Program-made: the position numbers and the translations under genes | In this document: positions 1 through 64,000 of the stretch, in pieces | Numbering within the stretch: the stretch's first letter is position 1 | How the letters are laid out: every line of letters begins with the position of its first letter | The notes under the pieces: model-generated | Seen by the model: only the letters and a program-made list of their open reading frames with translations | Told to the model about the DNA's origin: nothing | The model's database searches: none | Assembly (NCBI GenBank): GCA_013289765.1 | Contig: JABCZI010000008.1 | Coordinates: forward strand, 1 to 64,000 | Origin: Acidobacteriota bacterium | Lineage (GTDB): Bacteria > Acidobacteriota > Terriglobia > Terriglobales > Acidobacteriaceae | Reading direction: 5' to 3' | Length of the DNA stretch: 64,000 bases

Positions 1-406
1 CTTTGTCGCCTTTCGACTGGATGGCGGCTGCGCCATCGGCGAAGGATTTCTTGACGAACGCAACGATGTCGGCCTTGGACTTGTATTGGTCGCGCTTGGG
101 ATCTTCTGCTGCCTGAGGCTCCTTCCCTATGACGGGATTGGTGAAGAAATAGTTCGATCCTGCCGCGTGCAGCAACTGCTCTGCGAAGCTGCGTTGCGCC
201 GGCGTGGGCTTGAAGTCGTATTTGTCCTCAGGAAAATCCTCGGCCATGGCGATGAGTTTGCGGCCAACCTCGTTCCAGGAATCCAGCACGACCTTCAATT
301 CGGGGTCGGCAGGTTTGACGGCTGCATCTTTCTTCATCGCGTCCTGGGCATGGGCAGGAAATGCGAATGCCAGCAGGACGATAGCGAGAAACGGTATTTT
401 TTTCAT
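1..406 (-). CDS. DinB-like exported protein, C-terminus outside window
   Basis: The reading frame runs off the left edge, so only the first 135 or so residues are visible. It starts at an ATG preceded by a GGAG-type ribosome site. The N-terminus (MKKIPFLAIVLLAFAFPAHA) is a clean signal peptide. The mature part contains a tract reading EDKYDFKPTPAQRSFAEQLL followed by HAAGSNYFF, typical of the DinB/YfiT four-helix family, in which histidines bind a metal. It lies just downstream of an SRPBCC and an ArsR gene on the same strand and is probably co-transcribed with them. Function is unknown; an exported DinB-fold protein may act on small thiols or damaged metabolites, but that is a guess. Confidence 0.75.
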   Translation of the reverse strand, partial: MKKIPFLAIVLLAFAFPAHAQDAMKKDAAVKPADPELKVVLDSWNEVGRKLIAMAEDFPEDKYDFKPTPAQRSFAEQLLHAAGSNYFFTNPVIGKEPQAAEDPKRDQYKSKADIVAFVKKSFADGAAAIQSKGDK

Positions 407-450
407 TTTCTTTCTCCACGATTGAGTTTCGCAATCAAAGCTTCAGCTTC

Positions 451-960
451 TTACTTCGCCTGTGTCAGCCCCGCAACAACTGCGGCAACTTTATCGAGTT
501 GCTCATTCCAGCCCTCTAATTGACCGCTATTTTTCGCGCTCTCCATGGGTTCATTTCCAATGAAGGTGAGTTTCGTCTGGCCGTTTCCAAAGTCCTCAAA
601 AATAACCACGTCGTGCGCATCGTCTATGGCCTCATCTTCTACTCCATAGTCCGCGGGCTCAACCTTGTTTCCCTTCGAGTCGGAAAAGTACATGGAGTAA
701 ACGATCTTCTCGTGCAGAACAATCTCGTGGTATTCACCAGCATTCCAGCCCTCCTGTCCATCCGGCGTTCTCATGCACCAGAGAAATTTTCCTCCCACGC
801 GAAAATCCATCTTGCAAACCGGCGACGTAAAACCCTTCGGCCCCCACCACTGCATCACATACTTCGGGTCTGTCCACGCCTTCCAAACCAATGCGCGCGG
901 GGCATCAAAAATTCTTGTGATAACCATCCGCTCTGTCTCGTTCACCGTGCTTTTTGTCAT
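451..960 (-). CDS. SRPBCC (AHSA1-like) domain protein
   Basis: A 169-residue protein with the START/SRPBCC fold of the Aha1 C-terminal type: an early RIFDAPRALVWKAWTDP segment, then WWGPKGF, a central FRVGGKFLWCMRTPDG strand, and a late FEDFGNGQTKLTF strand. These proteins bind hydrophobic ligands in a helix-grip cavity; no substrate can be read from sequence. The start overlaps the end of the upstream ArsR gene by 56 bp. An internal ATG at 927 would shorten the overlap to 23 bp and give MVITRIFDAP, so the exact start is uncertain. ArsR-SRPBCC pairs are very common, and the regulator probably controls this gene. Confidence 0.88.
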   Translation of the reverse strand: MTKSTVNETERMVITRIFDAPRALVWKAWTDPKYVMQWWGPKGFTSPVCKMDFRVGGKFLWCMRTPDGQEGWNAGEYHEIVLHEKIVYSMYFSDSKGNKVEPADYGVEDEAIDDAHDVVIFEDFGNGQTKLTFIGNEPMESAKNSGQLEGWNEQLDKVAAVVAGLTQAK

Positions 961-1294
961 CTCTGGCCTCCTCTTTCTTCATTTGATTTACAACTGCATC
1001 CAGTTTGTCGAAGCGCTCTTCCCAGAATCGGCGATAGTTAAACGCCCAGTCGCGGACTGTTTTAATCGCTTCTGGCCTCAGCGTGCACACACTCTCTCGT
1101 CCACGCCTTGTCTTGATCACAATCCGCGCCCGCACCAGGTAGGCGATGTGTTTTGAAATCATCTGCTGCGAGAGTGCAAACGGTTCCGTCAATCCATGCA
1201 CGGAGGCAGGCCCATGGGAGAGTCGTTCGATCATTGCCCGCCGGGTTGGATCCGACAAAGCGGCAAACGTTGTACCCAATTTATCCACAACCAT
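905..1294 (-). CDS. ArsR-family transcriptional regulator
   Basis: A 129-residue winged-helix protein. The N-terminus reads ALSDPTRRAMIERL, the classic ArsR helix entry, followed by a recognition segment LSQQMISKHIAYLVRARIV and a wing ending in a GRESVCTLRPEA strand. No metal-binding CxC motif is visible in the recognition helix, so it is more likely one of the SRPBCC-linked regulators than an arsenic sensor. It is the first gene of a minus-strand operon with the SRPBCC and DinB genes and is divergent from the propeller gene at 1435; the 140-bp gap should hold both promoters. Confidence 0.9.
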   Translation of the reverse strand: MVVDKLGTTFAALSDPTRRAMIERLSHGPASVHGLTEPFALSQQMISKHIAYLVRARIVIKTRRGRESVCTLRPEAIKTVRDWAFNYRRFWEERFDKLDAVVNQMKKEEARDDKKHGERDRADGYHKNF

Positions 1295-1434
1295 ATGGTA
1301 GTGGATTATCGGGCAATGTCAAGTGTGGATTTTGCGACCCCTGATTTTTGTTTTACTGGTTCCCAATGTGCCAAGCGTTGCCCGGCAATTTTCTGGCCGG
1401 GCTACACTGGAAGAGGCGGTAAGATGGTTGTACT

Positions 1435-2481
1435 ATGCGCTTTGTCGCCTCTTCTCTTCTTGTTCTCGTGCTTTCCGTGGCAGGCCACGCCCAGTCAACG
1501 TTGCCGCCGTTTCCCGATCCCGCAAAGATCGTGAAGGACGACAAGCAGTTCAACGCAACTACGCTTGGTCCCGGAAACACCTTCACAGTTCGCGAGGCTC
1601 CTGATGATTTTCAATTAGAGGCGTTCGATTTCAGCGCGAACGAGGCCGCACTTTTCATGGAGTGGAAGTCTGGCCGCCTTGAGACCCGCGACATTGAGAC
1701 TGGCAAGCGAGTGTCTGAAATCAAACCCATTGCAGGCCCTATTTGGGAGGCCTACGACGATCCTTCAGGGAAACGGATCATTGTGGTCACGAAAGGCGGA
1801 GTGATCCGCTTTATCGATCCCCAAAACGGAAAGAAGGTCAGCGAGATTGAAGTCGAGAAGGGCCGGTTCAACTACGACATTCAAAAGTTGCTAATCGCGC
1901 CTGACGGGAGTTGGTTGGCATATGTCAATCAAGACAATGGAAAGGTACTAGATCTTAGCGGCGCTTCACCGAAGGCAGTCGCCAATCTTGACGATGGATA
2001 CGACATGGCGCTGAGCCCGGACCAAACAACACTCTGGGTAATCAATCGGAATAAGATTTTTGGTCTGAAGGTTAGCGACTGGAGCACGGTTGGCACAGCG
2101 TCCCTGCTTGATCAGGCGAAGCTGGACCAAACGCCTAATCTGGCAGTCCTGTCGAGCGGCACTTCGACTTTTGCATACATTCCGTCTCAAAGTGGACTCC
2201 TCAAGTACGATCTGCCCTCTCTTCAAGGACGTAAAGCAACAAGCGTCCCAACTTACTGGGTGGGTGCTGATCGTGAGCACAATCAACTCTTCGTACATGA
2301 GTTCAAGGTGTCAGCACTTTACACGGCGGATGGCGCCGTGAAATGCCGTTGGCAAATACATCCGGCGCAAGGTTTCAAGATGAGTCCAAGCGGCAAATGG
2401 CTTGGCGATCGTCTTTTTGGAAAGGTCGAACTTTGGTCAACCGGGACTCTCATGTCTTGCGACTCGCCCGCGAAGAACTAG
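1435..2481 (+). CDS. exported beta-propeller-like protein
   Basis: A 348-residue protein with a signal peptide (MRFVASSLLVLVLSVAGHAQ). The rest is built of repeated short strands such as FDFSANEAALFMEW, IIVVTKGGVIRFID, LLIAPDGSWLAYV and MALSPDQTTLWVI, the pattern of WD40/YVTN-type propeller blades. It probably acts in the periplasm or outside the cell. No catalytic residues are recognisable. It stands alone between the divergent ArsR operon and the ABC-F gene 78 bp downstream. It could be a secreted binding scaffold, but nothing in the context says what it binds. Confidence 0.72.
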   Translation: MRFVASSLLVLVLSVAGHAQSTLPPFPDPAKIVKDDKQFNATTLGPGNTFTVREAPDDFQLEAFDFSANEAALFMEWKSGRLETRDIETGKRVSEIKPIAGPIWEAYDDPSGKRIIVVTKGGVIRFIDPQNGKKVSEIEVEKGRFNYDIQKLLIAPDGSWLAYVNQDNGKVLDLSGASPKAVANLDDGYDMALSPDQTTLWVINRNKIFGLKVSDWSTVGTASLLDQAKLDQTPNLAVLSSGTSTFAYIPSQSGLLKYDLPSLQGRKATSVPTYWVGADREHNQLFVHEFKVSALYTADGAVKCRWQIHPAQGFKMSPSGKWLGDRLFGKVELWSTGTLMSCDSPAKN

Positions 2482-2559
2482 TCTATCGAGCCTGTCGCGG
2501 AGACTCTAGCTCCAAGCCTAGGCTGTTCGCACGAGCGTGCCGCGAGTTCCTCCTTCAAA

Positions 2560-4196
2560 ATGATCTCTTTCTCAAACATCAATAAGCAGTATGGCAAGCA
2601 GTTGCTCTTCGTAGACGCTTCCTTTCAGTTGAATCCCGGCGAAAAAGTTGGACTGGTCGGTCCCAACGGCTCGGGCAAGACAACGCTATTCCGGATGGTG
2701 GTCGGCGAGGAAACTCCCGACGAGGGCGCGGTCTCAGTCCCAAAGAAGTTGACGATCGGCTACTTTCGCCAGGACGTCGAGGAAATGCAGGGCCGCTCCG
2801 TCCTGGATGAAGCAATCGCAGGCAGCGGACGCGTCGGCGATCTGCACCACGAACTCGAAGCCTTGCAGCGGGAAATGTCCGACCCCGACAAGGCGGATGA
2901 CATGGACCGCATCCTCGATCGCTTCGGCCACGTTCAGGAGGAGTACGAGCATTTAGGCGGATACGCGCTCGAATCGCAAGCCCGTGAAGTGCTCCACGGT
3001 TTGGGGTTCAAAGACGATCAGATTGACGGCGACGTGGGCGCTCTCTCCGGCGGATGGAAGATGCGGGTTGCGCTGGCGCGGGTCCTGCTCGGAATGCCGG
3101 ATGTATTGCTGATGGACGAGCCAACGAACCATCTCGACATCGAATCTATTATCTGGCTCGAACAGTTTCTCAAGTCATTTCCCGGCGCGCTGCTGATGAC
3201 CTCGCACGATCGCGAGTTCATGAACCGCCTGGTCTCAAAGATTGCAGAGATTGATGGCGGCGAAATCATCACCTACTCCGGCAACTACGACTTCTACGAG
3301 CGCGAGCGCGCGATCCGAGAGAGCAACCAGCAGGCAGCCTTTGCCCGGCAGCAGTCCATGCTTGCCAAAGAGCAGCGCTTCATCGATCGTTTCAGGACGC
3401 ACGCCGCCAAAGCGGCCCAGGTGCAGAGCCGGATTAAGGCCCTGGCCAAGATCGAGAAGATCGAGTTGCCCAAAAACGGCAGGTTGTAAAATTCGACTTT
3501 CGTGTTCCGCCACGATCCGGCGAACAGGTGGCCGTCCTGGAGAATCTGCACAAGAGTTACGGCCCGCGTGTGATTTACGAAGGATTCAATCTCACCATCC
3601 GCCGCGGAGAACGCTGGGCCGTCATGGGAAGAAACGGCGCGGGTAAGACTACGCTTCTTAAAATGATTGCCGGAGCGAGCGCTCCAGATGCCGGAAGCGT
3701 GCGGCTCGGCGCCAGCCTGAACATGGGCTACTTCGCGCAACAATCCCTGGATGTCCTCAATTCCGATCTCACCGTGACCGAACAGCTGCAACAGGATTTT
3801 CCCCAGGACAATATCGGCTCGTTGCGGAATCTGGCGGGAGCATTCCAATTCTCCGGCGACGACGTGGACAAGAAAATCCGCGCACTCTCTGGCGGAGAAA
3901 AGTCGCGGCTGGCCATAGCGCGCATGCTCTATAACCCGCCGAACTTTCTGGTGCTCGACGAACCTACCAATCACCTCGATCTTGCGACCAAGGAAATGCT
4001 GGTGGACGCCCTGAAAGATTTTGAAGGCACCATGATCTTCGTATCGCATGACCGCATGTTCCTTCGCGGACTCGGCTCACGTGTGCTGGAACTAGGCGGC
4101 GAGAGCGGCACGGACCGCCATCCCACTGTCTATCCCGGGTCATACGTTGAGTACGTGCAGAAGCTTGGACACGAGGCGCCTGGGATCTATTCGTAG
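2560..4196 (+). pseudogene. ABC-F ATPase, split by a one-base deletion
   Basis: Two consecutive frames together make a full ABC-F protein (two ATPase domains, no membrane part), a family that acts on ribosomes in translation control or antibiotic protection. Domain 1 (from 2560) has Walker A GPNGSGKTT, signature LSGGWKMR and Walker B VLLMDEPTNHLD. Domain 2 has GRNGAGKTT, LSGGEKSRLA and FLVLDEPTNHLD. The first frame stops at 3487-3489 after LPKNGRL; the family sequence resumes at once in another frame with VVKFDFRVPP. One missing G near 3481-3484 (agg-ttg where agg-gtt is expected) explains this. The second half could be translated alone from GTG at 3528. Either the gene is recently broken or the base is a sequencing error; the second is quite possible because both halves are otherwise intact. 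Confidence 0.85.
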
Positions 4197-4319
4197 GTTT
4201 TGTGCAACTGGGTACGTCCTGTCTGTCCCGGTATTTTTCTATTCGGTTGTTGTTCGCCTCTTAAATTGTAGCGATTTCGCCGCCATTGACTTGGGATCAA
4301 AGGCATTTAGAATCATTCC

Positions 4320-5432
4320 ATGATAACAAGGCTTTACGCTAATAACTTTCGGTGCCTAGTTGCCTTTGATACGCAGTTTGACTCCTTTGGGGTGCTGTGC
4401 GGTCCAAACGGAGCCGGCAAGAGTTCTGTTTTTGACGCGCTTGAACTGATCCGCAATCTCGCCACTGGAGTTGCCTACCTTGGCATCGAAGGCGAGTCGA
4501 ATATTCCAACCCTTGAGTTTACGAACTGGTTGGACAGTACAATCCAGGAATTCGAGCTGGGTATTACTTCCGAAGGGCATTCCTTCGAATATCTTCTTCA
4601 CATTGAGCAAGTCGCCCATTATGAAAAACCCAGAATCGTGCGAGAGCGGGCGTCATGTGATGGACGGAGCCTCTTTGAGCGAGATCTAAAAGGGGTGCGC
4701 TTTTCGAAAACTGGTGACACGCAAACAGGTTTTCCACTCGATTGGCGACAGGCCGCCTTGGCATCTATCCAGCCAGCGGGAGACAGGCGCGAGATCACAA
4801 CCCTCCAGGATGCACTCTCAAAACTCCTGATTCTGCGTCCCGACCCACGTAGCATGGAAAAGGAGAGCAAGGGCGAATCAAAACAACCTAGCCGTTATCT
4901 GAGCAATCTTGTTTCATGGTATCGCTCGCTTTCTCTAAATCAAGAGTGGACCGACAGCCTGCGCGATTCTCTCCGGGAAGTTTGGCCTGATTTCAAGTCT
5001 TTCCGCTTGGAAGACGTGGGCTCGAACGCCAAAGCGTTGCAGTTGCGGTTTGAGGGCTCAAATGGGCCTAAATCTGGAGTTCTGTTTTTTGACACGCTTT
5101 CGGACGGCGAAAAGACGCTCGTTGCTCTCTATATGGTGCGTGCCGCCCTGGCCTCGGAGGCGGCGCAAACAGTCTTGCTTGATGAGCCCGATAATTACGT
5201 GGGTCTGCCCGAACTTCAGCCCTGGGTATTGTCTATTAGGGAATTGCTTGATGAAAATCATCAGGCCATCGTCATTTCTCATCACCCTGAAATTCTGAAC
5301 AATGCGGACGAAAATTTTGGACGGTACTTGTGGCGGGACAACCACACGTCGCCTACGCGTATTGGACCGCTAAGTGTCCCCTTGGGGCTCACCGCTGGCG
5401 AAGCAATTGCAAGGGGATGGGTTCGTGGCTAG
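4320..5432 (+). CDS. AAA/OLD-like ATPase, first gene of a two-gene module
   Basis: A 370-residue SMC/OLD-type ATPase. It opens with LYANNFRCL, as in RecF/OLD families, followed by Walker A GPNGAGKSS at about residues 29-37. The C-terminal half has the ABC-like signature LSDGEKTLVAL, Walker B VLLDEPDNYV and a switch histidine in ISHHPEIL. There is no nuclease domain in the same chain, unlike true OLD proteins. The next gene overlaps its stop by 8 bp and encodes a TOPRIM-like protein, so the two probably form one complex split over two genes. Such ATPase plus TOPRIM pairs are known from anti-phage systems (PARIS, AbiL and OLD relatives). The defence role here is inferred. Confidence 0.82.
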   Translation: MITRLYANNFRCLVAFDTQFDSFGVLCGPNGAGKSSVFDALELIRNLATGVAYLGIEGESNIPTLEFTNWLDSTIQEFELGITSEGHSFEYLLHIEQVAHYEKPRIVRERASCDGRSLFERDLKGVRFSKTGDTQTGFPLDWRQAALASIQPAGDRREITTLQDALSKLLILRPDPRSMEKESKGESKQPSRYLSNLVSWYRSLSLNQEWTDSLRDSLREVWPDFKSFRLEDVGSNAKALQLRFEGSNGPKSGVLFFDTLSDGEKTLVALYMVRAALASEAAQTVLLDEPDNYVGLPELQPWVLSIRELLDENHQAIVISHHPEILNNADENFGRYLWRDNHTSPTRIGPLSVPLGLTAGEAIARGWVRG

Positions 5433-5994
5433 CCGTACGCAAATCGTGTGTCTTCACGAAGGCGTGGGGGGGCGCAGTATTGACCCGATCTTTATCCGCA
5501 CGCTCTTGAAGGAACTTGATCCCGCCTGGATACGGCCATGGAAGGGAAGCAACATAATTCGTGCGGTAGATTGCGGAGGACGGGGTAATCTGATTGCCAA
5601 AATGCCTGGAGAGTTGCAAACCTGCATTGAAATGGGAGCTGATACAACTCTGATGGTATGGGCTGATCTTGACGATGATATGGATGATGGAAATCAGTTG
5701 CGCCAGAAGTTTCACGAAGAGGCAAGACAAAATGGAATTGCAGATAATGACTTCGACAGAGTAGTGTTCGTATTTGCCAAGGACCGGCTTGAAAACTGGA
5801 TTGAATTCCTGCTCACGGGATCAACTGATGAAGCTCAAGAAGGCTGTCGGGTAAAGGATGGCAAGTCCGTGGCAGCGGCCGCAAAAAAGCTGGCCCAGAT
5901 ATGCAGAGGGAAGCTACAAGGAGTTCAGTTCCCACCATCGCTGAATTGGTCATGCCAAAACTGGCGTCGGTTAGTCACACGAATGAATGCTTGA
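5425..5994 (+). CDS. TOPRIM-like partner of the AAA ATPase
   Basis: Chosen start is GTG at 5425, with AAGGGGA eight bases upstream and an 8-bp overlap with the ATPase stop; a longer frame from GTG 5374 has no ribosome site. The 189-residue product starts with a strand ending in glutamate (IVCLHEGVGG), then a helix FIRTLLKEL, later a strand with clustered acids (LMVWADLDDDMDDG) and a segment FVFAKDRLENWIEFLL. A leading Glu and a later D-x-D are the TOPRIM signature, resembling DUF4276 or RloB-type proteins found with AAA ATPases. It may be the nuclease or effector of the pair. Assignment to a named family is not certain from sequence alone. Confidence 0.7.
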   Translation: MASRTQIVCLHEGVGGRSIDPIFIRTLLKELDPAWIRPWKGSNIIRAVDCGGRGNLIAKMPGELQTCIEMGADTTLMVWADLDDDMDDGNQLRQKFHEEARQNGIADNDFDRVVFVFAKDRLENWIEFLLTGSTDEAQEGCRVKDGKSVAAAAKKLAQICRGKLQGVQFPPSLNWSCQNWRRLVTRMNA

Positions 5995-6148
5995 TTGTCG
6001 CTCGGGCTTTGTTCTGCACACGGGGAGGAAGCTATGGCGGGTGGCCCGGGCTTTTGATCGCGCCGACATCACCAAAATAGTGGGTGCCCCGTCTTTGCGT
6101 TTTGTGCAAGGGCGGGCACGATGCTGCCGATAACACAGAAGGGACCCG

Positions 6149-6952
6149 CTGAAAGTCGCCACCTTCAACATTAACAACATCAATAAGCGGCTCGACAACC
6201 TCTTAGCTTGGTTAGCGAAAGCTGAACCGGACGTGGTGAGTCTCCAAGAGCTCAAGGCAGAGCAGCAAGCCTTTCCCGTGAATGCCCTTCGGTCTCTCGG
6301 TTACGAAGCAGTCTGGCAAGGGGAGCGCTCCTGGAACGGCGTGGCCATTCTCGCGCGAAACCAGGTTCCCGTGCTGACTCGCACCAGCTTGCCGGAAAAT
6401 TCCGAGGGGCATCATTCCGAAAATCGTAATCAGCAAGATCACCAGGCTCGCTACATCGAAGCGGCGGTTCAAGGAGTCCTGATCACTTCCATCTACCTCC
6501 CCAATGGGAATCCGCAGCCTGGACCGAAATTCAATTACAAGTTGGCCTGGTTTGAGCGCCTGATTGCCCACGCCGCTGAACTCATGGCGAGCGGCGCACC
6601 CGTAGTGCTGGCCGGTGACTACAACGTCGTGCCAACTCCGCAGGACATCTATCCGACTCGGTCGCTCGATAGCAACGCGTTAATCCAACCCGAGAGCCGA
6701 CAGGCCTTTGCGCGTTTGCTGAGTCAGGGCTGGACCGATGCCATGCGGAAGCTACATCCGGACGGGCCGCTCTGGACATTCTGGGATTACAAATTTGAAC
6801 GATGGCAGAAGGACAAGGGCATGCGACTCGATCACTTTCTGCTCTCACCGAATTTGTCGGACCGGCTGGTGGACGGCGGTGTTGACCGATGGGCGCGTGG
6901 ACAGGAAAACGCGAGCGACCATGCCCCAACCTGGATCATGCTCGATCTCTAA
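6149..6952 (+). CDS. xthA: exodeoxyribonuclease III, probable CTG start
   Basis: Exonuclease III / AP endonuclease of the EEP fold, acting in base-excision repair. Motifs: ATFNINNIN at the N-terminus, VVSLQELK with the metal-binding Glu, GDYNVVPTPQDIYPT with the catalytic Asp/Asn, and a C-terminal ASDHAPTW with the catalytic His. The conserved N-terminus lies upstream of the first ATG/GTG (6233). In frame, the only codon between the stop TAA at 6131 and the AxFN motif that can serve as a start is CTG at 6149, preceded by AGAAGGGA. This gives 267 residues, matching the family length of about 268. The gene ends just before a strong hairpin at 6982. Confidence 0.88.
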   Translation: MKVATFNINNINKRLDNLLAWLAKAEPDVVSLQELKAEQQAFPVNALRSLGYEAVWQGERSWNGVAILARNQVPVLTRTSLPENSEGHHSENRNQQDHQARYIEAAVQGVLITSIYLPNGNPQPGPKFNYKLAWFERLIAHAAELMASGAPVVLAGDYNVVPTPQDIYPTRSLDSNALIQPESRQAFARLLSQGWTDAMRKLHPDGPLWTFWDYKFERWQKDKGMRLDHFLLSPNLSDRLVDGGVDRWARGQENASDHAPTWIMLDL

Positions 6953-6981
6953 GACCAGAGTGGAGTTCCGGCCATTCAATA

Positions 6982-7014
6982 AATAAGGGGAACTGCGTGG
7001 CAGTTCCCCTTATT
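6982..7014 (+). terminator. perfect 15-bp hairpin downstream of xthA
   Basis: AATAAGGGGAACTGC, loop GTG, GCAGTTCCCCTTATT. The arms are perfectly complementary and the A/T ends give a short U tract in either direction. It sits between xthA and the convergent tRNA gene, so it can stop transcription from both sides. Confidence 0.8.
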
Positions 7015-7071
7015 GGACAGTTTTGAACAGTCGATTCAAGTGCCCAATTGCCCGTAACCCTATGATTGCGT

Positions 7072-7148
<77 letters not shown>

Positions 7149-7343
7149 CTTTGATCATAGTCAATGAGTTCGACATCGTCAAACTTCTGTCTCCGCTTCA
7201 TCTGCCACCAGTCCCGGGCCGGTGTGCGGGTGGATCGAAGTGCTCCCATACGAGGGGGGTGTGAAAAGCTTCTCGCATCCAATAATCGGCTTTTTGCATC
7301 GAAGAGCCGTCGAGTGTCTTTGGACCAAATCTGAAAATTCTGG

Positions 7344-7368
7344 AGTGATCGCGCGACAGTGATCGCGC
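7344..7368 (+). promoter_or_regulatory. direct repeat upstream of dps
   Basis: AGTGATCGCGC occurs twice, at 7344-7354 and 7358-7368, 14 bp apart and ending about 20 bp before the dps start. Each copy contains the palindrome GCGATCGC-like core (GATCGCGC). It may be a regulator site for the oxidative-stress gene or part of its leader; function is inferred from position only. Confidence 0.45.
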
Positions 7369-7386
7369 AACAAGGAGAAAGTATCT

Positions 7387-8022
7387 ATGGCAAAGAAGGA
7401 TTCCAACTCAAAAGGTCCCACCGGCGCAGGAGGAAATGTCAGCGCCCAACCCCGCTTTCATCAGCGTGCTGCCGAAATTCAAAAATATGGAACCGTCTCG
7501 CACATGTTGCCTCTGGATTTAGAGGAGCCGGTTCGCCTGGAAATGACTGAACAACTCAACTTGTTGTTAGCCGACACCATGACGCTGCGCGATCTCTACA
7601 AGAAGTCGCATTGGCAAGTCGCCGGACCAACTTTCTATCAGCTGCATCTCTTATTCGACAAACATCACGAAGAGCAAGCCGAGATTGTTGATACCATCGC
7701 CGAACGGATCCAACTTCTTGGCGGAATTTCGATTGCCATGGCTGCCGATGTCGCGGAAACCACCCGCATCGAGCGGCCGCCCAAGGGTAGGGAAGAGGTG
7801 CCGGTGCAGATCTCCCGTCTGCTGGACGCGCACCAGGTCATCGTCAGCCACTGCCGCGAACTGGCGGAACGTTCCGATAAACTGGGCGACGCTGGAACCA
7901 ACGATCTAGTGGTCAGCGATGTGCTTCGCGCCAATGAATTGCAGATCTGGTTCCTCAGCGAGCATCTAGTGGATGAGCCTCTCGTTATCGCGGATCAGAC
8001 ACGCTTGCGCAACGCCAGTTAA
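7387..8022 (+). CDS. dps: Dps-type ferritin-like protein
   Basis: A 211-residue member of the Dps/ferritin fold, which stores iron, consumes peroxide and can coat DNA. The diagnostic region reads KKSHWQVAGPTFYQLHLLF followed by DKHHEEQAEIVDTIAERI and LLGG: the histidine of SHW and the D/E residues of the next helix form the inter-subunit ferroxidase site. A roughly 35-residue polar N-terminal tail (KKDSNSKGPTGAGG) is longer than in the E. coli protein and may contact DNA. AAGGAG precedes the ATG. A direct repeat lies just upstream. It is convergent with the tRNA gene and followed by a hairpin at 8055. Confidence 0.93.
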   Translation: MAKKDSNSKGPTGAGGNVSAQPRFHQRAAEIQKYGTVSHMLPLDLEEPVRLEMTEQLNLLLADTMTLRDLYKKSHWQVAGPTFYQLHLLFDKHHEEQAEIVDTIAERIQLLGGISIAMAADVAETTRIERPPKGREEVPVQISRLLDAHQVIVSHCRELAERSDKLGDAGTNDLVVSDVLRANELQIWFLSEHLVDEPLVIADQTRLRNAS

Positions 8023-8054
8023 TCCACTCGTAGTTGATTCAACGTTAAAACTCA

Positions 8055-8087
8055 ATCGGGCGGGCTTCTCTTCGGAGCCTGCCCGAT
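8055..8087 (+). terminator. hairpin after dps
   Basis: ATCGGGCGGGCT, loop of about 9 bases, AGCCTGCCCGAT: twelve pairs with one G-U. It lacks a U tract, so termination would be weak or factor-dependent. It also shows that the ATG at 8086 lies inside a hairpin and is a poor start for the next gene. Confidence 0.5.
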
Positions 8088-8163
8088 GACGTCTGCTCGC
8101 GCCTTCTCGGATCCGCAAATTCCAGCTAATATTGAGCTCGATATTGCGAACCACCACACCACC

Positions 8164-9294
8164 ATGCCATCATCTGTCGAGCAGATTCTTTCCAGTTACG
8201 ATGACCGTGCTCCTCTGGCGCGAGCGTCTACTATTCCGGCACCTTGGTACGTTGACGCGCGCGTCGCCGAGCTTGAGCGCCTCAGCGTATTCGGCAAAAC
8301 CTGGCGACTGGTCGCGCGCACCGATCAAGTGAAAGAGCCCGGCCAATTCGTCGCCACTACCGTCGCAGGAGAACCGGTCGTCGTAGTTCGCGGTAATGAC
8401 GGCGTTCTGCGTGCCTTCTTCAATGTGTGCCGCCATCACGCCGCTGCCGTAGTGACTCAACCCTGTGGACAGGCTTCTCTGCTGCATTGTCCCTACCACG
8501 GCTGGAATTACGGTCTCGACGGCTCACTCAAAGGGATGCCCGAGTTCGAGGGCGTCGAAGATTTCGATCGCGTGAAGAATGGTCTGGTTCCCATTCGAGT
8601 CGAAACCTGGGAGTGCTTCGTCTTTATTAACCTCGACGAACAGGCGGCGCCGCTGACCGAATTTCTCGGCGGCCTCGTCCAACGAGTCGCTCCCCTTGGC
8701 ATCGGCAACCTGCATTACTTCGACCGGCGTTCTTACAACATCAATTGCAACTGGAAAGTTTACGTCGACAACTATCTCGACGGCGGGTATCACGTACCGC
8801 ATCTTCACAAAGGTTTGAATTCGGTTCTCGACTATAAGCAGTACACCATCGAGAACGAAGACCGCTACTGTCTGCAATCGAGCCCAATGGTCTCTTGCAC
8901 GGAAGACGCCTCCACCGGCGCCACACGCAAGGGCGATCGCGCCTGGTATTTCTGGCAATATCCAAATCTGATGATCAATTGCTACGAGGGCTACATGGAT
9001 ACAAATCTTGTTATCCCCGTGGATGTCGATCACTGTAAAGTGATTTTTGATTTTTATTTTGCCGGCATCGGCGAGGAGCACCGTGAATACAACAAACAGT
9101 CGGTGAACGTCGGCAACCGCGTGCAGGAAGAAGATCTCGGTATCTGCGAAGACGTGCAACGCGGCCTGAAATCACGGGCCTATCGAGCCGGACGTCTCTC
9201 CGTTCGCCGCGAAGCCGGAGAGCAATTATTCCATCGCCTGCTGGCCGCCGACCTTAAAAACGGCTTAACGACATCGACTGCCTCCGCTGATTAA
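8164..9294 (+). CDS. Rieske ring-hydroxylating oxygenase, alpha subunit
   Basis: A 376-residue Rieske non-heme iron oxygenase. The [2Fe-2S] ligands are C89-x-H91 (CRHH) and C109-x2-H112 (CPYH), spaced 17 apart as expected. The mononuclear iron motif follows in NYLDGGYHVPHLHKG (two His near residues 205-210) with a late Asp in the C-terminal helix region. The family includes choline/carnitine monooxygenases and phenylpropionate dioxygenases; the length and the NYLDGGYH version fit the choline-monooxygenase-like branch. No reductase or beta-subunit gene is adjacent, so electrons must come from elsewhere. The ATG at 8164 is preferred because an ATG at 8086 lies in the dps hairpin. Confidence 0.88.
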   Translation: MPSSVEQILSSYDDRAPLARASTIPAPWYVDARVAELERLSVFGKTWRLVARTDQVKEPGQFVATTVAGEPVVVVRGNDGVLRAFFNVCRHHAAAVVTQPCGQASLLHCPYHGWNYGLDGSLKGMPEFEGVEDFDRVKNGLVPIRVETWECFVFINLDEQAAPLTEFLGGLVQRVAPLGIGNLHYFDRRSYNINCNWKVYVDNYLDGGYHVPHLHKGLNSVLDYKQYTIENEDRYCLQSSPMVSCTEDASTGATRKGDRAWYFWQYPNLMINCYEGYMDTNLVIPVDVDHCKVIFDFYFAGIGEEHREYNKQSVNVGNRVQEEDLGICEDVQRGLKSRAYRAGRLSVRREAGEQLFHRLLAADLKNGLTTSTASAD

Positions 9295-9337
9295 CCCACG
9301 GTACAGTTTCAGGTCTTAGACCTCGTTTGAGTCAGCG

Positions 9338-10732
9338 TCACTCATGCGGAGCATCCTGCTCCCGCCGCATCGCCCGCAAGTCAATTCCCAACTGCTCGGC
9401 CTTCTTGTAAAGATGACTGCGCTCCAGCCCCAACGACTTCGCGGCCAAACTTACATTTGAGTGGCTCCGCTTCAACTCCGCCAGGATCACTTCTTTCTCG
9501 AAGGCATCCACACGGTCAGCCAGCGGGCCCGATGAAAATGTGCTGGACGATGCCCCGCCGCTCTTACCCTTCGGCAGTGCAGCTTCGATGGTCGCGGAGT
9601 CTACTTCACCATTCACGGCCAGCAGCATCAGGCGCTCCACCATGTTGCGCAACTCGCGTACATTCCCCGGCCACGAGTGTGACTGTAGAAGTTCCATCGC
9701 CTCCGCGCTGAAGGGAAATGCTTTCCATCCATTCTGCGTGCTCACTTGCGCCGCAAAATGCGCGACCAACACCGGAATATCTTCCCGCCGCTCCCGCAAG
9801 GGCGGGAGCACCAGCGGAAAAACATAAATTCGGTGAAACAGATCCTGACGGAATTTCTCGTCGCGCACACGCGCTTCCAGATCGCGATGTGTCGCCACCA
9901 CCACCCGGACATCCACGCTCACCGGTTTATCGCCTCCGATTCGCTCCACTTCTCCTTCTTCCAGCACCCGCAGCAATTTCGCCTGCATGGCCAGTGGCAT
10001 GTCTCCAATCTCATCCAGAAAAATTGTGCCGTGATCTGCCTGCTCGAATTTTCCTACATGCCGGCCTGCCGCTCCCGTGAACGATCCCTTCTCGTGCCCG
10101 AAGAGTTCCGACTCAATCAGTTCAGCCGGAACCGCCGCGCAATTCAACGTAACAAACGCGGCCCCGGAGCGTCCGCTGCGCTCATGAATCGTTCGCGCCA
10201 CCAATTCTTTTCCCGTACCCGTCTCTCCCAGGATGCAAACCCGGGTCTCGCTCGCGGCCACGCGCTCCACCTGCGCCATCATGCGCTGCATCGCCGCGCC
10301 CTGCCATATAATTTCGTGCTTGCCCAATCGTTGCTTGAGTGACCGGTTTTCGCTTTCCAGCCGCTGCAGTTTCAGCGCATTTTCAACCGTCAGCAAAAGT
10401 TTTTCCGTGGAGATTGGCTTCTCCAAGAAGTCCAGAGCGCCCAGTCGCGTCGCGCGCACTGCCATTTCGATCTCCGCCTGACCTGACATCATCACCACCG
10501 CCGCGGTGACTCCCTGCGCTTTCAACTCTTCCAGCAGCGCCAGTCCTCCTTTGCCGGGCATCACGACATCTGACAGGATTAGATCGAACCGCTGCGCCTT
10601 TGCGAGTTCGAGCGCTTTAGCCGCGTTGTCGCATACCGTGGCTTCATGTCCAGCCAGACGGAACGCCCGTGCCAGCGACGCCAGGGTGTGTGCTTCGTCA
10701 TCCACAATCAACAAATGTGCTTTCGTAGGCAA
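9338..10732 (-). CDS. sigma-54 activator with receiver domain (NtrC family)
   Basis: Three domains are visible. The N-terminal receiver has LLIVDDE and the phospho-acceptor Asp in DLILSDVVMPGKGG. The AAA+ domain has Walker A GETGTGKE, the sigma-54 contact loop written GSFTGA in place of GAFTGA, and Walker B GTIFLDEIGDM. The C-terminus is a Fis-type helix-turn-helix (NVSLAAKSLGLERSHLYKK). The preferred start is TTG at 10732 (GGGGGA upstream), giving MPTKAHLLIVDDE; an ATG at 10780 would overlap the kinase gene and add a non-conserved tail. It is the last gene of a four-gene operon and should be phosphorylated by the kinase just upstream. Confidence 0.93.
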   Translation of the reverse strand: MPTKAHLLIVDDEAHTLASLARAFRLAGHEATVCDNAAKALELAKAQRFDLILSDVVMPGKGGLALLEELKAQGVTAAVVMMSGQAEIEMAVRATRLGALDFLEKPISTEKLLLTVENALKLQRLESENRSLKQRLGKHEIIWQGAAMQRMMAQVERVAASETRVCILGETGTGKELVARTIHERSGRSGAAFVTLNCAAVPAELIESELFGHEKGSFTGAAGRHVGKFEQADHGTIFLDEIGDMPLAMQAKLLRVLEEGEVERIGGDKPVSVDVRVVVATHRDLEARVRDEKFRQDLFHRIYVFPLVLPPLRERREDIPVLVAHFAAQVSTQNGWKAFPFSAEAMELLQSHSWPGNVRELRNMVERLMLLAVNGEVDSATIEAALPKGKSGGASSSTFSSGPLADRVDAFEKEVILAELKRSHSNVSLAAKSLGLERSHLYKKAEQLGIDLRAMRREQDAPHE

Positions 10733-10751
10733 GATTCCCCCGGATGTAAAC

Positions 10752-12572
10752 TCAAGAAGACATGCGCGCCCGATCTGCATTCCGCAGCAATTCGATTACA
10801 AATGTCGTCCCTCGGCCAGGGTCGCTCTGCACGCGGATTCTTCCCCCATGATCGCTTATTACCGATTGCACAATAGCCAGCCCCAGCCCGGTCCCGTGCT
10901 GCTTGCTCGTGTAATAAGGAGTGAAGATCTGCGCGCATTCGTCCAGCGTCAATCCCTCTCCGGTATCGGCCACTTCGACCATTACGCTGCCGTCTTCATT
11001 TTGCGTGCGCAAGGTCAGGGTTCCGCCGCGTGGCATTGCATCTTGAGCATTAAGCACTAGATTTAAAATCGCACGGTGCAATAGATCCGCGTCGGCCTGT
11101 ACTGGCTCCAGATGTGGATCCAGTTGCAGTTCGCACTTGATCTTCGCCCGACCCGGCGCAGCCAGTTGCGCCTGAAAAAGTTGTATCACTCCAGCTATCA
11201 GTTCATTCATCTGCACCGGCTGGAAACGGGGCTGCGGCATCTTCGAGAATTCGCTGAACCTCTCGATAATTCCCTTTAAATTCGAAATCTCTGCCAACAG
11301 TGTTCTCGAGCTTTCTCGAAATACTTCATCGAAGTCCTCTGAACTCTGCTGGCGCGCCCGGATCAGATTTTCTACCGTAAGCTGAAGGGGAAACAGCGGA
11401 TTTTTCAACTCGTGGGCTAGCCGCCGAGCCAGTTCGCGCCACGCGGCCACCCGTTCCGCCTGGACCAGCCGTTCTTTCTGTCCGAGCAACTCCGTAGTCA
11501 TGCGGTTAAAGGAATCTGCTAACTGACCCAGTTCGTCGGCCCCCAACACATCGACCCGCGTGTTCCAATTTCCCGCGGCAACTTCCTGCGCGGCGTGGGC
11601 CAGCTGTTCGACAGGACGTGTCACTCGCGCTGCTGCCCAGCTGCTTACCAGAATCGCCAGCAGAATCCCCAAGGTTCCCACGATCAGCGCCGCCGACCCG
11701 ATGTGGCGGACCAGTTCCACGTAGTTGCGCCGTGAGTTGCCGATTAACAGAATCGCCAGCAATGGTCGATCCCCGTCCGCTCCCGTGCCCAGCAGCGGAA
11801 TCGCATGAAACACTTCGTCTTCGGCCTCATTTCCCGACCACCGCACCAATCGTGTCGCTTCCTCTTCCGATCTGCGCACCGCATCGACGAGCGGCTGCAA
11901 CTTCTGCGCCGCGGGGAGGTTTTCTCTGCCGGGCGCCGACGGGTCAACCAGGAGCTCTGCTGCGAAGTGATCGCCGCGATTCTGGTAGAGCAAGGCCCGA
12001 GTCCCCACCGGCATATCCAGTGCTGCCAGAAAACTTCGATCCAGACGCCGGCCTCCAACCACATACACCGGTCGTTCCCCTCGCGTTGCAGCCACCGCAA
12101 ACAGGCCCAATTCCGTTCCATCCGGCAACTCTTCCTGCTTGAGAAATGCGCCGTGGTCAGCCGTCGCTGCGAAACTGTCGACGCCAGCCTCCGGATATCC
12201 GAACTTGGCGGGCGCCTGCGCGGACGAAACAATCGTTCCTTTGCTTTCGACAAACTCCAGAAAGTCGAGTTGATTATTTTCCGCGGTAGTTTTTGCTAAC
12301 TCAAAATATGGTCCCGGATCGGCAGATGCTCGATTTAGCGCCGTCGACATGCGTTTTGCGGCTTCCGACGCGGCGATCGCTTCCACTTGCCGCGCCACCA
12401 CCTCGCCTTGACGATTGAACTCGCGCCGGAACTGAGTTACCAGCGCCGCCGTTCTTTCGTTTTCGCTGCGATCGAAAGCACGCCGCGTTACCGCCGTTAC
12501 CAGTCCGGCCACGGCCGCCACCGACAAAAACACCGTCAGCGCAAAGACCGACAGCAGTTTTCGGCGATACAT
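10752..12572 (-). CDS. NtrY-like membrane histidine kinase
   Basis: A 606-residue sensor kinase. Residues 7-27 form a first membrane helix, followed by a periplasmic sensor of about 260 residues, a second helix (SAALIVGTLGILLAILVSSW), then HAMP (ARVTRPVEQLAHAAQEVAAG). The H-box is RRLAHELKNPLFPLQLTVEN with the phosphorylated His, the N-box NLVLNAQDAM, the G1 box VADTGEGLT and the G2 box GTGLGLAIV. AAAGGAG precedes the start. It ends 20 bp before the sigma-54 activator gene, forming a classical two-component pair that feeds sigma-54 promoters. The sensed signal is unknown. Confidence 0.93.
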   Translation of the reverse strand: MYRRKLLSVFALTVFLSVAAVAGLVTAVTRRAFDRSENERTAALVTQFRREFNRQGEVVARQVEAIAASEAAKRMSTALNRASADPGPYFELAKTTAENNQLDFLEFVESKGTIVSSAQAPAKFGYPEAGVDSFAATADHGAFLKQEELPDGTELGLFAVAATRGERPVYVVGGRRLDRSFLAALDMPVGTRALLYQNRGDHFAAELLVDPSAPGRENLPAAQKLQPLVDAVRRSEEEATRLVRWSGNEAEDEVFHAIPLLGTGADGDRPLLAILLIGNSRRNYVELVRHIGSAALIVGTLGILLAILVSSWAAARVTRPVEQLAHAAQEVAAGNWNTRVDVLGADELGQLADSFNRMTTELLGQKERLVQAERVAAWRELARRLAHELKNPLFPLQLTVENLIRARQQSSEDFDEVFRESSRTLLAEISNLKGIIERFSEFSKMPQPRFQPVQMNELIAGVIQLFQAQLAAPGRAKIKCELQLDPHLEPVQADADLLHRAILNLVLNAQDAMPRGGTLTLRTQNEDGSVMVEVADTGEGLTLDECAQIFTPYYTSKQHGTGLGLAIVQSVISDHGGRIRVQSDPGRGTTFVIELLRNADRARMSS

Positions 12573-12714
12573 TATCGCTCCTTTGCTGCTGTGAAACTCG
12601 CTCTGAAATATTCTGTGAACAAATGTGCTACGAAACCTTCGCGCATCGCTCGAGTCATTGGATATTTGGCATCATATCTCACCATCCTGCGGGACGATGA
12701 GCGCTCCAGGCCGA

Positions 12715-14040
12715 TTATCTCGGTTGCTGTTCCGCCTGTGCGCTCTGGTTCGCCATGCTCATGCCGCGCAGCACGTCGTTGGCGAAAAAGAACTTTCCAT
12801 CAGCCGGCACCATCATGATCTGCAGTTTGTCGGAAAGCCGCTCGGCCACGATTTTATTGATCAGCAGCGGATTATTCTTTAGCACTGCTGCTTCGCTCTG
12901 CATGCGCTCTGCGTCCGCCTCCGCCGTCACCCGGATGCGATCCGCCTCCGCATTCGCCAGCAACTTTCGCCGTTCTCCTTCCGCTTTGCTGTCGATCAGC
13001 TTGGCTTGCGCGTCGCCTTCTGCATTCTGGATGGTCGCCTCTTTCCGCGCCTGCGCCTCCAGCCTGCTCTGCTCGATCTGCTTCTGCTTTAGCGGCAGAG
13101 TGTATTTCATTGCGTCGGATTCGCTCTTCGCTCGCAACACGTGCACACGCGCCTCGCCTTCCGCCTGTTTAACCTGGCGCGCTTTCATGGCCTCGGCTTC
13201 CAGTTCGGCAATTCGTACTTCCTTGCTCTTTAGCTCAGTTTCCACGCTCATGCGATCATTCTCCTGCTCCTTCAGCAGGTAAGCCTGTAATCCCTCTGCA
13301 TATTCTGGCGGCAACTGGATGTCGCGCAGCATCACCTCTTTCACCACGATCCCGTCTGCCGCCAGCCGCTGCGTGATCAAGGCCGCGGCCTTTTGCCGCA
13401 CTTCTTCCCGCTTCGCTGAAAAAACATCTCGCACGGTATAGTTCGGCACAACCTCGCGCCACACACTCGCCACCGTCGGCGGTACGATTTCTTTTTCCAC
13501 CGGCCGCGGCAAATGTCCTTCGATATAATCCAGCCGCTTCGCATCCAGCCGGTATCTCACCGTGATCGCCAGTCCCAGCGTCAGCCCTTCCTTCGCCTGT
13601 ACATTAAGAGGCTGCGCGTTCAGCGCCGGTATCTTCGTCGAAGCCTTTGTCGACTCCGTTTTTCCGTCTTCCGACATTCCCGTCGTAAAGATCTGATCCC
13701 GCGTATCGAACAATGCCACGTCCTCGACCAGCGGCACAACCAGGTGAGCTCCAGGATAAAGCGTCCCTGCGATGGTTCCGCTCATTTGACTCACGCGCAC
13801 GCCCGCCATCCCGCTGGGTACTACGACAACGCTGAACGCTATCAGCAGCGGTCCCCACGCCAGCATTGCTAGCGCCAGCGATGTTCGCCATCGCACCACC
13901 GGAACTGTGGCCGTGTTTCCCATTGTGGCCAAGGCGCGTCGGTACAAGACCTCGCGGTACAGATCATAGGCGAGAATGCATACCGCCGCGACCATCATCC
14001 CCACCCCGCCCGTCATCAACAAATACTTTAATGTCAGCAT
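12715..14040 (-). CDS. SPFH (prohibitin/flotillin-like) membrane protein
   Basis: A 441-residue protein with an N-terminal helix (LMTGGVGMMVAAVCILAY) and a second one (LALAMLAWGPLLIAFSVVVV), then an SPFH/band-7 domain starting GMAGVRVSQMSG and including FTTGMSEDGKTESTK and LTLGLAITVRYRLD. The second half is a long charged coiled coil rich in Glu/Ala/Lys/Arg (ELKSKEVRIAELEAEAMKAR and following). Such proteins form ring-like scaffolds that organise membrane proteases or transporters. It lies between a 50-residue membrane peptide and the NtrY/NtrC genes, so it may belong to an envelope stress response run by that system. Confidence 0.9.
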   Translation of the reverse strand: MLTLKYLLMTGGVGMMVAAVCILAYDLYREVLYRRALATMGNTATVPVVRWRTSLALAMLAWGPLLIAFSVVVVPSGMAGVRVSQMSGTIAGTLYPGAHLVVPLVEDVALFDTRDQIFTTGMSEDGKTESTKASTKIPALNAQPLNVQAKEGLTLGLAITVRYRLDAKRLDYIEGHLPRPVEKEIVPPTVASVWREVVPNYTVRDVFSAKREEVRQKAAALITQRLAADGIVVKEVMLRDIQLPPEYAEGLQAYLLKEQENDRMSVETELKSKEVRIAELEAEAMKARQVKQAEGEARVHVLRAKSESDAMKYTLPLKQKQIEQSRLEAQARKEATIQNAEGDAQAKLIDSKAEGERRKLLANAEADRIRVTAEADAERMQSEAAVLKNNPLLINKIVAERLSDKLQIMMVPADGKFFFANDVLRGMSMANQSAQAEQQPR

Positions 14041-14061
14041 CGCCGTTCTCCTTTTCGCGCT

Positions 14062-14214
14062 TCAGTTCTTCTGTTCGGCTTTCGCCGCTACCCTGTGCCT
14101 TACAAAGAACACCCGAATCACCTGCCCAAAAATAAATTCCTCGGCGAGCAATGCGACCGCCACAGAAAAAACCAGCCCCCCAACCACCGCAAGGAATGTA
14201 ATCGCCGTTTGCAT
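14062..14214 (-). CDS. 50-residue membrane peptide upstream of the SPFH gene
   Basis: A small frame with a strong ribosome site (GGGAGAG before ATG). The product starts MQTAITFLAVVGGLVFSVAV and continues ALLAEEFIFGQVIRVFFVRH before a short basic tail ending AEQKN. It has one or two membrane segments. The stop lies 21 bp before the SPFH start, so the two are almost surely translated from one message. It could be a small subunit or adaptor of the SPFH ring. No family is recognised. Confidence 0.68.
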   Translation of the reverse strand: MQTAITFLAVVGGLVFSVAVALLAEEFIFGQVIRVFFVRHRVAAKAEQKN

Positions 14215-14715
14215 AATCTCTCCCTCCGCATACCCCGCGGGCTTTCTGGGTTCCTTCTCCGCGCTTTAGCTTGTTGTCTGTTCCATATGTCGACACATGC
14301 AAGACAAACGCCAAGACGTATGACGCTGGAAAGTAAGAAGTTATCGGAAGCTAAGAATGGCAGGCCGTGCCGCGGATACGCAGTGTGTCCTCGGCAACAC
14401 ACTCATCGTTGGCGTTTTAAGCGCCCGGTCCCTGCCGTCTGGGGGTACGGCTCTGTGGGGTTCTGTAGGTTGGGACCGGGCGATCTTTTACTACTATGAC
14501 TAGTTCAGTGACGCCATTCTCATCCTGATCGACCTTTCTTTCCGTGACCGCTGTCACCGTTTTGTGTGATGCTCATCTTTTGTTTTCATTGCCACACAAA
14601 GCCACAAAGAAGAAAAAACAATTAAAAGGTCTCTCTGGGTCTCTGTGACTCAGTGGTCAAGGCTTCATCCCTTTCCATTTGACTTCCCATTCTCCTCGCC
14701 GCTATCGTTGCCCCC
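14215..14715. other. 500-bp intergenic region with possible structured RNA
   Basis: Divergent promoter region between the SPFH operon and the DUF2252 gene. No coding frame is convincing. It holds a long inverted repeat with an inner hairpin (14422-14482), a stretch of poly-purine around 14590-14625 (CACAAAGAAGAAAAAACAAT) and a CTCTCTGGGTCTCTGTGACTCAG tract. Confidence 0.5.
14422..14482. other. structured inverted repeat, possible small RNA element
   Basis: CGCCCGGTCCC (14422-14432) pairs perfectly with GGGACCGGGCG (14472-14482). Inside it is a second hairpin GCCGT-CTGGGGGT-ACGGC. The right arm is followed by ATCTTTTACT on the plus strand. This two-stem layout looks more like an RNA structure than a simple terminator, though a terminator remains possible. 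Confidence 0.5.
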
Positions 14716-15801
14716 ATGAACGTGGTCAAAGCCACTCGCCAGTTCGAAGCATGGCTCGCCCAGCGCACTCATCTCAACCAGAAAGATCTCCGCCTGAAAC
14801 ATTCCCGCATGAAGGAGGATCTCTTCGCCTTCTTCCGCGCCACCTTTTACCGCTGGGCGCAAGTGTGGCCCGAGATCTGTCCCGACCTCGCCAAGGCTCC
14901 GCACGTTCTGGCCGTGGGCGATCTTCACGTAGAAAATTTCGGTACCTGGCGCGACATCGAAGGCCGCCTCATCTGGGGAGTGAATGATTTTGACGAAGCC
15001 TGGCCCATGTCTTACGCGATCGATCTGGTGCGACTAGCCGTCAGCGCTCATCTTGCCGCAGAGAGCGGACGTCTTCCTATCAAACGCGAAGACATTTGTG
15101 ACGCCCTGCTTCAGGGTTATCGCGACAGCATGGACCAAAAAGGCCGCGCTTTCGTCCTCGGAGAAAACCATCAATGGCTCCGCCTCATTGCCGAAGGAGA
15201 ACTCCGCGACCCCGTCCATTTCTGGGCGAAAATGGACGCGCTCCGCACGCTGAAAACTTCTCCTCCAATCAGCGCCGTCGACGCTGTCCAGCACCTTATG
15301 CCAGCGCATGACGTCCCGTTTCGCCTCGTCCATCGCGTTGCCGGACTCGGCAGCCTCGGTCATGCCCGCTATGTTGCTATTGCCGATTGGCATGGCGGAC
15401 GCATCGCGCGCGAAGCCAAAGCCCTTGTGCCATCCTCTTCTTTCTGGGCTCAGAACCACGAAGGCCCCGCCGACATTCTCTACCAGATCATCATCAATCG
15501 CGCCGTACGTTGTCCCGATCCCTTCGTGCAATTGCGCGGACGCTGGATCGTCCGCCGCCTCGGCCCGCACTGTTCTCGCATTGAACTGGCTTCTTTAAGT
15601 GCTCCCAACACCGAACTGCGTCTTCTTCATGCGATGGGATGGGAAACTGCTAACGTGCACCTCGGCACCTTATCCGAGCGCAAAGCTATTCTTCGCCATC
15701 TCAAGAAACAGAAAGGGAAGTGGCTTCACCATGCCGCCGAAGTGATGTTGCAGGCGGTCCGCTCCGATTGGTCGGTGTGGAAGAAAAAAGGCTTTGCCTG
15801 A
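14716..15801 (+). CDS. DUF2252 family protein
   Basis: A 361-residue protein of the DUF2252 family, which has a kinase-like (aminoglycoside phosphotransferase-type) fold. Recognisable stretches: RMKEDLFAFFRATFYRWAQ near residue 35, then AVGDLHVENFGTWRD (the loop equivalent to the catalytic loop), WGVNDFDEAWPMSYAIDLVR (metal-binding DFD) and later GLGSLGHARYVAIADWHGG. No substrate is known for the family. It is a single-gene unit; the start ATG at 14716 is the first in frame before the conserved region. Confidence 0.85.
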   Translation: MNVVKATRQFEAWLAQRTHLNQKDLRLKHSRMKEDLFAFFRATFYRWAQVWPEICPDLAKAPHVLAVGDLHVENFGTWRDIEGRLIWGVNDFDEAWPMSYAIDLVRLAVSAHLAAESGRLPIKREDICDALLQGYRDSMDQKGRAFVLGENHQWLRLIAEGELRDPVHFWAKMDALRTLKTSPPISAVDAVQHLMPAHDVPFRLVHRVAGLGSLGHARYVAIADWHGGRIAREAKALVPSSSFWAQNHEGPADILYQIIINRAVRCPDPFVQLRGRWIVRRLGPHCSRIELASLSAPNTELRLLHAMGWETANVHLGTLSERKAILRHLKKQKGKWLHHAAEVMLQAVRSDWSVWKKKGFA

Positions 15802-15900
15802 GACGGCTCCCGGATTCGCTGTATCCAGACTACGGACTCCACCCGATTGCTCGCCTCGTCCCGTTCAGAGACGCTAGGATGTTTAGATTTCTCTGAACTC

Positions 15901-16146
15901 GTGAGCGATACAAAACCACCCACGCGGATCCTGATGCGCAGCTTCCTTCGCTGGCATTTCAAGTCTCGCCGTCTCGAAGATCGCATTCGAGATTTGTGCG
16001 CCAAAGCCGTCGTGACGACCGATCCTGCCGAGCTGAATGCAATTCTCGAGCAACTCTCGGCCGCTCTTCATGATCAGGTGGAACGCATCAGAACACGAGT
16101 TAGCGAACCTCGAGTGGCCCCGGAACGCCGCTTTTCGCGCACCTGA
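15901..16146 (+). CDS. small helical protein, family member A
   Basis: GTG at 15901 gives an 81-residue product; a longer frame opening at 15847 has an uncharacteristic leader. The core is IRDLCAKAVVTTDPAELNAI followed by LEQLSAALHDQVERI, predicted to be two amphipathic helices. The same pattern (LC-A-x2-A-x3-DP-x2-L-x-A-[IL]-x-[EQ][EQ][LI]) recurs in the products at 16232 and 21339. No known domain is recognised. The three genes sit among regulator genes (Crp/Fnr, CheY-like). Confidence 0.6.
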   Translation: MSDTKPPTRILMRSFLRWHFKSRRLEDRIRDLCAKAVVTTDPAELNAILEQLSAALHDQVERIRTRVSEPRVAPERRFSRT

Positions 16147-16231
16147 TCCACTCCAGATCCCTCCCAAGCCTGTTCGGTGTCGAACATACGGAGTCCCGCC
16201 GTAAATGCTTTAATTGTCGCCGGTTTCAACT

Positions 16232-16396
16232 ATGAACAAAGCCGAAAGCGACCGCATTCAAGAGCTCTGCGCCGTTATCGCGGTAGAGAAAGACCGGCAT
16301 AAATTTCTTGCTCTCGTCGAAGAGCTCAATAGAATGTTAGCCGCCAAAGACGATCGTCCGCAAAGGCTTCAACTCGACGAACGGGAACGTGAGTAG
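16232..16396 (+). CDS. small helical protein, family member B
   Basis: A 54-residue product from ATG at 16232. Core sequence: IQELCAVIAVEKDRHKFLAL then VEELNRMLAAKDDRPQRL. It aligns without gaps with member C at 21339 over about 38 residues and with the core of member A. The strongly charged C-terminal end suggests a soluble adaptor or protein-binding peptide. It is followed by the Crp/Fnr gene after a gap with nested inverted repeats. Confidence 0.62.
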   Translation: MNKAESDRIQELCAVIAVEKDRHKFLALVEELNRMLAAKDDRPQRLQLDERERE

Positions 16397-16440
16397 TTTC
16401 AGCGCGGGTGGTGCATTCCTGGCAAGAAGCAGCAGGCGCG

Positions 16441-16506
16441 ATTTTACGGGATACGTTATTTTCCCTGTATCTTCGCCTCTCGTATCTACTTAAATATCCG
16501 TAAAAT
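16441..16506. promoter_or_regulatory. nested inverted repeats upstream of Crp/Fnr gene
   Basis: ATTTTACGG at 16441-16449 is matched by CCGTAAAAT at 16498-16506, and GATACG at 16450 by CGTATC at 16481. The pair brackets an AT-rich stretch ending 63 bp before the regulator start. It may be an operator for autoregulation or an RNA hairpin in the leader. Confidence 0.42.
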
Positions 16507-16568
16507 TATGCTCCAAACTACAGGCTCGCCGAAATGAACCGAATCACGAAGCTGCATCCAATCATTTG

Positions 16569-17348
16569 ATGAACGGAAATCTTAGCGATGGAACGCCGAC
16601 CAGACCCACGAAGGTGGCCCCCCTGCAACCGGGCTCTCGCACCGACTCGGCCGGTAAAGCGATCTCCAATGTAATCTTGTTGTCGCTTCCTGACACAGAG
16701 TTCAACCTCCTCCGTCCTCATCTGGAACGACTAGACTTGTCGCAGCATAAGATTCTTCACGAGGCTGGGGAAAAGATCGATTTCACTTATTTCCTGAATG
16801 ACGGTATGGTTTCGTTAGTCGCGATCAGTCGCGACGGCAGAAGTGTTGAGGTAGGCATTGTCGGCAAAGAGGGGATGGTGGGAATGTCCCTTACGGCGGG
16901 CCTGCAGCGCGAAACTTTCCGCGCAATTGTGCAGATGGCGGGAAGCGGAGTGCGGATACGTTCCGAAATTTTCCTTGAAGTGCTGCTTAACGCCGCCTCG
17001 CTGCGCTCCCAACTCGGCCGCTTCGGGCTGGTGCATGGCATGCAGGTCGCCCAACTCGTTGCTTGTAATCGCCTGCATGAGATTGTGCAGCGCTTGGCGC
17101 GCTGGCTCCTCATGTGTCAGGATCGCTTCGACTCCCAGTTCCTCCCCTTGACTCACGACTTCCTTGCGCAAATGCTTGGCACCGGACGTCCCAGTGTAAG
17201 CTTGGCCGCTGGAGCCCTGGAAGATGCCGGATTGATTCAAAACATGCGCGGCACGGTCAAGATCCTGAATCGCAAAAGCCTGGAGGAGACTGCGTGCGAA
17301 TGCTACGGGGTCATCCAGTACTTTAACGGCGGCTTGGGCTTGAAATGA
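16569..17348 (+). CDS. Crp/Fnr-family transcriptional regulator
   Basis: A 259-residue regulator. A cyclic-nucleotide-binding-like beta roll (LSQHKILHEAGEKIDFTYFL and GMVSLVAISRDGRSVEVGIV then GKEGMVGMS) is followed by the long dimerisation helix and a winged helix with LTHDFLAQMLGTGRPSVSLA as the recognition region. No cysteine cluster like that of FNR is visible in the N-terminal part, so oxygen sensing through an iron-sulfur cluster is unlikely. The start is ATG at 16569. Confidence 0.9.
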   Translation: MNGNLSDGTPTRPTKVAPLQPGSRTDSAGKAISNVILLSLPDTEFNLLRPHLERLDLSQHKILHEAGEKIDFTYFLNDGMVSLVAISRDGRSVEVGIVGKEGMVGMSLTAGLQRETFRAIVQMAGSGVRIRSEIFLEVLLNAASLRSQLGRFGLVHGMQVAQLVACNRLHEIVQRLARWLLMCQDRFDSQFLPLTHDFLAQMLGTGRPSVSLAAGALEDAGLIQNMRGTVKILNRKSLEETACECYGVIQYFNGGLGLK

Positions 17349-17431
17349 CTACCATTCGTTTCCGCGGCAGGTCTGTCCCCTATCTTTGAAACAGTGATAA
17401 CACACCTTTGGAGGGACCGGCTCGGCGGGTC

Positions 17432-19201
17432 CTACGGAAGCTTATTCAGGTAACAAGCTCCACTGGTGGTCTGTGCTGGAGGAGTAGGGGGCTTCAGCCA
17501 TGCCGCGTTATTGAAGTTGAAAAACTCCGTCATGCTCTTTTGCGCGGCGTCCCGCTTGGTCAATGGCGTCAGCTTGAATCGTGTTTCAATCAGCCGCAGG
17601 ATCGCCGTGGTGTCCATTACGGTATGCGAAACGTAGTGCGGCCGCGTGTAGGGTGAGACCACGATCAGGGGCAGGCGGTAACCTGTGTAAGTAAAGTCGC
17701 AGGTCGGACCCGTGCTTGTGGTGCAGATGTCCCCGGTCATCAGGTCCTGCGGCTTGATGCCGTCGGGGCTCACAGCCGGCTGCGGCGCCACGTGGTCATA
17801 AAGCCCTCCGAACTCGTCGAAGGTAAGAATAAAGGCGGAATCCTTCCATGACACGCTAGTCATTAGCGCGTTAATCAGCGAGGAAACGTACTTGGCCCCA
17901 AGTTGGATGTCGATCGGATACTGGTCGGAATCAGACCCGTGTTCGTCGAGACCCGCCGCCGAAGCCGGTTCGATGATGGCTACTTGCGGCAGCGTGCCAT
18001 TTTGCACGTCGCTGAAATACTGCGTCATGGTGGTGATGTTGTTCGGATAAGTCGTTGGGATGGACTGCCCCCACTGAAAATTCTGCACGTAACTGAGCGT
18101 CAGCAAACATTGCGGGGTGGGATTGGACGAGCATGAAGTGTTCTCAGTGTTCACATAGATTTTCCAGCTGATCCCGGCGCTCTCAAGCTTCTGAAAGATG
18201 GTTTCGGTCGAAAGCAACGACTGATCTCCCGCGTCGGTGCCGATGGGATACACATCGCCCTGCGAGGTGCCCGCAATCAGATATTCGCGATTCGGGGAAG
18301 TCCTCGTCATCACCGGCGAAAACCATCGGTCCGACGTGGCAAACTGCGATGCCATGTAGTAGTAGTAATTAAGATCGGCGTCGGTGTAGTAACCCATGGC
18401 GCGAATGCCGTTGGTGTCGTTGTAAGGCGGCGAAATGTTGCGGGAATCGTGTGCCGTGGTCCACACAAAGCCATCCAGAGTCGGCGTCGACGAATACGGA
18501 TTGTTCAGGTTCCAGTCTTCGTGGCTTTCATTCCATGAAGGGCTTGGATTTTCGATGCACTGCGTGATCAGATGATAAGAAGTCACCTGCGGGCTATTGC
18601 TGTCCACCGTGCAATCGCTCGGCGGCGGATAAGCGGGATCGCAACCTGGATTGCTCGGCGGTGGCCCATACAACGGAGTTAGGCCCGACGTGGGATTGAA
18701 TTGGGGCAGCCCGTCGAAAGAACGATCAGCGAATCCATGGGCCTTCCAATAAGCGCGCAACGCGCCGAAATAATGGTCCAGGCTTCGATTCTCCTGAGCC
18801 ATAAAAATAATATGATTCAGCACGTTCACTGTCTGCACAATGTTGAAAGTCGCAGTGACAGCCTCGGCCGCGTTCATCGTCAGCGTACAGGTGCCGGTCC
18901 CCTTGCAGGCGCCGGACCAACTCACGAAATATGCTCCCTTGCTGGGTACTGGCGTGAGTTTCACAACCGTACCGGCGGCAAAGGCCGCGCTGCAGGTTGG
19001 AGCACACGTGATGCCCGCGGGGTTGCTGGTTACGGTCCCGCTCGAAGTTCCCGCTAACGTCACCGTCAGTTGGTAAGAGGTCGCAGGAATCGCGCTCGCG
19101 GACACCGCTGCCTGAGCCAATGCGTCCCCTGTATTTCCTGCAAACAGCGCCACCGTAAAAATAGCAAAAAGGGAAAATCTCCGAATCAAATCAAACCTCA
19201 T
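17432..19201 (-). CDS. secreted phosphoesterase (phospholipase C / AcpA type)
   Basis: A 589-residue exported protein. After a signal peptide (ending about NTGDALAQAA) comes a small repeat-type beta domain of about 80 residues (TLAGTSSGTVTSNPAGITCA and a CKGTGTCTLTM strand), then a phosphoesterase domain beginning NHIIFMAQENRSLDHYFG, whose N-terminal metal/nucleophile region (ENRSFDHYFG in relatives) is a family hallmark. Late motifs are TFDEFGGLYDHVAPQPA and YRLPLIVVSPYTRPHYVSH. It should hydrolyse phosphate esters such as phospholipids or phytate-like compounds outside the cytoplasm. It is transcribed alone. Confidence 0.88.
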   Translation of the reverse strand: MRFDLIRRFSLFAIFTVALFAGNTGDALAQAAVSASAIPATSYQLTVTLAGTSSGTVTSNPAGITCAPTCSAAFAAGTVVKLTPVPSKGAYFVSWSGACKGTGTCTLTMNAAEAVTATFNIVQTVNVLNHIIFMAQENRSLDHYFGALRAYWKAHGFADRSFDGLPQFNPTSGLTPLYGPPPSNPGCDPAYPPPSDCTVDSNSPQVTSYHLITQCIENPSPSWNESHEDWNLNNPYSSTPTLDGFVWTTAHDSRNISPPYNDTNGIRAMGYYTDADLNYYYYMASQFATSDRWFSPVMTRTSPNREYLIAGTSQGDVYPIGTDAGDQSLLSTETIFQKLESAGISWKIYVNTENTSCSSNPTPQCLLTLSYVQNFQWGQSIPTTYPNNITTMTQYFSDVQNGTLPQVAIIEPASAAGLDEHGSDSDQYPIDIQLGAKYVSSLINALMTSVSWKDSAFILTFDEFGGLYDHVAPQPAVSPDGIKPQDLMTGDICTTSTGPTCDFTYTGYRLPLIVVSPYTRPHYVSHTVMDTTAILRLIETRFKLTPLTKRDAAQKSMTEFFNFNNAAWLKPPTPPAQTTSGACYLNKLP

Positions 19202-19338
19202 TTATGCTGAAGTGCAGTGCTGGAATTTCAGAGAAGATGGCGAATATGGGATGGTATTAAGTGCCATTAGGTTGTGACAAAATGATGCTTCAACGCTGCA
19301 ATTTAGAGCCATAACGCATCCACTTCCGAGGCTTGTTT

Positions 19339-19881
19339 ATGAACGCATCAAGCAATACTGTGACCTACGTCGCCGATCCAAATGTGCGAATCGGGCATGT
19401 TCATTTGAAGGTGGCCGATCTGCCGCGTTCGCTGCGCTTTTACTCCGGCGTGCTTGGGTTGCAAGTCATGCAACGATACGGAGAAGGAGCCGTATTTCTC
19501 TCCGCAGGCGGCTATCATCATCACATCGCTTTGAATACTTGGGAGAGTCTGGGAGGTTCTCCGCCGCCGGCTGGGACTACTGGTCTGTATCACACCGCGA
19601 TTCTTTACCCCACGCGTGCTGCGCTTGCGACCGCCCTGCGCCGACTGCTGGCCGCTAAGATCCCCTTACAAGGCGCCGCCGATCATGGCGTCAGTGAATC
19701 CCTCTACTTGAACGATCCCGACGAAAATGGCGTCGAGCTGTATTGCGACAAGCCCAAAGAAACTTGGCCGCGCAATCCTGCAGGGCAATTGGAAATGTAT
19801 ACCCGACGCCTTGACCTGCATGCTCTATTGAGCGAGGCCCCTGAGGGAAGCGAGTTGCAGACCGGCCCCCGCGATTTGTAG
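19339..19881 (+). CDS. VOC-family (glyoxalase/extradiol dioxygenase-like) protein
   Basis: A 180-residue protein with a vicinal-oxygen-chelate domain: RIGHVHLKVADLPRSLRFYS with the first metal His, FLSAGGYHHHIALNTWES with the second, and an acidic ligand in DENGVELYCDKPKETW. It resembles the CatE type of catechol 2,3-dioxygenase-like proteins, in which the YCDRP segment is typical. ATG at 19339 follows CCGAGG. It is monocistronic with no aromatic degradation genes next to it, so the substrate cannot be named. Confidence 0.88.
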   Translation: MNASSNTVTYVADPNVRIGHVHLKVADLPRSLRFYSGVLGLQVMQRYGEGAVFLSAGGYHHHIALNTWESLGGSPPPAGTTGLYHTAILYPTRAALATALRRLLAAKIPLQGAADHGVSESLYLNDPDENGVELYCDKPKETWPRNPAGQLEMYTRRLDLHALLSEAPEGSELQTGPRDL

Positions 19882-20125
19882 GTCGTGCCTTCCTGGGCTT
19901 ATCTACAAGCGTAGGACAAGCAGATGACAAAAAGAGATACAGACTTTCAGGGGTAGAGTTCAAGGGGCCTCAGCGTCCTAAGCGAAGTGCGCTAGCGTAC
20001 GTTGAATACTGTATGGCGCGTTCGATTCGTCCGGACGTAATCTATCGATTCCTTCCCTCGTCGCCGTCCGTTGACCTGTCAAACGCGGCCCGGCCAGCAC
20101 CTTGCCAAGGAGAAAGTAGGCATGC

Positions 20126-20494
20126 GTGTCTCACAGTGTCCTGATTGTCGATGACAATACGCTGGTGCGCCGGATGCTCCGGTCGTGGCTGGAACAGCAC
20201 TCCGAGTGGGAGGTATGTGGCGAAGCCGAGAACGGCAAACTCGCCGTCGAAAGGGTCCAAGAACTACAGCCCAACATCGTAATTCTGGATTTGCAAATGC
20301 CGGTCATGAACGGACTCGAGGCCGCGCGCGAGATCAAGCGGCTCGCTCCGAACACAGCCCTGATTATATTTACCGCTCACGCTTCGTATCAGCTGGTAAG
20401 GGAAGCCCGAACGCACGGCGTCAGCGATGTGGTTTCGAAGTGCGATTTGCTCGGCGAACATCTTCTCGCTGCATTAAGGCACGCCTGCGCCTGA
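20126..20494 (+). CDS. stand-alone response regulator receiver domain
   Basis: A 122-residue CheY-like protein without output domain. Acidic pocket VLIVDDN, phospho-acceptor Asp in NIVILDLQMPVMNGLEAARE, the conserved Thr in IIFTAHAS, and Lys in DVVSKCDLL. Starts at GTG 20126 after AAGGAGAAAGTAGGC. No histidine kinase is adjacent. The final 21 bases overlap, on the opposite strand, the end of the zinc-ribbon gene. Confidence 0.9.
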   Translation: MSHSVLIVDDNTLVRRMLRSWLEQHSEWEVCGEAENGKLAVERVQELQPNIVILDLQMPVMNGLEAAREIKRLAPNTALIIFTAHASYQLVREARTHGVSDVVSKCDLLGEHLLAALRHACA

Positions 20495-20704
20495 CATTCC
20501 ATTCGAATTAGCGTCGCAGCGCCCGGCGAGTGCGCAATGAAAATTGATTTTCAGACACTTCGAGCACGGACATCGGAAAGCCTTATCGTTCGGAAATACA
20601 ACGTGTCCGCAGTTTTGACAGATCAATCGATCTTCCGCAGCATCCATGGGATGAAACTCCCCGCTCACAACGCAATACGGACACCGAACTGTTTTCTGTG
20701 TCAT
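20474..20704 (-). CDS. small zinc-ribbon protein
   Basis: ATG at 20704 gives 76 residues beginning MTQKTVRCPYC. Cysteine pairs occur in CPYC, CQNCGH and a CPCSKC cluster, enough for one or two zinc ribbons. A glycine/serine tail follows. A 13-bp direct repeat (20708-20739) lies directly upstream of the start. No function can be assigned; similar small ribbon proteins are common in this phylum. The frame overlaps the 3' end of the response regulator, which lowers confidence slightly. Confidence 0.55.
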   Translation of the reverse strand: MTQKTVRCPYCVVSGEFHPMDAAEDRLICQNCGHVVFPNDKAFRCPCSKCLKINFHCALAGRCDANSNGMSGAGVP

Positions 20705-20707
20705 TTC

Positions 20708-20739
20708 GGCAACGCTCAGGCGGTTTGGCAACGCTCAGG
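20708..20739. repeat. 13-bp direct repeat at the zinc-ribbon promoter
   Basis: GGCAACGCTCAGG occurs at 20708-20720 and again at 20727-20739, a 19-bp period (just under two helical turns) with the partly shared spacer CGGTTT. Spacing and place just upstream of the zinc-ribbon start suggest an operator or a small slippage duplication. Confidence 0.5.
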
Positions 20740-20867
20740 TGGCGTGGTCGTGGCCCCAAGCATGGGAACTATAAAGTCTCAGAGGGGCGCTTGAATGTTC
20801 GTTAGGGGACATTGAGCGACTCGCGCAAACCAGTAATCAGGCCCCCTCTTCCTCTTATGCGGCGGGT

Positions 20868-21125
20868 CTACGCGGCAGGCTTCTCTTTAACCGCCACTCG
20901 TTCGAGTACCCGCAAAGCCTGGAGCGCATCGTTGAGAGCGGCGCGCTCGTCACTTGGTGATCCTGTCAAAAGATCTTCGGCCCGATCCAATATCGCGTGA
21001 CGCGCTTCAGAAATTCGCTGCAATACCTTGTCATCTTCCAGCCCCAGCATCGCCGATTGGTACAATTCGTGCCACACTCGGCTTGGGTTGGCGCCGGCTG
21101 AGAGGCGGCAGCCTATCTGAGACAT
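20868..21125 (-). CDS. small helical hypothetical protein
   Basis: An 85-residue product with ATG at 21125. It contains RVWHELYQSAMLGLEDDKVL followed by RISEARHAILDRAEDLLTG and ALNDALQALRVLERVAVKEK, all predicted helical. The regular heptads suggest a small helical bundle. No family is recognised. It lies in the same patch of regulators and tiny helical proteins as the genes at 16232 and 21339 and could be an adaptor protein. Confidence 0.5.
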   Translation of the reverse strand: MSQIGCRLSAGANPSRVWHELYQSAMLGLEDDKVLQRISEARHAILDRAEDLLTGSPSDERAALNDALQALRVLERVAVKEKPAA

Positions 21126-21338
21126 AATAGATACCTCGTCTTGAGGAAAACCCTATTGAAATGTAGCAGATACCGGCGTCAGCGTCGGTACGCTGCCGCA
21201 CTCACTCCGTACTCCCTCCTCACTGCGGATACGCTTAATCATGTGGGCGGCCCGCAACATACATCTTGCATCTTGAAAAACCATCCTAACTCGTTTTAAT
21301 ATCTCGGTCCTCCCTCTTGAAACTTGGGGGCCGGCAAG

Positions 21339-21491
21339 ATGCAAGGCGATAAGAAAGAACGCTGGATGGAACTCTGTGCCCAGGCTGCGGTTGAGCACGA
21401 TCCCGAAAAGCTACATGCTCTGGTCGAAGAAATAGACCGTCTTTTGCAAGAGAAAGAGAATCGCTTGAAAAAGGCACATCCTCCCGAGTAG
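21339..21491 (+). CDS. small helical protein, family member C
   Basis: A 50-residue product. Core WMELCAQAAVEHDPEKLHAL then VEEIDRLLQEKENRLKKA. Relative to member B (16232) it keeps the ELCA start, the A/V-E pair, the charged loop and the LVEE[LI][ND]R[ML]L helix. The two lie 5 kb apart with unrelated genes between, so this is a small family and not a local tandem repeat. It is followed at once by the phosphatase gene. Confidence 0.6.
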   Translation: MQGDKKERWMELCAQAAVEHDPEKLHALVEEIDRLLQEKENRLKKAHPPE

Positions 21492-21574
21492 TACTGACTC
21501 CCGTCTCGCTACGCATCTCGAACAGCATTTGTGCACGCGCAGTTATCATGTACCTTGTGCATGAACGGGCCCCT

Positions 21575-22207
21575 ATGATCTCTGGTTTTCGGACGATTGC
21601 TTTTCTTTCTTTCAGCTTATTGTTTGCCGTAAATACGCCGCTGGATGCAACAGCTCCTCAGACCAAGCAGGAAACCCAGCCGCCGGTTGTGCGCGAGATC
21701 GGCCGCAGGTTAAACCAAAAGGGTGTGCCGAATTTTGGCGAGGTTACTCCTACGCTTTATCGCGGAGGACTACTCAAAGCTCAAGGCATCACAGCCTTAA
21801 AAAAAATAGGAATCAATGTGGTGGTGGATACTCATGCCAACGATGTGTCGGAAGAAAAAGACGTTCAAAAACTTGGGATGAAATATGTTGCGATTCCCTG
21901 GCGCTGTCCGTGGCCGCACGATGAAGTATTCGCCAAATTTCTGAAGGTAGTGCACGACAACAAAGGCAAAAAAATCTTTGTGCATTGCCGTCTGGGAGAC
22001 GACCGCACCGGTATGATGGTCGCCGCCTACCGCATGGCAGAAGAGGGTTGGACCGCCGACGAAGCCATGAACGAGATGCGCTCCTTCGGCTTCACCCGCT
22101 CCCACCACCTCATCTGCCCCAGCCTCGCTAAGTATGAAAGAGAATTTCCCGAGCGGTTGAAGAACAGCCCCGCGTTCGCGGAGGAAAGAGCCCGGCACCC
22201 TCGTTAG
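21575..22207 (+). CDS. exported dual-specificity-type protein phosphatase
   Basis: ATG at 21575 gives 210 residues with an N-terminal hydrophobic signal (MISGFRTIAFLSFSLLFAV). The catalytic loop is VHCRLGDDRTGMM, i.e. Cys-x5-Arg of the tyrosine/dual-specificity phosphatases, preceded by the beta strand KKIFVHCR and the general-acid region IPWRCPWPHDE. This cysteine phosphatase group includes the SiiA/DSPn-type proteins that dephosphorylate proteins or inositol phosphates. Being exported, it more probably acts on extracytoplasmic phosphate esters. It is followed by a terminator for the convergent gene. Confidence 0.87.
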   Translation: MISGFRTIAFLSFSLLFAVNTPLDATAPQTKQETQPPVVREIGRRLNQKGVPNFGEVTPTLYRGGLLKAQGITALKKIGINVVVDTHANDVSEEKDVQKLGMKYVAIPWRCPWPHDEVFAKFLKVVHDNKGKKIFVHCRLGDDRTGMMVAAYRMAEEGWTADEAMNEMRSFGFTRSHHLICPSLAKYEREFPERLKNSPAFAEERARHPR

Positions 22208-22230
22208 CCGCAACCGGCCAAATAAAAAAA

Positions 22231-22252
22231 GGGCGGACCGTAAAGTCCGCCC
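22231..22252 (-). terminator. intrinsic terminator of the 22273 gene
   Basis: Read on the minus strand: GGGCGGAC, loop TTTACG, GTCCGCCC, then a run of seven T. An 8-bp GC-rich stem with a U tail, 20 bp beyond the stop of the exported Ig-like protein gene. Confidence 0.88.
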
Positions 22253-22272
22253 CCTTCGAGAAAATCCCCGAA

Positions 22273-24438
22273 TCATTTCGCAGTTACTGTGAGTGTGACT
22301 GTGGCCGAGTGCTTGATCGTGCCGCTCGTCCCAGTAATGGTCAACACGTAGGTTTTTGCAGTAGTCCTCTTCTTGGTGGCCACCGTTAAGGCGGAGGTCG
22401 CCGCATTCGGTGAAGTCACCGTTACTGGGTTCGGGCTGAATGCTCCCGTGCTACCTGTCGGTAATCCCGTAACCGTCAAGGTGACCGGTCCACTGAACGA
22501 ATTCACCGGAGTGATGCTGAATGGGTACTTCGCGCTGGTGCCCGCTTTAATCGTCTCCACCTTCGTATTCGCGGTAATGGAGAAATCAGGAGAGACGACC
22601 ACCAAAGAGACGGACGTCGTCTGAGTAAGCGTACCGTCGCTTCCCGTGATCGTTATGTTGTAGTTGCCTCCGGGTGTCGTGCTGCCCGTCGCAATCGTCA
22701 GAGTAGAAGGCGGATAGCTCGGCGAACCCGAGGATGTCGGATTCATCGTGCAAGTGGCGCCAGTCGGGCAACCGGTCAACGTGAAAGCAACCGTGCCGCT
22801 ATATCCATTGATCGGATTTACTCCTATTGAGTAAGTTCCGCTCTTGCCTTGGACCACAGTTTGTGACGATGGATTTGCCGACAGATAGAAGTCCGGCGCC
22901 GTGCTGCCGCAACCTGGAAATTTGAAGGTCCCGATGCGGGTGCTCCAGTTGAACGAGCCGGTGCTTGCGATGTACTCCTGGGTGTACCAGAAGGTGCAGT
23001 CATCGATCGGGTCGACGCTCATACTGCTGTAGTCGCCCCAGCGGGCCAGGCCGCCGTTCTGCACGCCCGAGCCTTCAATCAGGCTGGCTTCTGTCTCCAT
23101 CGATCCAGCCGGATCGCCGGTCGTGCGTCCCGTATAGCGAACCCCGGGGTACACGCTGCTGCTCGAAACGCTGTACCCCATCGCCATGTCGCCCGACAAA
23201 TCCATGGCAATCGATCCCATCCAGCGGTAGGTCGAGTCGGGTGCGAAGGTGCCCTGCTGGAACAACGTTGGCGTTGAGTTGGGGCTGCGAATCTCATACC
23301 AACGGGCCCCCACAACGCTTCCTGAGTTCACCGAGTGGTTTACTACCAGTGCTTCGTGATCTCCGAAATTCCGGTAAGCCAGCCGGAACATCAGTCGGTC
23401 GCCTAACGTATCGAGAGTCGTACCACCGGCAGGCTGAGGGATGCCGCTCGGCTCCGTGTAGGCCGCCACTGGAATCGTAGTCGGCCCGGTGAACGTGGAG
23501 TTCGCGGGATTGCTGAAGTCCACGTGGAACTGGAATAATCCCAAGTCGCTCGTGTCCAGCAGTTCCACATAGAAATTAGGCTCGCCCGCGGGAGGAGCTG
23601 TGTTGCCGTCCACATCGGAAGGCAGCAAGCTGGCTACGTTGGCGTTCTGTTGGAAACAGATTTCGTTCGCCGCTCCACCCGCAAGCATCAGTGCGCGGTC
23701 CAGCGCGCAAGCATTCGCGCCGATAAAGTTTTGGCCGTTCTGGAAACTGTTGGTCGCGCGGTAGTAAGCATCCGGCCACACTCCAACCTTGGGATAGTCG
23801 TCAAGGTTGCTGCCTGACGAGAATGCATAACGATAATAGGTACCAGTCGCATCCGCGCTGGTCGAGACCGCCATGCACCAGTTGGTGTAAGTGCCGCTCA
23901 GTTGGCTTACCACCCAACGCTGCGCAGCCTTGTCCCAAAGCACCACCGGGTCGCCTCCATCATTAGTGTCGCAGTCTCCTCCAAATCCATCCCACAAACT
24001 GTGAATCAGCGCGGGGCCAAGCAGAATATTCCCGCTGGTCTTGTCGTAGATTGCGAACTCGACGTTCGTGATCTGAAAAAATTGGGTGAGTCCCACCGAG
24101 CCATTGGTATCCGGCGGTGCATAGCCGTTCGCTCCAACACCGTCAAAATTCAACCCGGGAACGGTATTGATCAAGGGCAGAGTACTGGTTTGAAGGGCCG
24201 TATCCCGCCCTGTTTTGGCGCCCGGTCCCACCGGAAGCGGTCGCGTCGGACGCGGCGCCTCGATCTCAACGTGTGGATTGCCGACTGGCCGCGGAGTGGA
24301 CGCAACCATCTCCGTCAGAGTCCGCGAAACGTCGTGCTTAATTGCGTGCCGGACAATAGGACCAGACTGCGCCGGCGCAGCGATCGCCAGCGCCAAAAAG
24401 CACATCGCGATCGCAATACATAACAGATGTTTTTTCAT
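22273..24438 (-). CDS. large exported protein with Ig-like C-terminal repeats
   Basis: A 721-residue exported protein with a signal peptide (MKKHLLCIAIAMCFLALAIA). Residues about 90-520 form one unfamiliar beta-rich region with DTNGSVGLTQFFQITNVEF and WDKAAQRWVVSQLSGTY stretches, as in many proteins of this phylum that are annotated only as hypothetical. Two Ig-like repeats follow, each about 90 residues: FYLSANPSSQTVVQGKSGTY to LVVVSPD, then FSITANTKVETIKAGTSAKY to the C-terminus. It is probably cell-surface or secreted. A sharp ribosome site (AAGGAAGG) precedes the start and a terminator follows. Confidence 0.75.
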   Translation of the reverse strand: MKKHLLCIAIAMCFLALAIAAPAQSGPIVRHAIKHDVSRTLTEMVASTPRPVGNPHVEIEAPRPTRPLPVGPGAKTGRDTALQTSTLPLINTVPGLNFDGVGANGYAPPDTNGSVGLTQFFQITNVEFAIYDKTSGNILLGPALIHSLWDGFGGDCDTNDGGDPVVLWDKAAQRWVVSQLSGTYTNWCMAVSTSADATGTYYRYAFSSGSNLDDYPKVGVWPDAYYRATNSFQNGQNFIGANACALDRALMLAGGAANEICFQQNANVASLLPSDVDGNTAPPAGEPNFYVELLDTSDLGLFQFHVDFSNPANSTFTGPTTIPVAAYTEPSGIPQPAGGTTLDTLGDRLMFRLAYRNFGDHEALVVNHSVNSGSVVGARWYEIRSPNSTPTLFQQGTFAPDSTYRWMGSIAMDLSGDMAMGYSVSSSSVYPGVRYTGRTTGDPAGSMETEASLIEGSGVQNGGLARWGDYSSMSVDPIDDCTFWYTQEYIASTGSFNWSTRIGTFKFPGCGSTAPDFYLSANPSSQTVVQGKSGTYSIGVNPINGYSGTVAFTLTGCPTGATCTMNPTSSGSPSYPPSTLTIATGSTTPGGNYNITITGSDGTLTQTTSVSLVVVSPDFSITANTKVETIKAGTSAKYPFSITPVNSFSGPVTLTVTGLPTGSTGAFSPNPVTVTSPNAATSALTVATKKRTTAKTYVLTITGTSGTIKHSATVTLTVTAK

Positions 24439-24494
24439 CGAAAACCTTCCTTGGCCGAAGCCCCCTAAGATTTTTTCTTTTAACTAAAGAACGA

Positions 24495-24517
24495 GGCTAG
24501 GACTTCTGGTCCTAGCC
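24495..24517 (-). terminator. hairpin terminator after the 24532 gene
   Basis: GGCTAGGAC, 5-base loop, GTCCTAGCC, followed on the minus strand by TCGTTCTTTAGTT. A 9-bp perfect stem located 15 bp past the stop. Confidence 0.75.
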
Positions 24518-24531
24518 TTCGGTCCAGTTCG

Positions 24532-25323
24532 TTAATGTACTGCTGTACCAATGACACCCGCCGAGAACAAGTCGCAACCGGTGGTGGCACAGGCCGTAGG
24601 AGCTGTAAGCTCAAAGGAGTTGACGCCAAAGTTCGGAGCATAGAAAAACGATTGATCGACCGGCTCCGTCCCCGGCCCTTGCACGTTCGCCGGTGTGTCG
24701 TCTTCAACGTCGGACACATAAGCCAGGTCCTCAGACGTCGGCACCAAAGTCATCCAATAGGTGCCCGCTTCAAGAATTGGACACGCAATTCCCGTGACCA
24801 TGATGGTGTACTCCGGATCGAAGCCGTATGCGATACGGCCCGTCGCAGTCAACGTGGGAACTCCCGTGCCGCTGCAAATGGTTTTTACCTTGTTGCTGGT
24901 AGGCACACCGTTGAGGGCAACGCCTTGAACGATCGACCAGTCAGCGCTCGTCGCCGAGTAGCCAGCCCCGGTGAGGTCCACCATTTGTTCATTCATGAAG
25001 AGCCCTTGCACGTTCCAATCGGTCTTTCCCTGCGCTCCCTTGTAGTCTTTCGGAACGGTGAAGGGGACATAAACGGTTCCGGTTATCCCGAAGGTAGTGT
25101 TATTTCCGTTCCACAGGCCATTCGGGTTGGGACCGTTGTTATCAAAATCGCCGGCGTACAAAAGGCAGGGGTTGAGGATACACGGTTCTTCCGTGCCCAC
25201 GGCGGGCGCGCCCGCCTGAAGTTTTCCGTTGAATACTTTAGGCTTCTGCGCCAACGCTGACACTGAGAGAAATGCACACAGCGCTGCAACCAGCGCCGTC
25301 GACCAAACTATTCTCTTTACCAT
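24532..25323 (-). CDS. exported hypothetical protein
   Basis: Start ATG at 25323 has GGAGGAG upstream; the longer frame from 25368 adds a non-signal leader. The 263-residue product has a signal peptide (MVKRIVWSTALVAALCAFLS ending SALAQ). The mature part is beta-rich with NNGPNPNGLWNGNNTTFGIT and MVTGIACPILEAGTYWMTLV. Four or more Cys suggest disulfides. No family is recognised. Its 3' neighbour, the Ig-like protein gene, is on the same strand but separated by a terminator. Confidence 0.7.
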   Translation of the reverse strand: MVKRIVWSTALVAALCAFLSVSALAQKPKVFNGKLQAGAPAVGTEEPCILNPCLLYAGDFDNNGPNPNGLWNGNNTTFGITGTVYVPFTVPKDYKGAQGKTDWNVQGLFMNEQMVDLTGAGYSATSADWSIVQGVALNGVPTSNKVKTICSGTGVPTLTATGRIAYGFDPEYTIMVTGIACPILEAGTYWMTLVPTSEDLAYVSDVEDDTPANVQGPGTEPVDQSFFYAPNFGVNSFELTAPTACATTGCDLFSAGVIGTAVH

Positions 25324-26084
25324 TTTGTTTTCTCCTCCGCAGGTTGAACTGCATTTTTGTGAAATCAAGACCCGCGTTGCGATAAATACAACTCTGGGAA
25401 TGCATGCTCACGGGCCAATGTGACCGAGAAGTAGTGGTTGGGTGGGAGGCGAAAGGCGCGAAATAGCCACAACTAAAACCGCCCACAAAACGACGCGTAA
25501 CTTGTAGCAGTCGCCCAATGTCACGTCAAGTAAAGTTTCGTCACTTTTCCTGTCTGGATTTTGAATGTTGCAAAAACCTGCAACTCTTTGCGTCAGGCCG
25601 GAAGCCGCTAGCAGCAGGGTTCTACTGGCGTTTGTCGCTTGTTTTTTATCTCGCGATCGCGGTGAAGGATCTCGACAAATATCTCAGCATCAGAAGGGCT
25701 TGGCTGCAGCACAACGCCATCAATTTTCACATCGTATGCGGAGTCTACGCCACGATTTCGAAGATCCACTTCGCAGAAGTCTTGCGAAAGATCGCCGTCT
25801 TCCAACCTGCTGCTCTGGAGCGCAGCCGAGCTTCCGCGTTTCCTCGTGATCCCCCAGGGCGGAATATTCACTAACGGGGAGCGCCTCTCCAATCAAAAGT
25901 GAACCAAGACAAAATAATAACGACGCGGATGCTGTCATACGACCGCGTCGCCCCTCCTGCATCGCGGTTCGCCGATGCAAAACGGCAAGGTAGTGTGGAG
26001 TCATACTGCTGCATATCGGTTATAAATCTGCAACAAAAGCCCAGACGCGTCATCCAATGGGAGACCGGATATCAGGAGCCGGGA
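25324..26084. other. 760-bp stretch without a convincing gene
   Basis: Frames of 90-120 codons exist on both strands between 25518 and 26004, but none has a family resemblance, a good ribosome site or codon use like its neighbours. The first 100 bp should hold the promoter of the exported protein gene. The rest may be a decayed gene. Confidence 0.45.
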
Positions 26085-27195
26085 ATGATGCAAATCGGCA
26101 TCGACAGCTTCGCGGCAGCCATCTCTGATCCAGCAACCGGCCTCACGCTCAGGCCCGTCGAGCGCATGCAGCATCTTCTGGAAGAGATCGAACTCGCCGA
26201 CAAAATCGGCCTCGACGTATTCGGCATCGGCGAACATCACCGCGCCGAGTTCCTCGATTCCGCCCCGGCAGTGATCCTGGCGGCGGCTGCCGCGCGCACC
26301 AAAAATATCCGCCTCACCAGCGCCGTCACCGTTCTTAGCGCTGCCGATCCTGTGCGCGTCTTCCAGGAATTCGCCACGCTCGACTTGATTTCCCACGGCC
26401 GCGCTGAGATCGTCGCTGGCCGCGGCTCATTCGTGGAATCCTACCCGCTCTTCGGCCTCCGCCTCGAAGACTACGATGAACTGTTCGCCGAAAAGCTCGA
26501 CTTGCTCCTCGCCATCCGTGAGCACACGCGTGTCAGATGGTCCGGTAAGCACCGCGCGCCGCTCACCGGCCAAGCCGTCTACCCGCGTCCGCTGCAGGAC
26601 CCCCTGCCCATATGGGTCGGCGTGGGCGGCACACCCTCCTCTTTTATCCGCGCCGGCACGCTAGGGCTGCCGCTCATGGTCGCCATCATCGGTGGCGAAC
26701 CCAAACGATTCCGTCCTCTCATCGACGCCTACCGCGAGGCCGGCCGCCGCGCCGGTCACCCCGCCGAGAAGTTAACTGTTGGACTTCCACGCCATCGGCT
26801 TTCTCGCCGACACCACCGAGCAAGCCGCCGACGACTTTTATCCGGGATACGCGCACACCTTCACCGAGATCGGCAAGGAACGTGGCTGGCCGCCGACGAC
26901 CCGGGCACAGTTCGACGCGGTACGCGGGCCCACCGGCGCGCTGCTCATCGGCGATGCCGAAACGGTTGCGGAGAAAATACTGTATGACAATGAAGTCCTC
27001 GGCGGCATCTCGCGCATCACGTTCCAAATGGGCGTCTCTACGCTTCCGCATCAGAAGATGCTGCATGCCATCGAGATCCTAGGCACGCGTGTCGCGCCCA
27101 TCGTTCGCAAAGAACTTGCCGCTGGTGGTCCGGTGCGAAAAGTAGCTTCGAGAAAAACAACCGGCAGTCCCGCCTCACAGAAGCGATTTGGGTGA
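26085..27195 (+). pseudogene. LLM-class flavin oxidoreductase, split by one-base insertion
   Basis: Two frames join into one luciferase-like monooxygenase. The N-terminal part (from ATG 26085, AGGAG upstream) contains [40 protein letters not shown] and [18 protein letters not shown], all typical of a subgroup of F420/FMN-dependent LLM proteins. After KLTVG the frame is lost; the family sequence continues as [20 protein letters not shown] in the next frame. An extra C in ctt-Ccac near 26787 is the cause. Without it the protein would be about 370 residues. Whether the gene is truly broken or the base is an error cannot be decided here. Confidence 0.85.
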
Positions 27196-27267
27196 ACATA
27201 CACAAGTGATGGGCAGAAGACGAAGACCGCCGCGTCTGAAACAGTCACTCCAGCAGGAGAGCTGGAG

Positions 27268-28128
27268 ATGAAACTGATGAGCAGCGGCTACGCTGATGTG
27301 AATGGCATCAAGCTGTATCGCGAGATCTACGGCCGGGGCGACCCTCTAGTGCTGATCCATGGCGGTCTGACGACGATCGGCGAGATCCAAGGATGGGTAC
27401 AGTCGCTGGCGAAGACGCGGCGGGTAATTGCGGTGGAGATGCAGGGCCACGGTCGAACCTCGGACACGGATAGGCCGATGAGCTTCACCACGTTGGGCGC
27501 CGACATTGCGGCGCTGCTGGACCATCTCGATATTCCAAAAGCCGACCTAGTCGGCCATTCGTTCGGGGGCACCAGTGCGATCCGCGCGGCGATCCAAAAG
27601 CCGGAAAGGGTGCGGCGGCTGGCGGTAATCTCCTCGCCTTATGCCAGGTCGGGCTGGTATCCGGAGGCGCAGCGTGGCATGAGCCAGGTGAGTGCGGCGA
27701 TGGCTGAAAACATGATGCAGACGCCGACGGGCAAGTTTTCAAAGCAATGGCCCGAACCGCAGCGCTTCCCGCAATTCCTCGATAAGATGGGCAACCTGAT
27801 GAGCGAGGACTACGACTGGTCCGCAGACATCGCGAAGCTGCCCATGCCGGTGCTCCTGGTGTTCGCGGATAACGACTCTGTCTCGCAGAAGCACATTGCG
27901 GAGTTCTTCGGGCTCTTGGGGGGCGGCGTCAGGGAGCCGGGCTGGCTGAACACCCAGCTGTCGAAGTCGCGGCTGGCGGTCGTGCCTGGCTACAGTCACT
28001 ACAATTTCACAAGCTCGGCGGAGGTGCCGCAGATTATCGGCAAGTTCCTGGCCGATCCGCTCACAAATGCGTCTTCAGGCGCAGCAGCCGCCTCGCAGGT
28101 CGCGCCGCGACCGAAGAAGAAACAGTAG
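27268..28128 (+). CDS. alpha/beta hydrolase
   Basis: A 286-residue alpha/beta-fold enzyme: oxyanion region DPLVLIHGGLTTIGE, nucleophile elbow LVGHSFGGTSA with catalytic Ser, and a late His in PGYSHYNF. The acid is probably Asp in PVLLVFADNDSVS. ATG 27268 is preceded by GGAGAGCTGGAG. No signal peptide. It lies 72 bp behind the LLM gene, same strand. Substrate unknown; the family spans esterases, haloperoxidase-like enzymes and lactonases. Confidence 0.88.
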   Translation: MKLMSSGYADVNGIKLYREIYGRGDPLVLIHGGLTTIGEIQGWVQSLAKTRRVIAVEMQGHGRTSDTDRPMSFTTLGADIAALLDHLDIPKADLVGHSFGGTSAIRAAIQKPERVRRLAVISSPYARSGWYPEAQRGMSQVSAAMAENMMQTPTGKFSKQWPEPQRFPQFLDKMGNLMSEDYDWSADIAKLPMPVLLVFADNDSVSQKHIAEFFGLLGGGVREPGWLNTQLSKSRLAVVPGYSHYNFTSSAEVPQIIGKFLADPLTNASSGAAAASQVAPRPKKKQ

Positions 28129-28241
28129 GCCTGGATCAGAAGCCGGAGAGGACCGGTCCGCTTTAGCTCCATAGCCGGCAACAAAACTCATGTGGGGGAG
28201 CGCAGCGGAGTAACAAATGAGAAACGCGGGAAGCGACGACT

Positions 28242-28832
28242 ATGAGAGCGACAAGCGCGCGAAACATTGACAGCTATAAAAAAGACTTGTCACTAGAACA
28301 ACGTGAAAAACTGCTCAGAGCACTGAAAGCCCGTTTTGAGAAAAACATGAACCGCAATAACGGCCTTGAATGGGCTCAAGTGCAAGCAAAGCTGGAAGCT
28401 AATGCTGAAAAACTGTGGTCACTCAATGAAATGGAAAGAACTGGCGGTGAACCGGATGTAGTTGGTCACGATAAAAAGACGGGCGAATATATTTTTTATG
28501 ATTGTTCACCGGAAAGTCCTAAAGGCCGCAGAAGTCTTTGCTACGACCGTGAAGCGCTGGAGTCAAGGAAAGAAAACAAACCGAAAGATAACGCTATGGA
28601 TATGGCAGCCGCCATGGGCATTGAGCTTTTAACGGAAGAACAATATCGAGAGTTGCAGAAACTTGGAAACTTCGACACGAAAACGTCGAGCTGGGTGAAA
28701 ACACCTTCTGATATCAGAAAACTCGGCGGCGCCCTCTTTTGTGATCGCCGCTACGACACTGTTTTTGTGTATCACAACGGTGCGGAATCTTACTATGCCG
28801 CTAGGGCGTTCCGTGGCTCGCTAAGGGTCTAA
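28242..28832 (+). CDS. DUF4256 family protein
   Basis: A 196-residue soluble protein matching DUF4256 along its full length: LEWAQVQAKLEANAEKLWSL, NEMERTGGEPDVVGHDKKTG, then FYDCSPESPKGRRSLCYDRE and a final LGGALFCDRRYDTVFVYHNG. The family is very conserved and present in bacteria and some eukaryotes, with no known function. Codon use is much richer in A/T than in the genes before and after, and the sequence is close to the family consensus, both of which suggest recent horizontal transfer. Confidence 0.9.
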   Translation: MRATSARNIDSYKKDLSLEQREKLLRALKARFEKNMNRNNGLEWAQVQAKLEANAEKLWSLNEMERTGGEPDVVGHDKKTGEYIFYDCSPESPKGRRSLCYDREALESRKENKPKDNAMDMAAAMGIELLTEEQYRELQKLGNFDTKTSSWVKTPSDIRKLGGALFCDRRYDTVFVYHNGAESYYAARAFRGSLRV

Positions 28833-28918
28833 GGTTTGCCGTCACCTGGGCGCAATCCCCGAAGCCCTTGATAGAATCGGCCCTGGCCGTCGCTCCGCGG
28901 AATGACAAGGAGGAGTGA

Positions 28919-30439
28919 ATGAGAAACGGCAGAGCCTTTTTGTTCGCGTTGACCATATTCATCTTGTCCGCCGCGACTGAGCTTTACCCCGCCGATGAGA
29001 ACAGCCTTGAACCTTCACGCGATTCCATCATCCGCATCGTCACCCGGATTCAAAGGGCAGACTATGAAGGCGACCGCGCAACCCTGAAGCGCCTTCACGA
29101 CGAGCTCACGCCCATCGCAGAAGACAACAAGTTGGCATCGCGGGTGCTCTACTGGCGTGGATTTGCGTTGTGGCGCAGAGCGATTAACGGCTTCAACGAC
29201 TCTCCGACTCCAACTGATCTGGAAGCGGACCTCACGCAGGCGGTCGCCGATTTCAAAGATTCCATTGCCCGGGACCCTGCATTCGTGGAACCTAAGATTG
29301 GCGCAGGCTCTAGTCTGGGCTACCTGATGTTCTTGCACAGGAAAGACCCAACCCTCATGCAGGAACTGCTCCAACAATCGAGTCCGCTTTTGAAGGAAGC
29401 CATGGCCACAGCCCCAGACAATCCTCGGCTCCTTTGGGTACTCGGCCCCATTCGTTGGTCGTCGCCTCCAGAACGGGGAGGGGGTCAGGACAAGGCGTTT
29501 GAAATTTACAACAAAGGATTGGAAGCAGTCCGCAACCAGAAGCGCGGTGTGGTTGATCCACTGGAGCCCTCGTGGGGAGAACCCGAGCTGCTGATGAATC
29601 TCGCCTGGTCGAATCTGAACCGAACCACGCCGGACTTGAAGGCCGCCGACCAGTACGCACAAGCTGCTCTCAAACTAGTCCCATACTGGCACTACCTTCG
29701 CGACATCCTGATACCCCAGATTCAAGCTGCCCAAGCCAAAGCCGAGCTCCCGGTTGCAGGCTCGGCTTTCGCGCAAACCCAGAACCAGCCGAATGCCAAG
29801 CCCGCCCAGTATTTCTTCGTACTGTTGAACCGTCCTGCCGATGCTCCTCAGCTGAGCAAAGAGGCGGGCGAAAAGCTTCAGGAAGAGCACATGGCCAACA
29901 TCCGCAAGCTGGGCGCCGAACACAAGCTCGTGATTGCCGGGCCTTTCATGGATGACACGACACTCCGTGGAATCTTTGTGTTCCAAGCAGACTCAGTGGC
30001 GCAGGCACAAGAGTGGGCCAACAGCGATCCTGCGGTCAAAGCAGGCCGCCTATCGGCCGAGGTGCATGGGCCGTGGCTGATCGGTCCGAGCGCCATTCAC
30101 GATCCGGATAAGCCTCCCGGAATGGAGCAATACACGCTTGTTCTGATGAAGAGAGGTGGAGAATGGAAATCGGATGCGCTTGCTTTTAATTTCGTAGTGA
30201 AGGAGCATCCTGCTTTCGTCAAACAGATGGGGGCGCAAGGATATTTGGCCGTTGCCGGATTGTTCCCGTTGAGCACTGCGGGCGAGTTGCGGGCAGTTGA
30301 CATCTTCCGCGTAGGAGCGGAGCAGACCGCGACGTTGTTGAAAGACGATCCGACCGTCAAGGCTGGTCTGCTCAAGACTGAAATCCATCCGTGGGGAACA
30401 GGAAAAGGGGTGCTGGCGTCGGGACAGCCGATGCAATAA
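28919..30439 (+). CDS. exported TPR-like protein fused to two YCII domains
   Basis: A 506-residue protein with AAGGAGGAG before ATG and a signal peptide. Residues about 30-250 are helical repeats typical of TPR-type proteins. Residues 300-390 form a YCII-related domain: QYFFVLLNRPADAPQ, EEHMANIRKLGAEHKLVIAG and AEVHGPWLIGP. A second, weaker copy follows (TLVLMKRGGEWKSDALAFNF to TEIHPWG). YCII domains often bind small ligands or act on dimers; an exported TPR-YCII-YCII layout is unusual. Function unknown. Confidence 0.76.
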   Translation: MRNGRAFLFALTIFILSAATELYPADENSLEPSRDSIIRIVTRIQRADYEGDRATLKRLHDELTPIAEDNKLASRVLYWRGFALWRRAINGFNDSPTPTDLEADLTQAVADFKDSIARDPAFVEPKIGAGSSLGYLMFLHRKDPTLMQELLQQSSPLLKEAMATAPDNPRLLWVLGPIRWSSPPERGGGQDKAFEIYNKGLEAVRNQKRGVVDPLEPSWGEPELLMNLAWSNLNRTTPDLKAADQYAQAALKLVPYWHYLRDILIPQIQAAQAKAELPVAGSAFAQTQNQPNAKPAQYFFVLLNRPADAPQLSKEAGEKLQEEHMANIRKLGAEHKLVIAGPFMDDTTLRGIFVFQADSVAQAQEWANSDPAVKAGRLSAEVHGPWLIGPSAIHDPDKPPGMEQYTLVLMKRGGEWKSDALAFNFVVKEHPAFVKQMGAQGYLAVAGLFPLSTAGELRAVDIFRVGAEQTATLLKDDPTVKAGLLKTEIHPWGTGKGVLASGQPMQ

Positions 30440-30783
30440 TCGCTCAACCCTGCTGCCAGGCCGGTACCGCTAAACGGGCTTGTCGTCGTTCATTCCCGTG
30501 TCGCCGGAAAACTGGAACGCACGCAAGAGCAGTTGATCGAGCTGTTGCGAGCTGCGGAGGCGCGATGAAGAACATTGGATACTCGCCCAATTTGCTTGAA
30601 TCGAGGCACGCGCCAGTCTGGCGCGGGATCGCCGAACGAAGACCTGGGAAGCGCAAAGATATTCCCAACCGGTTCTCATTTTGTTCCTTCCTGCCTCCGT
30701 TTCACCCAAAGCGCATGCCACCCTGCCGCCATTTGTCTAGCCGACCTACAATATTTCTCTCGCTCGTTCGTCTACAAGGGTAG
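30440..30783. other. 344-bp intergenic region with a short coding relic
   Basis: One plus-strand frame (about 30480-30568) reads LVVVHSRVAGKLERTQEQLI then ELLRAAEAR and a TGA, looking like the end of a helical protein with no start nearby. The rest, up to 30783, has no recognisable gene and should contain the promoter of the sigma factor gene. Confidence 0.4.
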
Positions 30784-31368
30784 ATGGACGAGACGCTGAG
30801 AAAACAGTGGATGATGGTTCAGCAAGACCAGCAGATCTCGGAAGCGGTCGAGCGGGAAAAGCCTCGGCTGCGCAACTTCATCCGCAAACGGGTGGCTGAC
30901 CGCAGCGACGCAGAAGACATCCTGCAGGAAGTCTTCTACGAACTTGTGGAGGCGTACCGGATGATGAAGCCGGTGCAACAAGTTACCGCCTGGTTATTTC
31001 AGGTGGCCCGTAATCGCATCACGGACTTTTTCCGCAGCAAAAAGCGGGAGGCATCAAGTGAAGCAGCGGTCAAAATACAGGATGGCGAAGAACTCCAGTG
31101 GGAAGACTTGCTGCCCTCGCCGGACGCTGGGCCCGAGGCGGCCTACGCACGAAGTGTGTTGATGGAGGAGATGGAGGCCGCCCTTGATGAGTTGCCCGAA
31201 GAGCAGCGTGAAGTGTTCGTGGCCCACGAGTTTCTGGGTTACAGCTTCAAAGAACTGGCCGCACAGACTGGCGTCAGCGTGAACACACTGCTCTCCCGCA
31301 AGCGTTACGCAGTCGTGCACCTTCGCGAGCGCCTTCAAACCATCTACGACGACTTTAGGAAAGCATGA
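30784..31368 (+). CDS. ECF-type sigma factor
   Basis: A 194-residue RNA polymerase sigma factor with region 2 (RLRNFIRKRVADRSDAEDIL and QEVFYELVEAYRMM, core AWLFQVARNRITDFFRSKKR for -10 recognition) and region 4 (ALDELPEEQREVFVAHEFLG and GYSFKELAAQTGVSVNTLLS for -35 recognition). The ATG has AAGGG upstream. The next gene begins inside its stop codon (ATGA), so the small membrane protein that follows is a likely regulator or anti-sigma-type partner. Confidence 0.9.
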   Translation: MDETLRKQWMMVQQDQQISEAVEREKPRLRNFIRKRVADRSDAEDILQEVFYELVEAYRMMKPVQQVTAWLFQVARNRITDFFRSKKREASSEAAVKIQDGEELQWEDLLPSPDAGPEAAYARSVLMEEMEAALDELPEEQREVFVAHEFLGYSFKELAAQTGVSVNTLLSRKRYAVVHLRERLQTIYDDFRKA

Positions 31369-31718
31369 GGACAATAGAGATGAAAAGATATCGTTTTGTG
31401 CGGGGACTGAAGTTCGTACTGTTTGCTGCACTCTTCGTCACCGTATTTGGCTTTGTAGTGATGAGCCTGTGGAACTGGCTCATGCCCGTTCTCTTTGGCT
31501 GGCATTTGATTAACTTCTGGCAAGCCGTTGGCGTTCTGGTTCTTAGCAAGATTCTCTTTGGTGGATTCCGGGGCCATCCTGGCCGTCACCTGTATTGGCG
31601 TCGCCGCATGATGGAGCGATGGGAGCAGATGACCCCCGAAGAACGAGAGAAATTTCGTCAGGGGATGCGCGGACGCTGCGGACCATTTGGACCCGCGGCA
31701 GCGGAGCCGAAGGCCTGA
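31365..31718 (+). CDS. small membrane protein coupled to the ECF sigma factor
   Basis: Start ATG at 31365 overlaps the sigma stop by 4 bp. An in-frame ATG at 31380 (MKRYRFVRG) is an alternative. There are two hydrophobic segments (FVLFAALFVTVFGFVVMSLW and NFWQAVGVLVLSKILFGG) and a charged C-terminal tail with EQMTPEEREKFRQGMRGRCG. It lacks the zinc-binding H-x3-C-x2-C of classic anti-sigma factors. The link to the sigma gene is positional: it could hold the sigma factor at the membrane or be a target of its regulon. Confidence 0.7.
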   Translation: MRTIEMKRYRFVRGLKFVLFAALFVTVFGFVVMSLWNWLMPVLFGWHLINFWQAVGVLVLSKILFGGFRGHPGRHLYWRRRMMERWEQMTPEEREKFRQGMRGRCGPFGPAAAEPKA

Positions 31719-31837
31719 TGCGAGAAAGGATTTACGACCCAATGCGGCCCGGTTCTTCACGAAGAGATTGATATTCGCTTTTTGTTCGTCTATGATAGGG
31801 CCGCCGCTGTGGCTGCGAATATCGGGAGGTTGAAAGC

Positions 31838-32299
31838 ATGCTGACGATAACTGTCGAAAACTTCGATGAAATCACCATTGTGCACTGCCAGGGTAGGATC
31901 GTGCGCGGTTACGACCACGTTCTTTTGTGCCATGCTGCGCACCAGGTGGGACGGAATATGGTGCTCGACCTGGCGCAGGTGGATGCAATCGACGCCGCCG
32001 GAATCGGAGCCTTGGTTTCTCTGCAAGCCGCTGGCGTTTATCTGAAGCTGATGAACCCCACGCGACCGGTGCGAGAAATATTGAAGCTCACTGAGTTGGA
32101 TACCATCTTCGAGGTCTGCGAATCTCACTTGACCTTCCCAAAAACAGCACCGGCGCAAGCGGGTGGACCGAAGAATCAGTCTGACATATTTCAATTGGCT
32201 CCCGATCTGAGCCGGGAAGGGAATGCTCAGGACGAACGACCGCGCATAACCAGTTCAGCGCAATTTGGTTTCGTGACGGCCGGCCTTCGCACCGTTTGA
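31838..32299 (+). CDS. STAS-domain protein with a non-phosphorylatable site
   Basis: A 153-residue protein whose first 100 residues form a STAS domain (ITVENFDEITIVHCQGRIVR, MVLDLAQVDAIDAAGIGALV, ILKLTELDTIFEVCESHLTF). In anti-sigma antagonists the loop reads D-S-S-G and the second Ser is phosphorylated by the anti-sigma kinase. Here it reads DAAG, so that switch is absent. The remainder is a low-complexity tail. It may be a constitutively active antagonist or have a different partner. No kinase gene is adjacent. Confidence 0.85.
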   Translation: MLTITVENFDEITIVHCQGRIVRGYDHVLLCHAAHQVGRNMVLDLAQVDAIDAAGIGALVSLQAAGVYLKLMNPTRPVREILKLTELDTIFEVCESHLTFPKTAPAQAGGPKNQSDIFQLAPDLSREGNAQDERPRITSSAQFGFVTAGLRTV

Positions 32300-32364
32300 G
32301 ATGGTGCAACTGAATCTCCCGACTGTCTCGGGCATCGAAAAAGCAGCGGCGAGGTTTTCGGGAC

Positions 32365-32829
32365 ATGACGCATCTGAAGAGGCTGGAAGAGGAAGTTTCC
32401 ACGTGGCCGCAGATAGCGGTTCACGCGCACAGGTTTGGCGGCAGAGAATTCCGTTTCGGAAGCGCGGAGGTCGGGCATGTGCACGAGGGCGGCGCCGTTG
32501 ATATACCCTTTCCGCGTCCAGTTCGCGACGCGCTCTTGGCGGAGGGTCTGGCCGAAGAACACCGCTGGGTTCCCAGCTCAGGCTGGACTACTTTTCACGT
32601 CCGCAGCGAAGATGACTTCAAGCATGCGGTGTGGCTTATGCGGCTTTCGTATCTGCGTTACGCCCTGAAGACTGCCGCTGACCCTCGCAGCCTGCTCGAC
32701 CAGCAAAGTGCGGAACTGCAGCTGAGTCCTCACATCAGGTCGCTGCTCGAGTCTTTCCTGCCTGTGAAGGCGACAGATGTTTTGACCGAGCCGTTCATAA
32801 CCCGAACGCTGCCGCGTGGATGCTTATGA
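32365..32829 (+). CDS. luciferase-family (DUF5519) protein
   Basis: A 154-residue protein with the DUF5519 layout: AVHAHRFGGREFRFGSAEVG, then HVHEGGAVDIPFPRPVRDAL, a SSGWTTFHVRSEDDFKHAVW stretch and LMRLSYLRYALK. The family is called luciferase-like in databases from a distant similarity, but no enzymatic role is shown. It follows the STAS gene by 65 bp on the same strand. Confidence 0.82.
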   Translation: MTHLKRLEEEVSTWPQIAVHAHRFGGREFRFGSAEVGHVHEGGAVDIPFPRPVRDALLAEGLAEEHRWVPSSGWTTFHVRSEDDFKHAVWLMRLSYLRYALKTAADPRSLLDQQSAELQLSPHIRSLLESFLPVKATDVLTEPFITRTLPRGCL

Positions 32830-33100
32830 CAACACATTTCACGCCTTAACGTTATTGAAAGAGCACTTCTCCACTTATGCCGAAACCCGCAAATGTCCAT
32901 CTTCCAGGGAAGAGGAGCTGCGACGGGTTTTTCATAGGTAACAGTCTCTCCGATCTGAAGAATTTGCCTATTCCATTTATCGGTACCGATCATTTACTGA
33001 CCTTGCGGTTCCACTAGCAAGAACAAAGAGAACCGCTTAAGATGTCGAGTGCCTCTCTTTCCGTCGCAAACTAGCACGGCATCGATTGACGAGGTTCACG

Positions 33101-33595
33101 ATGAAAACGAACGCAAGCCCAACTCAAAATGTGGCTAAGCAACTACCCGCGGCGAACGGCCTGGCAATCGTTCGTATCACCATCGGCGCGATGTTTGTGT
33201 GGGTCTTCTTCGAGAATCTGGGAAAAGGACTCTACACCCCAGCGGGCTACGCAGGCCTGATCGACTACTATATAAAGTCGGGTCACTCGCCGGCTGCGTG
33301 GAAGGCAGTCATGGGTGTGGCGGCGAGTCATGCTGCGATGGCGGCCCCCATGCAGGCGATTACCGAGATGGCTCTCGGGATCCTGCTCGTCGTCGGTCTA
33401 TTGACCCGTCCCGCCGCCTTCGTAGCATTTCTATATCTCGGCAGCCTTTGGATCTCTGAGTGGGGCACCGCGTGGATTTGGGAGCTTCTGGTTCCCGTGC
33501 TTGCATCGCTCGCACTCGCGGTGGGGCGGGCCGGTCGAGCTTGGGGTGTCGACGTCTTGCTGGCGCGACGCCGGCCATCCTCCCCTTGGTGGTGA
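33101..33595 (+). CDS. DoxX-family membrane protein
   Basis: Preferred start ATG at 33101 (CGAGG upstream) gives 164 residues. Four hydrophobic segments are evident (VRITIGAMFVWVFFENLGKG, VMGVAASHAAMAAPMQAITE, ALGILLVVGLLTRPAAFVAF, ELLVPVLASLALAVGRAG) with a late GRAGRAWGVD typical of DoxX. DoxX proteins accept electrons from quinones in some systems. It is 16 bp upstream of the glycosyltransferase operon, possibly its first gene. Confidence 0.85.
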   Translation: MKTNASPTQNVAKQLPAANGLAIVRITIGAMFVWVFFENLGKGLYTPAGYAGLIDYYIKSGHSPAAWKAVMGVAASHAAMAAPMQAITEMALGILLVVGLLTRPAAFVAFLYLGSLWISEWGTAWIWELLVPVLASLALAVGRAGRAWGVDVLLARRRPSSPWW

Positions 33596-33610
33596 CTTGA
33601 GCGTGCTTAC

Positions 33611-34333
33611 TTGAACCCAGATCACGTGCGAGTGTCGGTCGTCATCCCTACGCACAACGAAGCGCAATCCATCGGCCGCGTCTTAGCCGATCTCCCGGCA
33701 AATATTGTCACCGAGGTCTTGGTTGTAGATAGCAATTCAACCGACGGGACTCCCGAGATCGCCGCAAAGATGGGAGCCCGCGTACTCCACGAACCTCGTC
33801 GCGGATACGGTCGTGCCTGTTTGACCGGACTCGCTGCTGCAACTAATCCTGACGTTGTAGTGTTCCTTGACGGCGATTACAGTGATCGTCCAGCTGAACT
33901 GCCTCTTCTCTTAGCGCCAATCACTGAGGGGCGCGCGGACATCACGCTCGGTTCCCGCCTGCAGAGCGGGCGTTCGGCTGGGGCGTTGCCCTGGCATCAA
34001 GTGTTTGGTAATCGACTCGCCGCTGGCCTGATCGGGCTTTTGTACGGTCTAAGGATCACTGACCTCGGACCGTTTCGCGCCGCGCGAGCAGATGTTCTTC
34101 GCCGGGTCGAGCTTAAAGAGAACACGTACGGCTGGGCGGTTGAAATAATTCTAAAAGGTACGCTTCGTGGATTCCGCATCGTTGAGGTGCCGGTGAGCTA
34201 TTATCCGCGGATCGGGAAATCGAAGATTAGCGGGACGCTGAGGGGCACAGTCGGAGCGGCATGGTTCATCCTCTCTCTGATAGTGCGCTATTATTTTCGG
34301 CATCGAAGGGCCGGAATGCCACGGCCTGCGTGA
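33611..34333 (+). CDS. family 2 glycosyltransferase
   Basis: A 240-residue GT2 enzyme starting at TTG 33611. Motifs: VSVVIPTHNEAQSIGRVL, a nucleotide-sugar DxD-like VVFLDGDYSDRPAELP and a later DLGPFRAARADVLRRVEL. The C-terminal half has one hydrophobic segment. It resembles polyprenyl-phosphate mannosyl/glucosyltransferases, which load a sugar on a lipid for later transfer. The product could feed the membrane glycosyltransferase encoded two genes later. Confidence 0.9.
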   Translation: MNPDHVRVSVVIPTHNEAQSIGRVLADLPANIVTEVLVVDSNSTDGTPEIAAKMGARVLHEPRRGYGRACLTGLAAATNPDVVVFLDGDYSDRPAELPLLLAPITEGRADITLGSRLQSGRSAGALPWHQVFGNRLAAGLIGLLYGLRITDLGPFRAARADVLRRVELKENTYGWAVEIILKGTLRGFRIVEVPVSYYPRIGKSKISGTLRGTVGAAWFILSLIVRYYFRHRRAGMPRPA

Positions 34334-34383
34334 GTCTCAGCACAGTCTGGTCGTGAGAACGATCTCCTTGAGAACGATCTTCT

Positions 34384-35112
34384 ATGGAATCCTCTAGCCG
34401 GAGCACCATGCTTTCGCGCGATGACGATTGCACGCTAGTAATTATGGCGAAGGCACCGAAGCCCGGCAGGGTCAAGACCCGGCTGGCTCAGAGTCTTCCT
34501 CTAACTGCGGTCACGGCGTTCTATCGCTGCCTGCTGGACGATACGGTGACGCTGGCGCGGTCGCTGGGTAATGTGGAAGTCGCCATTATGTGCCCCGGCT
34601 CCGATCTCGACGAGCTAGCGTGCTTGGCGGGTGACGAGGTGTGCGTGGTGGCGCAGAAGGGTGAGGGCCTCGCGGCGGGGCTCACTTCGGTGTTCGCCCA
34701 TTTTGCAGCCGGTCATCAGCGCGTCATCGCATTCAACAGCGACAGCCCCCACCTGCCGGCATCTGTTCTGGAAGACGCATTCAAGATCCTCGCTGCTCAC
34801 GATATAGTGCTCGGACCGACTCACGACGGAGGCTACTATCTCATCGGCGCGAAGGCCACTCATCCAGCGCTTTTCGAGAATGATGGAATGGGTACTACGA
34901 ATGCGCTTGAAGCGCTGATGGCGCGTGCTCGAGCCCTCGATCTTTCAGTAGGCTTCACCGCCCCTTTTTACGACATCGACGTGGCTAGTGACCTGGCTCG
35001 GCTCGCTGAGGAACTACGGCTGGCGCCGGCGAGGGCGCCGCGCACGGCGGCCTGGTTGACGGAGTGGGATCAAGCGGTGGCCCAGTTGCGGACCGGCACG
35101 GGAGACTTGTGA
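34384..35112 (+). CDS. DUF2064 / TIGR04282-type glycosyltransferase
   Basis: A 242-residue enzyme of the nucleotidyl/glycosyl transferase fold: IMAKAPKPGRVKTRLAQSLP near the N-terminus, then AFNSDSPHLPASVLEDAFKI and VLGPTHDGGYYLIGAKATHP. The family is linked with glycolipid and arsenosugar-type biosynthesis. The stop overlaps the GTG start of the next gene (GTGA), evidence for translational coupling. Confidence 0.88.
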   Translation: MESSSRSTMLSRDDDCTLVIMAKAPKPGRVKTRLAQSLPLTAVTAFYRCLLDDTVTLARSLGNVEVAIMCPGSDLDELACLAGDEVCVVAQKGEGLAAGLTSVFAHFAAGHQRVIAFNSDSPHLPASVLEDAFKILAAHDIVLGPTHDGGYYLIGAKATHPALFENDGMGTTNALEALMARARALDLSVGFTAPFYDIDVASDLARLAEELRLAPARAPRTAAWLTEWDQAVAQLRTGTGDL

Positions 35113-36398
35113 AGCTCACGCCATCGCCCAGGCTGTACGGGTTCGGCGTCATCTTGCTTGTGGCGCTGACCATCTGCTCACGCAAGCTCGGCAGCATGGG
35201 TGCACCGTCATTCCTCATTCCGCTGGCAGTTGCCGGTATCGCATACCTTCTCGCCATCCGCGAACTCTTCTCCACCCCGAAGTTCCCGCGCCGCGTGATC
35301 GTCATCGGGCTCGTGTTGGCTGCTTTGTGGCATGTTGCATTTCTACTGATGCCGCCGGGTTCCGATGATGACATTCACCGATACCTTTGGGATGGTCGCG
35401 TGCAGCGACTCGGCTATAACCCTTATATGGTCGTGCCCAGCGATCCTGCGTTCGCCGCGTTGCACACACCCGAGACCCGCACGCTGAACCACCCGGATCT
35501 ACCGAGCCCATATCCAGCGGGTGCTGAGCTTTTTTTTCGCGCCGTAACCGCGATTCATGAGTCTGTGACGGCGCTGAAAGTAGCATTTGTATTTTGCGAT
35601 TTGGCGATCGTTCTCGTTTTGCTCGATATCTTTCGTAGTAGTAGGCAAGAAGCGCACTGGGTTCTGGCTTATGCATGGAACCCACTGCTGGCGATTGAAG
35701 TGGCGGGCAGCGGTCACATCGATATTGTCGGCGTGCTTCTGTTGTTGATGTCTTTCGCCGCGCTCGGACGGCGCTGGCGTACTTTTGCAGCCGTGGCATT
35801 TGGGCTGGCTGTCGCAGTGAAATTTCTACCCATTGTACTGTTGCCCCTCTACTGGAGGCGCGTTCGTGTGCGCGATGGCGCGCTGGCGGCAGTCGTCGTT
35901 GGACTTCTATACGTGCCATTTCTTAATCACGGTCGCATTCCGATCGGCTCGCTCGGCACTTACGCGCAGAGTTTCCGCTTTAATGATCCGGTGTTTGCAA
36001 TGCTCGAGCGGGTCGCGCCTCCGCAGCTTGTAGTTGGGTTGGCAGTGCTCGTCGGCTTTCTTATCGCAACCTGGTTGAGAATCAAACTCCCTGCAGGTTC
36101 TCCGGACGCATTCGCGTGGCCCATGGCAGCATCGCTTCTATGTGCGCCGGTGATATATCCCTGGTACCTGCTCTGGTTGCTGCCGTTCCTGTGGTCGGCC
36201 TCGACGCTACCGATCATCGTCTGGACCGTGAGCATTATCCCTACTTACTACGTTTGGCATCTGCGCGCACTTGGACGTCCGTGGCTGGTTCCTGGCTGGA
36301 TCATGCTGCTGGAATACGGAGCGGTCGCGGTGGCCGGTGCGACTATCGGGTGGCGACGACTCACACGACCGGTAGTGTCCGTATGCTCAACGGAGTAG
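35109..36398 (+). CDS. multi-spanning glycosyltransferase (GT87-like)
   Basis: GTG at 35109 overlaps the previous stop by 4 bp; a longer frame from 35064 is out of the operon pattern. The 429-residue product has about ten hydrophobic segments (for instance LYGFGVILLVALTICSRKL, VIVIGLVLAALWHVAFLLM and LAVAVKFLPIVLLPLYW). The early loop has PPGSDDDIHRYLWDGRVQRL with an Asp pair, as in polyprenol-phosphate-sugar-dependent transferases. With the GT2 and DUF2064 genes it makes a pathway in which a lipid-linked sugar is made and then transferred at the membrane. Confidence 0.85.
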   Translation: MKLTPSPRLYGFGVILLVALTICSRKLGSMGAPSFLIPLAVAGIAYLLAIRELFSTPKFPRRVIVIGLVLAALWHVAFLLMPPGSDDDIHRYLWDGRVQRLGYNPYMVVPSDPAFAALHTPETRTLNHPDLPSPYPAGAELFFRAVTAIHESVTALKVAFVFCDLAIVLVLLDIFRSSRQEAHWVLAYAWNPLLAIEVAGSGHIDIVGVLLLLMSFAALGRRWRTFAAVAFGLAVAVKFLPIVLLPLYWRRVRVRDGALAAVVVGLLYVPFLNHGRIPIGSLGTYAQSFRFNDPVFAMLERVAPPQLVVGLAVLVGFLIATWLRIKLPAGSPDAFAWPMAASLLCAPVIYPWYLLWLLPFLWSASTLPIIVWTVSIIPTYYVWHLRALGRPWLVPGWIMLLEYGAVAVAGATIGWRRLTRPVVSVCSTE

Positions 36399-36562
36399 GT
36401 GCCAGTCGCGAATACTACCTATATAATGGGCGGCCAACCGAGAATAAGGATGGATGGTCGGCGTAGGGGAGGCGTGCGGCGCCCACACGCGAATCCTGTA
36501 TCCAGAAGCCTCTGCCCGTCATCCAACGCAGCATCCGTTCAATTCACGAAGGAGCAAACTCC

Positions 36563-37291
36563 ATGACAAATGTGAGCCGTGTAACGATGATCCGTATTCT
36601 GGCTTTTGGGGTCCTGGTCTTTACATCAACCTCCTGGGCGCAGTCGCGCGCGCCAATTCTCGATCAAATCGCCAAGACCTATGGGGTCGATTCGTTCGGG
36701 CAAGTCGAAGCGATCCGCTATACCTGGAACGGAGAGATCACCGGACTCTTCAAAGCTTCCCGCAAGTGGGAGTGGGAGCCCAAAACTGGCAAGGTCTCCT
36801 ACGAGGGAAAAGACAAAGACGGCAAGCCGGTCAACGTGACTTACATGCGCTCCCAGATCAACGACGACGCGAAGAAGCAAGCTGATGCCGGTTTCACCAA
36901 CGACAATTATTGGCTCCTGTTCCCCCTCCATGCTTACTGGGACACCAGCGCCACTGTGACCGATGAAGGTATGAAGAAACTGCCGGCGGGGGCCGGGTCA
37001 GCGACGCTGGTCTCGGTGAAGTATGGAGCAGAACTCGGCGGATACACACCCGGCGACACTTGGGACCTTTACGTCGGCAAAGACAATCGCGTCGAGTACC
37101 TTATCTTCCATCACGGCGGAGACAAGAAGCCGAGCCTCGTCAAGGCAACCTGGACAGGCTACAAAAAGGCAGGACCTCTTCTGATCTCAACCGAGCACCG
37201 CGGCAACGCCGATGGCAAGCCCCTGCACATCTTTATGTCGGATGTAGCAGTTAAGCTAACGGGCTCGGACAAATGGGTCAACGCGCAATAA
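36563..37291 (+). CDS. exported hypothetical protein
   Basis: A 242-residue product with AAGGAG before ATG and a signal peptide (MTNVSRVTMIRILAFGVLVF ending SWAQ). The mature part has FGQVEAIRYTWNGEITGLFK, WEWEPKTGKVSYEGKDKDGK and a terminal strand HIFMSDVAVKLTGSDKW, a beta-rich profile seen in outer-membrane-lipoprotein-sorting-like folds (LolA/DUF1571). No transporter genes are next to it, so the role is unknown. Confidence 0.75.
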   Translation: MTNVSRVTMIRILAFGVLVFTSTSWAQSRAPILDQIAKTYGVDSFGQVEAIRYTWNGEITGLFKASRKWEWEPKTGKVSYEGKDKDGKPVNVTYMRSQINDDAKKQADAGFTNDNYWLLFPLHAYWDTSATVTDEGMKKLPAGAGSATLVSVKYGAELGGYTPGDTWDLYVGKDNRVEYLIFHHGGDKKPSLVKATWTGYKKAGPLLISTEHRGNADGKPLHIFMSDVAVKLTGSDKWVNAQ

Positions 37292-37342
37292 AAACGGTAG
37301 GGCTGATTCAGGCAACTGAATTCGTTCTTCGGTAGAGAATCC

Positions 37343-37429
37343 GTTTGAAAGAAAACATTCCCATAGCGGCTAAAGCCGCTATGATTTGGTGCGCTTGCGG
37401 CACGGCTGAAGCCCGTGCCCTTTCAAAAC
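37343..37429. repeat. cloverleaf-like intergenic repeat
   Basis: Outer arms GTTTGAAAG (37343-37351) and CTTTCAAAAC (37420-37429) enclose two hairpins: CATAGCGGC-TAAA-GCCGCTATG (37362-37383) and GGCACGG-loop-CCGTGCC (37399-37418). The layout with paired GGC/GCC stems and TAAA/TGAA-type loops is that of REP-like elements common in soil Acidobacteriota. Only one copy was seen in this window. Confidence 0.78.
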
Positions 37430-37469
37430 AGATTCAAACTGAGGCGCCACTCTTTCCTCACGAATCAGC

Positions 37470-38528
37470 CTACCTGGCAATCACTACGGTTGTGCACGAA
37501 CTGCTCAGCTTGGGCAGCTCGCGGGTCGCGGCCATGCGGACCTGCAGCCTTGGGTGTTCCCCGCGCACGATAGGACAATAGTAGTCAGGTTCCGGCAGTG
37601 CGCCCTGCAGGCGTCGTCGTCCAGCACATCCCCCATGACATGATTCCCGAAACTCACAAGGTTGGCACGCGTGAGGTAGCGTGCGGGCTTCTTCGAAGGG
37701 CGCAGAGCCCAGAATGTCGGGCCCCGTCGAGATCAAGTCCGACAGCGGCTCTCCCGCTCCTGGCCAATAAACGCAAGGCTGTGTAGTAGCACGCGGCGTC
37801 ACTCGCACAGTGCTTACGCCGCATCCTCCCCGAAGTGGCGGCAGCCCGGCCATCGCTCGAACCAGCGGCTCGCCAATCGCGATCACATCCGTTTCCGCAA
37901 AGAGACTCTGGAACCCTTCCCAATACTCTCCGTAGGACAGCGCATAGAGGTCGGATCGCACCGCCTGATACACGTTCACTCGCAAGGGAGCGTCAAACTG
38001 TTTGGCTATTCGCGCGACCTCCGCCAGACGCAAGTAGTTCGCCTTCATCATGACCGCGATGATGGTTACTGGCACACCCAGCCTGACACAACGTTCTGCC
38101 TGCTGCTGGATCAACTCCCAATTACCTTTTCCGCGTTGTGCATCCTGTTGAGCTTGCGTCGGGTAATCCAGCGAAAACTCAATATCGTGAAAGGCGCGCA
38201 CGTCGTTATCTTCCAAGACGGCAACGCTGTGGCCGTTGGAAGTGATGGTGAGCTTGATAGAGCGTGTGCGCAGGTAGGCCAGTATCGCTTTAAAATCCGG
38301 ATGCATGCCGTTCTCACCAGTGCCCAGATTCACCGAGCGAACCGGCAGTCGTTCCACAACAGACTTCACCTGATCGAGAGAAAGGCGATCAGTGCGGGTT
38401 GGATCACGGTAGCAGAAAGAACAGGAGAGATTGCATTCGTTGGTGAGCCCGATCCCGAGCGCAATCCCCTCATCCGGCGCCGCCATGCGAGATGTGATTG
38501 ATGAAGACTTTAGTGTGATGTTGTTCAC
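37470..38528 (-). CDS. radical SAM / SPASM-type protein
   Basis: A 352-residue enzyme. The [4Fe-4S] SAM cluster motif is CNLSCSFC (CxxxCxxC) near residue 33, followed by SVNLGTGENGMHPDFKAILA, a GxGE-like SAM-binding loop. The C-terminus has a cysteine-rich region: GGCGVSTVRVTPRATTQPCV, then HACQPCEFRESCHGGCAG and YYCPIV, consistent with one or two auxiliary clusters as in SPASM proteins that modify peptides or cofactors. GTG start overlaps the methyltransferase stop by 4 bp. No precursor peptide is visible nearby. Confidence 0.85.
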   Translation of the reverse strand: MNNITLKSSSITSRMAAPDEGIALGIGLTNECNLSCSFCYRDPTRTDRLSLDQVKSVVERLPVRSVNLGTGENGMHPDFKAILAYLRTRSIKLTITSNGHSVAVLEDNDVRAFHDIEFSLDYPTQAQQDAQRGKGNWELIQQQAERCVRLGVPVTIIAVMMKANYLRLAEVARIAKQFDAPLRVNVYQAVRSDLYALSYGEYWEGFQSLFAETDVIAIGEPLVRAMAGLPPLRGGCGVSTVRVTPRATTQPCVYWPGAGEPLSDLISTGPDILGSAPFEEARTLPHACQPCEFRESCHGGCAGRRRLQGALPEPDYYCPIVRGEHPRLQVRMAATRELPKLSSSCTTVVIAR

Positions 38529-39367
38529 GCAACATCCTCGATCGCAGGGCTTGGACGATTTGCCAAGTATTGTTTATAGCGCGCGACGGCGGCAAACTCT
38601 GGCTGGCTCCCCAGCTTGCGCTCAAGCTCAAGAATTCGCTCGTACTCAGCGCTGCGAGAAATCCGTGGCGGAAGGTAATCCGCCATCACGCGTACACCCC
38701 GATCGGCAATCACTGCCAGCGACGCCGCTTTCAACATGGCTTGCAGGTTATCTGACGTAAATAATCGTACTCGCCCTCCGTACAAAGACTCTTGTCCCCA
38801 CTCAGCGGTCAGGCTGTTTTCCGCAACCGCCAAATCGCCTGCTTGGATAGCGGCCTTGAAAACTTCGCCGGCGCGGTTCCGCACAAGCACTGACAGTGTC
38901 GCTGATGAATCCCGCAAGGCGCGAGCCGCGGCGCACATCACAGCAATCGGGTCGTCGAGAAACTCCAGTACGTTGTGGCAAATAATTACATCGAACGTTG
39001 CGGCGGGAAACAAGTTGGTCAACTGCGAAGCGTCCCCCTGTTGCAGGACGACCTTGTCCGCAACTCCCGCTTGCTGGGCTGTGCGGTTCGCGATATCCAG
39101 CATCGCCGGAGACGAATCCAGCAGGGTAACCTGCATGCCTAGACGCGCCAGGCGAACGGCCGTCGCTCCTGTACCGCACCCGATATCCAGCGCACTCAAC
39201 GACTTCTTGGCGTGCGACCGGGGAAGAAAATCCTCCAGGTTGGCGAATGCCAGGTCGCTGCGCAATCGGCCTTCAGGTGTCTCAAGGTACGCGGCATAAT
39301 CTTGCGCACCGTTCCGGAATCGTTCGTTGACAACCATAGTGGCCATTTCTTTGCGATGCTCATTCAT
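38525..39367 (-). CDS. class I methyltransferase resembling CmoM
   Basis: A 280-residue SAM-dependent methyltransferase. SAM site ALDIGCGTGATAVRLARLGM (GxGxG), then VTLLDSSPAMLDIANRTAQQ, IICHNVLEFLDDPIAVMCAA. The C-terminal GVRVMADYLPP and YERILELERKLGSQPEFAAV resemble the tRNA mo5U methyltransferase CmoM, though an assignment to tRNA is not safe. Encoded directly before the radical SAM gene with a 4-bp overlap, so the pair probably acts on one substrate. Confidence 0.85.
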   Translation of the reverse strand: MNEHRKEMATMVVNERFRNGAQDYAAYLETPEGRLRSDLAFANLEDFLPRSHAKKSLSALDIGCGTGATAVRLARLGMQVTLLDSSPAMLDIANRTAQQAGVADKVVLQQGDASQLTNLFPAATFDVIICHNVLEFLDDPIAVMCAAARALRDSSATLSVLVRNRAGEVFKAAIQAGDLAVAENSLTAEWGQESLYGGRVRLFTSDNLQAMLKAASLAVIADRGVRVMADYLPPRISRSAEYERILELERKLGSQPEFAAVARYKQYLANRPSPAIEDVA

Positions 39368-39394
39368 GCGACGTTAAATGAAATCTTCGCGGCA

Positions 39395-40285
39395 CTAGCT
39401 GGCGCGCCGCGTCTGCAATTCCCCGTGTGAAGCAGCGACAAAGGCTTGGAGCAATGAGGCGATCTCATCCGCGGCCGTGTCCAATGCGAAATGACCGGCG
39501 TCGAGCACGTGAACCTCAGCCTTCGGAACGTCGTGCCGGTAGCGTTCCGGCTCGCCGGGATCAAATGAAAGGTCATACTTACCCCAGATAACCAGCAATC
39601 GCGGCTGCTTCTCTCGCATCCATGCTTGCCATTTCGGGTAGGCGTCTACGTTGGTTCGATAGTCGTAGAAAAGGTCGCTTTGAATCTCGGCTTGGCCGGG
39701 TTGGTTGAGAAAATAGAATTCATCGGTCCAGAGATCGGGATCATAGCGTTCCACATTCGGATCGTTTCCCAGATGGCGTGTGCGCGTGGTTGCGAGCGAC
39801 AGAAGATTGGTGCGCAGCTCTTTTTCGTTAGCAGCGCGATCCGCCCAAAAGGCCCGCCGCGTCTTCCAATTCGCGCCCAAACCCTCGTTGTGTGCAACGG
39901 CATCCTGGACGATGAGGGCCTCGATACGATCTGGATGAGCCAAGGCCATGCGAAAACCGACAGGGCCGCCGTAATCCTGCATGTAAAGCGTGTAGTGCGA
40001 GAGGCCGAGCGATTCAGTGAAATGATTCATGATCTCGGCATAGTGATCGAACGTATAAGCAAAATTCTTCGGGTCCGGCCAGTCGCTGTATCCGAATCCC
40101 GGGTAATCCGGGGCGACAAGGTGATAGCGATCGGAAAGCCGGGCGAAGAGAGGCTCGAACATCCGCGAGGATGACGGAAGTCCATGTAGAAGGAGAAGCG
40201 CTGGAGCGTCCTTCGGGCCTGCCTCTCTATAAAAAATGGACAGCCCGTCGATCTGTTTCGTGCGATAAAAGGTCGGATACTTCAT
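39395..40285 (-). CDS. alpha/beta hydrolase (haloalkane dehalogenase/epoxide hydrolase type)
   Basis: ATG at 40285 has AAGGAAC upstream; a longer frame would overlap the HTTM gene. The 296-residue product has ALLLLHGLPSSSRMFEPLFA (oxyanion HG), nucleophile elbow YTLYMQDYGGPVGFRMAL with Asp as nucleophile, a lid, and catalytic His in VLDAGHFALDTAADEIA. An Asp nucleophile (QDYGG) is the hallmark of haloalkane dehalogenases and epoxide hydrolases. It is 28 bp from the methyltransferase start, so may be part of the same transcript. Confidence 0.87.
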   Translation of the reverse strand: MKYPTFYRTKQIDGLSIFYREAGPKDAPALLLLHGLPSSSRMFEPLFARLSDRYHLVAPDYPGFGYSDWPDPKNFAYTFDHYAEIMNHFTESLGLSHYTLYMQDYGGPVGFRMALAHPDRIEALIVQDAVAHNEGLGANWKTRRAFWADRAANEKELRTNLLSLATTRTRHLGNDPNVERYDPDLWTDEFYFLNQPGQAEIQSDLFYDYRTNVDAYPKWQAWMREKQPRLLVIWGKYDLSFDPGEPERYRHDVPKAEVHVLDAGHFALDTAADEIASLLQAFVAASHGELQTRRAS

Positions 40286-40361
40286 TGAAGGTTCCTTTCC
40301 GTGGGCTCTGGGGACAGTTAATGCCATCCCTGGTGATTGCCCTGATTCAAGGTTAATGCCT

Positions 40362-41291
40362 TCAGGCCTGCTTGGCGGAACGCTCTGCCAGAGGATGCTT
40401 GATCCAATTCCAAGAGCGCGCGATGTCCGCAGGCTCGACAAAGAGCACGTATGCGGACAGGATATCCCATTGGAAGAGCGGAATGTTGAGAGAGTAATCC
40501 AGCCAAAGGTGAAACAACACTCCTAGCGCTAATAGGAAATAGCGGAACTCTTTCACCCAAGTCAAAACCCCGAGAAAGAATTCCACGACGAGCGCGGACC
40601 AGCTCCCAAGCTTAAGTACCACTGGATGGAAGAACCACGAGGGAAGAGGAAAGCGTCTGAGTTCGTCGAGGTGATAAACATAAAACAGCGCGGTGCCTTG
40701 CAGCCACGGCGCTCCCCTTATTTTTAGCAGGAAGGAGACGAAATACAGGAGCGCCAGTTGTAGTTGAATCATGCGTTGCGCCCATGGACTCCGAGGTTGA
40801 ATGTGGGCGGGTTCTTTCCGCCGCCAGATGCGAATGAGGCGATCTAGGGAAAACGCAGCTCCAGCAGGTGCGAAGATCAGGAAAAATCCCGCCAAGCGCA
40901 GAAACGTATCGCCCCCATGGGTGATATACAAGTTTCTTTGCTGAATCGACGTAAGACAAAGAAAGACAAGTAGGCTGTTGAGGCGAGTCAGAAGACCGAC
41001 GGTGAGCAATATTGCCGATCCAAGAGACACCCAGAAGAATGCCTCAATGCAGGCGTCGTTTCGAGGAATAATCGAGAAAAGATTCAATCGTGCGCCGGGC
41101 TCCAGATTGGAGGCTGTTGGGAGAGTCACCCATCCATGGACTCCGTACCAGCTCAACCAATCTGGTCGCAGCAGTATCAGGGTGGCGGTGACTAGTCCGC
41201 CATAGAAGATTCGAAACAATGCGATCGGTGTGGGTGACTGCTCCGCGAAGAAGAACCCGTTCCAGGCCCGAAGCAAGCCTCGCAACGTCAT
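40362..41291 (-). CDS. HTTM-domain membrane protein
   Basis: Start ATG at 41291 overlaps the upstream stop (ATGA). 309 residues with about seven membrane segments: LFRIFYGGLVTATLILLRPD, ASVSLGSAILLTVGLLTRLN-like segments, LQLALLYFVSFLLKIRGAPW and LGVLFHLWLDYSLNIPLFQW. It matches the HTTM (vitamin-K-dependent gamma-carboxylase-like) membrane domain, including a FLRLAGFFLIFAPAGAAFSL region. No carboxylase C-terminal domain is present. Bacterial HTTM proteins are usually paired with a small membrane partner, here the gene just upstream. Confidence 0.82.
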   Translation of the reverse strand: MTLRGLLRAWNGFFFAEQSPTPIALFRIFYGGLVTATLILLRPDWLSWYGVHGWVTLPTASNLEPGARLNLFSIIPRNDACIEAFFWVSLGSAILLTVGLLTRLNSLLVFLCLTSIQQRNLYITHGGDTFLRLAGFFLIFAPAGAAFSLDRLIRIWRRKEPAHIQPRSPWAQRMIQLQLALLYFVSFLLKIRGAPWLQGTALFYVYHLDELRRFPLPSWFFHPVVLKLGSWSALVVEFFLGVLTWVKEFRYFLLALGVLFHLWLDYSLNIPLFQWDILSAYVLFVEPADIARSWNWIKHPLAERSAKQA

Positions 41292-41893
41292 TTCAGGTCC
41301 TCGGATTGCACTCCGTAACCAATCAGAACGTGCTGGTCCCAGGGCTCTGGAACATAGAAACCATCCGCACGGGGAACGATGAGCGACCATTTTTGGATCA
41401 GAATGACCGTTCTGACCTGGTTGCCGGGACCGCTTTTCATGCGTGCAATGTATCGGGCCGCGTCGGGCAACAGTGCATCGGCATCTTCCCGCACCAGGTT
41501 GTCAGCAAACTTGCGATAGCGTTCCTTGAATAGTTTTTCGGTCAGCCCTAGCTGTTCCATTCTTGGAAACGTCCACTTGCTTCTGGAGCCGTCCTTGTAG
41601 ATTACGATGGCTTCGATGTAGGTGTTGGCTCCTTTTGGGATAGGGGCAAACATGTCCCATGATTGGAACAGCCCCGACCAGAGGAAATAAGGGCGGATCA
41701 GGTTCTTGCCCACTAGAATCAACGGGCTGTCGACCGGCATACACCAGCACGCAATAGCCAAAATGTGAAACACCAAAAAGACATTCACCATCGAGTATTT
41801 TAAAAGCTGCAGACGGGAGACTTTCCTTTTCGCGCTTTCGCGCGGAGGTGTGCGCGGGACGGTCTGTGCATGCGAGCCTCCGGTCGTCAACAT
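41288..41893 (-). CDS. membrane partner of the HTTM protein
   Basis: A 201-residue protein with a single strong hydrophobic segment (MVNVFLVFHILAIACWCMP) followed by SWDMFAPIPKGANTYIEAIV, then a soluble part GSRSKWTFPRMEQLGL and VILIQKWSLIVP. The W-D-M-F-A-P stretch is what is usually seen in the small proteins encoded with HTTM domains. Overlap of 4 bp with the HTTM start shows co-translation. Function unknown. Confidence 0.72.
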   Translation of the reverse strand: MLTTGGSHAQTVPRTPPRESAKRKVSRLQLLKYSMVNVFLVFHILAIACWCMPVDSPLILVGKNLIRPYFLWSGLFQSWDMFAPIPKGANTYIEAIVIYKDGSRSKWTFPRMEQLGLTEKLFKERYRKFADNLVREDADALLPDAARYIARMKSGPGNQVRTVILIQKWSLIVPRADGFYVPEPWDQHVLIGYGVQSEDLK

Positions 41894-41911
41894 CTACGGG
41901 GGTTCTCCAAC

Positions 41912-42270
41912 GTAGGCTCCTGCGATTTGAACGCAAACGATCTGAGAGAACGCGCGCGAAACCCCCTCTTGCGAGAAATCTTGAGCGCCGTTAAGAGCTT
42001 TCCGTGGCGACAAAACCATTGACGTAAGGCCGGTGTGGGGCGAGTAAAGGCGAAGCTTTCGAGCGCCTCCTCGCCGCCTGCGGACAGCGGGACTTTGTTT
42101 TTGCCGCAGGTGATGATCGCACAGACGAAGACCTGTTTGAGCGCATGCCGAATGAAACGTGGACGGTTCACGTTGGTCCCGGGCCTACCCGTGCAGCGTT
42201 TGTAGTGAGAGATTTCGAAGCTACCAGCGAGGTGTTGCAAATCTTCGCAAAATCCGACGGGGTCTCATGA
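41912..42270 (+). pseudogene. otsB: 3' relic of a trehalose-phosphatase gene
   Basis: The plus strand carries the C-terminal part of a trehalose-6-phosphate phosphatase in shifted frames. From 42043 the frame reads SKGEAFERLLAACGQRDFVF, then AAGDDRTDEDLFERMPNETW and VGPGPTRAAFVVRDFEATSE to a TGA at 42268-42270; GDDRTDEDLF is the HAD-family motif of OtsB. Immediately upstream the preceding family segment (LRAFRGDKTIDVRPVW) is in another frame, separated by an extra G in a GGGG run at 42037-42040. A further segment DLRERARNPLLREILSAV lies in a third frame. The N-terminal half is missing, replaced by the divergent HTTM operon. This is a decayed gene. Confidence 0.78.
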
Positions 42271-42340
42271 AAGGCATCCGAATCACTCGTATGCCGCAAA
42301 GCACGGGCTTGTTTTTCCGAGGCAGCGGTTCCTCTCTGCA

Positions 42341-44188
42341 CTAGAAGCGACTGATCCAGCCTGGCTCGCGAACATGTTCATCTTCTAAGTTCCTCAAGCG
42401 TGCCGCCATGATTCCTGGCCTGCCCAGGTAGCCGACGACTCGCCGTGGATCGTCTCGATCCACGACTGGCAGGCGTCCAACAGCATTGCGCAGCATCTTG
42501 GCCGAAGCATCGTGCAACAATTCGTTCGGATAGGTGACAACGACGTCGCGTGTTCCAGCCTCGAGCACACTCAGTCCCCCCGATGGATCTTTGTCCAGCG
42601 CGCGTACCACATCGCCCCGGGTAATGACCCCAGCCAGCTTGCCCTCCGAATCTAAAATCAGCATTCCTTGGTGGTGGCATACTTCCGGATCGCGGCGTGC
42701 GATGCGGTCCGCCAACTCGCCCACCTTCATATGCGCCGGAACTTTGGGCACATCTTTTTCCATAGTCTCGGAGACCATCATCTGGCGCAGAGCGTCAGCT
42801 TCGTATTCTTGATGAATGTGCAGTCCCCGACGCGCCAGCTTCTCCGTCATGATGGAAGCCCTGGGCATCAGCAACATGGCAATACCGTCAGCAATCACGC
42901 TGACCAGCATCAGGGGCAGAACCGAGTTGTAATCGCGGGTGATCTCAAAGGCAAAGATAATAAATGAGAAGGTGGCTCGGGAGGCCGCGCCGAAGACGGC
43001 TCCCATTGCGACCAATGCGAACGCGCCAGCCGACAAATTCGCAGCCGGAAAGATTCGATCCATTCCCATGGCGAATATGCCACCGAGTGCCGCGCTGGAC
43101 ATGAACATGGGCGCCAACAAGCCCCCGGAGGTACCCGAACCCAGTGAGATCACTAGCGCCACCGCCTTGGCAACCATGACCACAATTAGTATCTTCCAGG
43201 GCAGATTTGCGTTCAGAATGTCGCCGATCGTGTCATATCCGACACCCAAGACTCTTGGTACGAAATAGCCAATGATTCCCAGACCAAGAGCGCCTATTGC
43301 AGGCCACCAGAGGTCGTCCACCGGCAACTTTTCGAACTGGTCCTCGGTCCAATACAGCAATTTGCTGAATCCAACTGCCGCCAAACCGCAGACTAATCCC
43401 AGGAGCAGGTAGAAAGGCAGAGCGTGAGGAATCCCGAAATCCATGGCCGTGACCTTGAACATCGGTCCTGCGCCTAAGAGTTGCATGTGCACCGCGGTCG
43501 CGAGAGTGCTTGCAATCACCAGAGGAATAAACGACCGCGCCTTGAACTCAAACAAGAGTAGTTCGATCGCAAGGATCACTCCCGCGATTGGTGTGTTGAA
43601 AGTTGCAGACATTCCTGCGGCGGCACCGCACGCCAAGAGCACTTTGCGTTCCGAAGCAGTCGTATGCAGCACCTGCCCCACCAGCGAACCAATTGCGCCT
43701 CCGGTCTGAATGATCGGGCCTTCTGCGCCGAAGGGTCCGCCTGTGCCTATCGCTATCGCAGCGGAGATGGGCTTGAGGATTGCGACCCGCGGCTCGATAC
43801 GACTGCGATTAATCAGCACTGCCTCCATCGCCTCGGGTATGCCGTGTCCCTTGATCTTGGAACTTCCGTATTTCGCCATGAAGCCGACCACAATTCCGCC
43901 AATGACCGGGATCAGAATTACCCACAGACCCAGCTGGTTATAGCGTGCGCTTACGAACACCATCGAAAAGCGATGATAGAAAAAAATGTTGGTGAACAAT
44001 CCGATCAAGTTGTAGAGCACAAATGCGATCAAGCCGGCAAGCAGGCCGATGCCGGCTGCCAGAAACGACACTAGAACCATACGGAAATGCACCGGCTCGC
44101 CGAGCCTCACATCTCCAACCTGGGCTCCGGTGGCTCCAATCGTGGCCGGACGCGAATCTCCGCTGCTGCGCCTGTTTTCCACCATCAT
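42341..44188 (-). CDS. ClC-type chloride channel/antiporter with CBS domains
   Basis: A 615-residue ClC protein. Selectivity and gating motifs: GHGIPEAMEA (GxGIPE), GTGGPFGAEGPIIQTGGAIG (GxFxxEGP) with the gating Glu, and GSGTSGGLLAPMFM. About ten or more membrane helices fill residues 35-430. The C-terminus holds two CBS modules (DVPKVPAHMKVGELADRIA, then DGKLAGVITRGDVVRAL-like and LLHDASAKMLRNAVGRLPVV) that bind adenine nucleotides. Such proteins exchange chloride or fluoride for protons. The MarR gene lies upstream, same strand, and may control it. Confidence 0.92.
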   Translation of the reverse strand: MMVENRRSSGDSRPATIGATGAQVGDVRLGEPVHFRMVLVSFLAAGIGLLAGLIAFVLYNLIGLFTNIFFYHRFSMVFVSARYNQLGLWVILIPVIGGIVVGFMAKYGSSKIKGHGIPEAMEAVLINRSRIEPRVAILKPISAAIAIGTGGPFGAEGPIIQTGGAIGSLVGQVLHTTASERKVLLACGAAAGMSATFNTPIAGVILAIELLLFEFKARSFIPLVIASTLATAVHMQLLGAGPMFKVTAMDFGIPHALPFYLLLGLVCGLAAVGFSKLLYWTEDQFEKLPVDDLWWPAIGALGLGIIGYFVPRVLGVGYDTIGDILNANLPWKILIVVMVAKAVALVISLGSGTSGGLLAPMFMSSAALGGIFAMGMDRIFPAANLSAGAFALVAMGAVFGAASRATFSFIIFAFEITRDYNSVLPLMLVSVIADGIAMLLMPRASIMTEKLARRGLHIHQEYEADALRQMMVSETMEKDVPKVPAHMKVGELADRIARRDPEVCHHQGMLILDSEGKLAGVITRGDVVRALDKDPSGGLSVLEAGTRDVVVTYPNELLHDASAKMLRNAVGRLPVVDRDDPRRVVGYLGRPGIMAARLRNLEDEHVREPGWISRF

Positions 44189-44228
44189 TTAGAACTTTCT
44201 CTCTAGGGCTATTTGGTTCCACATAGTG

Positions 44229-44627
44229 CTATTCATATTTTGTGACGCGTTCTAGGGCTGTAACGAGAGCGGGACCTTGCACGCGAAGTTCGGCCAGATG
44301 TTGGAGAGAGAGCTTTCGGAGTACGTTCTCTCCCTTGCGGGCCAAAGTAAGCAACACCTCCCGCTTGTCCGCCTCTCCTCGATGTCGCCGAACATACCCC
44401 CTCGCCGCGAGCCGGTCGATTAGTTCCACGGTGCTGTGGTGTTTTATCTGCAGTCGCCGCGCTATGTCGCCAACGGAAGGGCGAGTGCCCTCGGGCAGTC
44501 CTTTTAACGTCAGCATTAGCTGATGCTGCTGTGGCTTTAGACCCGTGTTCCGGCACACTTCCTCGCTGAAGCGCACAAAGCGGCGGATCTGATAGCGCAA
44601 TTCGGCAAGCGCCACATAGTCTTGCAT
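44229..44627 (-). CDS. MarR-family regulator
   Basis: A 132-residue winged-helix regulator, with ATG at 44627 chosen because a perfect palindrome lies at 44664-44682, outside the gene from that start. Recognition helix region SVGDIARRLQIKHHSTVELI, wing RGYVRRHRGEADKREVLLTL, and N-terminal dimer helices RYQIRRFVRFSEEVCRNTGL. Probably an autorepressor; it may also control the ClC gene downstream. Confidence 0.85.
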   Translation of the reverse strand: MQDYVALAELRYQIRRFVRFSEEVCRNTGLKPQQHQLMLTLKGLPEGTRPSVGDIARRLQIKHHSTVELIDRLAARGYVRRHRGEADKREVLLTLARKGENVLRKLSLQHLAELRVQGPALVTALERVTKYE

Positions 44628-44663
44628 GGTTAGATCCGTTCGCCTCAATTCATGTACCCCAAC

Positions 44664-44682
44664 TATATCGTAGCACGATATA
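44664..44682. promoter_or_regulatory. MarR-type operator palindrome
   Basis: TATATCGT-AGC-ACGATATA: perfect 8-bp arms with a 3-bp spacer, 37 bp before the MarR start. MarR proteins bind palindromes of this size near their own start, so this should be the regulator's own site. Confidence 0.75.
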
Positions 44683-44717
44683 TACTCGCGCGACAATGAG
44701 GCACTGTCACGGCGCAA

Positions 44718-45430
44718 GTTTCCGGACAGCGATGTTGTCGAGGCATAAATAGCTGTAGGTCCTGAGGCTCTCGACCCGACGAGCTTGAGAATTAATACGC
44801 TAGCTCACTAGTTGGAGAAACCCACTCGTAGCCATGGTCAAGCGATACCATCCATTTCGGCGCGGCCTTTGCACCTCTCCTTTCCGATCTGTGGCTCATT
44901 GAGTGCAGCAATGCGACCTTCGATGGTGTGCGCAGTTGCCTGCAGTTCGCCGGCCACACGTGCATAAAACGACAGGTCGCATCGTAGTCATAGAAGCCAC
45001 CGCCAAGAGGCTGAAAGAGCAGCCTGGCCGCATCAAACGCGCGAAGTTTGCAATGAAGAGTGACCTTAGTCTTGAGAGGGTAGGAAGCTTCCGCAGAGTC
45101 TCCGCTCGAGCTCCACATCTGGCCATCGTGACCAAAGCTCGACAGGCAGTGTTCACGGGCCGTCACTGCTTGCCAGTGCGCTGGCGAAACAACGGTGCGC
45201 GTTACACGATGCAGTTCGGTTACTTCCACTTCGCTGGATCGTGTGAGTGGAACCGGACTTGCTGTGAGGTTTAGAGAAACGTCTAGTCAGTTGCGTGCTG
45301 GCAACGCAAAAATCAGAAGTGTTGATGGACCTTGCGGTGATTTTGGCAACTCATGATCTCCACATGGCCTCATGCAGGCACACATGCCGATTTCGGCTCG
45401 ATACATGGACTCATAAAAGGAGATGGAACA
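44718..45430. other. 713-bp stretch without a convincing gene
   Basis: Long frames exist on both strands (44792-45229 minus, 44903-45274 plus), but they overlap each other, show no family likeness and lack good starts. The last 100 bp before 45431 should hold the promoter of the sulfite-oxidase operon. Confidence 0.45.
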
Positions 45431-46135
45431 ATGAAAACGACAAAGGCAGTTAGATTTGGAAACATAGCAATAGCAGCCGTCACCGGTCTTCTGCTGACCC
45501 TACCTGTTCAGGCGGAGATCAAATCGCACTCCGGGAAACTGGTCGTTGAGCAACCCGCGGATCTTCCGGAGATGGCGCGGATCCCGGGGCAGGCTCTCTT
45601 CCTGTGCGGAGCTGAGAATGGCGAGACTTATCTCTACGTTGAGCAGCAAAATGGCGCGCGGCTAGCTATTTTCGATGTCACGGATCCGGCCAAGATCAAG
45701 ACAGCGGCTTCGGTTCAGGTCACGACACCCGGTGCCTACGATTTTGTGCGCTATCTGAACCACAGAACTGAACTGATCCGATTCCGTGAGAGTCAACAGT
45801 TCGCAGTGATTGATCTTCGCGAGCCCAAGAGCCCAACGTTGAAGATCGTGAATGACGATCCCGGCCGTACTGAATCGGTGGGTCGAACGGGCTTGCTGAC
45901 CATCAACGAACCTTACAAGTATGTCACCGGCGAGGCGCACGACTATCGTCTGATGGACGTCGCAAATCCAGAGCATCCCACCCCGCTTGCAACGATCAAG
46001 CAAGTAAGGCACAAGGTCGTCAATGAGGAAACCGGCACGACCTATCTGTTGGGAAGCGATGGTCTCACCGTGGTTCGTCGACCGCGTGTTGAAGAAGACA
46101 ACAAGATAGAAAAAATTTACGAGGAATGGAACTGA
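45431..46135 (+). CDS. exported LVIVD/propeller-like protein
   Basis: ATG 45431 follows AAAAGGAG and opens a 234-residue protein with a signal peptide (MKTTKAVRFGNIAIAAVTGL ending PVQAE). The body has strands such as FLCGAENGETYLYVEQQNGA, LAIFDVTDPAKIKTAASVQV and YRLMDVANPEHPTPLATIK, the pattern of LVIVD-type propeller repeats. It is the gene before the sulfite dehydrogenase genes and may belong with them, but a 163-bp gap and no known link make that open. Confidence 0.72.
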   Translation: MKTTKAVRFGNIAIAAVTGLLLTLPVQAEIKSHSGKLVVEQPADLPEMARIPGQALFLCGAENGETYLYVEQQNGARLAIFDVTDPAKIKTAASVQVTTPGAYDFVRYLNHRTELIRFRESQQFAVIDLREPKSPTLKIVNDDPGRTESVGRTGLLTINEPYKYVTGEAHDYRLMDVANPEHPTPLATIKQVRHKVVNEETGTTYLLGSDGLTVVRRPRVEEDNKIEKIYEEWN

Positions 46136-46298
46136 ATGTTGGAGGCGATTCGCGGCGCCCGCCGGCACGTTCATCGTGTATAGCTACGTACGCCATTCGT
46201 TGTCAAAGAAGTTTCCCGGGACATAGTTGGGGACCGGATTGATAAAACCCGTGATAGGTCGAATACCTAAGGATATCGGGGGGTGGGGGAGTTAGTTT

Positions 46299-47489
46299 AT
46301 GAACCGGCGCGGATTCTTGCAACTCATAGGCGCTACGGGTGCCGCGGCGTTGACGGCATCCTGCAGTCGAATTAACTCTGTGGCGGGGACCGCACCGGGT
46401 TCTTCTAACCTCATTCGATTCCCGGAAAAAACGGAGATGATCTTCCTTACCGACCGGCCGCCACAGTTGGAGACTCCGATTCACTATTTTCGACAGGACC
46501 TCACTCCCAACGAAGCCTTCTTTGTTCGGTGGCACCTCGAAGGCATTCCGACTTCCGTTGATCTTCGAACATTTCGGCTCAACGTCAGCGGCCATGTCCG
46601 GCAGCCGTTGCAGCTCAGTATGGACGAGCTTCGATCGAAGTTCGATCCCATCTCGATCATCGCGGTCAATCAATGTTCCGGAAATTCGCGTAGCTTTTTC
46701 GAGCCTCGCGTTCCCGGTGGTCAATGGAAGCACGGTGCGGTCGGGAATGCCAAATGGACCGGCGTTTCCATGAAGTCGATTTTGGATCGCGCCCAAGTGA
46801 AGGCAGGCGCCGTGGATGTCTCATTCAATGGGCTTGACGTCCCCCCACTCCCATCTATTGCCGACTTCGTGAAGGCCCTTTCGATCGACCACGCACGCGA
46901 CGGAGAAGTGATGATCGCGTACGCCATGAATGACCAACCCTTGCCCATGGTCAACGGCTTTCCCCTGCGCCTTGTCGTGCCTGGCTGGTACGGAACTTAT
47001 TGGGTAAAAGCTGTGAGCGACATCACCGTGTTACCTCAGCCCTTCAGCAACTTCTGGACGGACAAAGCGTATCGCATTCCCGCTGGTCCAAATGGCACCG
47101 AAAGTCCGAAGGATTTGGCCAAGGACACAATTCCCATTAATCGATTCAACGTGCGTTCCATATTTGTTCGTCCCGAGCCCGATGAAATCTGGCATGCCGG
47201 AATCCCGAATGAAATTGAGGGCGTCGCGTTTGATTCAGGTTACGGGATTCGACGAGTGGAGGTGTCGACCGACGGAGGGAACACCTGGACGGACGCTCGA
47301 CTGGATCCGGAGATCGGAAAGTATTCTTTTCGGCGTTGGCGGGCCTTCTGGACACCAGAAAACCGCGGGCAGTATCGACTCATGGCTCGCGCGACGAATG
47401 CTGTGGGAGACACTCAGAGTAAAGAACAGTGGAACCGCAGCGGTTTTATGTGGAATGTAATCCAGCAAGTTGACGTAAAGGTGGGATAA
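46299..47489 (+). CDS. sulfite-oxidase-type molybdenum enzyme (SorA-like)
   Basis: A 396-residue molybdopterin enzyme. A Tat signal (MNRRGFLQLIGATGAAALTA) with RRGFLQ and a following Cys at 24-25 (SCSR) sends it folded to the periplasm. The Mo-cofactor domain contains IIAVNQCSGNSRSFFEPRV with Cys126 as the Mo ligand, then WKHGAVGNAKWTGVSMKSIL and YAMNDQPLPMVNGFPLRLVV. The C-terminal Mo-co dimerisation domain starts at about residue 290 with GVAFDSGYGIRRVEVSTDGG. It should oxidise sulfite to sulfate or a related substrate. SorB-like cytochrome c follows in 6 bp. Confidence 0.9.
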   Translation: MNRRGFLQLIGATGAAALTASCSRINSVAGTAPGSSNLIRFPEKTEMIFLTDRPPQLETPIHYFRQDLTPNEAFFVRWHLEGIPTSVDLRTFRLNVSGHVRQPLQLSMDELRSKFDPISIIAVNQCSGNSRSFFEPRVPGGQWKHGAVGNAKWTGVSMKSILDRAQVKAGAVDVSFNGLDVPPLPSIADFVKALSIDHARDGEVMIAYAMNDQPLPMVNGFPLRLVVPGWYGTYWVKAVSDITVLPQPFSNFWTDKAYRIPAGPNGTESPKDLAKDTIPINRFNVRSIFVRPEPDEIWHAGIPNEIEGVAFDSGYGIRRVEVSTDGGNTWTDARLDPEIGKYSFRRWRAFWTPENRGQYRLMARATNAVGDTQSKEQWNRSGFMWNVIQQVDVKVG

Positions 47490-47495
47490 ATACCC

Positions 47496-47927
47496 GTGAC
47501 CCCAAAGACGAAAAGTTTGGTTCTCTCAGTGGGGCTTGCGGTGTTGGCTGCCGGTTGCGGACATGCACCAAACGTCTCGCAGCAAGCAGAACATGGCGTC
47601 GTCGACGCAAAGATGGAATCGATGGTCGACTCAAACGCGGACAGCCCGGTTCATACCATCGTGATGTTGCATGACGAGCCGGTGTTTCCGCCGGGACCTG
47701 GGCGTGATGAATTTGTGACCGCATGCGTGGTTTGCCATTCACCTCGATACATCACGATGCAGCCGCAATTTTCGAAGGCTACGTGGCTGAGCGAAGTCAA
47801 AAAAATGAAAGACGTCTACGGTGCGCATATTTCTGACGAGCAGACGCTGACAATTACGGACTACCTGTTTTCTATCAATGGAAAGGCTGGCACTGGTAAG
47901 GCTCCGAAAGGAACTTATGGCGAATAA
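47496..47927 (+). CDS. cytochrome c subunit of the sulfite dehydrogenase (SorB-like)
   Basis: A 143-residue protein opening at GTG 47496. The signal part ends LAAGC, a lipobox, so it is probably a membrane-anchored lipoprotein. A heme site CVVCH is at residues 77-81 (EFVTACVVCHSPRYIT), with a Met-containing stretch further on (MQPQFSKATWLSEVKKM) as possible sixth ligand. The layout matches SorB, which accepts electrons from SorA. The following cytochrome gene overlaps its end by 11 bp. Confidence 0.88.
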   Translation: MTPKTKSLVLSVGLAVLAAGCGHAPNVSQQAEHGVVDAKMESMVDSNADSPVHTIVMLHDEPVFPPGPGRDEFVTACVVCHSPRYITMQPQFSKATWLSEVKKMKDVYGAHISDEQTLTITDYLFSINGKAGTGKAPKGTYGE

Positions 47928-48420
47928 TATCGGAAGCGACCATCAGTCACGGCCACCGATACGGCTCCTGATTTCCGTACTATTGCTCGGCACTCTGCTT
48001 GCCTGGTGGGGAACTCGCGACCATCGCCATCTGTTCGGAGAATCGCCGCGCGGGCCGGTTGCCGCCGCTGGTATGGCTCTTCCGCAGGTCACCCAAGAAG
48101 AAAGTGCGTTGCTCGATCGCGGTTTCCAACTTTCAGAACGCGAATGCGCCGGTTGCCACGAAATGGCAACACGTTCCAGCGCACCCAGTTATCAGGAAAT
48201 TGTGGCCTTCTATCGTCGCGGATTTCCTGCCTCGGCCGGCAATCCGGATTTGCGCTCTCGACTTGCCTCGGCCGTAACCCATCCCCAGCCGGGATGGGGC
48301 AACTTCGAACCGGGTCCCCCGGAGTCCGGGCTGTCGCTGAATGACCGGATCGCCCTTGCGAGTTGGATTCTGAACCGTTCCGATCAAAACAAGAATGCTG
48401 GCCAAGGTGTGGGTCAATGA
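47917..48420 (+). CDS. membrane-anchored cytochrome c
   Basis: ATG at 47917 has AAAGGAAC upstream and overlaps the SorB stop by 11 bp. 167 residues with an N-terminal hydrophobic segment (IRLLISVLLLGTLLAWWG), then a heme site CAGCH (FQLSERECAGCHEMATRSSA, Cys77). It looks like a single-heme mobile or membrane-tethered cytochrome that could pass electrons from SorB to the terminal oxidase encoded next. The stop overlaps the oxidase start (ATGA). Confidence 0.87.
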   Translation: MANNIGSDHQSRPPIRLLISVLLLGTLLAWWGTRDHRHLFGESPRGPVAAAGMALPQVTQEESALLDRGFQLSERECAGCHEMATRSSAPSYQEIVAFYRRGFPASAGNPDLRSRLASAVTHPQPGWGNFEPGPPESGLSLNDRIALASWILNRSDQNKNAGQGVGQ

Positions 48421-51152
48421 CAACTTTCGCACAAAATTTATCCGGTCAAGATGAGCGGCAAAATCGTCCGAGTTCAGGTGCGCTTCCATCGATTGAATAC
48501 GATCTGATCCGCGCCCACGTCTTTGCGTCACTCGTCACCTTAGTGATCTCGGTCCTATTCGGCATTACGGTGGCCACAAAGTTCAGCTTTCCAGAATTTC
48601 TGGGTAGCCACGCATGGCTTACCTGGGGAAGGCTTCGCTACAACCATACGCAAGGCATATTTTTCGGATGGCTGGGCAACGCGTTCCTGGCATTCTTTTA
48701 TTATGCTGTGCCGCGCCTCGCAAATCGGCCGGTTTTGAGCCGCAAGCTCGGATGGTTTCTCTTCTGGATCTGGAATTTTGCGGTAGTTCTTTCCGGATGG
48801 ACGCTGGTAGCTGCCGGTTTCAGCCAGCCTCTGGAGTGGGCGGAGTTTCCGCTCGTCGTCGCTGCATTCGTCGTCCTTGCCTTTATCCTGATGGTCTTCG
48901 AGTTCGTTCTGCCATTTTTAAGAGCTCGGCTCTCTGACCTGTATGTCAGCGGCTGGTACATTATCGGCGGCATTATCTTCACGATGCTGGCGTACCCGGT
49001 GGGAAACGTCGTACCTAACGTTGTTCCCGGTGCGCGGGGCGCAGCCTTCAGCGGTCTCTGGATTCACGACGCAGTAGGCCTCTTCGTTACGCCTTTTGCT
49101 CTCGCCATCGCCTACTACGTAATTCCCGCCACCACGCGGCGCCCCATCTTCAGTCATTTTCTGTCGATGGTGGGATTCTGGGTGCTCTTCTTTACTTATC
49201 CATTGAATGGAACCCATCATTACGTTTATTCGGCAATCCCCATGACCGCGCAGAAAGGCGCCATCGTTGCCTCTGTTTATCTCGGCATGGACGTGATTTT
49301 AGTCGTCGCCAATCTGCTGCTTTCTCTGCGCGGAAGCAGTGGACTCGCTTCGCGGGACGTGCCGCTGCGTTTCGTCTGGTTTGGGGTTGTCTCCTATCTG
49401 GTCGTGAGCTTGCAGGGCTCGGTACAGGCGCTGATGCCAGTCAATCGTTTCATTCATTTTACGGATTGGGTCATCGGCCACTCACACCTGGCAATGATCG
49501 GTTTCGCAAGCTTTATCGCGCTCGGCGGGATCGCCCATATGTGGCAACGCATCCCCGGAACTCGCTACAACGAGCGCATGATGAATTGGTCGTTCTGGCT
49601 GATTGCCATAGGCCTGACCCTGATGGTCACCGACCTCACGATTGCGGGACTGGTGGAGGCTCAGGTCTGGGAATCGAGCGCTCCGTGGATCGATTCTGTG
49701 CGTGCGGTCGGAAGCTACTGGCTGGTGCGCACACTCTCGGGACTTCCTATTCTCGCGGGTTTTGCTCTTTTCTGGACTGCTCTCGTTACCGGACCAAGGT
49801 CAGAGACGGTCACGTCCGCGGTCAGACCCGTGGCCGCAGAAGAGATCGTTGCATTCGAGAATGGCGCGACGGCGTCACAAGAGTTCAGTTGGACGGGCTG
49901 GCTCAGCCATGCGTATGTGGTCGCCTTCGGCGCCGGTGTAGGCTTCTTCGCTCTGTCGTTTCTGGTTCTTGCGATTATTCCCGGAAAAGAACTGGAAAAT
50001 GAAATCAAGCGGGTGGCTCCAGTCACCATGGCAACGATCACCGCCTCCGAACAAAGGGGCCGAGTTATCTATGGACGCGAAGGTTGCGCTTACTGTCATA
50101 CGGAGCAGGTCCGGTCTCTCGCGACAGATGTGCGGCGTTTTGGAGCGCCGACCGAACCGTGGGAAACCAAATATGATTACCCGCAGCTTTGGGGCACTCG
50201 CCGCATCGGGCCGGATCTATCCCGCGAATTCAACCTTCGTCCCCCCGACTGGCAACTCACTCATCTCTTCAATCCCCGGCTTGTGGTGCGGGATTCCGTA
50301 ATGCCTCCGTATCCGTGGCTTTTTAGTGGCAGCCCGAATCAGCCCACGCAAGAAGGCTTGGATGTGCTGGCCTATCTCCAATCGCTTGGACGAGCGCGCC
50401 AACTTTCCGGTTTTGACCGGCAGACGCTGACGGTAAGTGTCCAGTCTGAGACACCGAACATGGCGATGCCGGGCGAGCCCTCAGCCAGAGCCACTCCTCC
50501 AGTGGTTCCAATTGCCATGACGGGAGGATACAGCGTAAGCGCACCCGTTCTGCACCCTGCATCGGATCCGGACGACTTACAAGAAGAAGTGAGCCGCGGC
50601 GCAACCGTTTTTGCCGCCAATTGTGCTTCGTGTCATGGACCCGCCGGAAAGGGCGATGGCAAAGCTTCTGCGAGTCTATCGCCGAAGCCGGCAAACCTGA
50701 CTGCAGCCCGATTTTCCGACGAACGATTGAGTAGCGTGCTGTGGAATGGAATCGCAGGATCTGCCATGCCGCCGTGGCGCCAGTTGCCCACCGAAGATCT
50801 ACGCGCGCTGGTTGCTTACGTCGATAGGCTGCACGTTCCGGGTGCTGCGTCGTCGACACAAGATGTGACGAGTCTGAACGTGGGCAAATCCCTCTTTGCG
50901 GCGAACTGCGCCAGCTGTCACGGCGACACAGGAGCGGGCAATGGATCGGCAGCAGGCGCCCTCAGTCCTGCACCAACCAACTTTCATCTTAAGAAGCCCA
51001 CACAAGAACGGGCCTGGGATGTTTTGGAAAATGGCGTACCGGGAACAGCGATGCCACCTTGGCAGAGCCAACTCAACCCAGACGAACGGCACGCCTTGGT
51101 CGCATTCGTGCGCTCTCTATATAGTCCAGCGCAGGCGAACTCCACACAATGA
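48417..51152 (+). CDS. fused cbb3-type oxidase: CcoN, CcoO and two tandem cytochrome c domains
   Basis: A 911-residue single chain. Residues 25-480 are CcoN with about 12 membrane helices. Heme and copper ligands: His in GRLRYNHTQGIFFG, CuB His in WIHDAVGLF, HH in TYPLNGTHHYVYS (Tyr six residues before HH, as in cbb3 enzymes with the His-Tyr cross-link), and two His in VIGHSHLAMIG. After a helix (VAFGAGVGFFALSFLVLAI) comes CcoO with CAYCH at 557 in GCAYCHTEQVRS and WGTRRIGPDLSREF. Then two CcoP-like cytochromes with CASCH at 736 and 831. Usually N, O and P are three proteins. No CcoP membrane anchor is present. The small gene at 51149 follows by 4-bp overlap. Confidence 0.9.
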   Translation: MTTFAQNLSGQDERQNRPSSGALPSIEYDLIRAHVFASLVTLVISVLFGITVATKFSFPEFLGSHAWLTWGRLRYNHTQGIFFGWLGNAFLAFFYYAVPRLANRPVLSRKLGWFLFWIWNFAVVLSGWTLVAAGFSQPLEWAEFPLVVAAFVVLAFILMVFEFVLPFLRARLSDLYVSGWYIIGGIIFTMLAYPVGNVVPNVVPGARGAAFSGLWIHDAVGLFVTPFALAIAYYVIPATTRRPIFSHFLSMVGFWVLFFTYPLNGTHHYVYSAIPMTAQKGAIVASVYLGMDVILVVANLLLSLRGSSGLASRDVPLRFVWFGVVSYLVVSLQGSVQALMPVNRFIHFTDWVIGHSHLAMIGFASFIALGGIAHMWQRIPGTRYNERMMNWSFWLIAIGLTLMVTDLTIAGLVEAQVWESSAPWIDSVRAVGSYWLVRTLSGLPILAGFALFWTALVTGPRSETVTSAVRPVAAEEIVAFENGATASQEFSWTGWLSHAYVVAFGAGVGFFALSFLVLAIIPGKELENEIKRVAPVTMATITASEQRGRVIYGREGCAYCHTEQVRSLATDVRRFGAPTEPWETKYDYPQLWGTRRIGPDLSREFNLRPPDWQLTHLFNPRLVVRDSVMPPYPWLFSGSPNQPTQEGLDVLAYLQSLGRARQLSGFDRQTLTVSVQSETPNMAMPGEPSARATPPVVPIAMTGGYSVSAPVLHPASDPDDLQEEVSRGATVFAANCASCHGPAGKGDGKASASLSPKPANLTAARFSDERLSSVLWNGIAGSAMPPWRQLPTEDLRALVAYVDRLHVPGAASSTQDVTSLNVGKSLFAANCASCHGDTGAGNGSAAGALSPAPTNFHLKKPTQERAWDVLENGVPGTAMPPWQSQLNPDERHALVAFVRSLYSPAQANSTQ

Positions 51153-51334
51153 TAGATCTAATTGTGATCGTAATCTCAGCCATTATGTTCGCCCTGCTTC
51201 TGGTCTGGTGGCGATGGCCAGCGTTCAGCGCCTGGATTGAAGCGCCGAAATACTCAATGCTGCGCCAGGAGCGCCGCTTTGATCAACGGGACAGAATCGG
51301 AAATGAACCAGTCGTCGATGGCGGACACGAATAG
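51149..51334 (+). CDS. small one-helix protein linked to the fused oxidase
   Basis: ATG 51149 overlaps the oxidase stop by 4 bp. 61 residues: MIDLIVIVISAIMFALLLVW is a transmembrane helix, followed by WRWPAFSAWIEAPKYSMLRQ and a charged tail ending DGGHE. By position it resembles the small CcoQ/CcoS-type accessory proteins of cbb3 operons, but the sequence is not clearly one of them. Confidence 0.7.
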   Translation: MIDLIVIVISAIMFALLLVWWRWPAFSAWIEAPKYSMLRQERRFDQRDRIGNEPVVDGGHE

Positions 51335-51623
51335 GTCCGAACCTGGAAGTTTTCGCAAACCTAAACCCATCTCCAAATCGCCTTTTTCGGGAGTAAACGC
51401 GCGTGGGCGTTTCTCCGGTCAAGAACACAGTCGGAGGACTGCTGAAATACAGCAGGATGCTCGTCCTGGCACCAGGTCTGGTGGGACAAAATCCCTTATT
51501 CCGCGTAAATCGCTGCGCACATGAAATGGCTGTTTTACACATGCAGCTGGGCGGAACTTTTCCACCGTCTTGTCAGGGTGGCGATGAAGGCGTAATACTT
51601 TTCCGGGCTTCGGTGGGAGAAGG

Positions 51624-52397
51624 ATGGCTGGGCAACTTCAGGGGAAGAGCGCGTTGGTTACGGGGGGCGCGGGCGGGATTGGGCGCGCGACGGCGGTACT
51701 GTTTGCGCGCGAGGGCGCGTCGGTAACCATCATCGATTTGGATCAGGAGGCGGGTAGGGAAGTGGTGAATGTCGTTTCCGGCGCGGGAGGACGCGCGATT
51801 TTCGAATGCGCCGATGTGACGTGCGCCGCAGACTGCAAGCGCGTAGTCGAGCGAAGCGTTCGAAAGTTCGGAGGCATTGACGTGCTGTTTAACAACGCGG
51901 GAATTATCCGGCGGGCGTCTGTGGTCGAGATCAGCGAAGAGGATTGGGACGCGGTGATGGCGGTGAATGTAAAATCCATCTTCTTGATGTGCCGCGAAGT
52001 GATTCCCGTCATGACGCGCGCGAAGGGTGGTTCGATTATCAATACGGCTTCGGGATGGGGATTGGCGGGAGGAGCGCGGGCTGCGGCTTATTGCGCTTCG
52101 AAGGGAGCGGTCGTACTCATGACGAAGGCTATGGCCATCGATCACGGGAGGCACAATATTCGGGTGAATTCTATTTGCCCTGGGGATACGGATACGGCCA
52201 TGTTGCGTAGAGAGGCGCGGCAACTGGGCGAAGATGAAGAGGGATTTCTCGCCGAGTCGGCGAAGCGTCCTCTGGGCCGCATGGGCCGCGCGGAAGAGAT
52301 TGCGCAGGCTGCTTTGTATCTGGCCAGCGATGCAGCATCGTTTGTAACCGGAACGGCGCTGGTAGTGGATGGCGGAGGGCTGGCGGCTTCGGGCTAA
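51624..52397 (+). CDS. short-chain dehydrogenase/reductase (first of tandem pair)
   Basis: A 257-residue SDR. Cofactor site LVTGGAGGIGRATAVLFARE, acidic residue for NAD choice in VTIIDLDQEAGREV (D after the second strand favours NAD), NNAG in DVLFNNAGIIRR, catalytic Ser in NTASGWGLAGG and YxxxK in AYCASKGAV. It is 12 bp from the next SDR and the two are about half identical by eye. It probably oxidises a hydroxy group of the same substrate as the aminotransferase downstream. Confidence 0.9.
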   Translation: MAGQLQGKSALVTGGAGGIGRATAVLFAREGASVTIIDLDQEAGREVVNVVSGAGGRAIFECADVTCAADCKRVVERSVRKFGGIDVLFNNAGIIRRASVVEISEEDWDAVMAVNVKSIFLMCREVIPVMTRAKGGSIINTASGWGLAGGARAAAYCASKGAVVLMTKAMAIDHGRHNIRVNSICPGDTDTAMLRREARQLGEDEEGFLAESAKRPLGRMGRAEEIAQAALYLASDAASFVTGTALVVDGGGLAASG

Positions 52398-52408
52398 CAT
52401 AAATAAGG

Positions 52409-53170
52409 ATGCGGCTGAAAAATAAAATTGCTTTGATCACCGGCGCGACTTCCGGAATTGGGGAAGCGACGGCCATGTTATTTGCCCGCGAAGGAGCGAA
52501 GGTCACGATCACCGGGCGCAACCAAGACCGTGGGAAGGCTGTTGCCGAGAGGATCGTGAGCGAGGGTGGCAAGGCTATCTTCATCCGGACTGATGTGCGC
52601 AGGGCAGCAGAATGCCGTGAAGCTGTGGATGCGACCCTGCGGGCTTTTGCTGGTCTCGACATTTTGTTCAACAATGCTGGAGTTTTCTATCCGCACACTA
52701 TTCTTGAGTGCACCGAGGAAGAGTGGGACCTGCAGATGGATATTAATCTGAAGGGGACTTTTCTGATGTCGAAGGCGGCTCTGCCCGGGATGATTGAGCG
52801 GGGAAGCGGCGTGATCGTCAATAATAGTTCGGGATGGGGGATTGCGGGCGGGGATGCGGCGGTTGCCTATTGCGCGTCGAAGGGCGGCGTCGTGCTGTTG
52901 ACCAAGGCCATGGCTATTGATCATGGAAGACAGGGCATTCGCGTGAACTGCATTTGTCCGGGGGATGTCGATACGCCGATGCTGCCGGAGGATGCGAAGA
53001 TGCGTGGGTTGAAGTGGGAGGATTATCTGGCGGGATGCGCGAATCGTCCCATGGGAAGGATTGGGACGACGGATGAAATTGCGAAGGCGGCGTTATTTTT
53101 GGCGTCGGATGATTCGTCGTTTATGACGGGGGCGGCGCTGGTAGTGGATGGAGGAGGGCTAGCGGATTGA
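52409..53170 (+). CDS. short-chain dehydrogenase/reductase (second of tandem pair)
   Basis: A 253-residue SDR with LITGATSGIGEATAMLFARE, TITGRNQDRGKAVAERIV (Arg in place of Asp after the second strand, which favours NADP), LFNNAGVFYPHT, NNSSGWGIAGG and AYCASKGGV. The two SDRs share the GWG[LI]AGG, CICPGD and VVDGGGLA segments, so they are likely tandem duplicates that now use different cofactors. The aminomutase-like gene follows after 56 bp. Confidence 0.9.
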   Translation: MRLKNKIALITGATSGIGEATAMLFAREGAKVTITGRNQDRGKAVAERIVSEGGKAIFIRTDVRRAAECREAVDATLRAFAGLDILFNNAGVFYPHTILECTEEEWDLQMDINLKGTFLMSKAALPGMIERGSGVIVNNSSGWGIAGGDAAVAYCASKGGVVLLTKAMAIDHGRQGIRVNCICPGDVDTPMLPEDAKMRGLKWEDYLAGCANRPMGRIGTTDEIAKAALFLASDDSSFMTGAALVVDGGGLAD

Positions 53171-53226
53171 GGCCGGCGACGCGCGCGCGGTTGAAGCCGC
53201 GACCTATCAAAATATATTCAGAAACT

Positions 53227-54567
53227 ATGGCGCAAATTATGCAAACGCAAAATCGCAATCGCTCGCGGGAGTGGTTTGGGCGGGCCCAGAAGGTGCTGGT
53301 GGAGGGAGTGAATTCTCCTTCGCGCGGGGCTGCGGTGTATGCCGGCGGGCCGCTTCTGGTGGAACGCGGGAGTGGGTCGCGGGTTTGGGATATTGATGGC
53401 AATGAATATATCGATTTCATGATGTCGTTTGGCGCGCTTATTCAAGGGCACGCGCATCCGGTTGTGGTCAAGACAGTTTCTGAAGCGGTGGTGGAAGGTT
53501 CTCACTTTGCGGCGGCGACTTCGGCGGAGGTGGAGGCGGCTGAGCGGTTTTGCAGCATGGTGCCTTCCGCGGAAGTTGTGCGCTTCGCCAACACGGGGAG
53601 CGAGGCGACGATGCTGGCTTTGCGGCTGGCCCGCGCTCATACCGGGCGAAATAAATTTCTGAAATTCGAAGGGCACTATCACGGATGGTACGATCCGTTT
53701 CTTCTGGGTGCGCATAGTCATCCGGCGGAGCGGTTGGGGACGGTAGAGAATCCGGCGCGCATTCCGGATTCGGATGGAATTCCGCTTTCGATTTTTGATG
53801 ACGTGGTGCTGGCTCCATGGAATAACGTCGACGCGCTCGAAGATGTGCTTAGGAAGCATGGGCACGAACTTGCAGCGGTGATTACTGAGCCCATCATGGC
53901 CAACATGGGTTGCATTCTTCCAAGGGAGGGATACTTGAAGAGGCTGCGCGAACTCACGCACGCGTGCGGCGCGTTGCTGATTCTGGACGAAGTGGTGACC
54001 GGCTTCCGCTATGCTCCGGGCGGGTGCCAGGAATATTACGGCGTGCAGCCTGACCTGAGCACGTTCGGGAAGGCTCTGGGCGCGGGATTTCCGGTGGGGG
54101 CGGTGGCCGGACCACGTTCCATTCTTGAGCGCATGCGGTGGAGCGAGAAGATGGTGCTGCACTACGGGACTTTCAACGGACATCGCCTGACTATGAAGGT
54201 AATCGCAGCGAATCTGGATCTGCTTTCCGCCAAAGATGCTTATCGAAAACTTCATGCGGTGGGTGACGCAGCCATTGCGGGACTGCGCGAAATATTTCGA
54301 CGTCGCAAACTGAAAGCGGTCGTTCAAGGTTTTGGGCCGATGTTTCAGATTTACTTCACCGAGCGCGACGGCATTCACGATTATCGCGACTACTGCAAGT
54401 TTGTCGACACAAAGCTTTATTCGCGCTTCGTGCACAACTTGCTGGAGCGCGGAATTTATATGACACCTTCGAACGGGCTGCATTGGATTATTTCGACCGC
54501 GCACACGAACGCCGATGTGGAAGCGCTTTTGGCAGCGGCCGACGACGCATGCGCGGGATTGTCGTGA
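53227..54567 (+). CDS. glutamate-1-semialdehyde aminomutase-like PLP enzyme
   Basis: A 446-residue class III aminotransferase starting at ATG 53227. Cofactor features: ANTGSEATMLALRLARAHTG, FLKFEGHYHGWYDPFLLGAH, LLILDEVVTGFRYAPGG (Asp contacts the pyridine N) and the PLP Lys in STFGKALGAGFPVGAVAG. It resembles HemL but lacks the usual hem gene context and stands with two SDRs and a P5C-reductase-like enzyme, so it more probably acts as an aminotransferase in a small biosynthetic or catabolic pathway. Its stop overlaps the next start. Confidence 0.88.
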   Translation: MAQIMQTQNRNRSREWFGRAQKVLVEGVNSPSRGAAVYAGGPLLVERGSGSRVWDIDGNEYIDFMMSFGALIQGHAHPVVVKTVSEAVVEGSHFAAATSAEVEAAERFCSMVPSAEVVRFANTGSEATMLALRLARAHTGRNKFLKFEGHYHGWYDPFLLGAHSHPAERLGTVENPARIPDSDGIPLSIFDDVVLAPWNNVDALEDVLRKHGHELAAVITEPIMANMGCILPREGYLKRLRELTHACGALLILDEVVTGFRYAPGGCQEYYGVQPDLSTFGKALGAGFPVGAVAGPRSILERMRWSEKMVLHYGTFNGHRLTMKVIAANLDLLSAKDAYRKLHAVGDAAIAGLREIFRRRKLKAVVQGFGPMFQIYFTERDGIHDYRDYCKFVDTKLYSRFVHNLLERGIYMTPSNGLHWIISTAHTNADVEALLAAADDACAGLS

Positions 54568-55412
54568 AGGGCATCGTTTTTATCGGCGGCGGGCGGATTA
54601 CGAGCGCGATGATTGCGGGATTGCGGCTTGCGAATTTTAATCAACCCGTTGTGGTGCATGACCGGAATCCGAAGAAATTGCAGCGACTTAAGCGTCAGTA
54701 CGGCGTGGTTGTAGCTGCGGATCTGCGTCACGCGGTGAGATCGGCGCGGCTGCTGATGATCGCCGTGCGGCCGGATTCGGTTGCCGGGCTACTGGAAGAG
54801 ATTCAAAGTTATGACATTCCTAAACAGTTGTTCACTGTCAGCTTGGCGGCGGGTATTCCTCTGTCGAAATTGCGAAAGGGATTGGGAACGCCGGTGCGAT
54901 GGGCGCGAGCCATGCCGAGTCCGGTGTGTCGCGGTGGGCGTGGGTTGACTGCGCTGACGTTCAGCCGGGAGTTTCCGTCGACGGCGCGAGCGGAAGTGCG
55001 AAAGTTGTTCGCTTTGGTTGGGCAGGTGTTGGAAATTCCGGAGAAGAGATTCGATGCGTTCACCGTGACGTTTTCGAGTAGTCACGGGTATCACGCACTG
55101 GCGACGTTGATTGCAGCGGCTAAAGCGGTTGGGCTCGACGGGAAGGTTGCCCGGGTCGCTGCGGCTCATGCGCTGGCGGATGGGATTGCAGCGTGGCGCG
55201 ACGGAGGCGTGCCGCTGGATGAATTGCTGCAAGAAGCAGCTACACCAGGGGGGACGGCAGCGGCTGTGATGGCGGCGATGGATGTCGCAGGATATCGAGA
55301 GATGGTGGAGCGGGGGTTGCGGGCGGGGGTGAGGCGAGCGCGGAGGAATGCCCGCCATTTGTCTTTTCCGGCCGTCTGCCAAGATTGCGCTTCCTCAATT
55401 CGAGGCGTATGA
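54564..55412 (+). CDS. pyrroline-5-carboxylate reductase-like protein
   Basis: GTG 54564 overlaps the previous stop (GTGA) and yields MKGIVFIGGGRITSAMIAGL, the usual Rossmann start; an ATG at 54549 is an alternative. 282 residues: GxGxxG-type loop at the N-terminus, LLMIAVRPDSVAGLLEEI, RWARAMPSPVCRGGRGLTAL and the dimer domain with SSHGYHALATLIAAAKAVGL and ATPGGTAAAVMAAMDVAG. The family reduces a cyclic imine with NAD(P)H, which fits a pathway in which the upstream SDR and aminotransferase make the imine. Substrate not known. Confidence 0.85.
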   Translation: MKGIVFIGGGRITSAMIAGLRLANFNQPVVVHDRNPKKLQRLKRQYGVVVAADLRHAVRSARLLMIAVRPDSVAGLLEEIQSYDIPKQLFTVSLAAGIPLSKLRKGLGTPVRWARAMPSPVCRGGRGLTALTFSREFPSTARAEVRKLFALVGQVLEIPEKRFDAFTVTFSSSHGYHALATLIAAAKAVGLDGKVARVAAAHALADGIAAWRDGGVPLDELLQEAATPGGTAAAVMAAMDVAGYREMVERGLRAGVRRARRNARHLSFPAVCQDCASSIRGV

Positions 55413-55487
55413 GTTTCGTCGCTGGGCTGTGGTAAAGTAGTGCCGCCCGCGAAGTGGACCTCGCCACGTTTCCAAAGGAGTTTCCTT

Positions 55488-55895
55488 ATGTCGACCCTCC
55501 GCGACCTCCTGAAGGACCGCAGAGTTTATTCGATCGAAGCTGGCCGCACCGTGCTCGAAGCGGCCCGTTTCATGATGGAGCACAACATAGGAGCTGTACC
55601 GGTTCTTCGCAACGGAGAACTGGCTGGCATCTTTTCTGAGCGGGACATTATGAATCGCGTCGTAGCCGCGGGACGGCAACCCGCGCACACCGCAGTGTCT
55701 GAAGTCATGACTGCCAACCCGCGCTCGGTAAATTTGGATGAGACCCTTGAAGAATGCTTATTCATCATGGAGGAGTTCGGCTTCCGGCATTTGCCAATCG
55801 TAGAAGGCAAACAACTCAAGGGACTAGTCTCGCTGCGCGACGTGGCGATGCGACACGCCAGCGAACTTGAGCGCCAACGCAGACGCGCATCTTAG
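55488..55895 (+). CDS. tandem CBS-domain protein
   Basis: A 135-residue protein made only of a CBS pair: SIEAGRTVLEAARFMMEHNI and GAVPVLRNGELAGIFSERDI, then MTANPRSVNLDETLEECLFI and HLPIVEGKQLKGLVSLRDVA. AAAGGAG lies eight bases before ATG. CBS pairs bind adenosine nucleotides and regulate other proteins. Adjacent genes do not reveal the target. Confidence 0.9.
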   Translation: MSTLRDLLKDRRVYSIEAGRTVLEAARFMMEHNIGAVPVLRNGELAGIFSERDIMNRVVAAGRQPAHTAVSEVMTANPRSVNLDETLEECLFIMEEFGFRHLPIVEGKQLKGLVSLRDVAMRHASELERQRRRAS

Positions 55896-55957
55896 TCGAG
55901 TACAAGTGTCGACCACAAGTTCCACCCATTCGAGGTCGACGACGGAAGGCTCGCTAC

Positions 55958-56449
55958 CTACGTCATCAGCCGGGCAAGAATGTCTGCGACGGCCTTGTCG
56001 GGAGTTCCGTCAACGGGGATTGACCAGGCGTCCGTGGGCACCTCGAGCTCCGCTAGTTGGCTATCCAGGAGAACAGGATTCATGTAGGGATGAGATCGCG
56101 ACTTCATGCGCTCTTTGATCAGAGCGGCGGGCGCATGCAGATAAACAAAGCAAACTTCGTCAGGCGCAAGGCCGCTGGCGAGCAGTTCGCGATACTGCTG
56201 CTTCAGGGCCGAGCAGGCAAAAATGGCGTTCTCTCCATGCTTGCAATATTGCAGCATTCGCTCGTGTAAAACAGCGAGCCAGGGTGCTCGGTCGGCGTCG
56301 CCGAGCGGGACTCCGGCTGCCATTTTGTGCCGGTTGTCGTCCGAGTGGTAGTCGTCGGCGTCTTCAAACTTCCATCCCGTGCGCGCGGCGAGCAATTTGC
56401 CGATGGTGGTCTTGCCGACAGAGCTTACGCCCATCAACACCACGATCAT
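55958..56449 (-). CDS. gntK: gluconokinase
   Basis: A 163-residue kinase with P-loop MGVSSVGKTTIGKLLA and the substrate strip DADDYHSDDNRHKMAAGVPL followed by GDADRAPWL, the diagnostic gluconokinase motif. Late features are FACSALKQQYRELLAS and YLHAPAALIKERMKSRSHPY. It phosphorylates D-gluconate to 6-phosphogluconate, feeding the pentose-phosphate or Entner-Doudoroff route. The gene ends convergent with the CBS gene and lies 69 bp after bshC on the same strand. Confidence 0.93.
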   Translation of the reverse strand: MIVVLMGVSSVGKTTIGKLLAARTGWKFEDADDYHSDDNRHKMAAGVPLGDADRAPWLAVLHERMLQYCKHGENAIFACSALKQQYRELLASGLAPDEVCFVYLHAPAALIKERMKSRSHPYMNPVLLDSQLAELEVPTDAWSIPVDGTPDKAVADILARLMT

Positions 56450-56518
56450 CGGTTGTGCTCCATCGGGGCGGGGATGCAGTTCGCGGGGCGCGGGAGCCGA
56501 TGAGTTCCGGTTCCCCGG

Positions 56519-58162
56519 CTACAACTCAAGTATTTGGTGATCGAGGCACTCCGGTTGAATAACGTCATGGATCGTGCGCAGCAGCTCCATCCCGTGCCGA
56601 GCGACGAAATAGATGCCGGCGAATCCTCGCTCCTGCAATTCTCCATTGGGATATAGTGCCTGGCCGAGCCCATCGGCGTGCCGGCTCACCACTTCGCTGC
56701 GGCGCAGTTCCGCAGCCGTAGTCAATTGACGGAGCCGTTCCAGTTGATAGTTCATTTTTGAAGCGGCAGTTTCACTGGCGCCGACGAGCGTGGGATCAAG
56801 TTTCTCAAGCGCTCCCCGCAACTGAGCAAATGATTCTTGAACGGAGTGCTGAGTCCGATCGAAAGCTTGTTGAACCCCTTCGGGCAAGGTGTGAGATGCA
56901 AGAGTTCGCCGTAAGGTGTCAGTTCCATGAAACGAGTCGGGCACGGTGATGCAGTACTGCCGCAGCCAGCGCTGAACCTTAGGCTCAACCAGGGTTGCCG
57001 AAAAGCGCGGCACGATGGGTGTTACGCGCCTCCGCAAGGTTTCATAGACCGCGCCTGCCTGTGCGAAATATGCCGCCTCGGCAGCGCCTCCCGCATAGGC
57101 GAGCGTAGGCAAAATGTAATCTTGCACTACTGGGCGTAAGAGCACGTTAGGACTAAACTTCTCCGGGACGGAAGCGATGCGCTCAAGCAACTCAGCGCGA
57201 GAAAGCTGCTGGGCGCCGAGTTCGCTGCCTATGGTAAATTCCGCGGATTGCTCCGATCCATTCTTCTGGCGGTGGATCGCCGTACGAACTCCATCGCGCA
57301 AAGCGAAAAGCAGCACCGAGGATTCAGTCACTTTTACTTGTTGGTCGTAGCCAGCCTTCTCGATCGCCTGACCGCGATTGAGCAGCGCGATTTCCAAATC
57401 TTCCGCGCGTTCGATAGCGGCTCGATAAATTGGCTCGGCAACGCGGTGCAACTGCGGATCCGAAGCATCAAGAAGAATCACACCCCAGGAACGGAATAGG
57501 CTAGCAAACAATCGAGCGAAGGCAGTCCCGAGCGACTCCCCTGGACGATAAGACTCGCGCAGGAACTGTACTATCTCAGTCTCGCCAAGTAATGATGCGG
57601 CTTCTTCGACCACAGGGCGAATCTCTTCGCCCAAACGCACCTCGCTTACCGGGGCTCCCGCAATACTGTGGCTGGAAGTTGTCAGCGTCACGAGATGGCC
57701 GTCAGGCCCGGGCAATGAGACGTGATTCACTTCGGCAAGGTCATGATCGGAAGTGGCGAGCCAGAAGATGGGAACAGCGTCAGTTCCCGCGGCCGTGGCA
57801 TCTTCCGCGAGTTTTACGGCAGTCAGAGCTTTATAGATGGAAAACATCGGGCCGCCGAACAACCCGACTTGCTGGCCCGTGACGACCGCAGCCGCTCCCT
57901 TGCGTAAACGGTTGATATTCGCCAAGGTGGGCGCGCCGGCGTCCCACGATTTATTCTGCTTCTCAAGAATCGTGCTGACCAGTTCGCGCCGGGATGGATC
58001 GTACTGCAGGGCGGAAGCTTGCTCCTTTAACCATTCGTTGAAGTGGGGGGAATGCGGATAAAAGTGCCGAACGTCGGGAGAATAGGAAAGAAAATCAGTG
58101 AACAAGCGATTGGTGTGCGGGATCCGGCTGAAGGGCAAACACTGCGCTTTCACCGGCAACAC
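56519..58162 (-). CDS. bshC: bacillithiol biosynthesis cysteine-adding enzyme
   Basis: A 547-residue protein of the BshC type. Diagnostic stretches: CLPFSRIPHTNRLFTDFLSY, AAAVVTGQQVGLFGGPMFSI, IFWLATSDHDLAEVNHVSLP and a late ELQERGFAGIYFVARHGMEL. BshC joins cysteine to glucosamine-malate in the last step of bacillithiol synthesis. GTG 58162 is used as the start; GTG 58153, which would give MKAQCLPFSR, is as good because the CAGGAG site then has proper spacing. No bshA or bshB is in the window. Confidence 0.92.
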   Translation of the reverse strand: MLPVKAQCLPFSRIPHTNRLFTDFLSYSPDVRHFYPHSPHFNEWLKEQASALQYDPSRRELVSTILEKQNKSWDAGAPTLANINRLRKGAAAVVTGQQVGLFGGPMFSIYKALTAVKLAEDATAAGTDAVPIFWLATSDHDLAEVNHVSLPGPDGHLVTLTTSSHSIAGAPVSEVRLGEEIRPVVEEAASLLGETEIVQFLRESYRPGESLGTAFARLFASLFRSWGVILLDASDPQLHRVAEPIYRAAIERAEDLEIALLNRGQAIEKAGYDQQVKVTESSVLLFALRDGVRTAIHRQKNGSEQSAEFTIGSELGAQQLSRAELLERIASVPEKFSPNVLLRPVVQDYILPTLAYAGGAAEAAYFAQAGAVYETLRRRVTPIVPRFSATLVEPKVQRWLRQYCITVPDSFHGTDTLRRTLASHTLPEGVQQAFDRTQHSVQESFAQLRGALEKLDPTLVGASETAASKMNYQLERLRQLTTAAELRRSEVVSRHADGLGQALYPNGELQERGFAGIYFVARHGMELLRTIHDVIQPECLDHQILEL

Positions 58163-58320
58163 TCCTGTCGCGGCACGCTCATATCGTGTTGGACGGCGGA
58201 AATCATCGAAGGTTAACCTCTCTTATTCTACAGGGGACGTCACAGTTGAGATGCCGCAAACAGGCGCGAGATGCAAGATAATGAGTCTCTCAGCAATTGA
58301 CCAATGGGAAGGAAGAAAGC

Positions 58321-58932
58321 ATGAGTTTGGATGTTTTTCCGCTGAATATTGAATCCCCGTTCACGCTGGAGGGTCTCGCGGTCCGCCTGGAACCCATTCG
58401 CAGCGAGCATGTTGAGTCCTTCTGGGGCGCCGCCAAGGACGACCTCGACAATATTTTCCAGTGGATTCCTTATCGCATGAAATCGAAAGAGGACTTCCAG
58501 TTTGTTGTGGATAAGGCTTTGGCCGAACAAGAACGTGGCGAGTCGATCGTGTTTGCGACCGTCGAGCGCAGTTCCGGGCTCGTGATCGGCAGCACCCGCT
58601 TCATGAATATCGACCGCCTCAATCGCCGGGTTGAGATCGGTTCCACATGGATCACTCCGGCATGGCACCGCACGGCCGTGAATACCGAAGCTAAGTATTT
58701 AATGCTGCGACATGCATTCGAAGTGTGGCGATGCATGCGAGTCGAACTGAAGACCGATGCGCTGAATCAAAGATCGCGGAGCGCCATCCTACGCATTGGA
58801 GCGAAAGAAGAAGGAATATTGCGAAAGCATTTGATCACGTGGACGGGTCGAGTTCGCGATACGGTTTACTTCAGCATCTTGGACACGGAGTGGACGGAGG
58901 TGAGAGCGAGACTGGAAGCCAGGTTGCCATGA
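58321..58932 (+). CDS. GNAT acetyltransferase (RimJ type)
   Basis: A 203-residue N-acetyltransferase: LAVRLEPIRSEHVESFWGAA at the start, VIGSTRFMNIDRLNRRVEIG in the middle (beta-4 to beta-5), TWITPAWHRTAVNTEAKYLM with an acetyl-CoA-binding loop, and NQRSRSAILRIGAKEEGILR at the end. It resembles protein N-terminal or small-amine acetyltransferases such as RimJ/RimL. GGAAGGAAG precedes ATG 58321. Confidence 0.9.
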   Translation: MSLDVFPLNIESPFTLEGLAVRLEPIRSEHVESFWGAAKDDLDNIFQWIPYRMKSKEDFQFVVDKALAEQERGESIVFATVERSSGLVIGSTRFMNIDRLNRRVEIGSTWITPAWHRTAVNTEAKYLMLRHAFEVWRCMRVELKTDALNQRSRSAILRIGAKEEGILRKHLITWTGRVRDTVYFSILDTEWTEVRARLEARLP

Positions 58933-59096
58933 ATCAAGGCCGCCCACTGAACGCGTGAAATGGTCTGATAGTACTCACTACTTCTGCGCCGGTACACTGT
59001 CCTTCCGCATCCAATTTTGGGTACGCAGCGTTTGACTTCCACCGGGGCGACCCATAGTCTGGAAGTAGTTCTTTAAGTATGGCCAATCCCACCAGT

Positions 59097-59464
59097 GGGG
59101 GCGTCACGGCTTCGACGGAGATGCTTGCGGCCAAGAGGCATGCCGGGGTGCACACACCCGTAATCGTGGGCAAAATGATAATTGCCAATCAACAAATGGC
59201 ATACGCAGCCTAATTAATTAGGCAGCCGCTTTCCACCGCTTCGCCCTTGGGCGGTGAGCGAGCGTCACACAGAGGGCTGCTCTTCTCCGCTACGTCTGGG
59301 CGGGGAGGTTAAGATCTCAGGCTAGCGGCTAGCGTTTCTTGTCCGTTCTGAGCGTGGGCCGCGAACGTCCCAGGGTAATGCCTGGGGCATGAACGCGAAT
59401 AAGCATGTAGTCTCTTGACCAGTAACATTTTCGGACGCGGGTTCGACTCCCGCCGCCTCCACCA
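59097..59464 (+). ncRNA. ssrA: transfer-messenger RNA
   Basis: A 368-nt tmRNA. The 5' end GGGGGCG-TCACGGCTTCGACGG pairs with the 3' end CGCCTCC before A-CCA, and the T arm is GCGGGTTCGACTCCCGC. AAGCATGTAG precedes the 3' tRNA-like part as in other tmRNAs. The reading frame starts at GCC 59184 after GATAATT, which matches the AATAGTC resume context of E. coli, and ends with TAA at 59211-59213. The tag is ANQQMAYAA, nine residues with the YAA-type proteolysis end. Confidence 0.95.
59184..59213 (+). other. tmRNA tag-coding frame
   Basis: Codes for ANQQMAYAA then TAA, all inside ssrA. A run of alternating stop codons (TAATTAATTAG) follows. Confidence 0.85.
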
Positions 59465-59643
59465 ATAACTCGTTTATTATCAATTGTTTAATGATGCATT
59501 GTAATTTCGTACAATAACTTTCTGCGGCAGCGGACCTCGTTTTCTAACCAACGCTCTTGTTTTGTTCTTGCACTTGCGTTCGGCGAATAGTTTCCGAGAT
59601 GGGGCAGAATCGTCGGATTCCGCGACGCATTGATGAACGCGCC

Positions 59644-62600
59644 CTATGGCGGGCTATTCGCATTGGCGGCCTTTCGTGCGATCAACTCGAACCCTTTCGC
59701 ACGTGCGCTTTTCTCCAGTGTATGGAGCCGAACGCGAGCCGCGGTCGCACGCTTGCCCTGCATTTCAATCCGGCTGAGCGTGAGGGAGGCCTCTAGCTGC
59801 AATCGAAATAAGCTCAAGTTATGTGCCTGCGTGAGTGCCTGTCGCGCGGTTTTCTCGGCCTCTCCAAGTTTTTTCCCGGCTGCCATGAAGTTGGCATGAT
59901 CAAGCATTACAGGGATTCGAACAGTTACATCCTGGCTCTTTTCCGAAAGTCGGACCGCTTCGGCAATGGCTGCGCGGGCCTCGTCTACTTTTCCTTGTTG
60001 AAGCAGAGACCTCGATAACACAGATTGTGCAAAGATCTCTTCATCAGCGTAAGCATCTGCCTGAAACGCCTCAACCGCCGTTCGGCTGAGCTGTTCGGCC
60101 TCGGTTCCTTTGCCGGAATCGCAGTCTAGTTCCGCGAGCGCCAAGCGAGTTTCGGCGGCATCGCTTTTATTTCCGAGCTGCTTTTGCAGGGACAGGGCGT
60201 CAAGATAAGCCCGAGATGCTTTATCCGCCTCCGCCTGTTGTCGAAACACCCGCCCGATTTCAACGAGGGTAGAGGCGTAATAGCCCTTTCCGCCAATCTC
60301 GTGCTGAATAGTCGATGACTCTTGGTACATCTTGTAAGCACCGGAGAGATCCCCCTGTTCAAACAATACGTCTCCAATTGCCGCCAGGGCCTGCGCCGCC
60401 GAACCCCGATGGCCCACTTCGTTAGACAAGTCGAATGTCTTCTGAAAATGGTTGAGAGCATCCTGCAATTTCCCTTGCGTGCGCAAAAGGTTGCCAGCAT
60501 TGCCCATCGCGCCTGCCATTCCATTCTTGTCGCCAGCCTTCTGGTAGCTGCGGAATGATTCGTCATACATCCGTCGCGCAGTGGTGACGTCACCTTTCTT
60601 GGCAGAAATCAAACCGAGATTCATCAGTTCTCTGGCTTGACCCTGTTCATCACCGATAGCCCGCGTTATCGTCAAAGCTTGACTGTAGAGCTTCCCGGCC
60701 GCTGCAAAATCCCCTTGGTTGATGGGAACTTCAGCCATGGTGTGCAGGGTTTGCGCCAACGCGCCGCGGTCTCCCGCAGCGGCGTAGATCTGCCGCGCTT
60801 CTTCACAAGAAGACTGGGCCTTTTCGTTCTCGCCAAGATTCGCCAAAGCCCGGCACTCCCTGGTTCGGGCTCGAGCCACCAGGAGCGTGGCGCCCCGTTC
60901 CCCTGCTTCTTGTGCCGCGAGGTCTGCCGCGTCGCGGGTGAGTCTGTCGTCCCCGAGCGACGCGGCGGCCGCTGCTCTGGCCAGATCGATTCGCGGATCG
61001 CCTTTGGCCTGCGCTCCAGAAGCACTTAGACTGCCCAAGGATTTTAATGCATCTTTTCCTCGACCGCCGGCAGTTTCGACACTCGCCAACTGCAAGCCGT
61101 ACTCGAGATTGTCCGGGAAAAAGCTAAATAGAGTTTGATAGGCTTCAATTGCTTTTCCCCAATCCTTACTCGTTTCAAAGAACCGGGCCTCGACCAGCAG
61201 GTGCTTCTCACGCGAGAGATTGCCCGCTCCATCCAAGGCTGTCTTCGATTCCTGCCGGGCGTTAGAGTCGTAGCCCAAGGATGACCACGCCTTGGCGAGC
61301 GCAGCGTGCGCAAGTGGAAAGGAGGGATCGGCAGCGACGGCACGGCTGAGTATGTCTCGGGCCGAAAGCGCATCAAATGCGCTGATCTTGGCGAGTCCTT
61401 GCGAATAGAGCCGAATCGCCTCCGGATTCGACGGCAGCTCAGCTCTTAGTCCCACGGATTCGACTGGGGAAAGGCTCTCAAGTCCGAACTGCCCTCGCAA
61501 GCGTGATCCAACCTGCGATGCGAGGTCGACTATGGCTTTCTCAGTACCCGTTTCCGAAATGGCTGCGACAGTTTGTCCCGTGGTGGAGTCTTCGAAGCGA
61601 AGGTCGAGGCGAATCTGGCCCGTGTCTTTTCCCTGAGCGAGATACGATCCGAGAATGATGAAGTCGCTTGCCAGGTTCTTGCGAACTTGCGGCAAAGCGG
61701 CGGGGGGCAGACTTTCCACATTAGATAGACCGAGGTCGATCTTGGTACGAGCGACGGTTTCGGCTGGTATAGTGCGCAGTTGCTCGCCGGCTGCCAGTTC
61801 CGCAGCTAGCATCTCCGTGAGTGCGGTTGAAATCCAAGCCGTATCCTGGCGGCTGGAGAGATTCTTAAACCCTAGTATCGCTACCGACGGGCGCATCCGA
61901 ACGTGGATGTTACTGGATTGTTGGTCGTTGATATTGACATTGACATTGACATTTCCCTGTTTCCACAGCCTGCGCGCTTCCCATGTACCCAACCCGGCGA
62001 CCACGGCGAATGCCAGTAGCGCGGTAGCCAACGACTCCACATGCCGATGGATGAATTTTCCACTGCGGTAGAGGAGAGTGGCTTTACGGGCTTCAATCGG
62101 CATGCCCGAGAGGTGCCGCTCAATATCTTTCGCGAACGCATCTGCGGACGCATAGCGATGCTCCGGCCTCTTGCGAATTGCCTTCATCACTATGGTGTCA
62201 AGATCGCCTCGCAGGCGACGCGGCAGTTCTTCTGGCCGAATCGCCCGCGCTTCGCCAATTAGCTGAGGGGTGATCGCGGTTCGCCTGCTGCCGTCATGAG
62301 ACGCCCTTTCATCGATGCGGCTAACTGCCGCACTCGGCTTCTCCGGTTCCTTCTCGCAAACCGAGCGCTCGATTTCCAAGGGCGAATCGGACCGAACCCG
62401 ATAGGGTCGATGACCGGTCAAGAGCTCGTAAAGCAAGACTCCGAGCGAATAAATATCCGTGGCATTTGTGATGGGTTCTCCACGCACCTGTTCGGGGCTG
62501 GCGTATTCAGGCGTCATGGGCCGCCAATCGGTTCGGGTAAGCGGCGCGTCCGGGGACCATTGCGGGTTGAGCACTTTGGCGACACCAAAATCCAAGAGCC

Positions 62601-63249
62601 GAGCCACGCCTTCTTTCGTGATCAGGATGTTGCCGGGCTTCAGATCACGATGGATGACGAGGGTTTCGTGGGCATACTGAACTGCGAGGCAGACGGTACG
62701 GAACAACTGCAAACGTTCGGCGATGGACAATCTGTGAGTGTCGCAATATTCGTCGATACGAACACCCTCGACATAATCCATGATGAGATAAGGCAGGCCC
62801 TCTTCGGTGCTCCCGCCGTCGAGGAGCCGTACGATGCTGGGGTGGTCGAGGGCTGCGAGAGCCTGACGTTCGTTGCGAAAACGCCGAAGGACTTCGTCCT
62901 TGTTGATCCCCGGCATGAGCATTTTAATGGCTACTCGTTTCCGGTACTGGTCGTCGGCACGCTCGGCCAGATAGACGATCCCCATACCGCCATGACCGCA
63001 TTCGCGGATGATTCGGTACGCCCCGATTCGTCTTCCTGCCATCGCACGCGACTGAGTAAACAGATAAGCGGCGGGACAATCCTCAAGAAAAGTCGCGGCG
63101 CCATCGAAGCTCGAGAGTAGAGATTCTATTTCGGCGCGCAGAGCGTCGTCGCCGCCGCAGGCTTCGAGCAAGAAAACACTTCGCTCTTTCGGGTCACGCT
63201 CCAGGGCCAGCGTGAACAGTTCCTTAACCTGATCCCATTTTTCCGGCAT
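59644..63249 (-). CDS. membrane serine/threonine kinase with TPR tail
   Basis: A 1201-residue receptor-like kinase. The kinase domain covers about residues 75-350: GAYRIIRECGHGGMGIVYLA for ATP, Lys in RVAIKMLMPG, HRDLKPGNILI, DFGVAKVL and a YASPEQV activation end. A transmembrane helix lies near residue 420 (LATALLAFAVVAGLGTW). Outside are a TolB-N-like domain (SVAILGFKNLSSRQDTAWIS) and then many TPRs to the end. The start overlaps the sigma gene by 26 bp. Such kinase/sigma pairs are typical of ECF43-like groups, where the kinase controls the sigma factor. Confidence 0.92.
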   Translation of the reverse strand: MPEKWDQVKELFTLALERDPKERSVFLLEACGGDDALRAEIESLLSSFDGAATFLEDCPAAYLFTQSRAMAGRRIGAYRIIRECGHGGMGIVYLAERADDQYRKRVAIKMLMPGINKDEVLRRFRNERQALAALDHPSIVRLLDGGSTEEGLPYLIMDYVEGVRIDEYCDTHRLSIAERLQLFRTVCLAVQYAHETLVIHRDLKPGNILITKEGVARLLDFGVAKVLNPQWSPDAPLTRTDWRPMTPEYASPEQVRGEPITNATDIYSLGVLLYELLTGHRPYRVRSDSPLEIERSVCEKEPEKPSAAVSRIDERASHDGSRRTAITPQLIGEARAIRPEELPRRLRGDLDTIVMKAIRKRPEHRYASADAFAKDIERHLSGMPIEARKATLLYRSGKFIHRHVESLATALLAFAVVAGLGTWEARRLWKQGNVNVNVNINDQQSSNIHVRMRPSVAILGFKNLSSRQDTAWISTALTEMLAAELAAGEQLRTIPAETVARTKIDLGLSNVESLPPAALPQVRKNLASDFIILGSYLAQGKDTGQIRLDLRFEDSTTGQTVAAISETGTEKAIVDLASQVGSRLRGQFGLESLSPVESVGLRAELPSNPEAIRLYSQGLAKISAFDALSARDILSRAVAADPSFPLAHAALAKAWSSLGYDSNARQESKTALDGAGNLSREKHLLVEARFFETSKDWGKAIEAYQTLFSFFPDNLEYGLQLASVETAGGRGKDALKSLGSLSASGAQAKGDPRIDLARAAAAASLGDDRLTRDAADLAAQEAGERGATLLVARARTRECRALANLGENEKAQSSCEEARQIYAAAGDRGALAQTLHTMAEVPINQGDFAAAGKLYSQALTITRAIGDEQGQARELMNLGLISAKKGDVTTARRMYDESFRSYQKAGDKNGMAGAMGNAGNLLRTQGKLQDALNHFQKTFDLSNEVGHRGSAAQALAAIGDVLFEQGDLSGAYKMYQESSTIQHEIGGKGYYASTLVEIGRVFRQQAEADKASRAYLDALSLQKQLGNKSDAAETRLALAELDCDSGKGTEAEQLSRTAVEAFQADAYADEEIFAQSVLSRSLLQQGKVDEARAAIAEAVRLSEKSQDVTVRIPVMLDHANFMAAGKKLGEAEKTARQALTQAHNLSLFRLQLEASLTLSRIEMQGKRATAARVRLHTLEKSARAKGFELIARKAANANSPP
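61934..61957. repeat. hexanucleotide repeat inside the kinase gene
   Basis: ATTGAC-type units repeat three to four times, coding for a VNVNVNIN stretch between the membrane helix and the TolB-N-like domain. A possible slippage-prone linker of variable length. Confidence 0.6.
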
Positions 63250-63814
63250 GCTTCGAGTCGCCCTCGCGTAGCTCTCGCGCGAGCCACGCCTTTGCCACGT
63301 TCCAGTTACGCTTCAGAGTCGTCCGGGAAACCCCAAGAACTCCGGCCGACTCCTCGATGCTTAGACCACCGAAAAAACGCAACTCCACAAGTTGGGCTTG
63401 CTGCGGATCGAATTCCGCCAGCCGGGTCAGAGCCTCATCCAAGGCAATGACGTCCGCCGCCTTCTCTTTGGAAACGCAGGCAGCTTCTTCCAGGAAAACT
63501 TTCTCGAAGCCTTTTCCTCGCTTCTTGGCGTCATGGCCACGGCTGTGGTCAACCAGGATACGCCGCATCAGTTGTGCCGCCACGCCCAGGAACTGCTCCC
63601 TGTTCTTCCAATGAACTTCTCTTTGGTCGGCCAGGCGAAGATAGGCCTCATGCACCAGGGCGGTTGTCTGCAAAGTGTGCTCCGGGCGCTCCCGCTGCAG
63701 GTAGCCGGACGCTAAACGCCGCAGTTCTGAGTAGAGCGAAACGACCAACTCGGCTAGTACCTTGTCATTGCCGAGTTCACCCAGGAGGGTCGCTATCTCG
63801 ATTGGCTCGTCCAT
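63224..63814 (-). CDS. ECF-type sigma factor of the kinase-linked group
   Basis: A 196-residue sigma factor. Region 2 reads LVVSLYSELRRLASGYLQRE with TALVHEAYLRLADQ, region 4 has QLVELRFFGGLSIEESAGVL and LGVSRTTLKRNWNVAKAWLA. The sequence matches the TIGR02999 type of ECF proteins, which have no membrane anti-sigma factor and are controlled by a neighbouring Ser/Thr kinase. It overlaps the kinase gene by 26 bp. Confidence 0.9.
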   Translation of the reverse strand: MDEPIEIATLLGELGNDKVLAELVVSLYSELRRLASGYLQRERPEHTLQTTALVHEAYLRLADQREVHWKNREQFLGVAAQLMRRILVDHSRGHDAKKRGKGFEKVFLEEAACVSKEKAADVIALDEALTRLAEFDPQQAQLVELRFFGGLSIEESAGVLGVSRTTLKRNWNVAKAWLARELREGDSKHAGKMGSG

Positions 63815-64000
63815 TAGGACCTCGAACGCGATGCCCGGAGCCGCGCGAACGGGAATGGATGCCGCACGCCGCGACGCTCGAACTTAGGAAATAGAAAAGA
63901 CGAGAACGGGGGAGGATCCGATTCGAGCTCGCGAAACGCAAAGAAATTCGCGATCTCTACGGCGCTGAAAGTATATACCCGGTTGAATTGCCAGGCCAAC

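Follow-up and report, generated by a model that had tools for sequence, protein, structure and literature searches.

The last gene of a sulfite dehydrogenase operon, ordered SorA, SorB, cytochrome c and oxidase, was found to encode a one-chain CcoN-CcoO-CcoP-like protein in the 64,000-nucleotide stretch of acidobacterial DNA analyzed here (the window). This protein is likely a divergent C-type (cbb3) oxygen reductase dedicated to electrons from periplasmic sulfite or thiosulfate oxidation. Sequence comparison and modeling show the fusion itself, the metal ligands, the fold of the N part, the gene order, the pairing of relatives with SorAB or TsdA and the presence of a small partner protein. 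The original prediction of a CcoN-CcoO-CcoP-like fusion with no membrane anchor in its P part withstood the grounds on which it might have been refuted, while its suggestions that the architecture is unusual and that the enzyme may work with few or no other subunits were not supported.

The oxidase gene and its operon

The oxidase gene (48417-51152, forward strand, as are all features below) was characterized by sequence, Pfam, NCBIfam and ligand checks and by AlphaFold modeling. It begins with ATG at 48417, ends with TGA at 51150-51152 and comprises 911 codons with no internal stop, exactly as predicted for a single frame joining CcoN, CcoO and two cytochromes; an ATGA overlap is present at both ends, between the oxidase start and the upstream stop and between the oxidase stop and the downstream ATG. 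Pfam places a COX1 domain at residues 31-442, FixO at 517-639 and two cytochrome c domains at 724-802 and 823-901. The CcoN-like core (48498-49787, residues 28-457), which holds the ligands of haem b, haem b3 and CuB, forms twelve long helices in the AlphaFold model, with one more at 492-533. The CcoO-like part (49890-50402, residues 492-662), with one membrane helix and one c haem, is poorly modeled in the predicted structure, where haem is absent. A linker between the O and P parts (50409-50525, residues 665-703) is predicted to be disordered, with pLDDT below 50 at residues 667-707 in the whole model and 665-703 in a C-terminal model, and leads to the tandem cytochrome c (P-like) part (50586-51119, residues 724-901). 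With such a linker and O part, the models do not show the tandem cytochromes docked on O. A motif scan confirmed the haem c sites CAYCH at residue 557 (50085-50099), in the CcoO part, and CASCH at residues 736 (50622-50636) and 831 (50907-50921); Met 629, 784 and 879 are the likely axial ligands of the c haems.

The sulfite operon was overlooked in the earlier reading and is the most informative part of the locus. Its SorA-like molybdenum sulfite dehydrogenase catalytic subunit (46299-47489) carries a TAT signal, contains the Pfam domains Oxidored_molyb and Mo-co_dimer and matches PDB 2blf_A with an E-value of 1.8e-122, keeping VRWHL (VRYHL in 2blf) and NQCSGNSR, which we take to be the Mo-binding Cys motif. 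It is followed by a SorB-like mono-haem cytochrome c (47496-47927; 2blf_B, E 3.7e-7). Both subunits of the SorAB sulfite:cytochrome c oxidoreductase in 2blf, presumably that of Starkeya novella, are thus matched, but in the window both score under their NCBIfam cut-offs (SorA 511.6 bits against 600, SorB 68.2 against 93) and the genes continue into a further cytochrome c and the oxidase. This second mono-haem cytochrome c (47878-48420; Pfam Cytochrom_C 20.2 bits, cut-off 21.3), whose stop shares the ATGA with the oxidase start, has blastp relatives in 12 loci and an N-terminal hydrophobic stretch which, judged by eye from the sequence, probably anchors it in the membrane. A possible upstream member of the operon is a 260-aa beta-propeller-like protein (45353-46135) that Pfam assigns only weakly to Beta_propel (E 0.014); it has no confident family, and blastp relatives occur in 6 loci, one of them with two stretches.

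Pairing with sulfur dehydrogenases across relatives

Related oxidase genes were surveyed at 67 places (66 tabulated, plus L094, which gave no match; threshold 1e-15). SorAB was found at 17 and TsdA at 40, never both, and the remaining ten places are cut by contig ends. One or the other was also present in 9/9 further loci, a tenth, identical to L059, having been dropped; among the nine is the G060 locus, which gave a seed protein for the scan and does not belong to the scan loci. Among 34 other cbb3 loci, which served as controls, the pairing was found in none; partial TsdA matches in 20 of them (24-33% identity, best E 5.85e-7, none at 1e-15) are read as generic cytochrome c. At seven control loci the flank is limited to 2-2.5 kb, five loci lie on stretches of just 7-7.6 kb and one on 6.4 kb, and one (L129) had no O match. 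The identity of TsdA is illustrated by the Acidipila protein (L097), which matches PDB 4wqc_A at 2e-47. The pairing occurs in Acidobacteria, Melainabacteria/Cyanobacteria, Pseudomonas, Paraburkholderia and acetic acid bacteria, and also on plasmids. These loci are partly non-independent, as three acetic acid bacteria share a 7.65-kb cassette at 99.7-99.9% and three genomes contribute two loci each. A link between a fused or O-P-fused cbb3 oxidase and adjacent SorAB or TsdA was not found in the open-licence literature searched.

This distribution bears on two other explanations. The oxidase could belong to a common regulon with the sulfur genes yet not be specific to them, in keeping with a fold and ligands that are those of cbb3 oxidases and a P part that resembles CcoP and a bc1-linked dihaem subunit. 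We consider this unlikely given the presence of SorAB or TsdA at 57 of the 67 places, in all of the further loci and at no control locus, since there is little reason for a pool oxidase to accompany sulfur dehydrogenases of two unrelated kinds in different phyla. An equally improbable explanation is a sulfite-disposal unit, in which toxic sulfite is removed and the oxidase merely discards its electrons to oxygen, conserving little energy. Eukaryotes use sulfite oxidation for detoxification (PMC3578206), and the family is patchy, being present in 11/396 sampled genomes of the phylum; yet the thiosulfate branch, at 40 of the 67 places, is harder to read as detoxification, and the catalytic core is kept in full. 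Disposal differs from a dedicated oxidase in purpose rather than in wiring.

TsdA thiosulfate dehydrogenase (PDB 4wqc, 5lo9) is thus a partner in sister loci and not in the window operon, but the two types may not be strictly separate because four TsdA loci (L069, L073, L076 and L078) contain weak SorA-like matches without SorB (26-30% identity, E 3e-8 to 2e-35), and a TetH-like gene lies downstream at L036, a close relative of the window protein whose upstream side is missing. An extra dihaem cytochrome is encoded at the loci of Paraburkholderia and of the acetic acid bacteria. No recurrent gene of this kind was seen by inspection of the acidobacterial gene maps, and in those TsdA loci electrons may be accepted by the P part of the oxidase. 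The P part was itself considered as a TsdB, and rejected, since 5lo9 matched at only 2.6e-5, less well than 6h5l_B, CcoP or the dihaem subunit linked to bc1.

Active site, fold and chain architecture

All of the expected CcoN histidines, and the tyrosine six residues before the His pair, are present as originally described: H77, H217, Y261, H267, H268, H355 and H357 are invariant in 51 family CcoN sequences, collected with a search motif that missed Melainabacteria and some others, and in 39 fused proteins. Y261, six residues N-terminal of H267 and presumably equivalent to the catalytic Tyr of cbb3, is kept in 51/51, and the same spacing is present in the P. spelaei CcoN. The core matches Pfam COX1 at 2.1e-66 and, by fold, 9g6b_A (Foldseek, 9.8e-17) and 8smr_E (VIA Z 40.9, rmsd 2.5 over 440 residues). 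The CcoO part scores above the Pfam FixO cut-off (E 1.1e-34) and matches PDB 8smr_F at 1.3e-24, Foldseek returning 8smr_F, 6xkw_o and 3mk7_B at 30-32% identity. The P part contains Pfam Cytochrome_CBB3 and Cytochrom_C and matches 6h5l_B (5.7e-15) and, over both of its domains, the CcoP chain 3mk7_C (5.8e-11); tandem cytochromes, earlier regarded as unusual, are therefore normal for CcoP. The lack of a P anchor holds for the whole set, as none of the 59 family proteins with three haem motifs has a hydrophobic membrane-like stretch after the first c haem. NCBIfam scores below cut-off for ccoN (207.5 bits against 583), ccoO (98.1 against 201) and ccoP (68.2 against 180) mark this, by sequence, as a divergent subfamily; classical acidobacterial CcoN likewise falls below the ccoN cut-off.

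Reduction of nitric oxide, or another reaction at the b3 site, in place of oxygen reduction is very improbable. The next fold after cbb3 is that of cNOR (Z 37.8 to 4xyd_A), and Gln333 stands where 3/8 non-family CcoN rows, one of which is a misread frame, have Glu; but cbb3 chains come first by both sequence and fold, CcoO is present and the H-6 Tyr is kept in all 51 family sequences. Gln333 is not diagnostic because Gln also occurs in 4/8 of those rows, and for the same reason a Glu-to-Gln change was rejected as a family mark despite its presence in 48/51 members.

The three parts of cbb3 oxidases are usually separate. Of 66 related scan loci, 39 encode a fused N-O-P chain, 21 have N apart from a fused O-P and six could not be judged (L067, L088, L090, L094 and L096 at contig ends, and L068 with a broken frame); L065 and L079 were counted despite a truncated P part. 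Motifs from three fused proteins served as seeds for the scan, so that distant fused oxidases lie outside the sample. In all 60 judgeable loci O and P share one frame, among them those of Acidipila rosea DSM 103428 and of Edaphobacter aggregans DSM 19364, where a single scaffold bears a Sor-type copy (L092) as well as a Tsd-type copy (L048), and the chain is also fused in G060, a genome assembled as one contig; the sole exception is the broken copy L068, with O and P in different frames. The possibility that faulty assembly or read-through merged separate genes, for which nothing speaks beyond the 21 loci with N apart, is virtually excluded by fused chains in the window, in the 39 scan loci from many assemblies, isolates among them, and in the one-contig genome. 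The frame of another copy, from the window's genus, is broken, so that either the enzyme can perhaps be dispensed with or the assembly in question is wrong. In a search of 121 genomes, 17 matched at 1e-20 and five carry this oxidase family. A quick tree, used for grouping only (its outgroup includes one misread frame, out_L123_0, branch 10), places fused forms in a Melainabacteria clade and one Acidobacteria clade, and split forms in Proteobacteria and one Bryobacterales/Terriglobia clade, which suggests at least two fusions or splits of the chain.

The fusion by itself is not new; the sulfur-gene setting is the larger finding. A 954-residue one-chain cbb3 oxidase of Nitrospina gracilis, with N, O and P in one gene and one plus two haem c as in the window, had already been described, in a genome that also has a sulfite:cytochrome c oxidoreductase, though the part of that paper at hand reports no adjacency of the two (PMC3578206). 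As described there, that oxidase has His202, Gly203 and Tyr208 (P. stutzeri numbering) near a CuB ligand; the window equivalents, Ser212, Gly213 and Asp218, are invariant in the 39 fused proteins, in an assumed ungapped register where phmmer places one gap. The NCBIfam models PRK14485 and PRK14486, for N-O and O-c fusions, also join subunits in one frame and both match the window oxidase, but far below cut-off (325.8 bits against 1080 and 161 against 447), and neither spans N, O and two P haems together. With classical CcoNOQP (3mk7, 8smr, 9g6b) the window type shares the core fold, haem and CuB ligands, H-6 Tyr, CcoO haem domain and dihaem P; it differs in its single chain, missing P anchor, low ccoN, ccoO and ccoP scores, adjoining sulfur dehydrogenase and the failure to find CcoG or CcoS in the 42 searched genomes that have no other CcoN.

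A small partner, assembly factors and the proposed electron route

A gene for a 61-aa one-helix protein (51149-51334) overlaps the oxidase stop. This candidate small subunit, of a W..SP..R..E.PKY family with no family model, had no Pfam or NCBIfam match at 0.1. One-helix proteins of 44-73 residues were found at or near the oxidase stop in 57/58 loci and at 2/632 control genes, with a motif taken from the same loci; E31 and P33 are invariant in 50 sequences. Identification as CcoQ was tried and not established, as the FixQ profile matched 3/50 of the small proteins (best E 0.0022) and hhalign against seven CcoQ gave a probability of 33.7%. We regard it as a probable small subunit with a structural or assembly role. 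Its recurrence after the oxidase, and the genes for SorA, SorB and a cytochrome c immediately before the oxidase, make it doubtful that the enzyme works almost or entirely on its own.

CcoG and CcoS were sought in the genomes of 50 of the 66 scan loci (at most 63 genomes) and were not found in 42, those with this CcoN alone. Neither was found in five close genomes, a 16-residue CcoG match at 0.008 in G098 being set aside; CcoG matches in G007 and G042 (E about 1e-36) are under the curated cut-off. CcoH/FixH, considered as a third missing factor and set aside, matched in 20/50 genomes, 13 over cut-off; P. spelaei alone gave a full-length match, and most of the others lie inside long frames. Campylobacter cells without CcoS had almost no activity, which copper rescued, and those without CcoG had about half (PMC8267372). 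Genomes with only this oxidase, and no CcoG or CcoS found, make the requirement for CuB-site factors testable.

We propose that, in the window, SorA oxidizes sulfite and that SorB, followed by the anchored cytochrome c, would relay the electrons to the oxidase. They would enter it at the tandem cytochromes of the tethered P part, move on through the CcoO haem and haem b, and reduce oxygen at the b3-CuB site. The flexible linker would tether P in place of a membrane anchor, and the donor enzyme and oxidase would form a pair without the bc1 complex; in relatives, the same oxidase would work with TsdA and thiosulfate in place of sulfite. We infer direct electron transfer, the order of carriers, O2 reduction and proton pumping. 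Gene neighborhood is no proof of electron flow. The chances seem to us about even that the complete system is a self-contained sulfur-respiration module, which bypasses bc1 by receiving electrons straight from SorAB or TsdA on cytochromes tethered to its own chain, builds CuB without CcoG or CcoS, includes an undescribed small membrane subunit and has spread between phyla, partly by plasmid, while swapping donors and fusing or splitting its chain.

A single chain with an inferred five haems would be a handy object for structural and electron-transfer studies. The pairing of oxidase and sulfur genes also helps to name such genes; on two annotated plasmids, for example, the protein after the oxidase is annotated as hypothetical. 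If the proposal is true, Acidobacteria, non-photosynthetic Cyanobacteria and acetic acid bacteria would be equipped with a compact pathway, recognizable by sequence, that leads from sulfite or thiosulfate to oxygen.

The oxidase chain and its relatives

The frame at 48417-51152 (+) runs free of stops for 911 residues and encodes, in order, COX1, FixO and two cytochrome c domains. Frame reading and Pfam thus confirm the original prediction of CcoN, CcoO and two cytochromes c in one uninterrupted chain, and a check of the window protein and its relatives found the predicted motifs and ligands in place. In the model predicted for the whole chain (mean pLDDT 69.9, pTM 0.70), the CcoN-like part (N) shows twelve long helices and the CcoO-like part (O) one. 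Solved CcoN chains are the top matches of N (Foldseek 9.8e-17 to 9g6b_A; Z 40.9, rmsd 2.5 over 440 residues against 8smr_E). When residues 481-911 were modeled alone (mean pLDDT 75.8), the tandem cytochromes of the CcoP-like part (P) were well predicted and the linker was disordered. A search with the predicted C-terminal part revealed the likeness of O to CcoO chains; P resembles 6h5l_B as well as the bc1 dihaem subunit and CcoP.

Many relatives keep the fusion: among 66 loci from a scan of genome contigs, 39 carry N-O-P in a single frame, 21 have N apart from fused O-P, and six cannot be judged. O and P are one frame in all 60 judged loci, and the internal O/P stop considered as counter-evidence is not borne out. 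Fused forms occur in Acidobacteria (including some Bryobacterales) and Melainabacteria/Obscuribacterales; split forms occur in other Bryobacterales and Terriglobia, Pseudomonas spelaei, Paraburkholderia, Acetobacter and Komagataeibacter. With the window protein as query, 29 of 396 sampled genomes of the phylum match at 1e-100; eleven hold the fused/split family at no less than 51% identity, the chain being fused in five and N separate in six, and the other 18 match at 35-41% identity. Query coverage reaches at least 80% in seven of the 362 plasmid records with a match, including the 26-kb mobilizable plasmid pGX3 of K. xylinus.

A 7.65-kb cassette of TsdA and split oxidase is common to Acetobacter sicerae, Komagataeibacter xylinus and Acetobacter estunensis (L082, L083, L099, L135), its copies being 99.7-99.9% identical in nucleotide sequence, and the one in K. 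xylinus matches pGX3. In a genome of the window's own genus (G035; L007/L068, 1090 contigs), the SorA-SorB-cytochrome-oxidase-small gene order is kept and two internal gaps break the oxidase frame, through either decay or error in this draft assembly.

Pairing with sulfite or thiosulfate dehydrogenase

Directly upstream of the window oxidase lie the sulfite dehydrogenase subunits SorA (2blf_A, E 1.8e-122) and SorB (2blf_B, E 3.7e-7) and a mono-haem cytochrome c that has a hydrophobic N-terminal stretch; the stop of this cytochrome gene overlaps the oxidase start as ATGA. A beta-propeller-like protein upstream of SorA (45353-46135) recurs in six related loci.

When the 66 loci (L094 included) and the window were searched by tblastn for neighbour proteins, SorAB was found at 17 of 67 places, thiosulfate dehydrogenase (TsdA) at 40, both at none and neither at ten, all of which end at a contig edge. 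In this last group, the L041 contig begins inside SorA; L035 has flanks of only 413 and 783 bases; L036, L063 and L064 retain a TetH-like gene, elsewhere a companion of TsdA; and in L060, L065, L079, L088 and L094 the contig ends within or just past the oxidase. Two observations qualify the pairing rule. Four Tsd loci contain, without SorB, additional matches that weakly resemble SorA (26-30% identity, E 3e-8 to 2e-35); and L036, although closely related to the window protein, has the TetH-like gene, the upstream side of this locus being missing. Nine further loci outside the first set, located by searching whole genomes, gave SorAB at one and TsdA at eight; L151 was left out as identical to L059, and one of the nine comes from G060, the source of a seed protein of the scan. 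Neither enzyme was found at 34 control cbb3 loci.

The Acidipila protein is firmly identified as TsdA (4wqc_A, E 2e-47). Recurrent neighbours include sulfate/thiosulfate-type binding proteins (27 places) and DsrE proteins (14). Near Tsd-type oxidases, a different protein at L097:11749-12468 and its relatives (31 of 67 places) weakly resemble NF052225, a thiosulfate dehydrogenase family of NCBIfam (96.3 bits against a cut-off of 300); no Pfam family matched the L097 protein at 0.01.

In Edaphobacter aggregans DSM 19364 (NZ_JQKI01000035.1), Tsd-type and Sor-type one-chain oxidases lie ~29 kb apart on a single scaffold (L048 and L092). On two annotated plasmids, substrate-binding proteins, sulfate-type and other, flank the oxidase (L135:8555-10360; L136:3416-4420 and 11037-11828), with no ABC permease annotated within the stretches examined.

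Small partner and assembly factors

Downstream, a 61-aa one-helix protein overlaps the oxidase stop as ATGA and has no Pfam or NCBIfam match. A comparable frame (35-90 residues with E.PK or E.PN, starting at most 70 bases from the oxidase stop) is present in 57 of 58 loci, and 45 of these show the ATGA overlap exactly; of the 632 remaining genes in these loci, two have one. At L085 the frame is absent, and three more loci are cut. The K. xylinus and P. fungorum plasmid copies are annotated "hypothetical", and the small protein may or may not be homologous to CcoQ.

No further cbb3 genes turned up in the genome from which the window comes (4.80 Mb in 18 contigs, completeness 97.6%), where the remaining haem-copper matches are weak. 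Among 50 genomes with the fused/split family (those of 50 of the 66 loci), 42 lack a second CcoN at 1e-20; the eight others are P. spelaei, one acidobacterium (G134) and six Melainabacteria. CcoS (0.01) was found in exactly these eight, seven matches exceeding the cut-off, and CcoG (1e-10) in two of them; neither was found in the 42. Since many genomes are drafts and CcoS is short, single absences mean little, and the evidence is the pattern. Of seven close genomes, the five holding the family yielded neither factor, a 16-residue CcoG match at 0.008 in G098 not being counted, and the two with classical cbb3 gave CcoG (E about 1e-36, below cut-off) and a weak CcoS match. In the six Melainabacteria (G124-G128, G130), the second CcoN (269-282 bits) has a CcoS match close by on the same contig, and no CcoG was found at 1e-10.

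Novelty and proposed electron route

A one-chain oxidase has already been published for Nitrospina gracilis (PMC3578206); compared without gaps, its CuB neighbourhood differs from that of this family at two of three residues reported there. Within the reach of our literature searches, the following are new: a constant pairing of the oxidase with SorAB or TsdA, its small partner, the lack of CcoG and CcoS, and the occurrence of the family in several phyla and on plasmids.

SorAB and TsdA deliver their electrons at the cytochrome c level, past the bc1 complex, which suits an oxidase that carries tethered cytochromes of its own. Where the donor is SorAB, electrons could reach P by way of SorB and the anchored cytochrome. 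Tsd loci of Paraburkholderia and acetic acid bacteria carry an extra dihaem cytochrome; nothing of the kind recurs in the acidobacterial gene maps taken alone, and in Acidobacteria P may itself be the electron acceptor.
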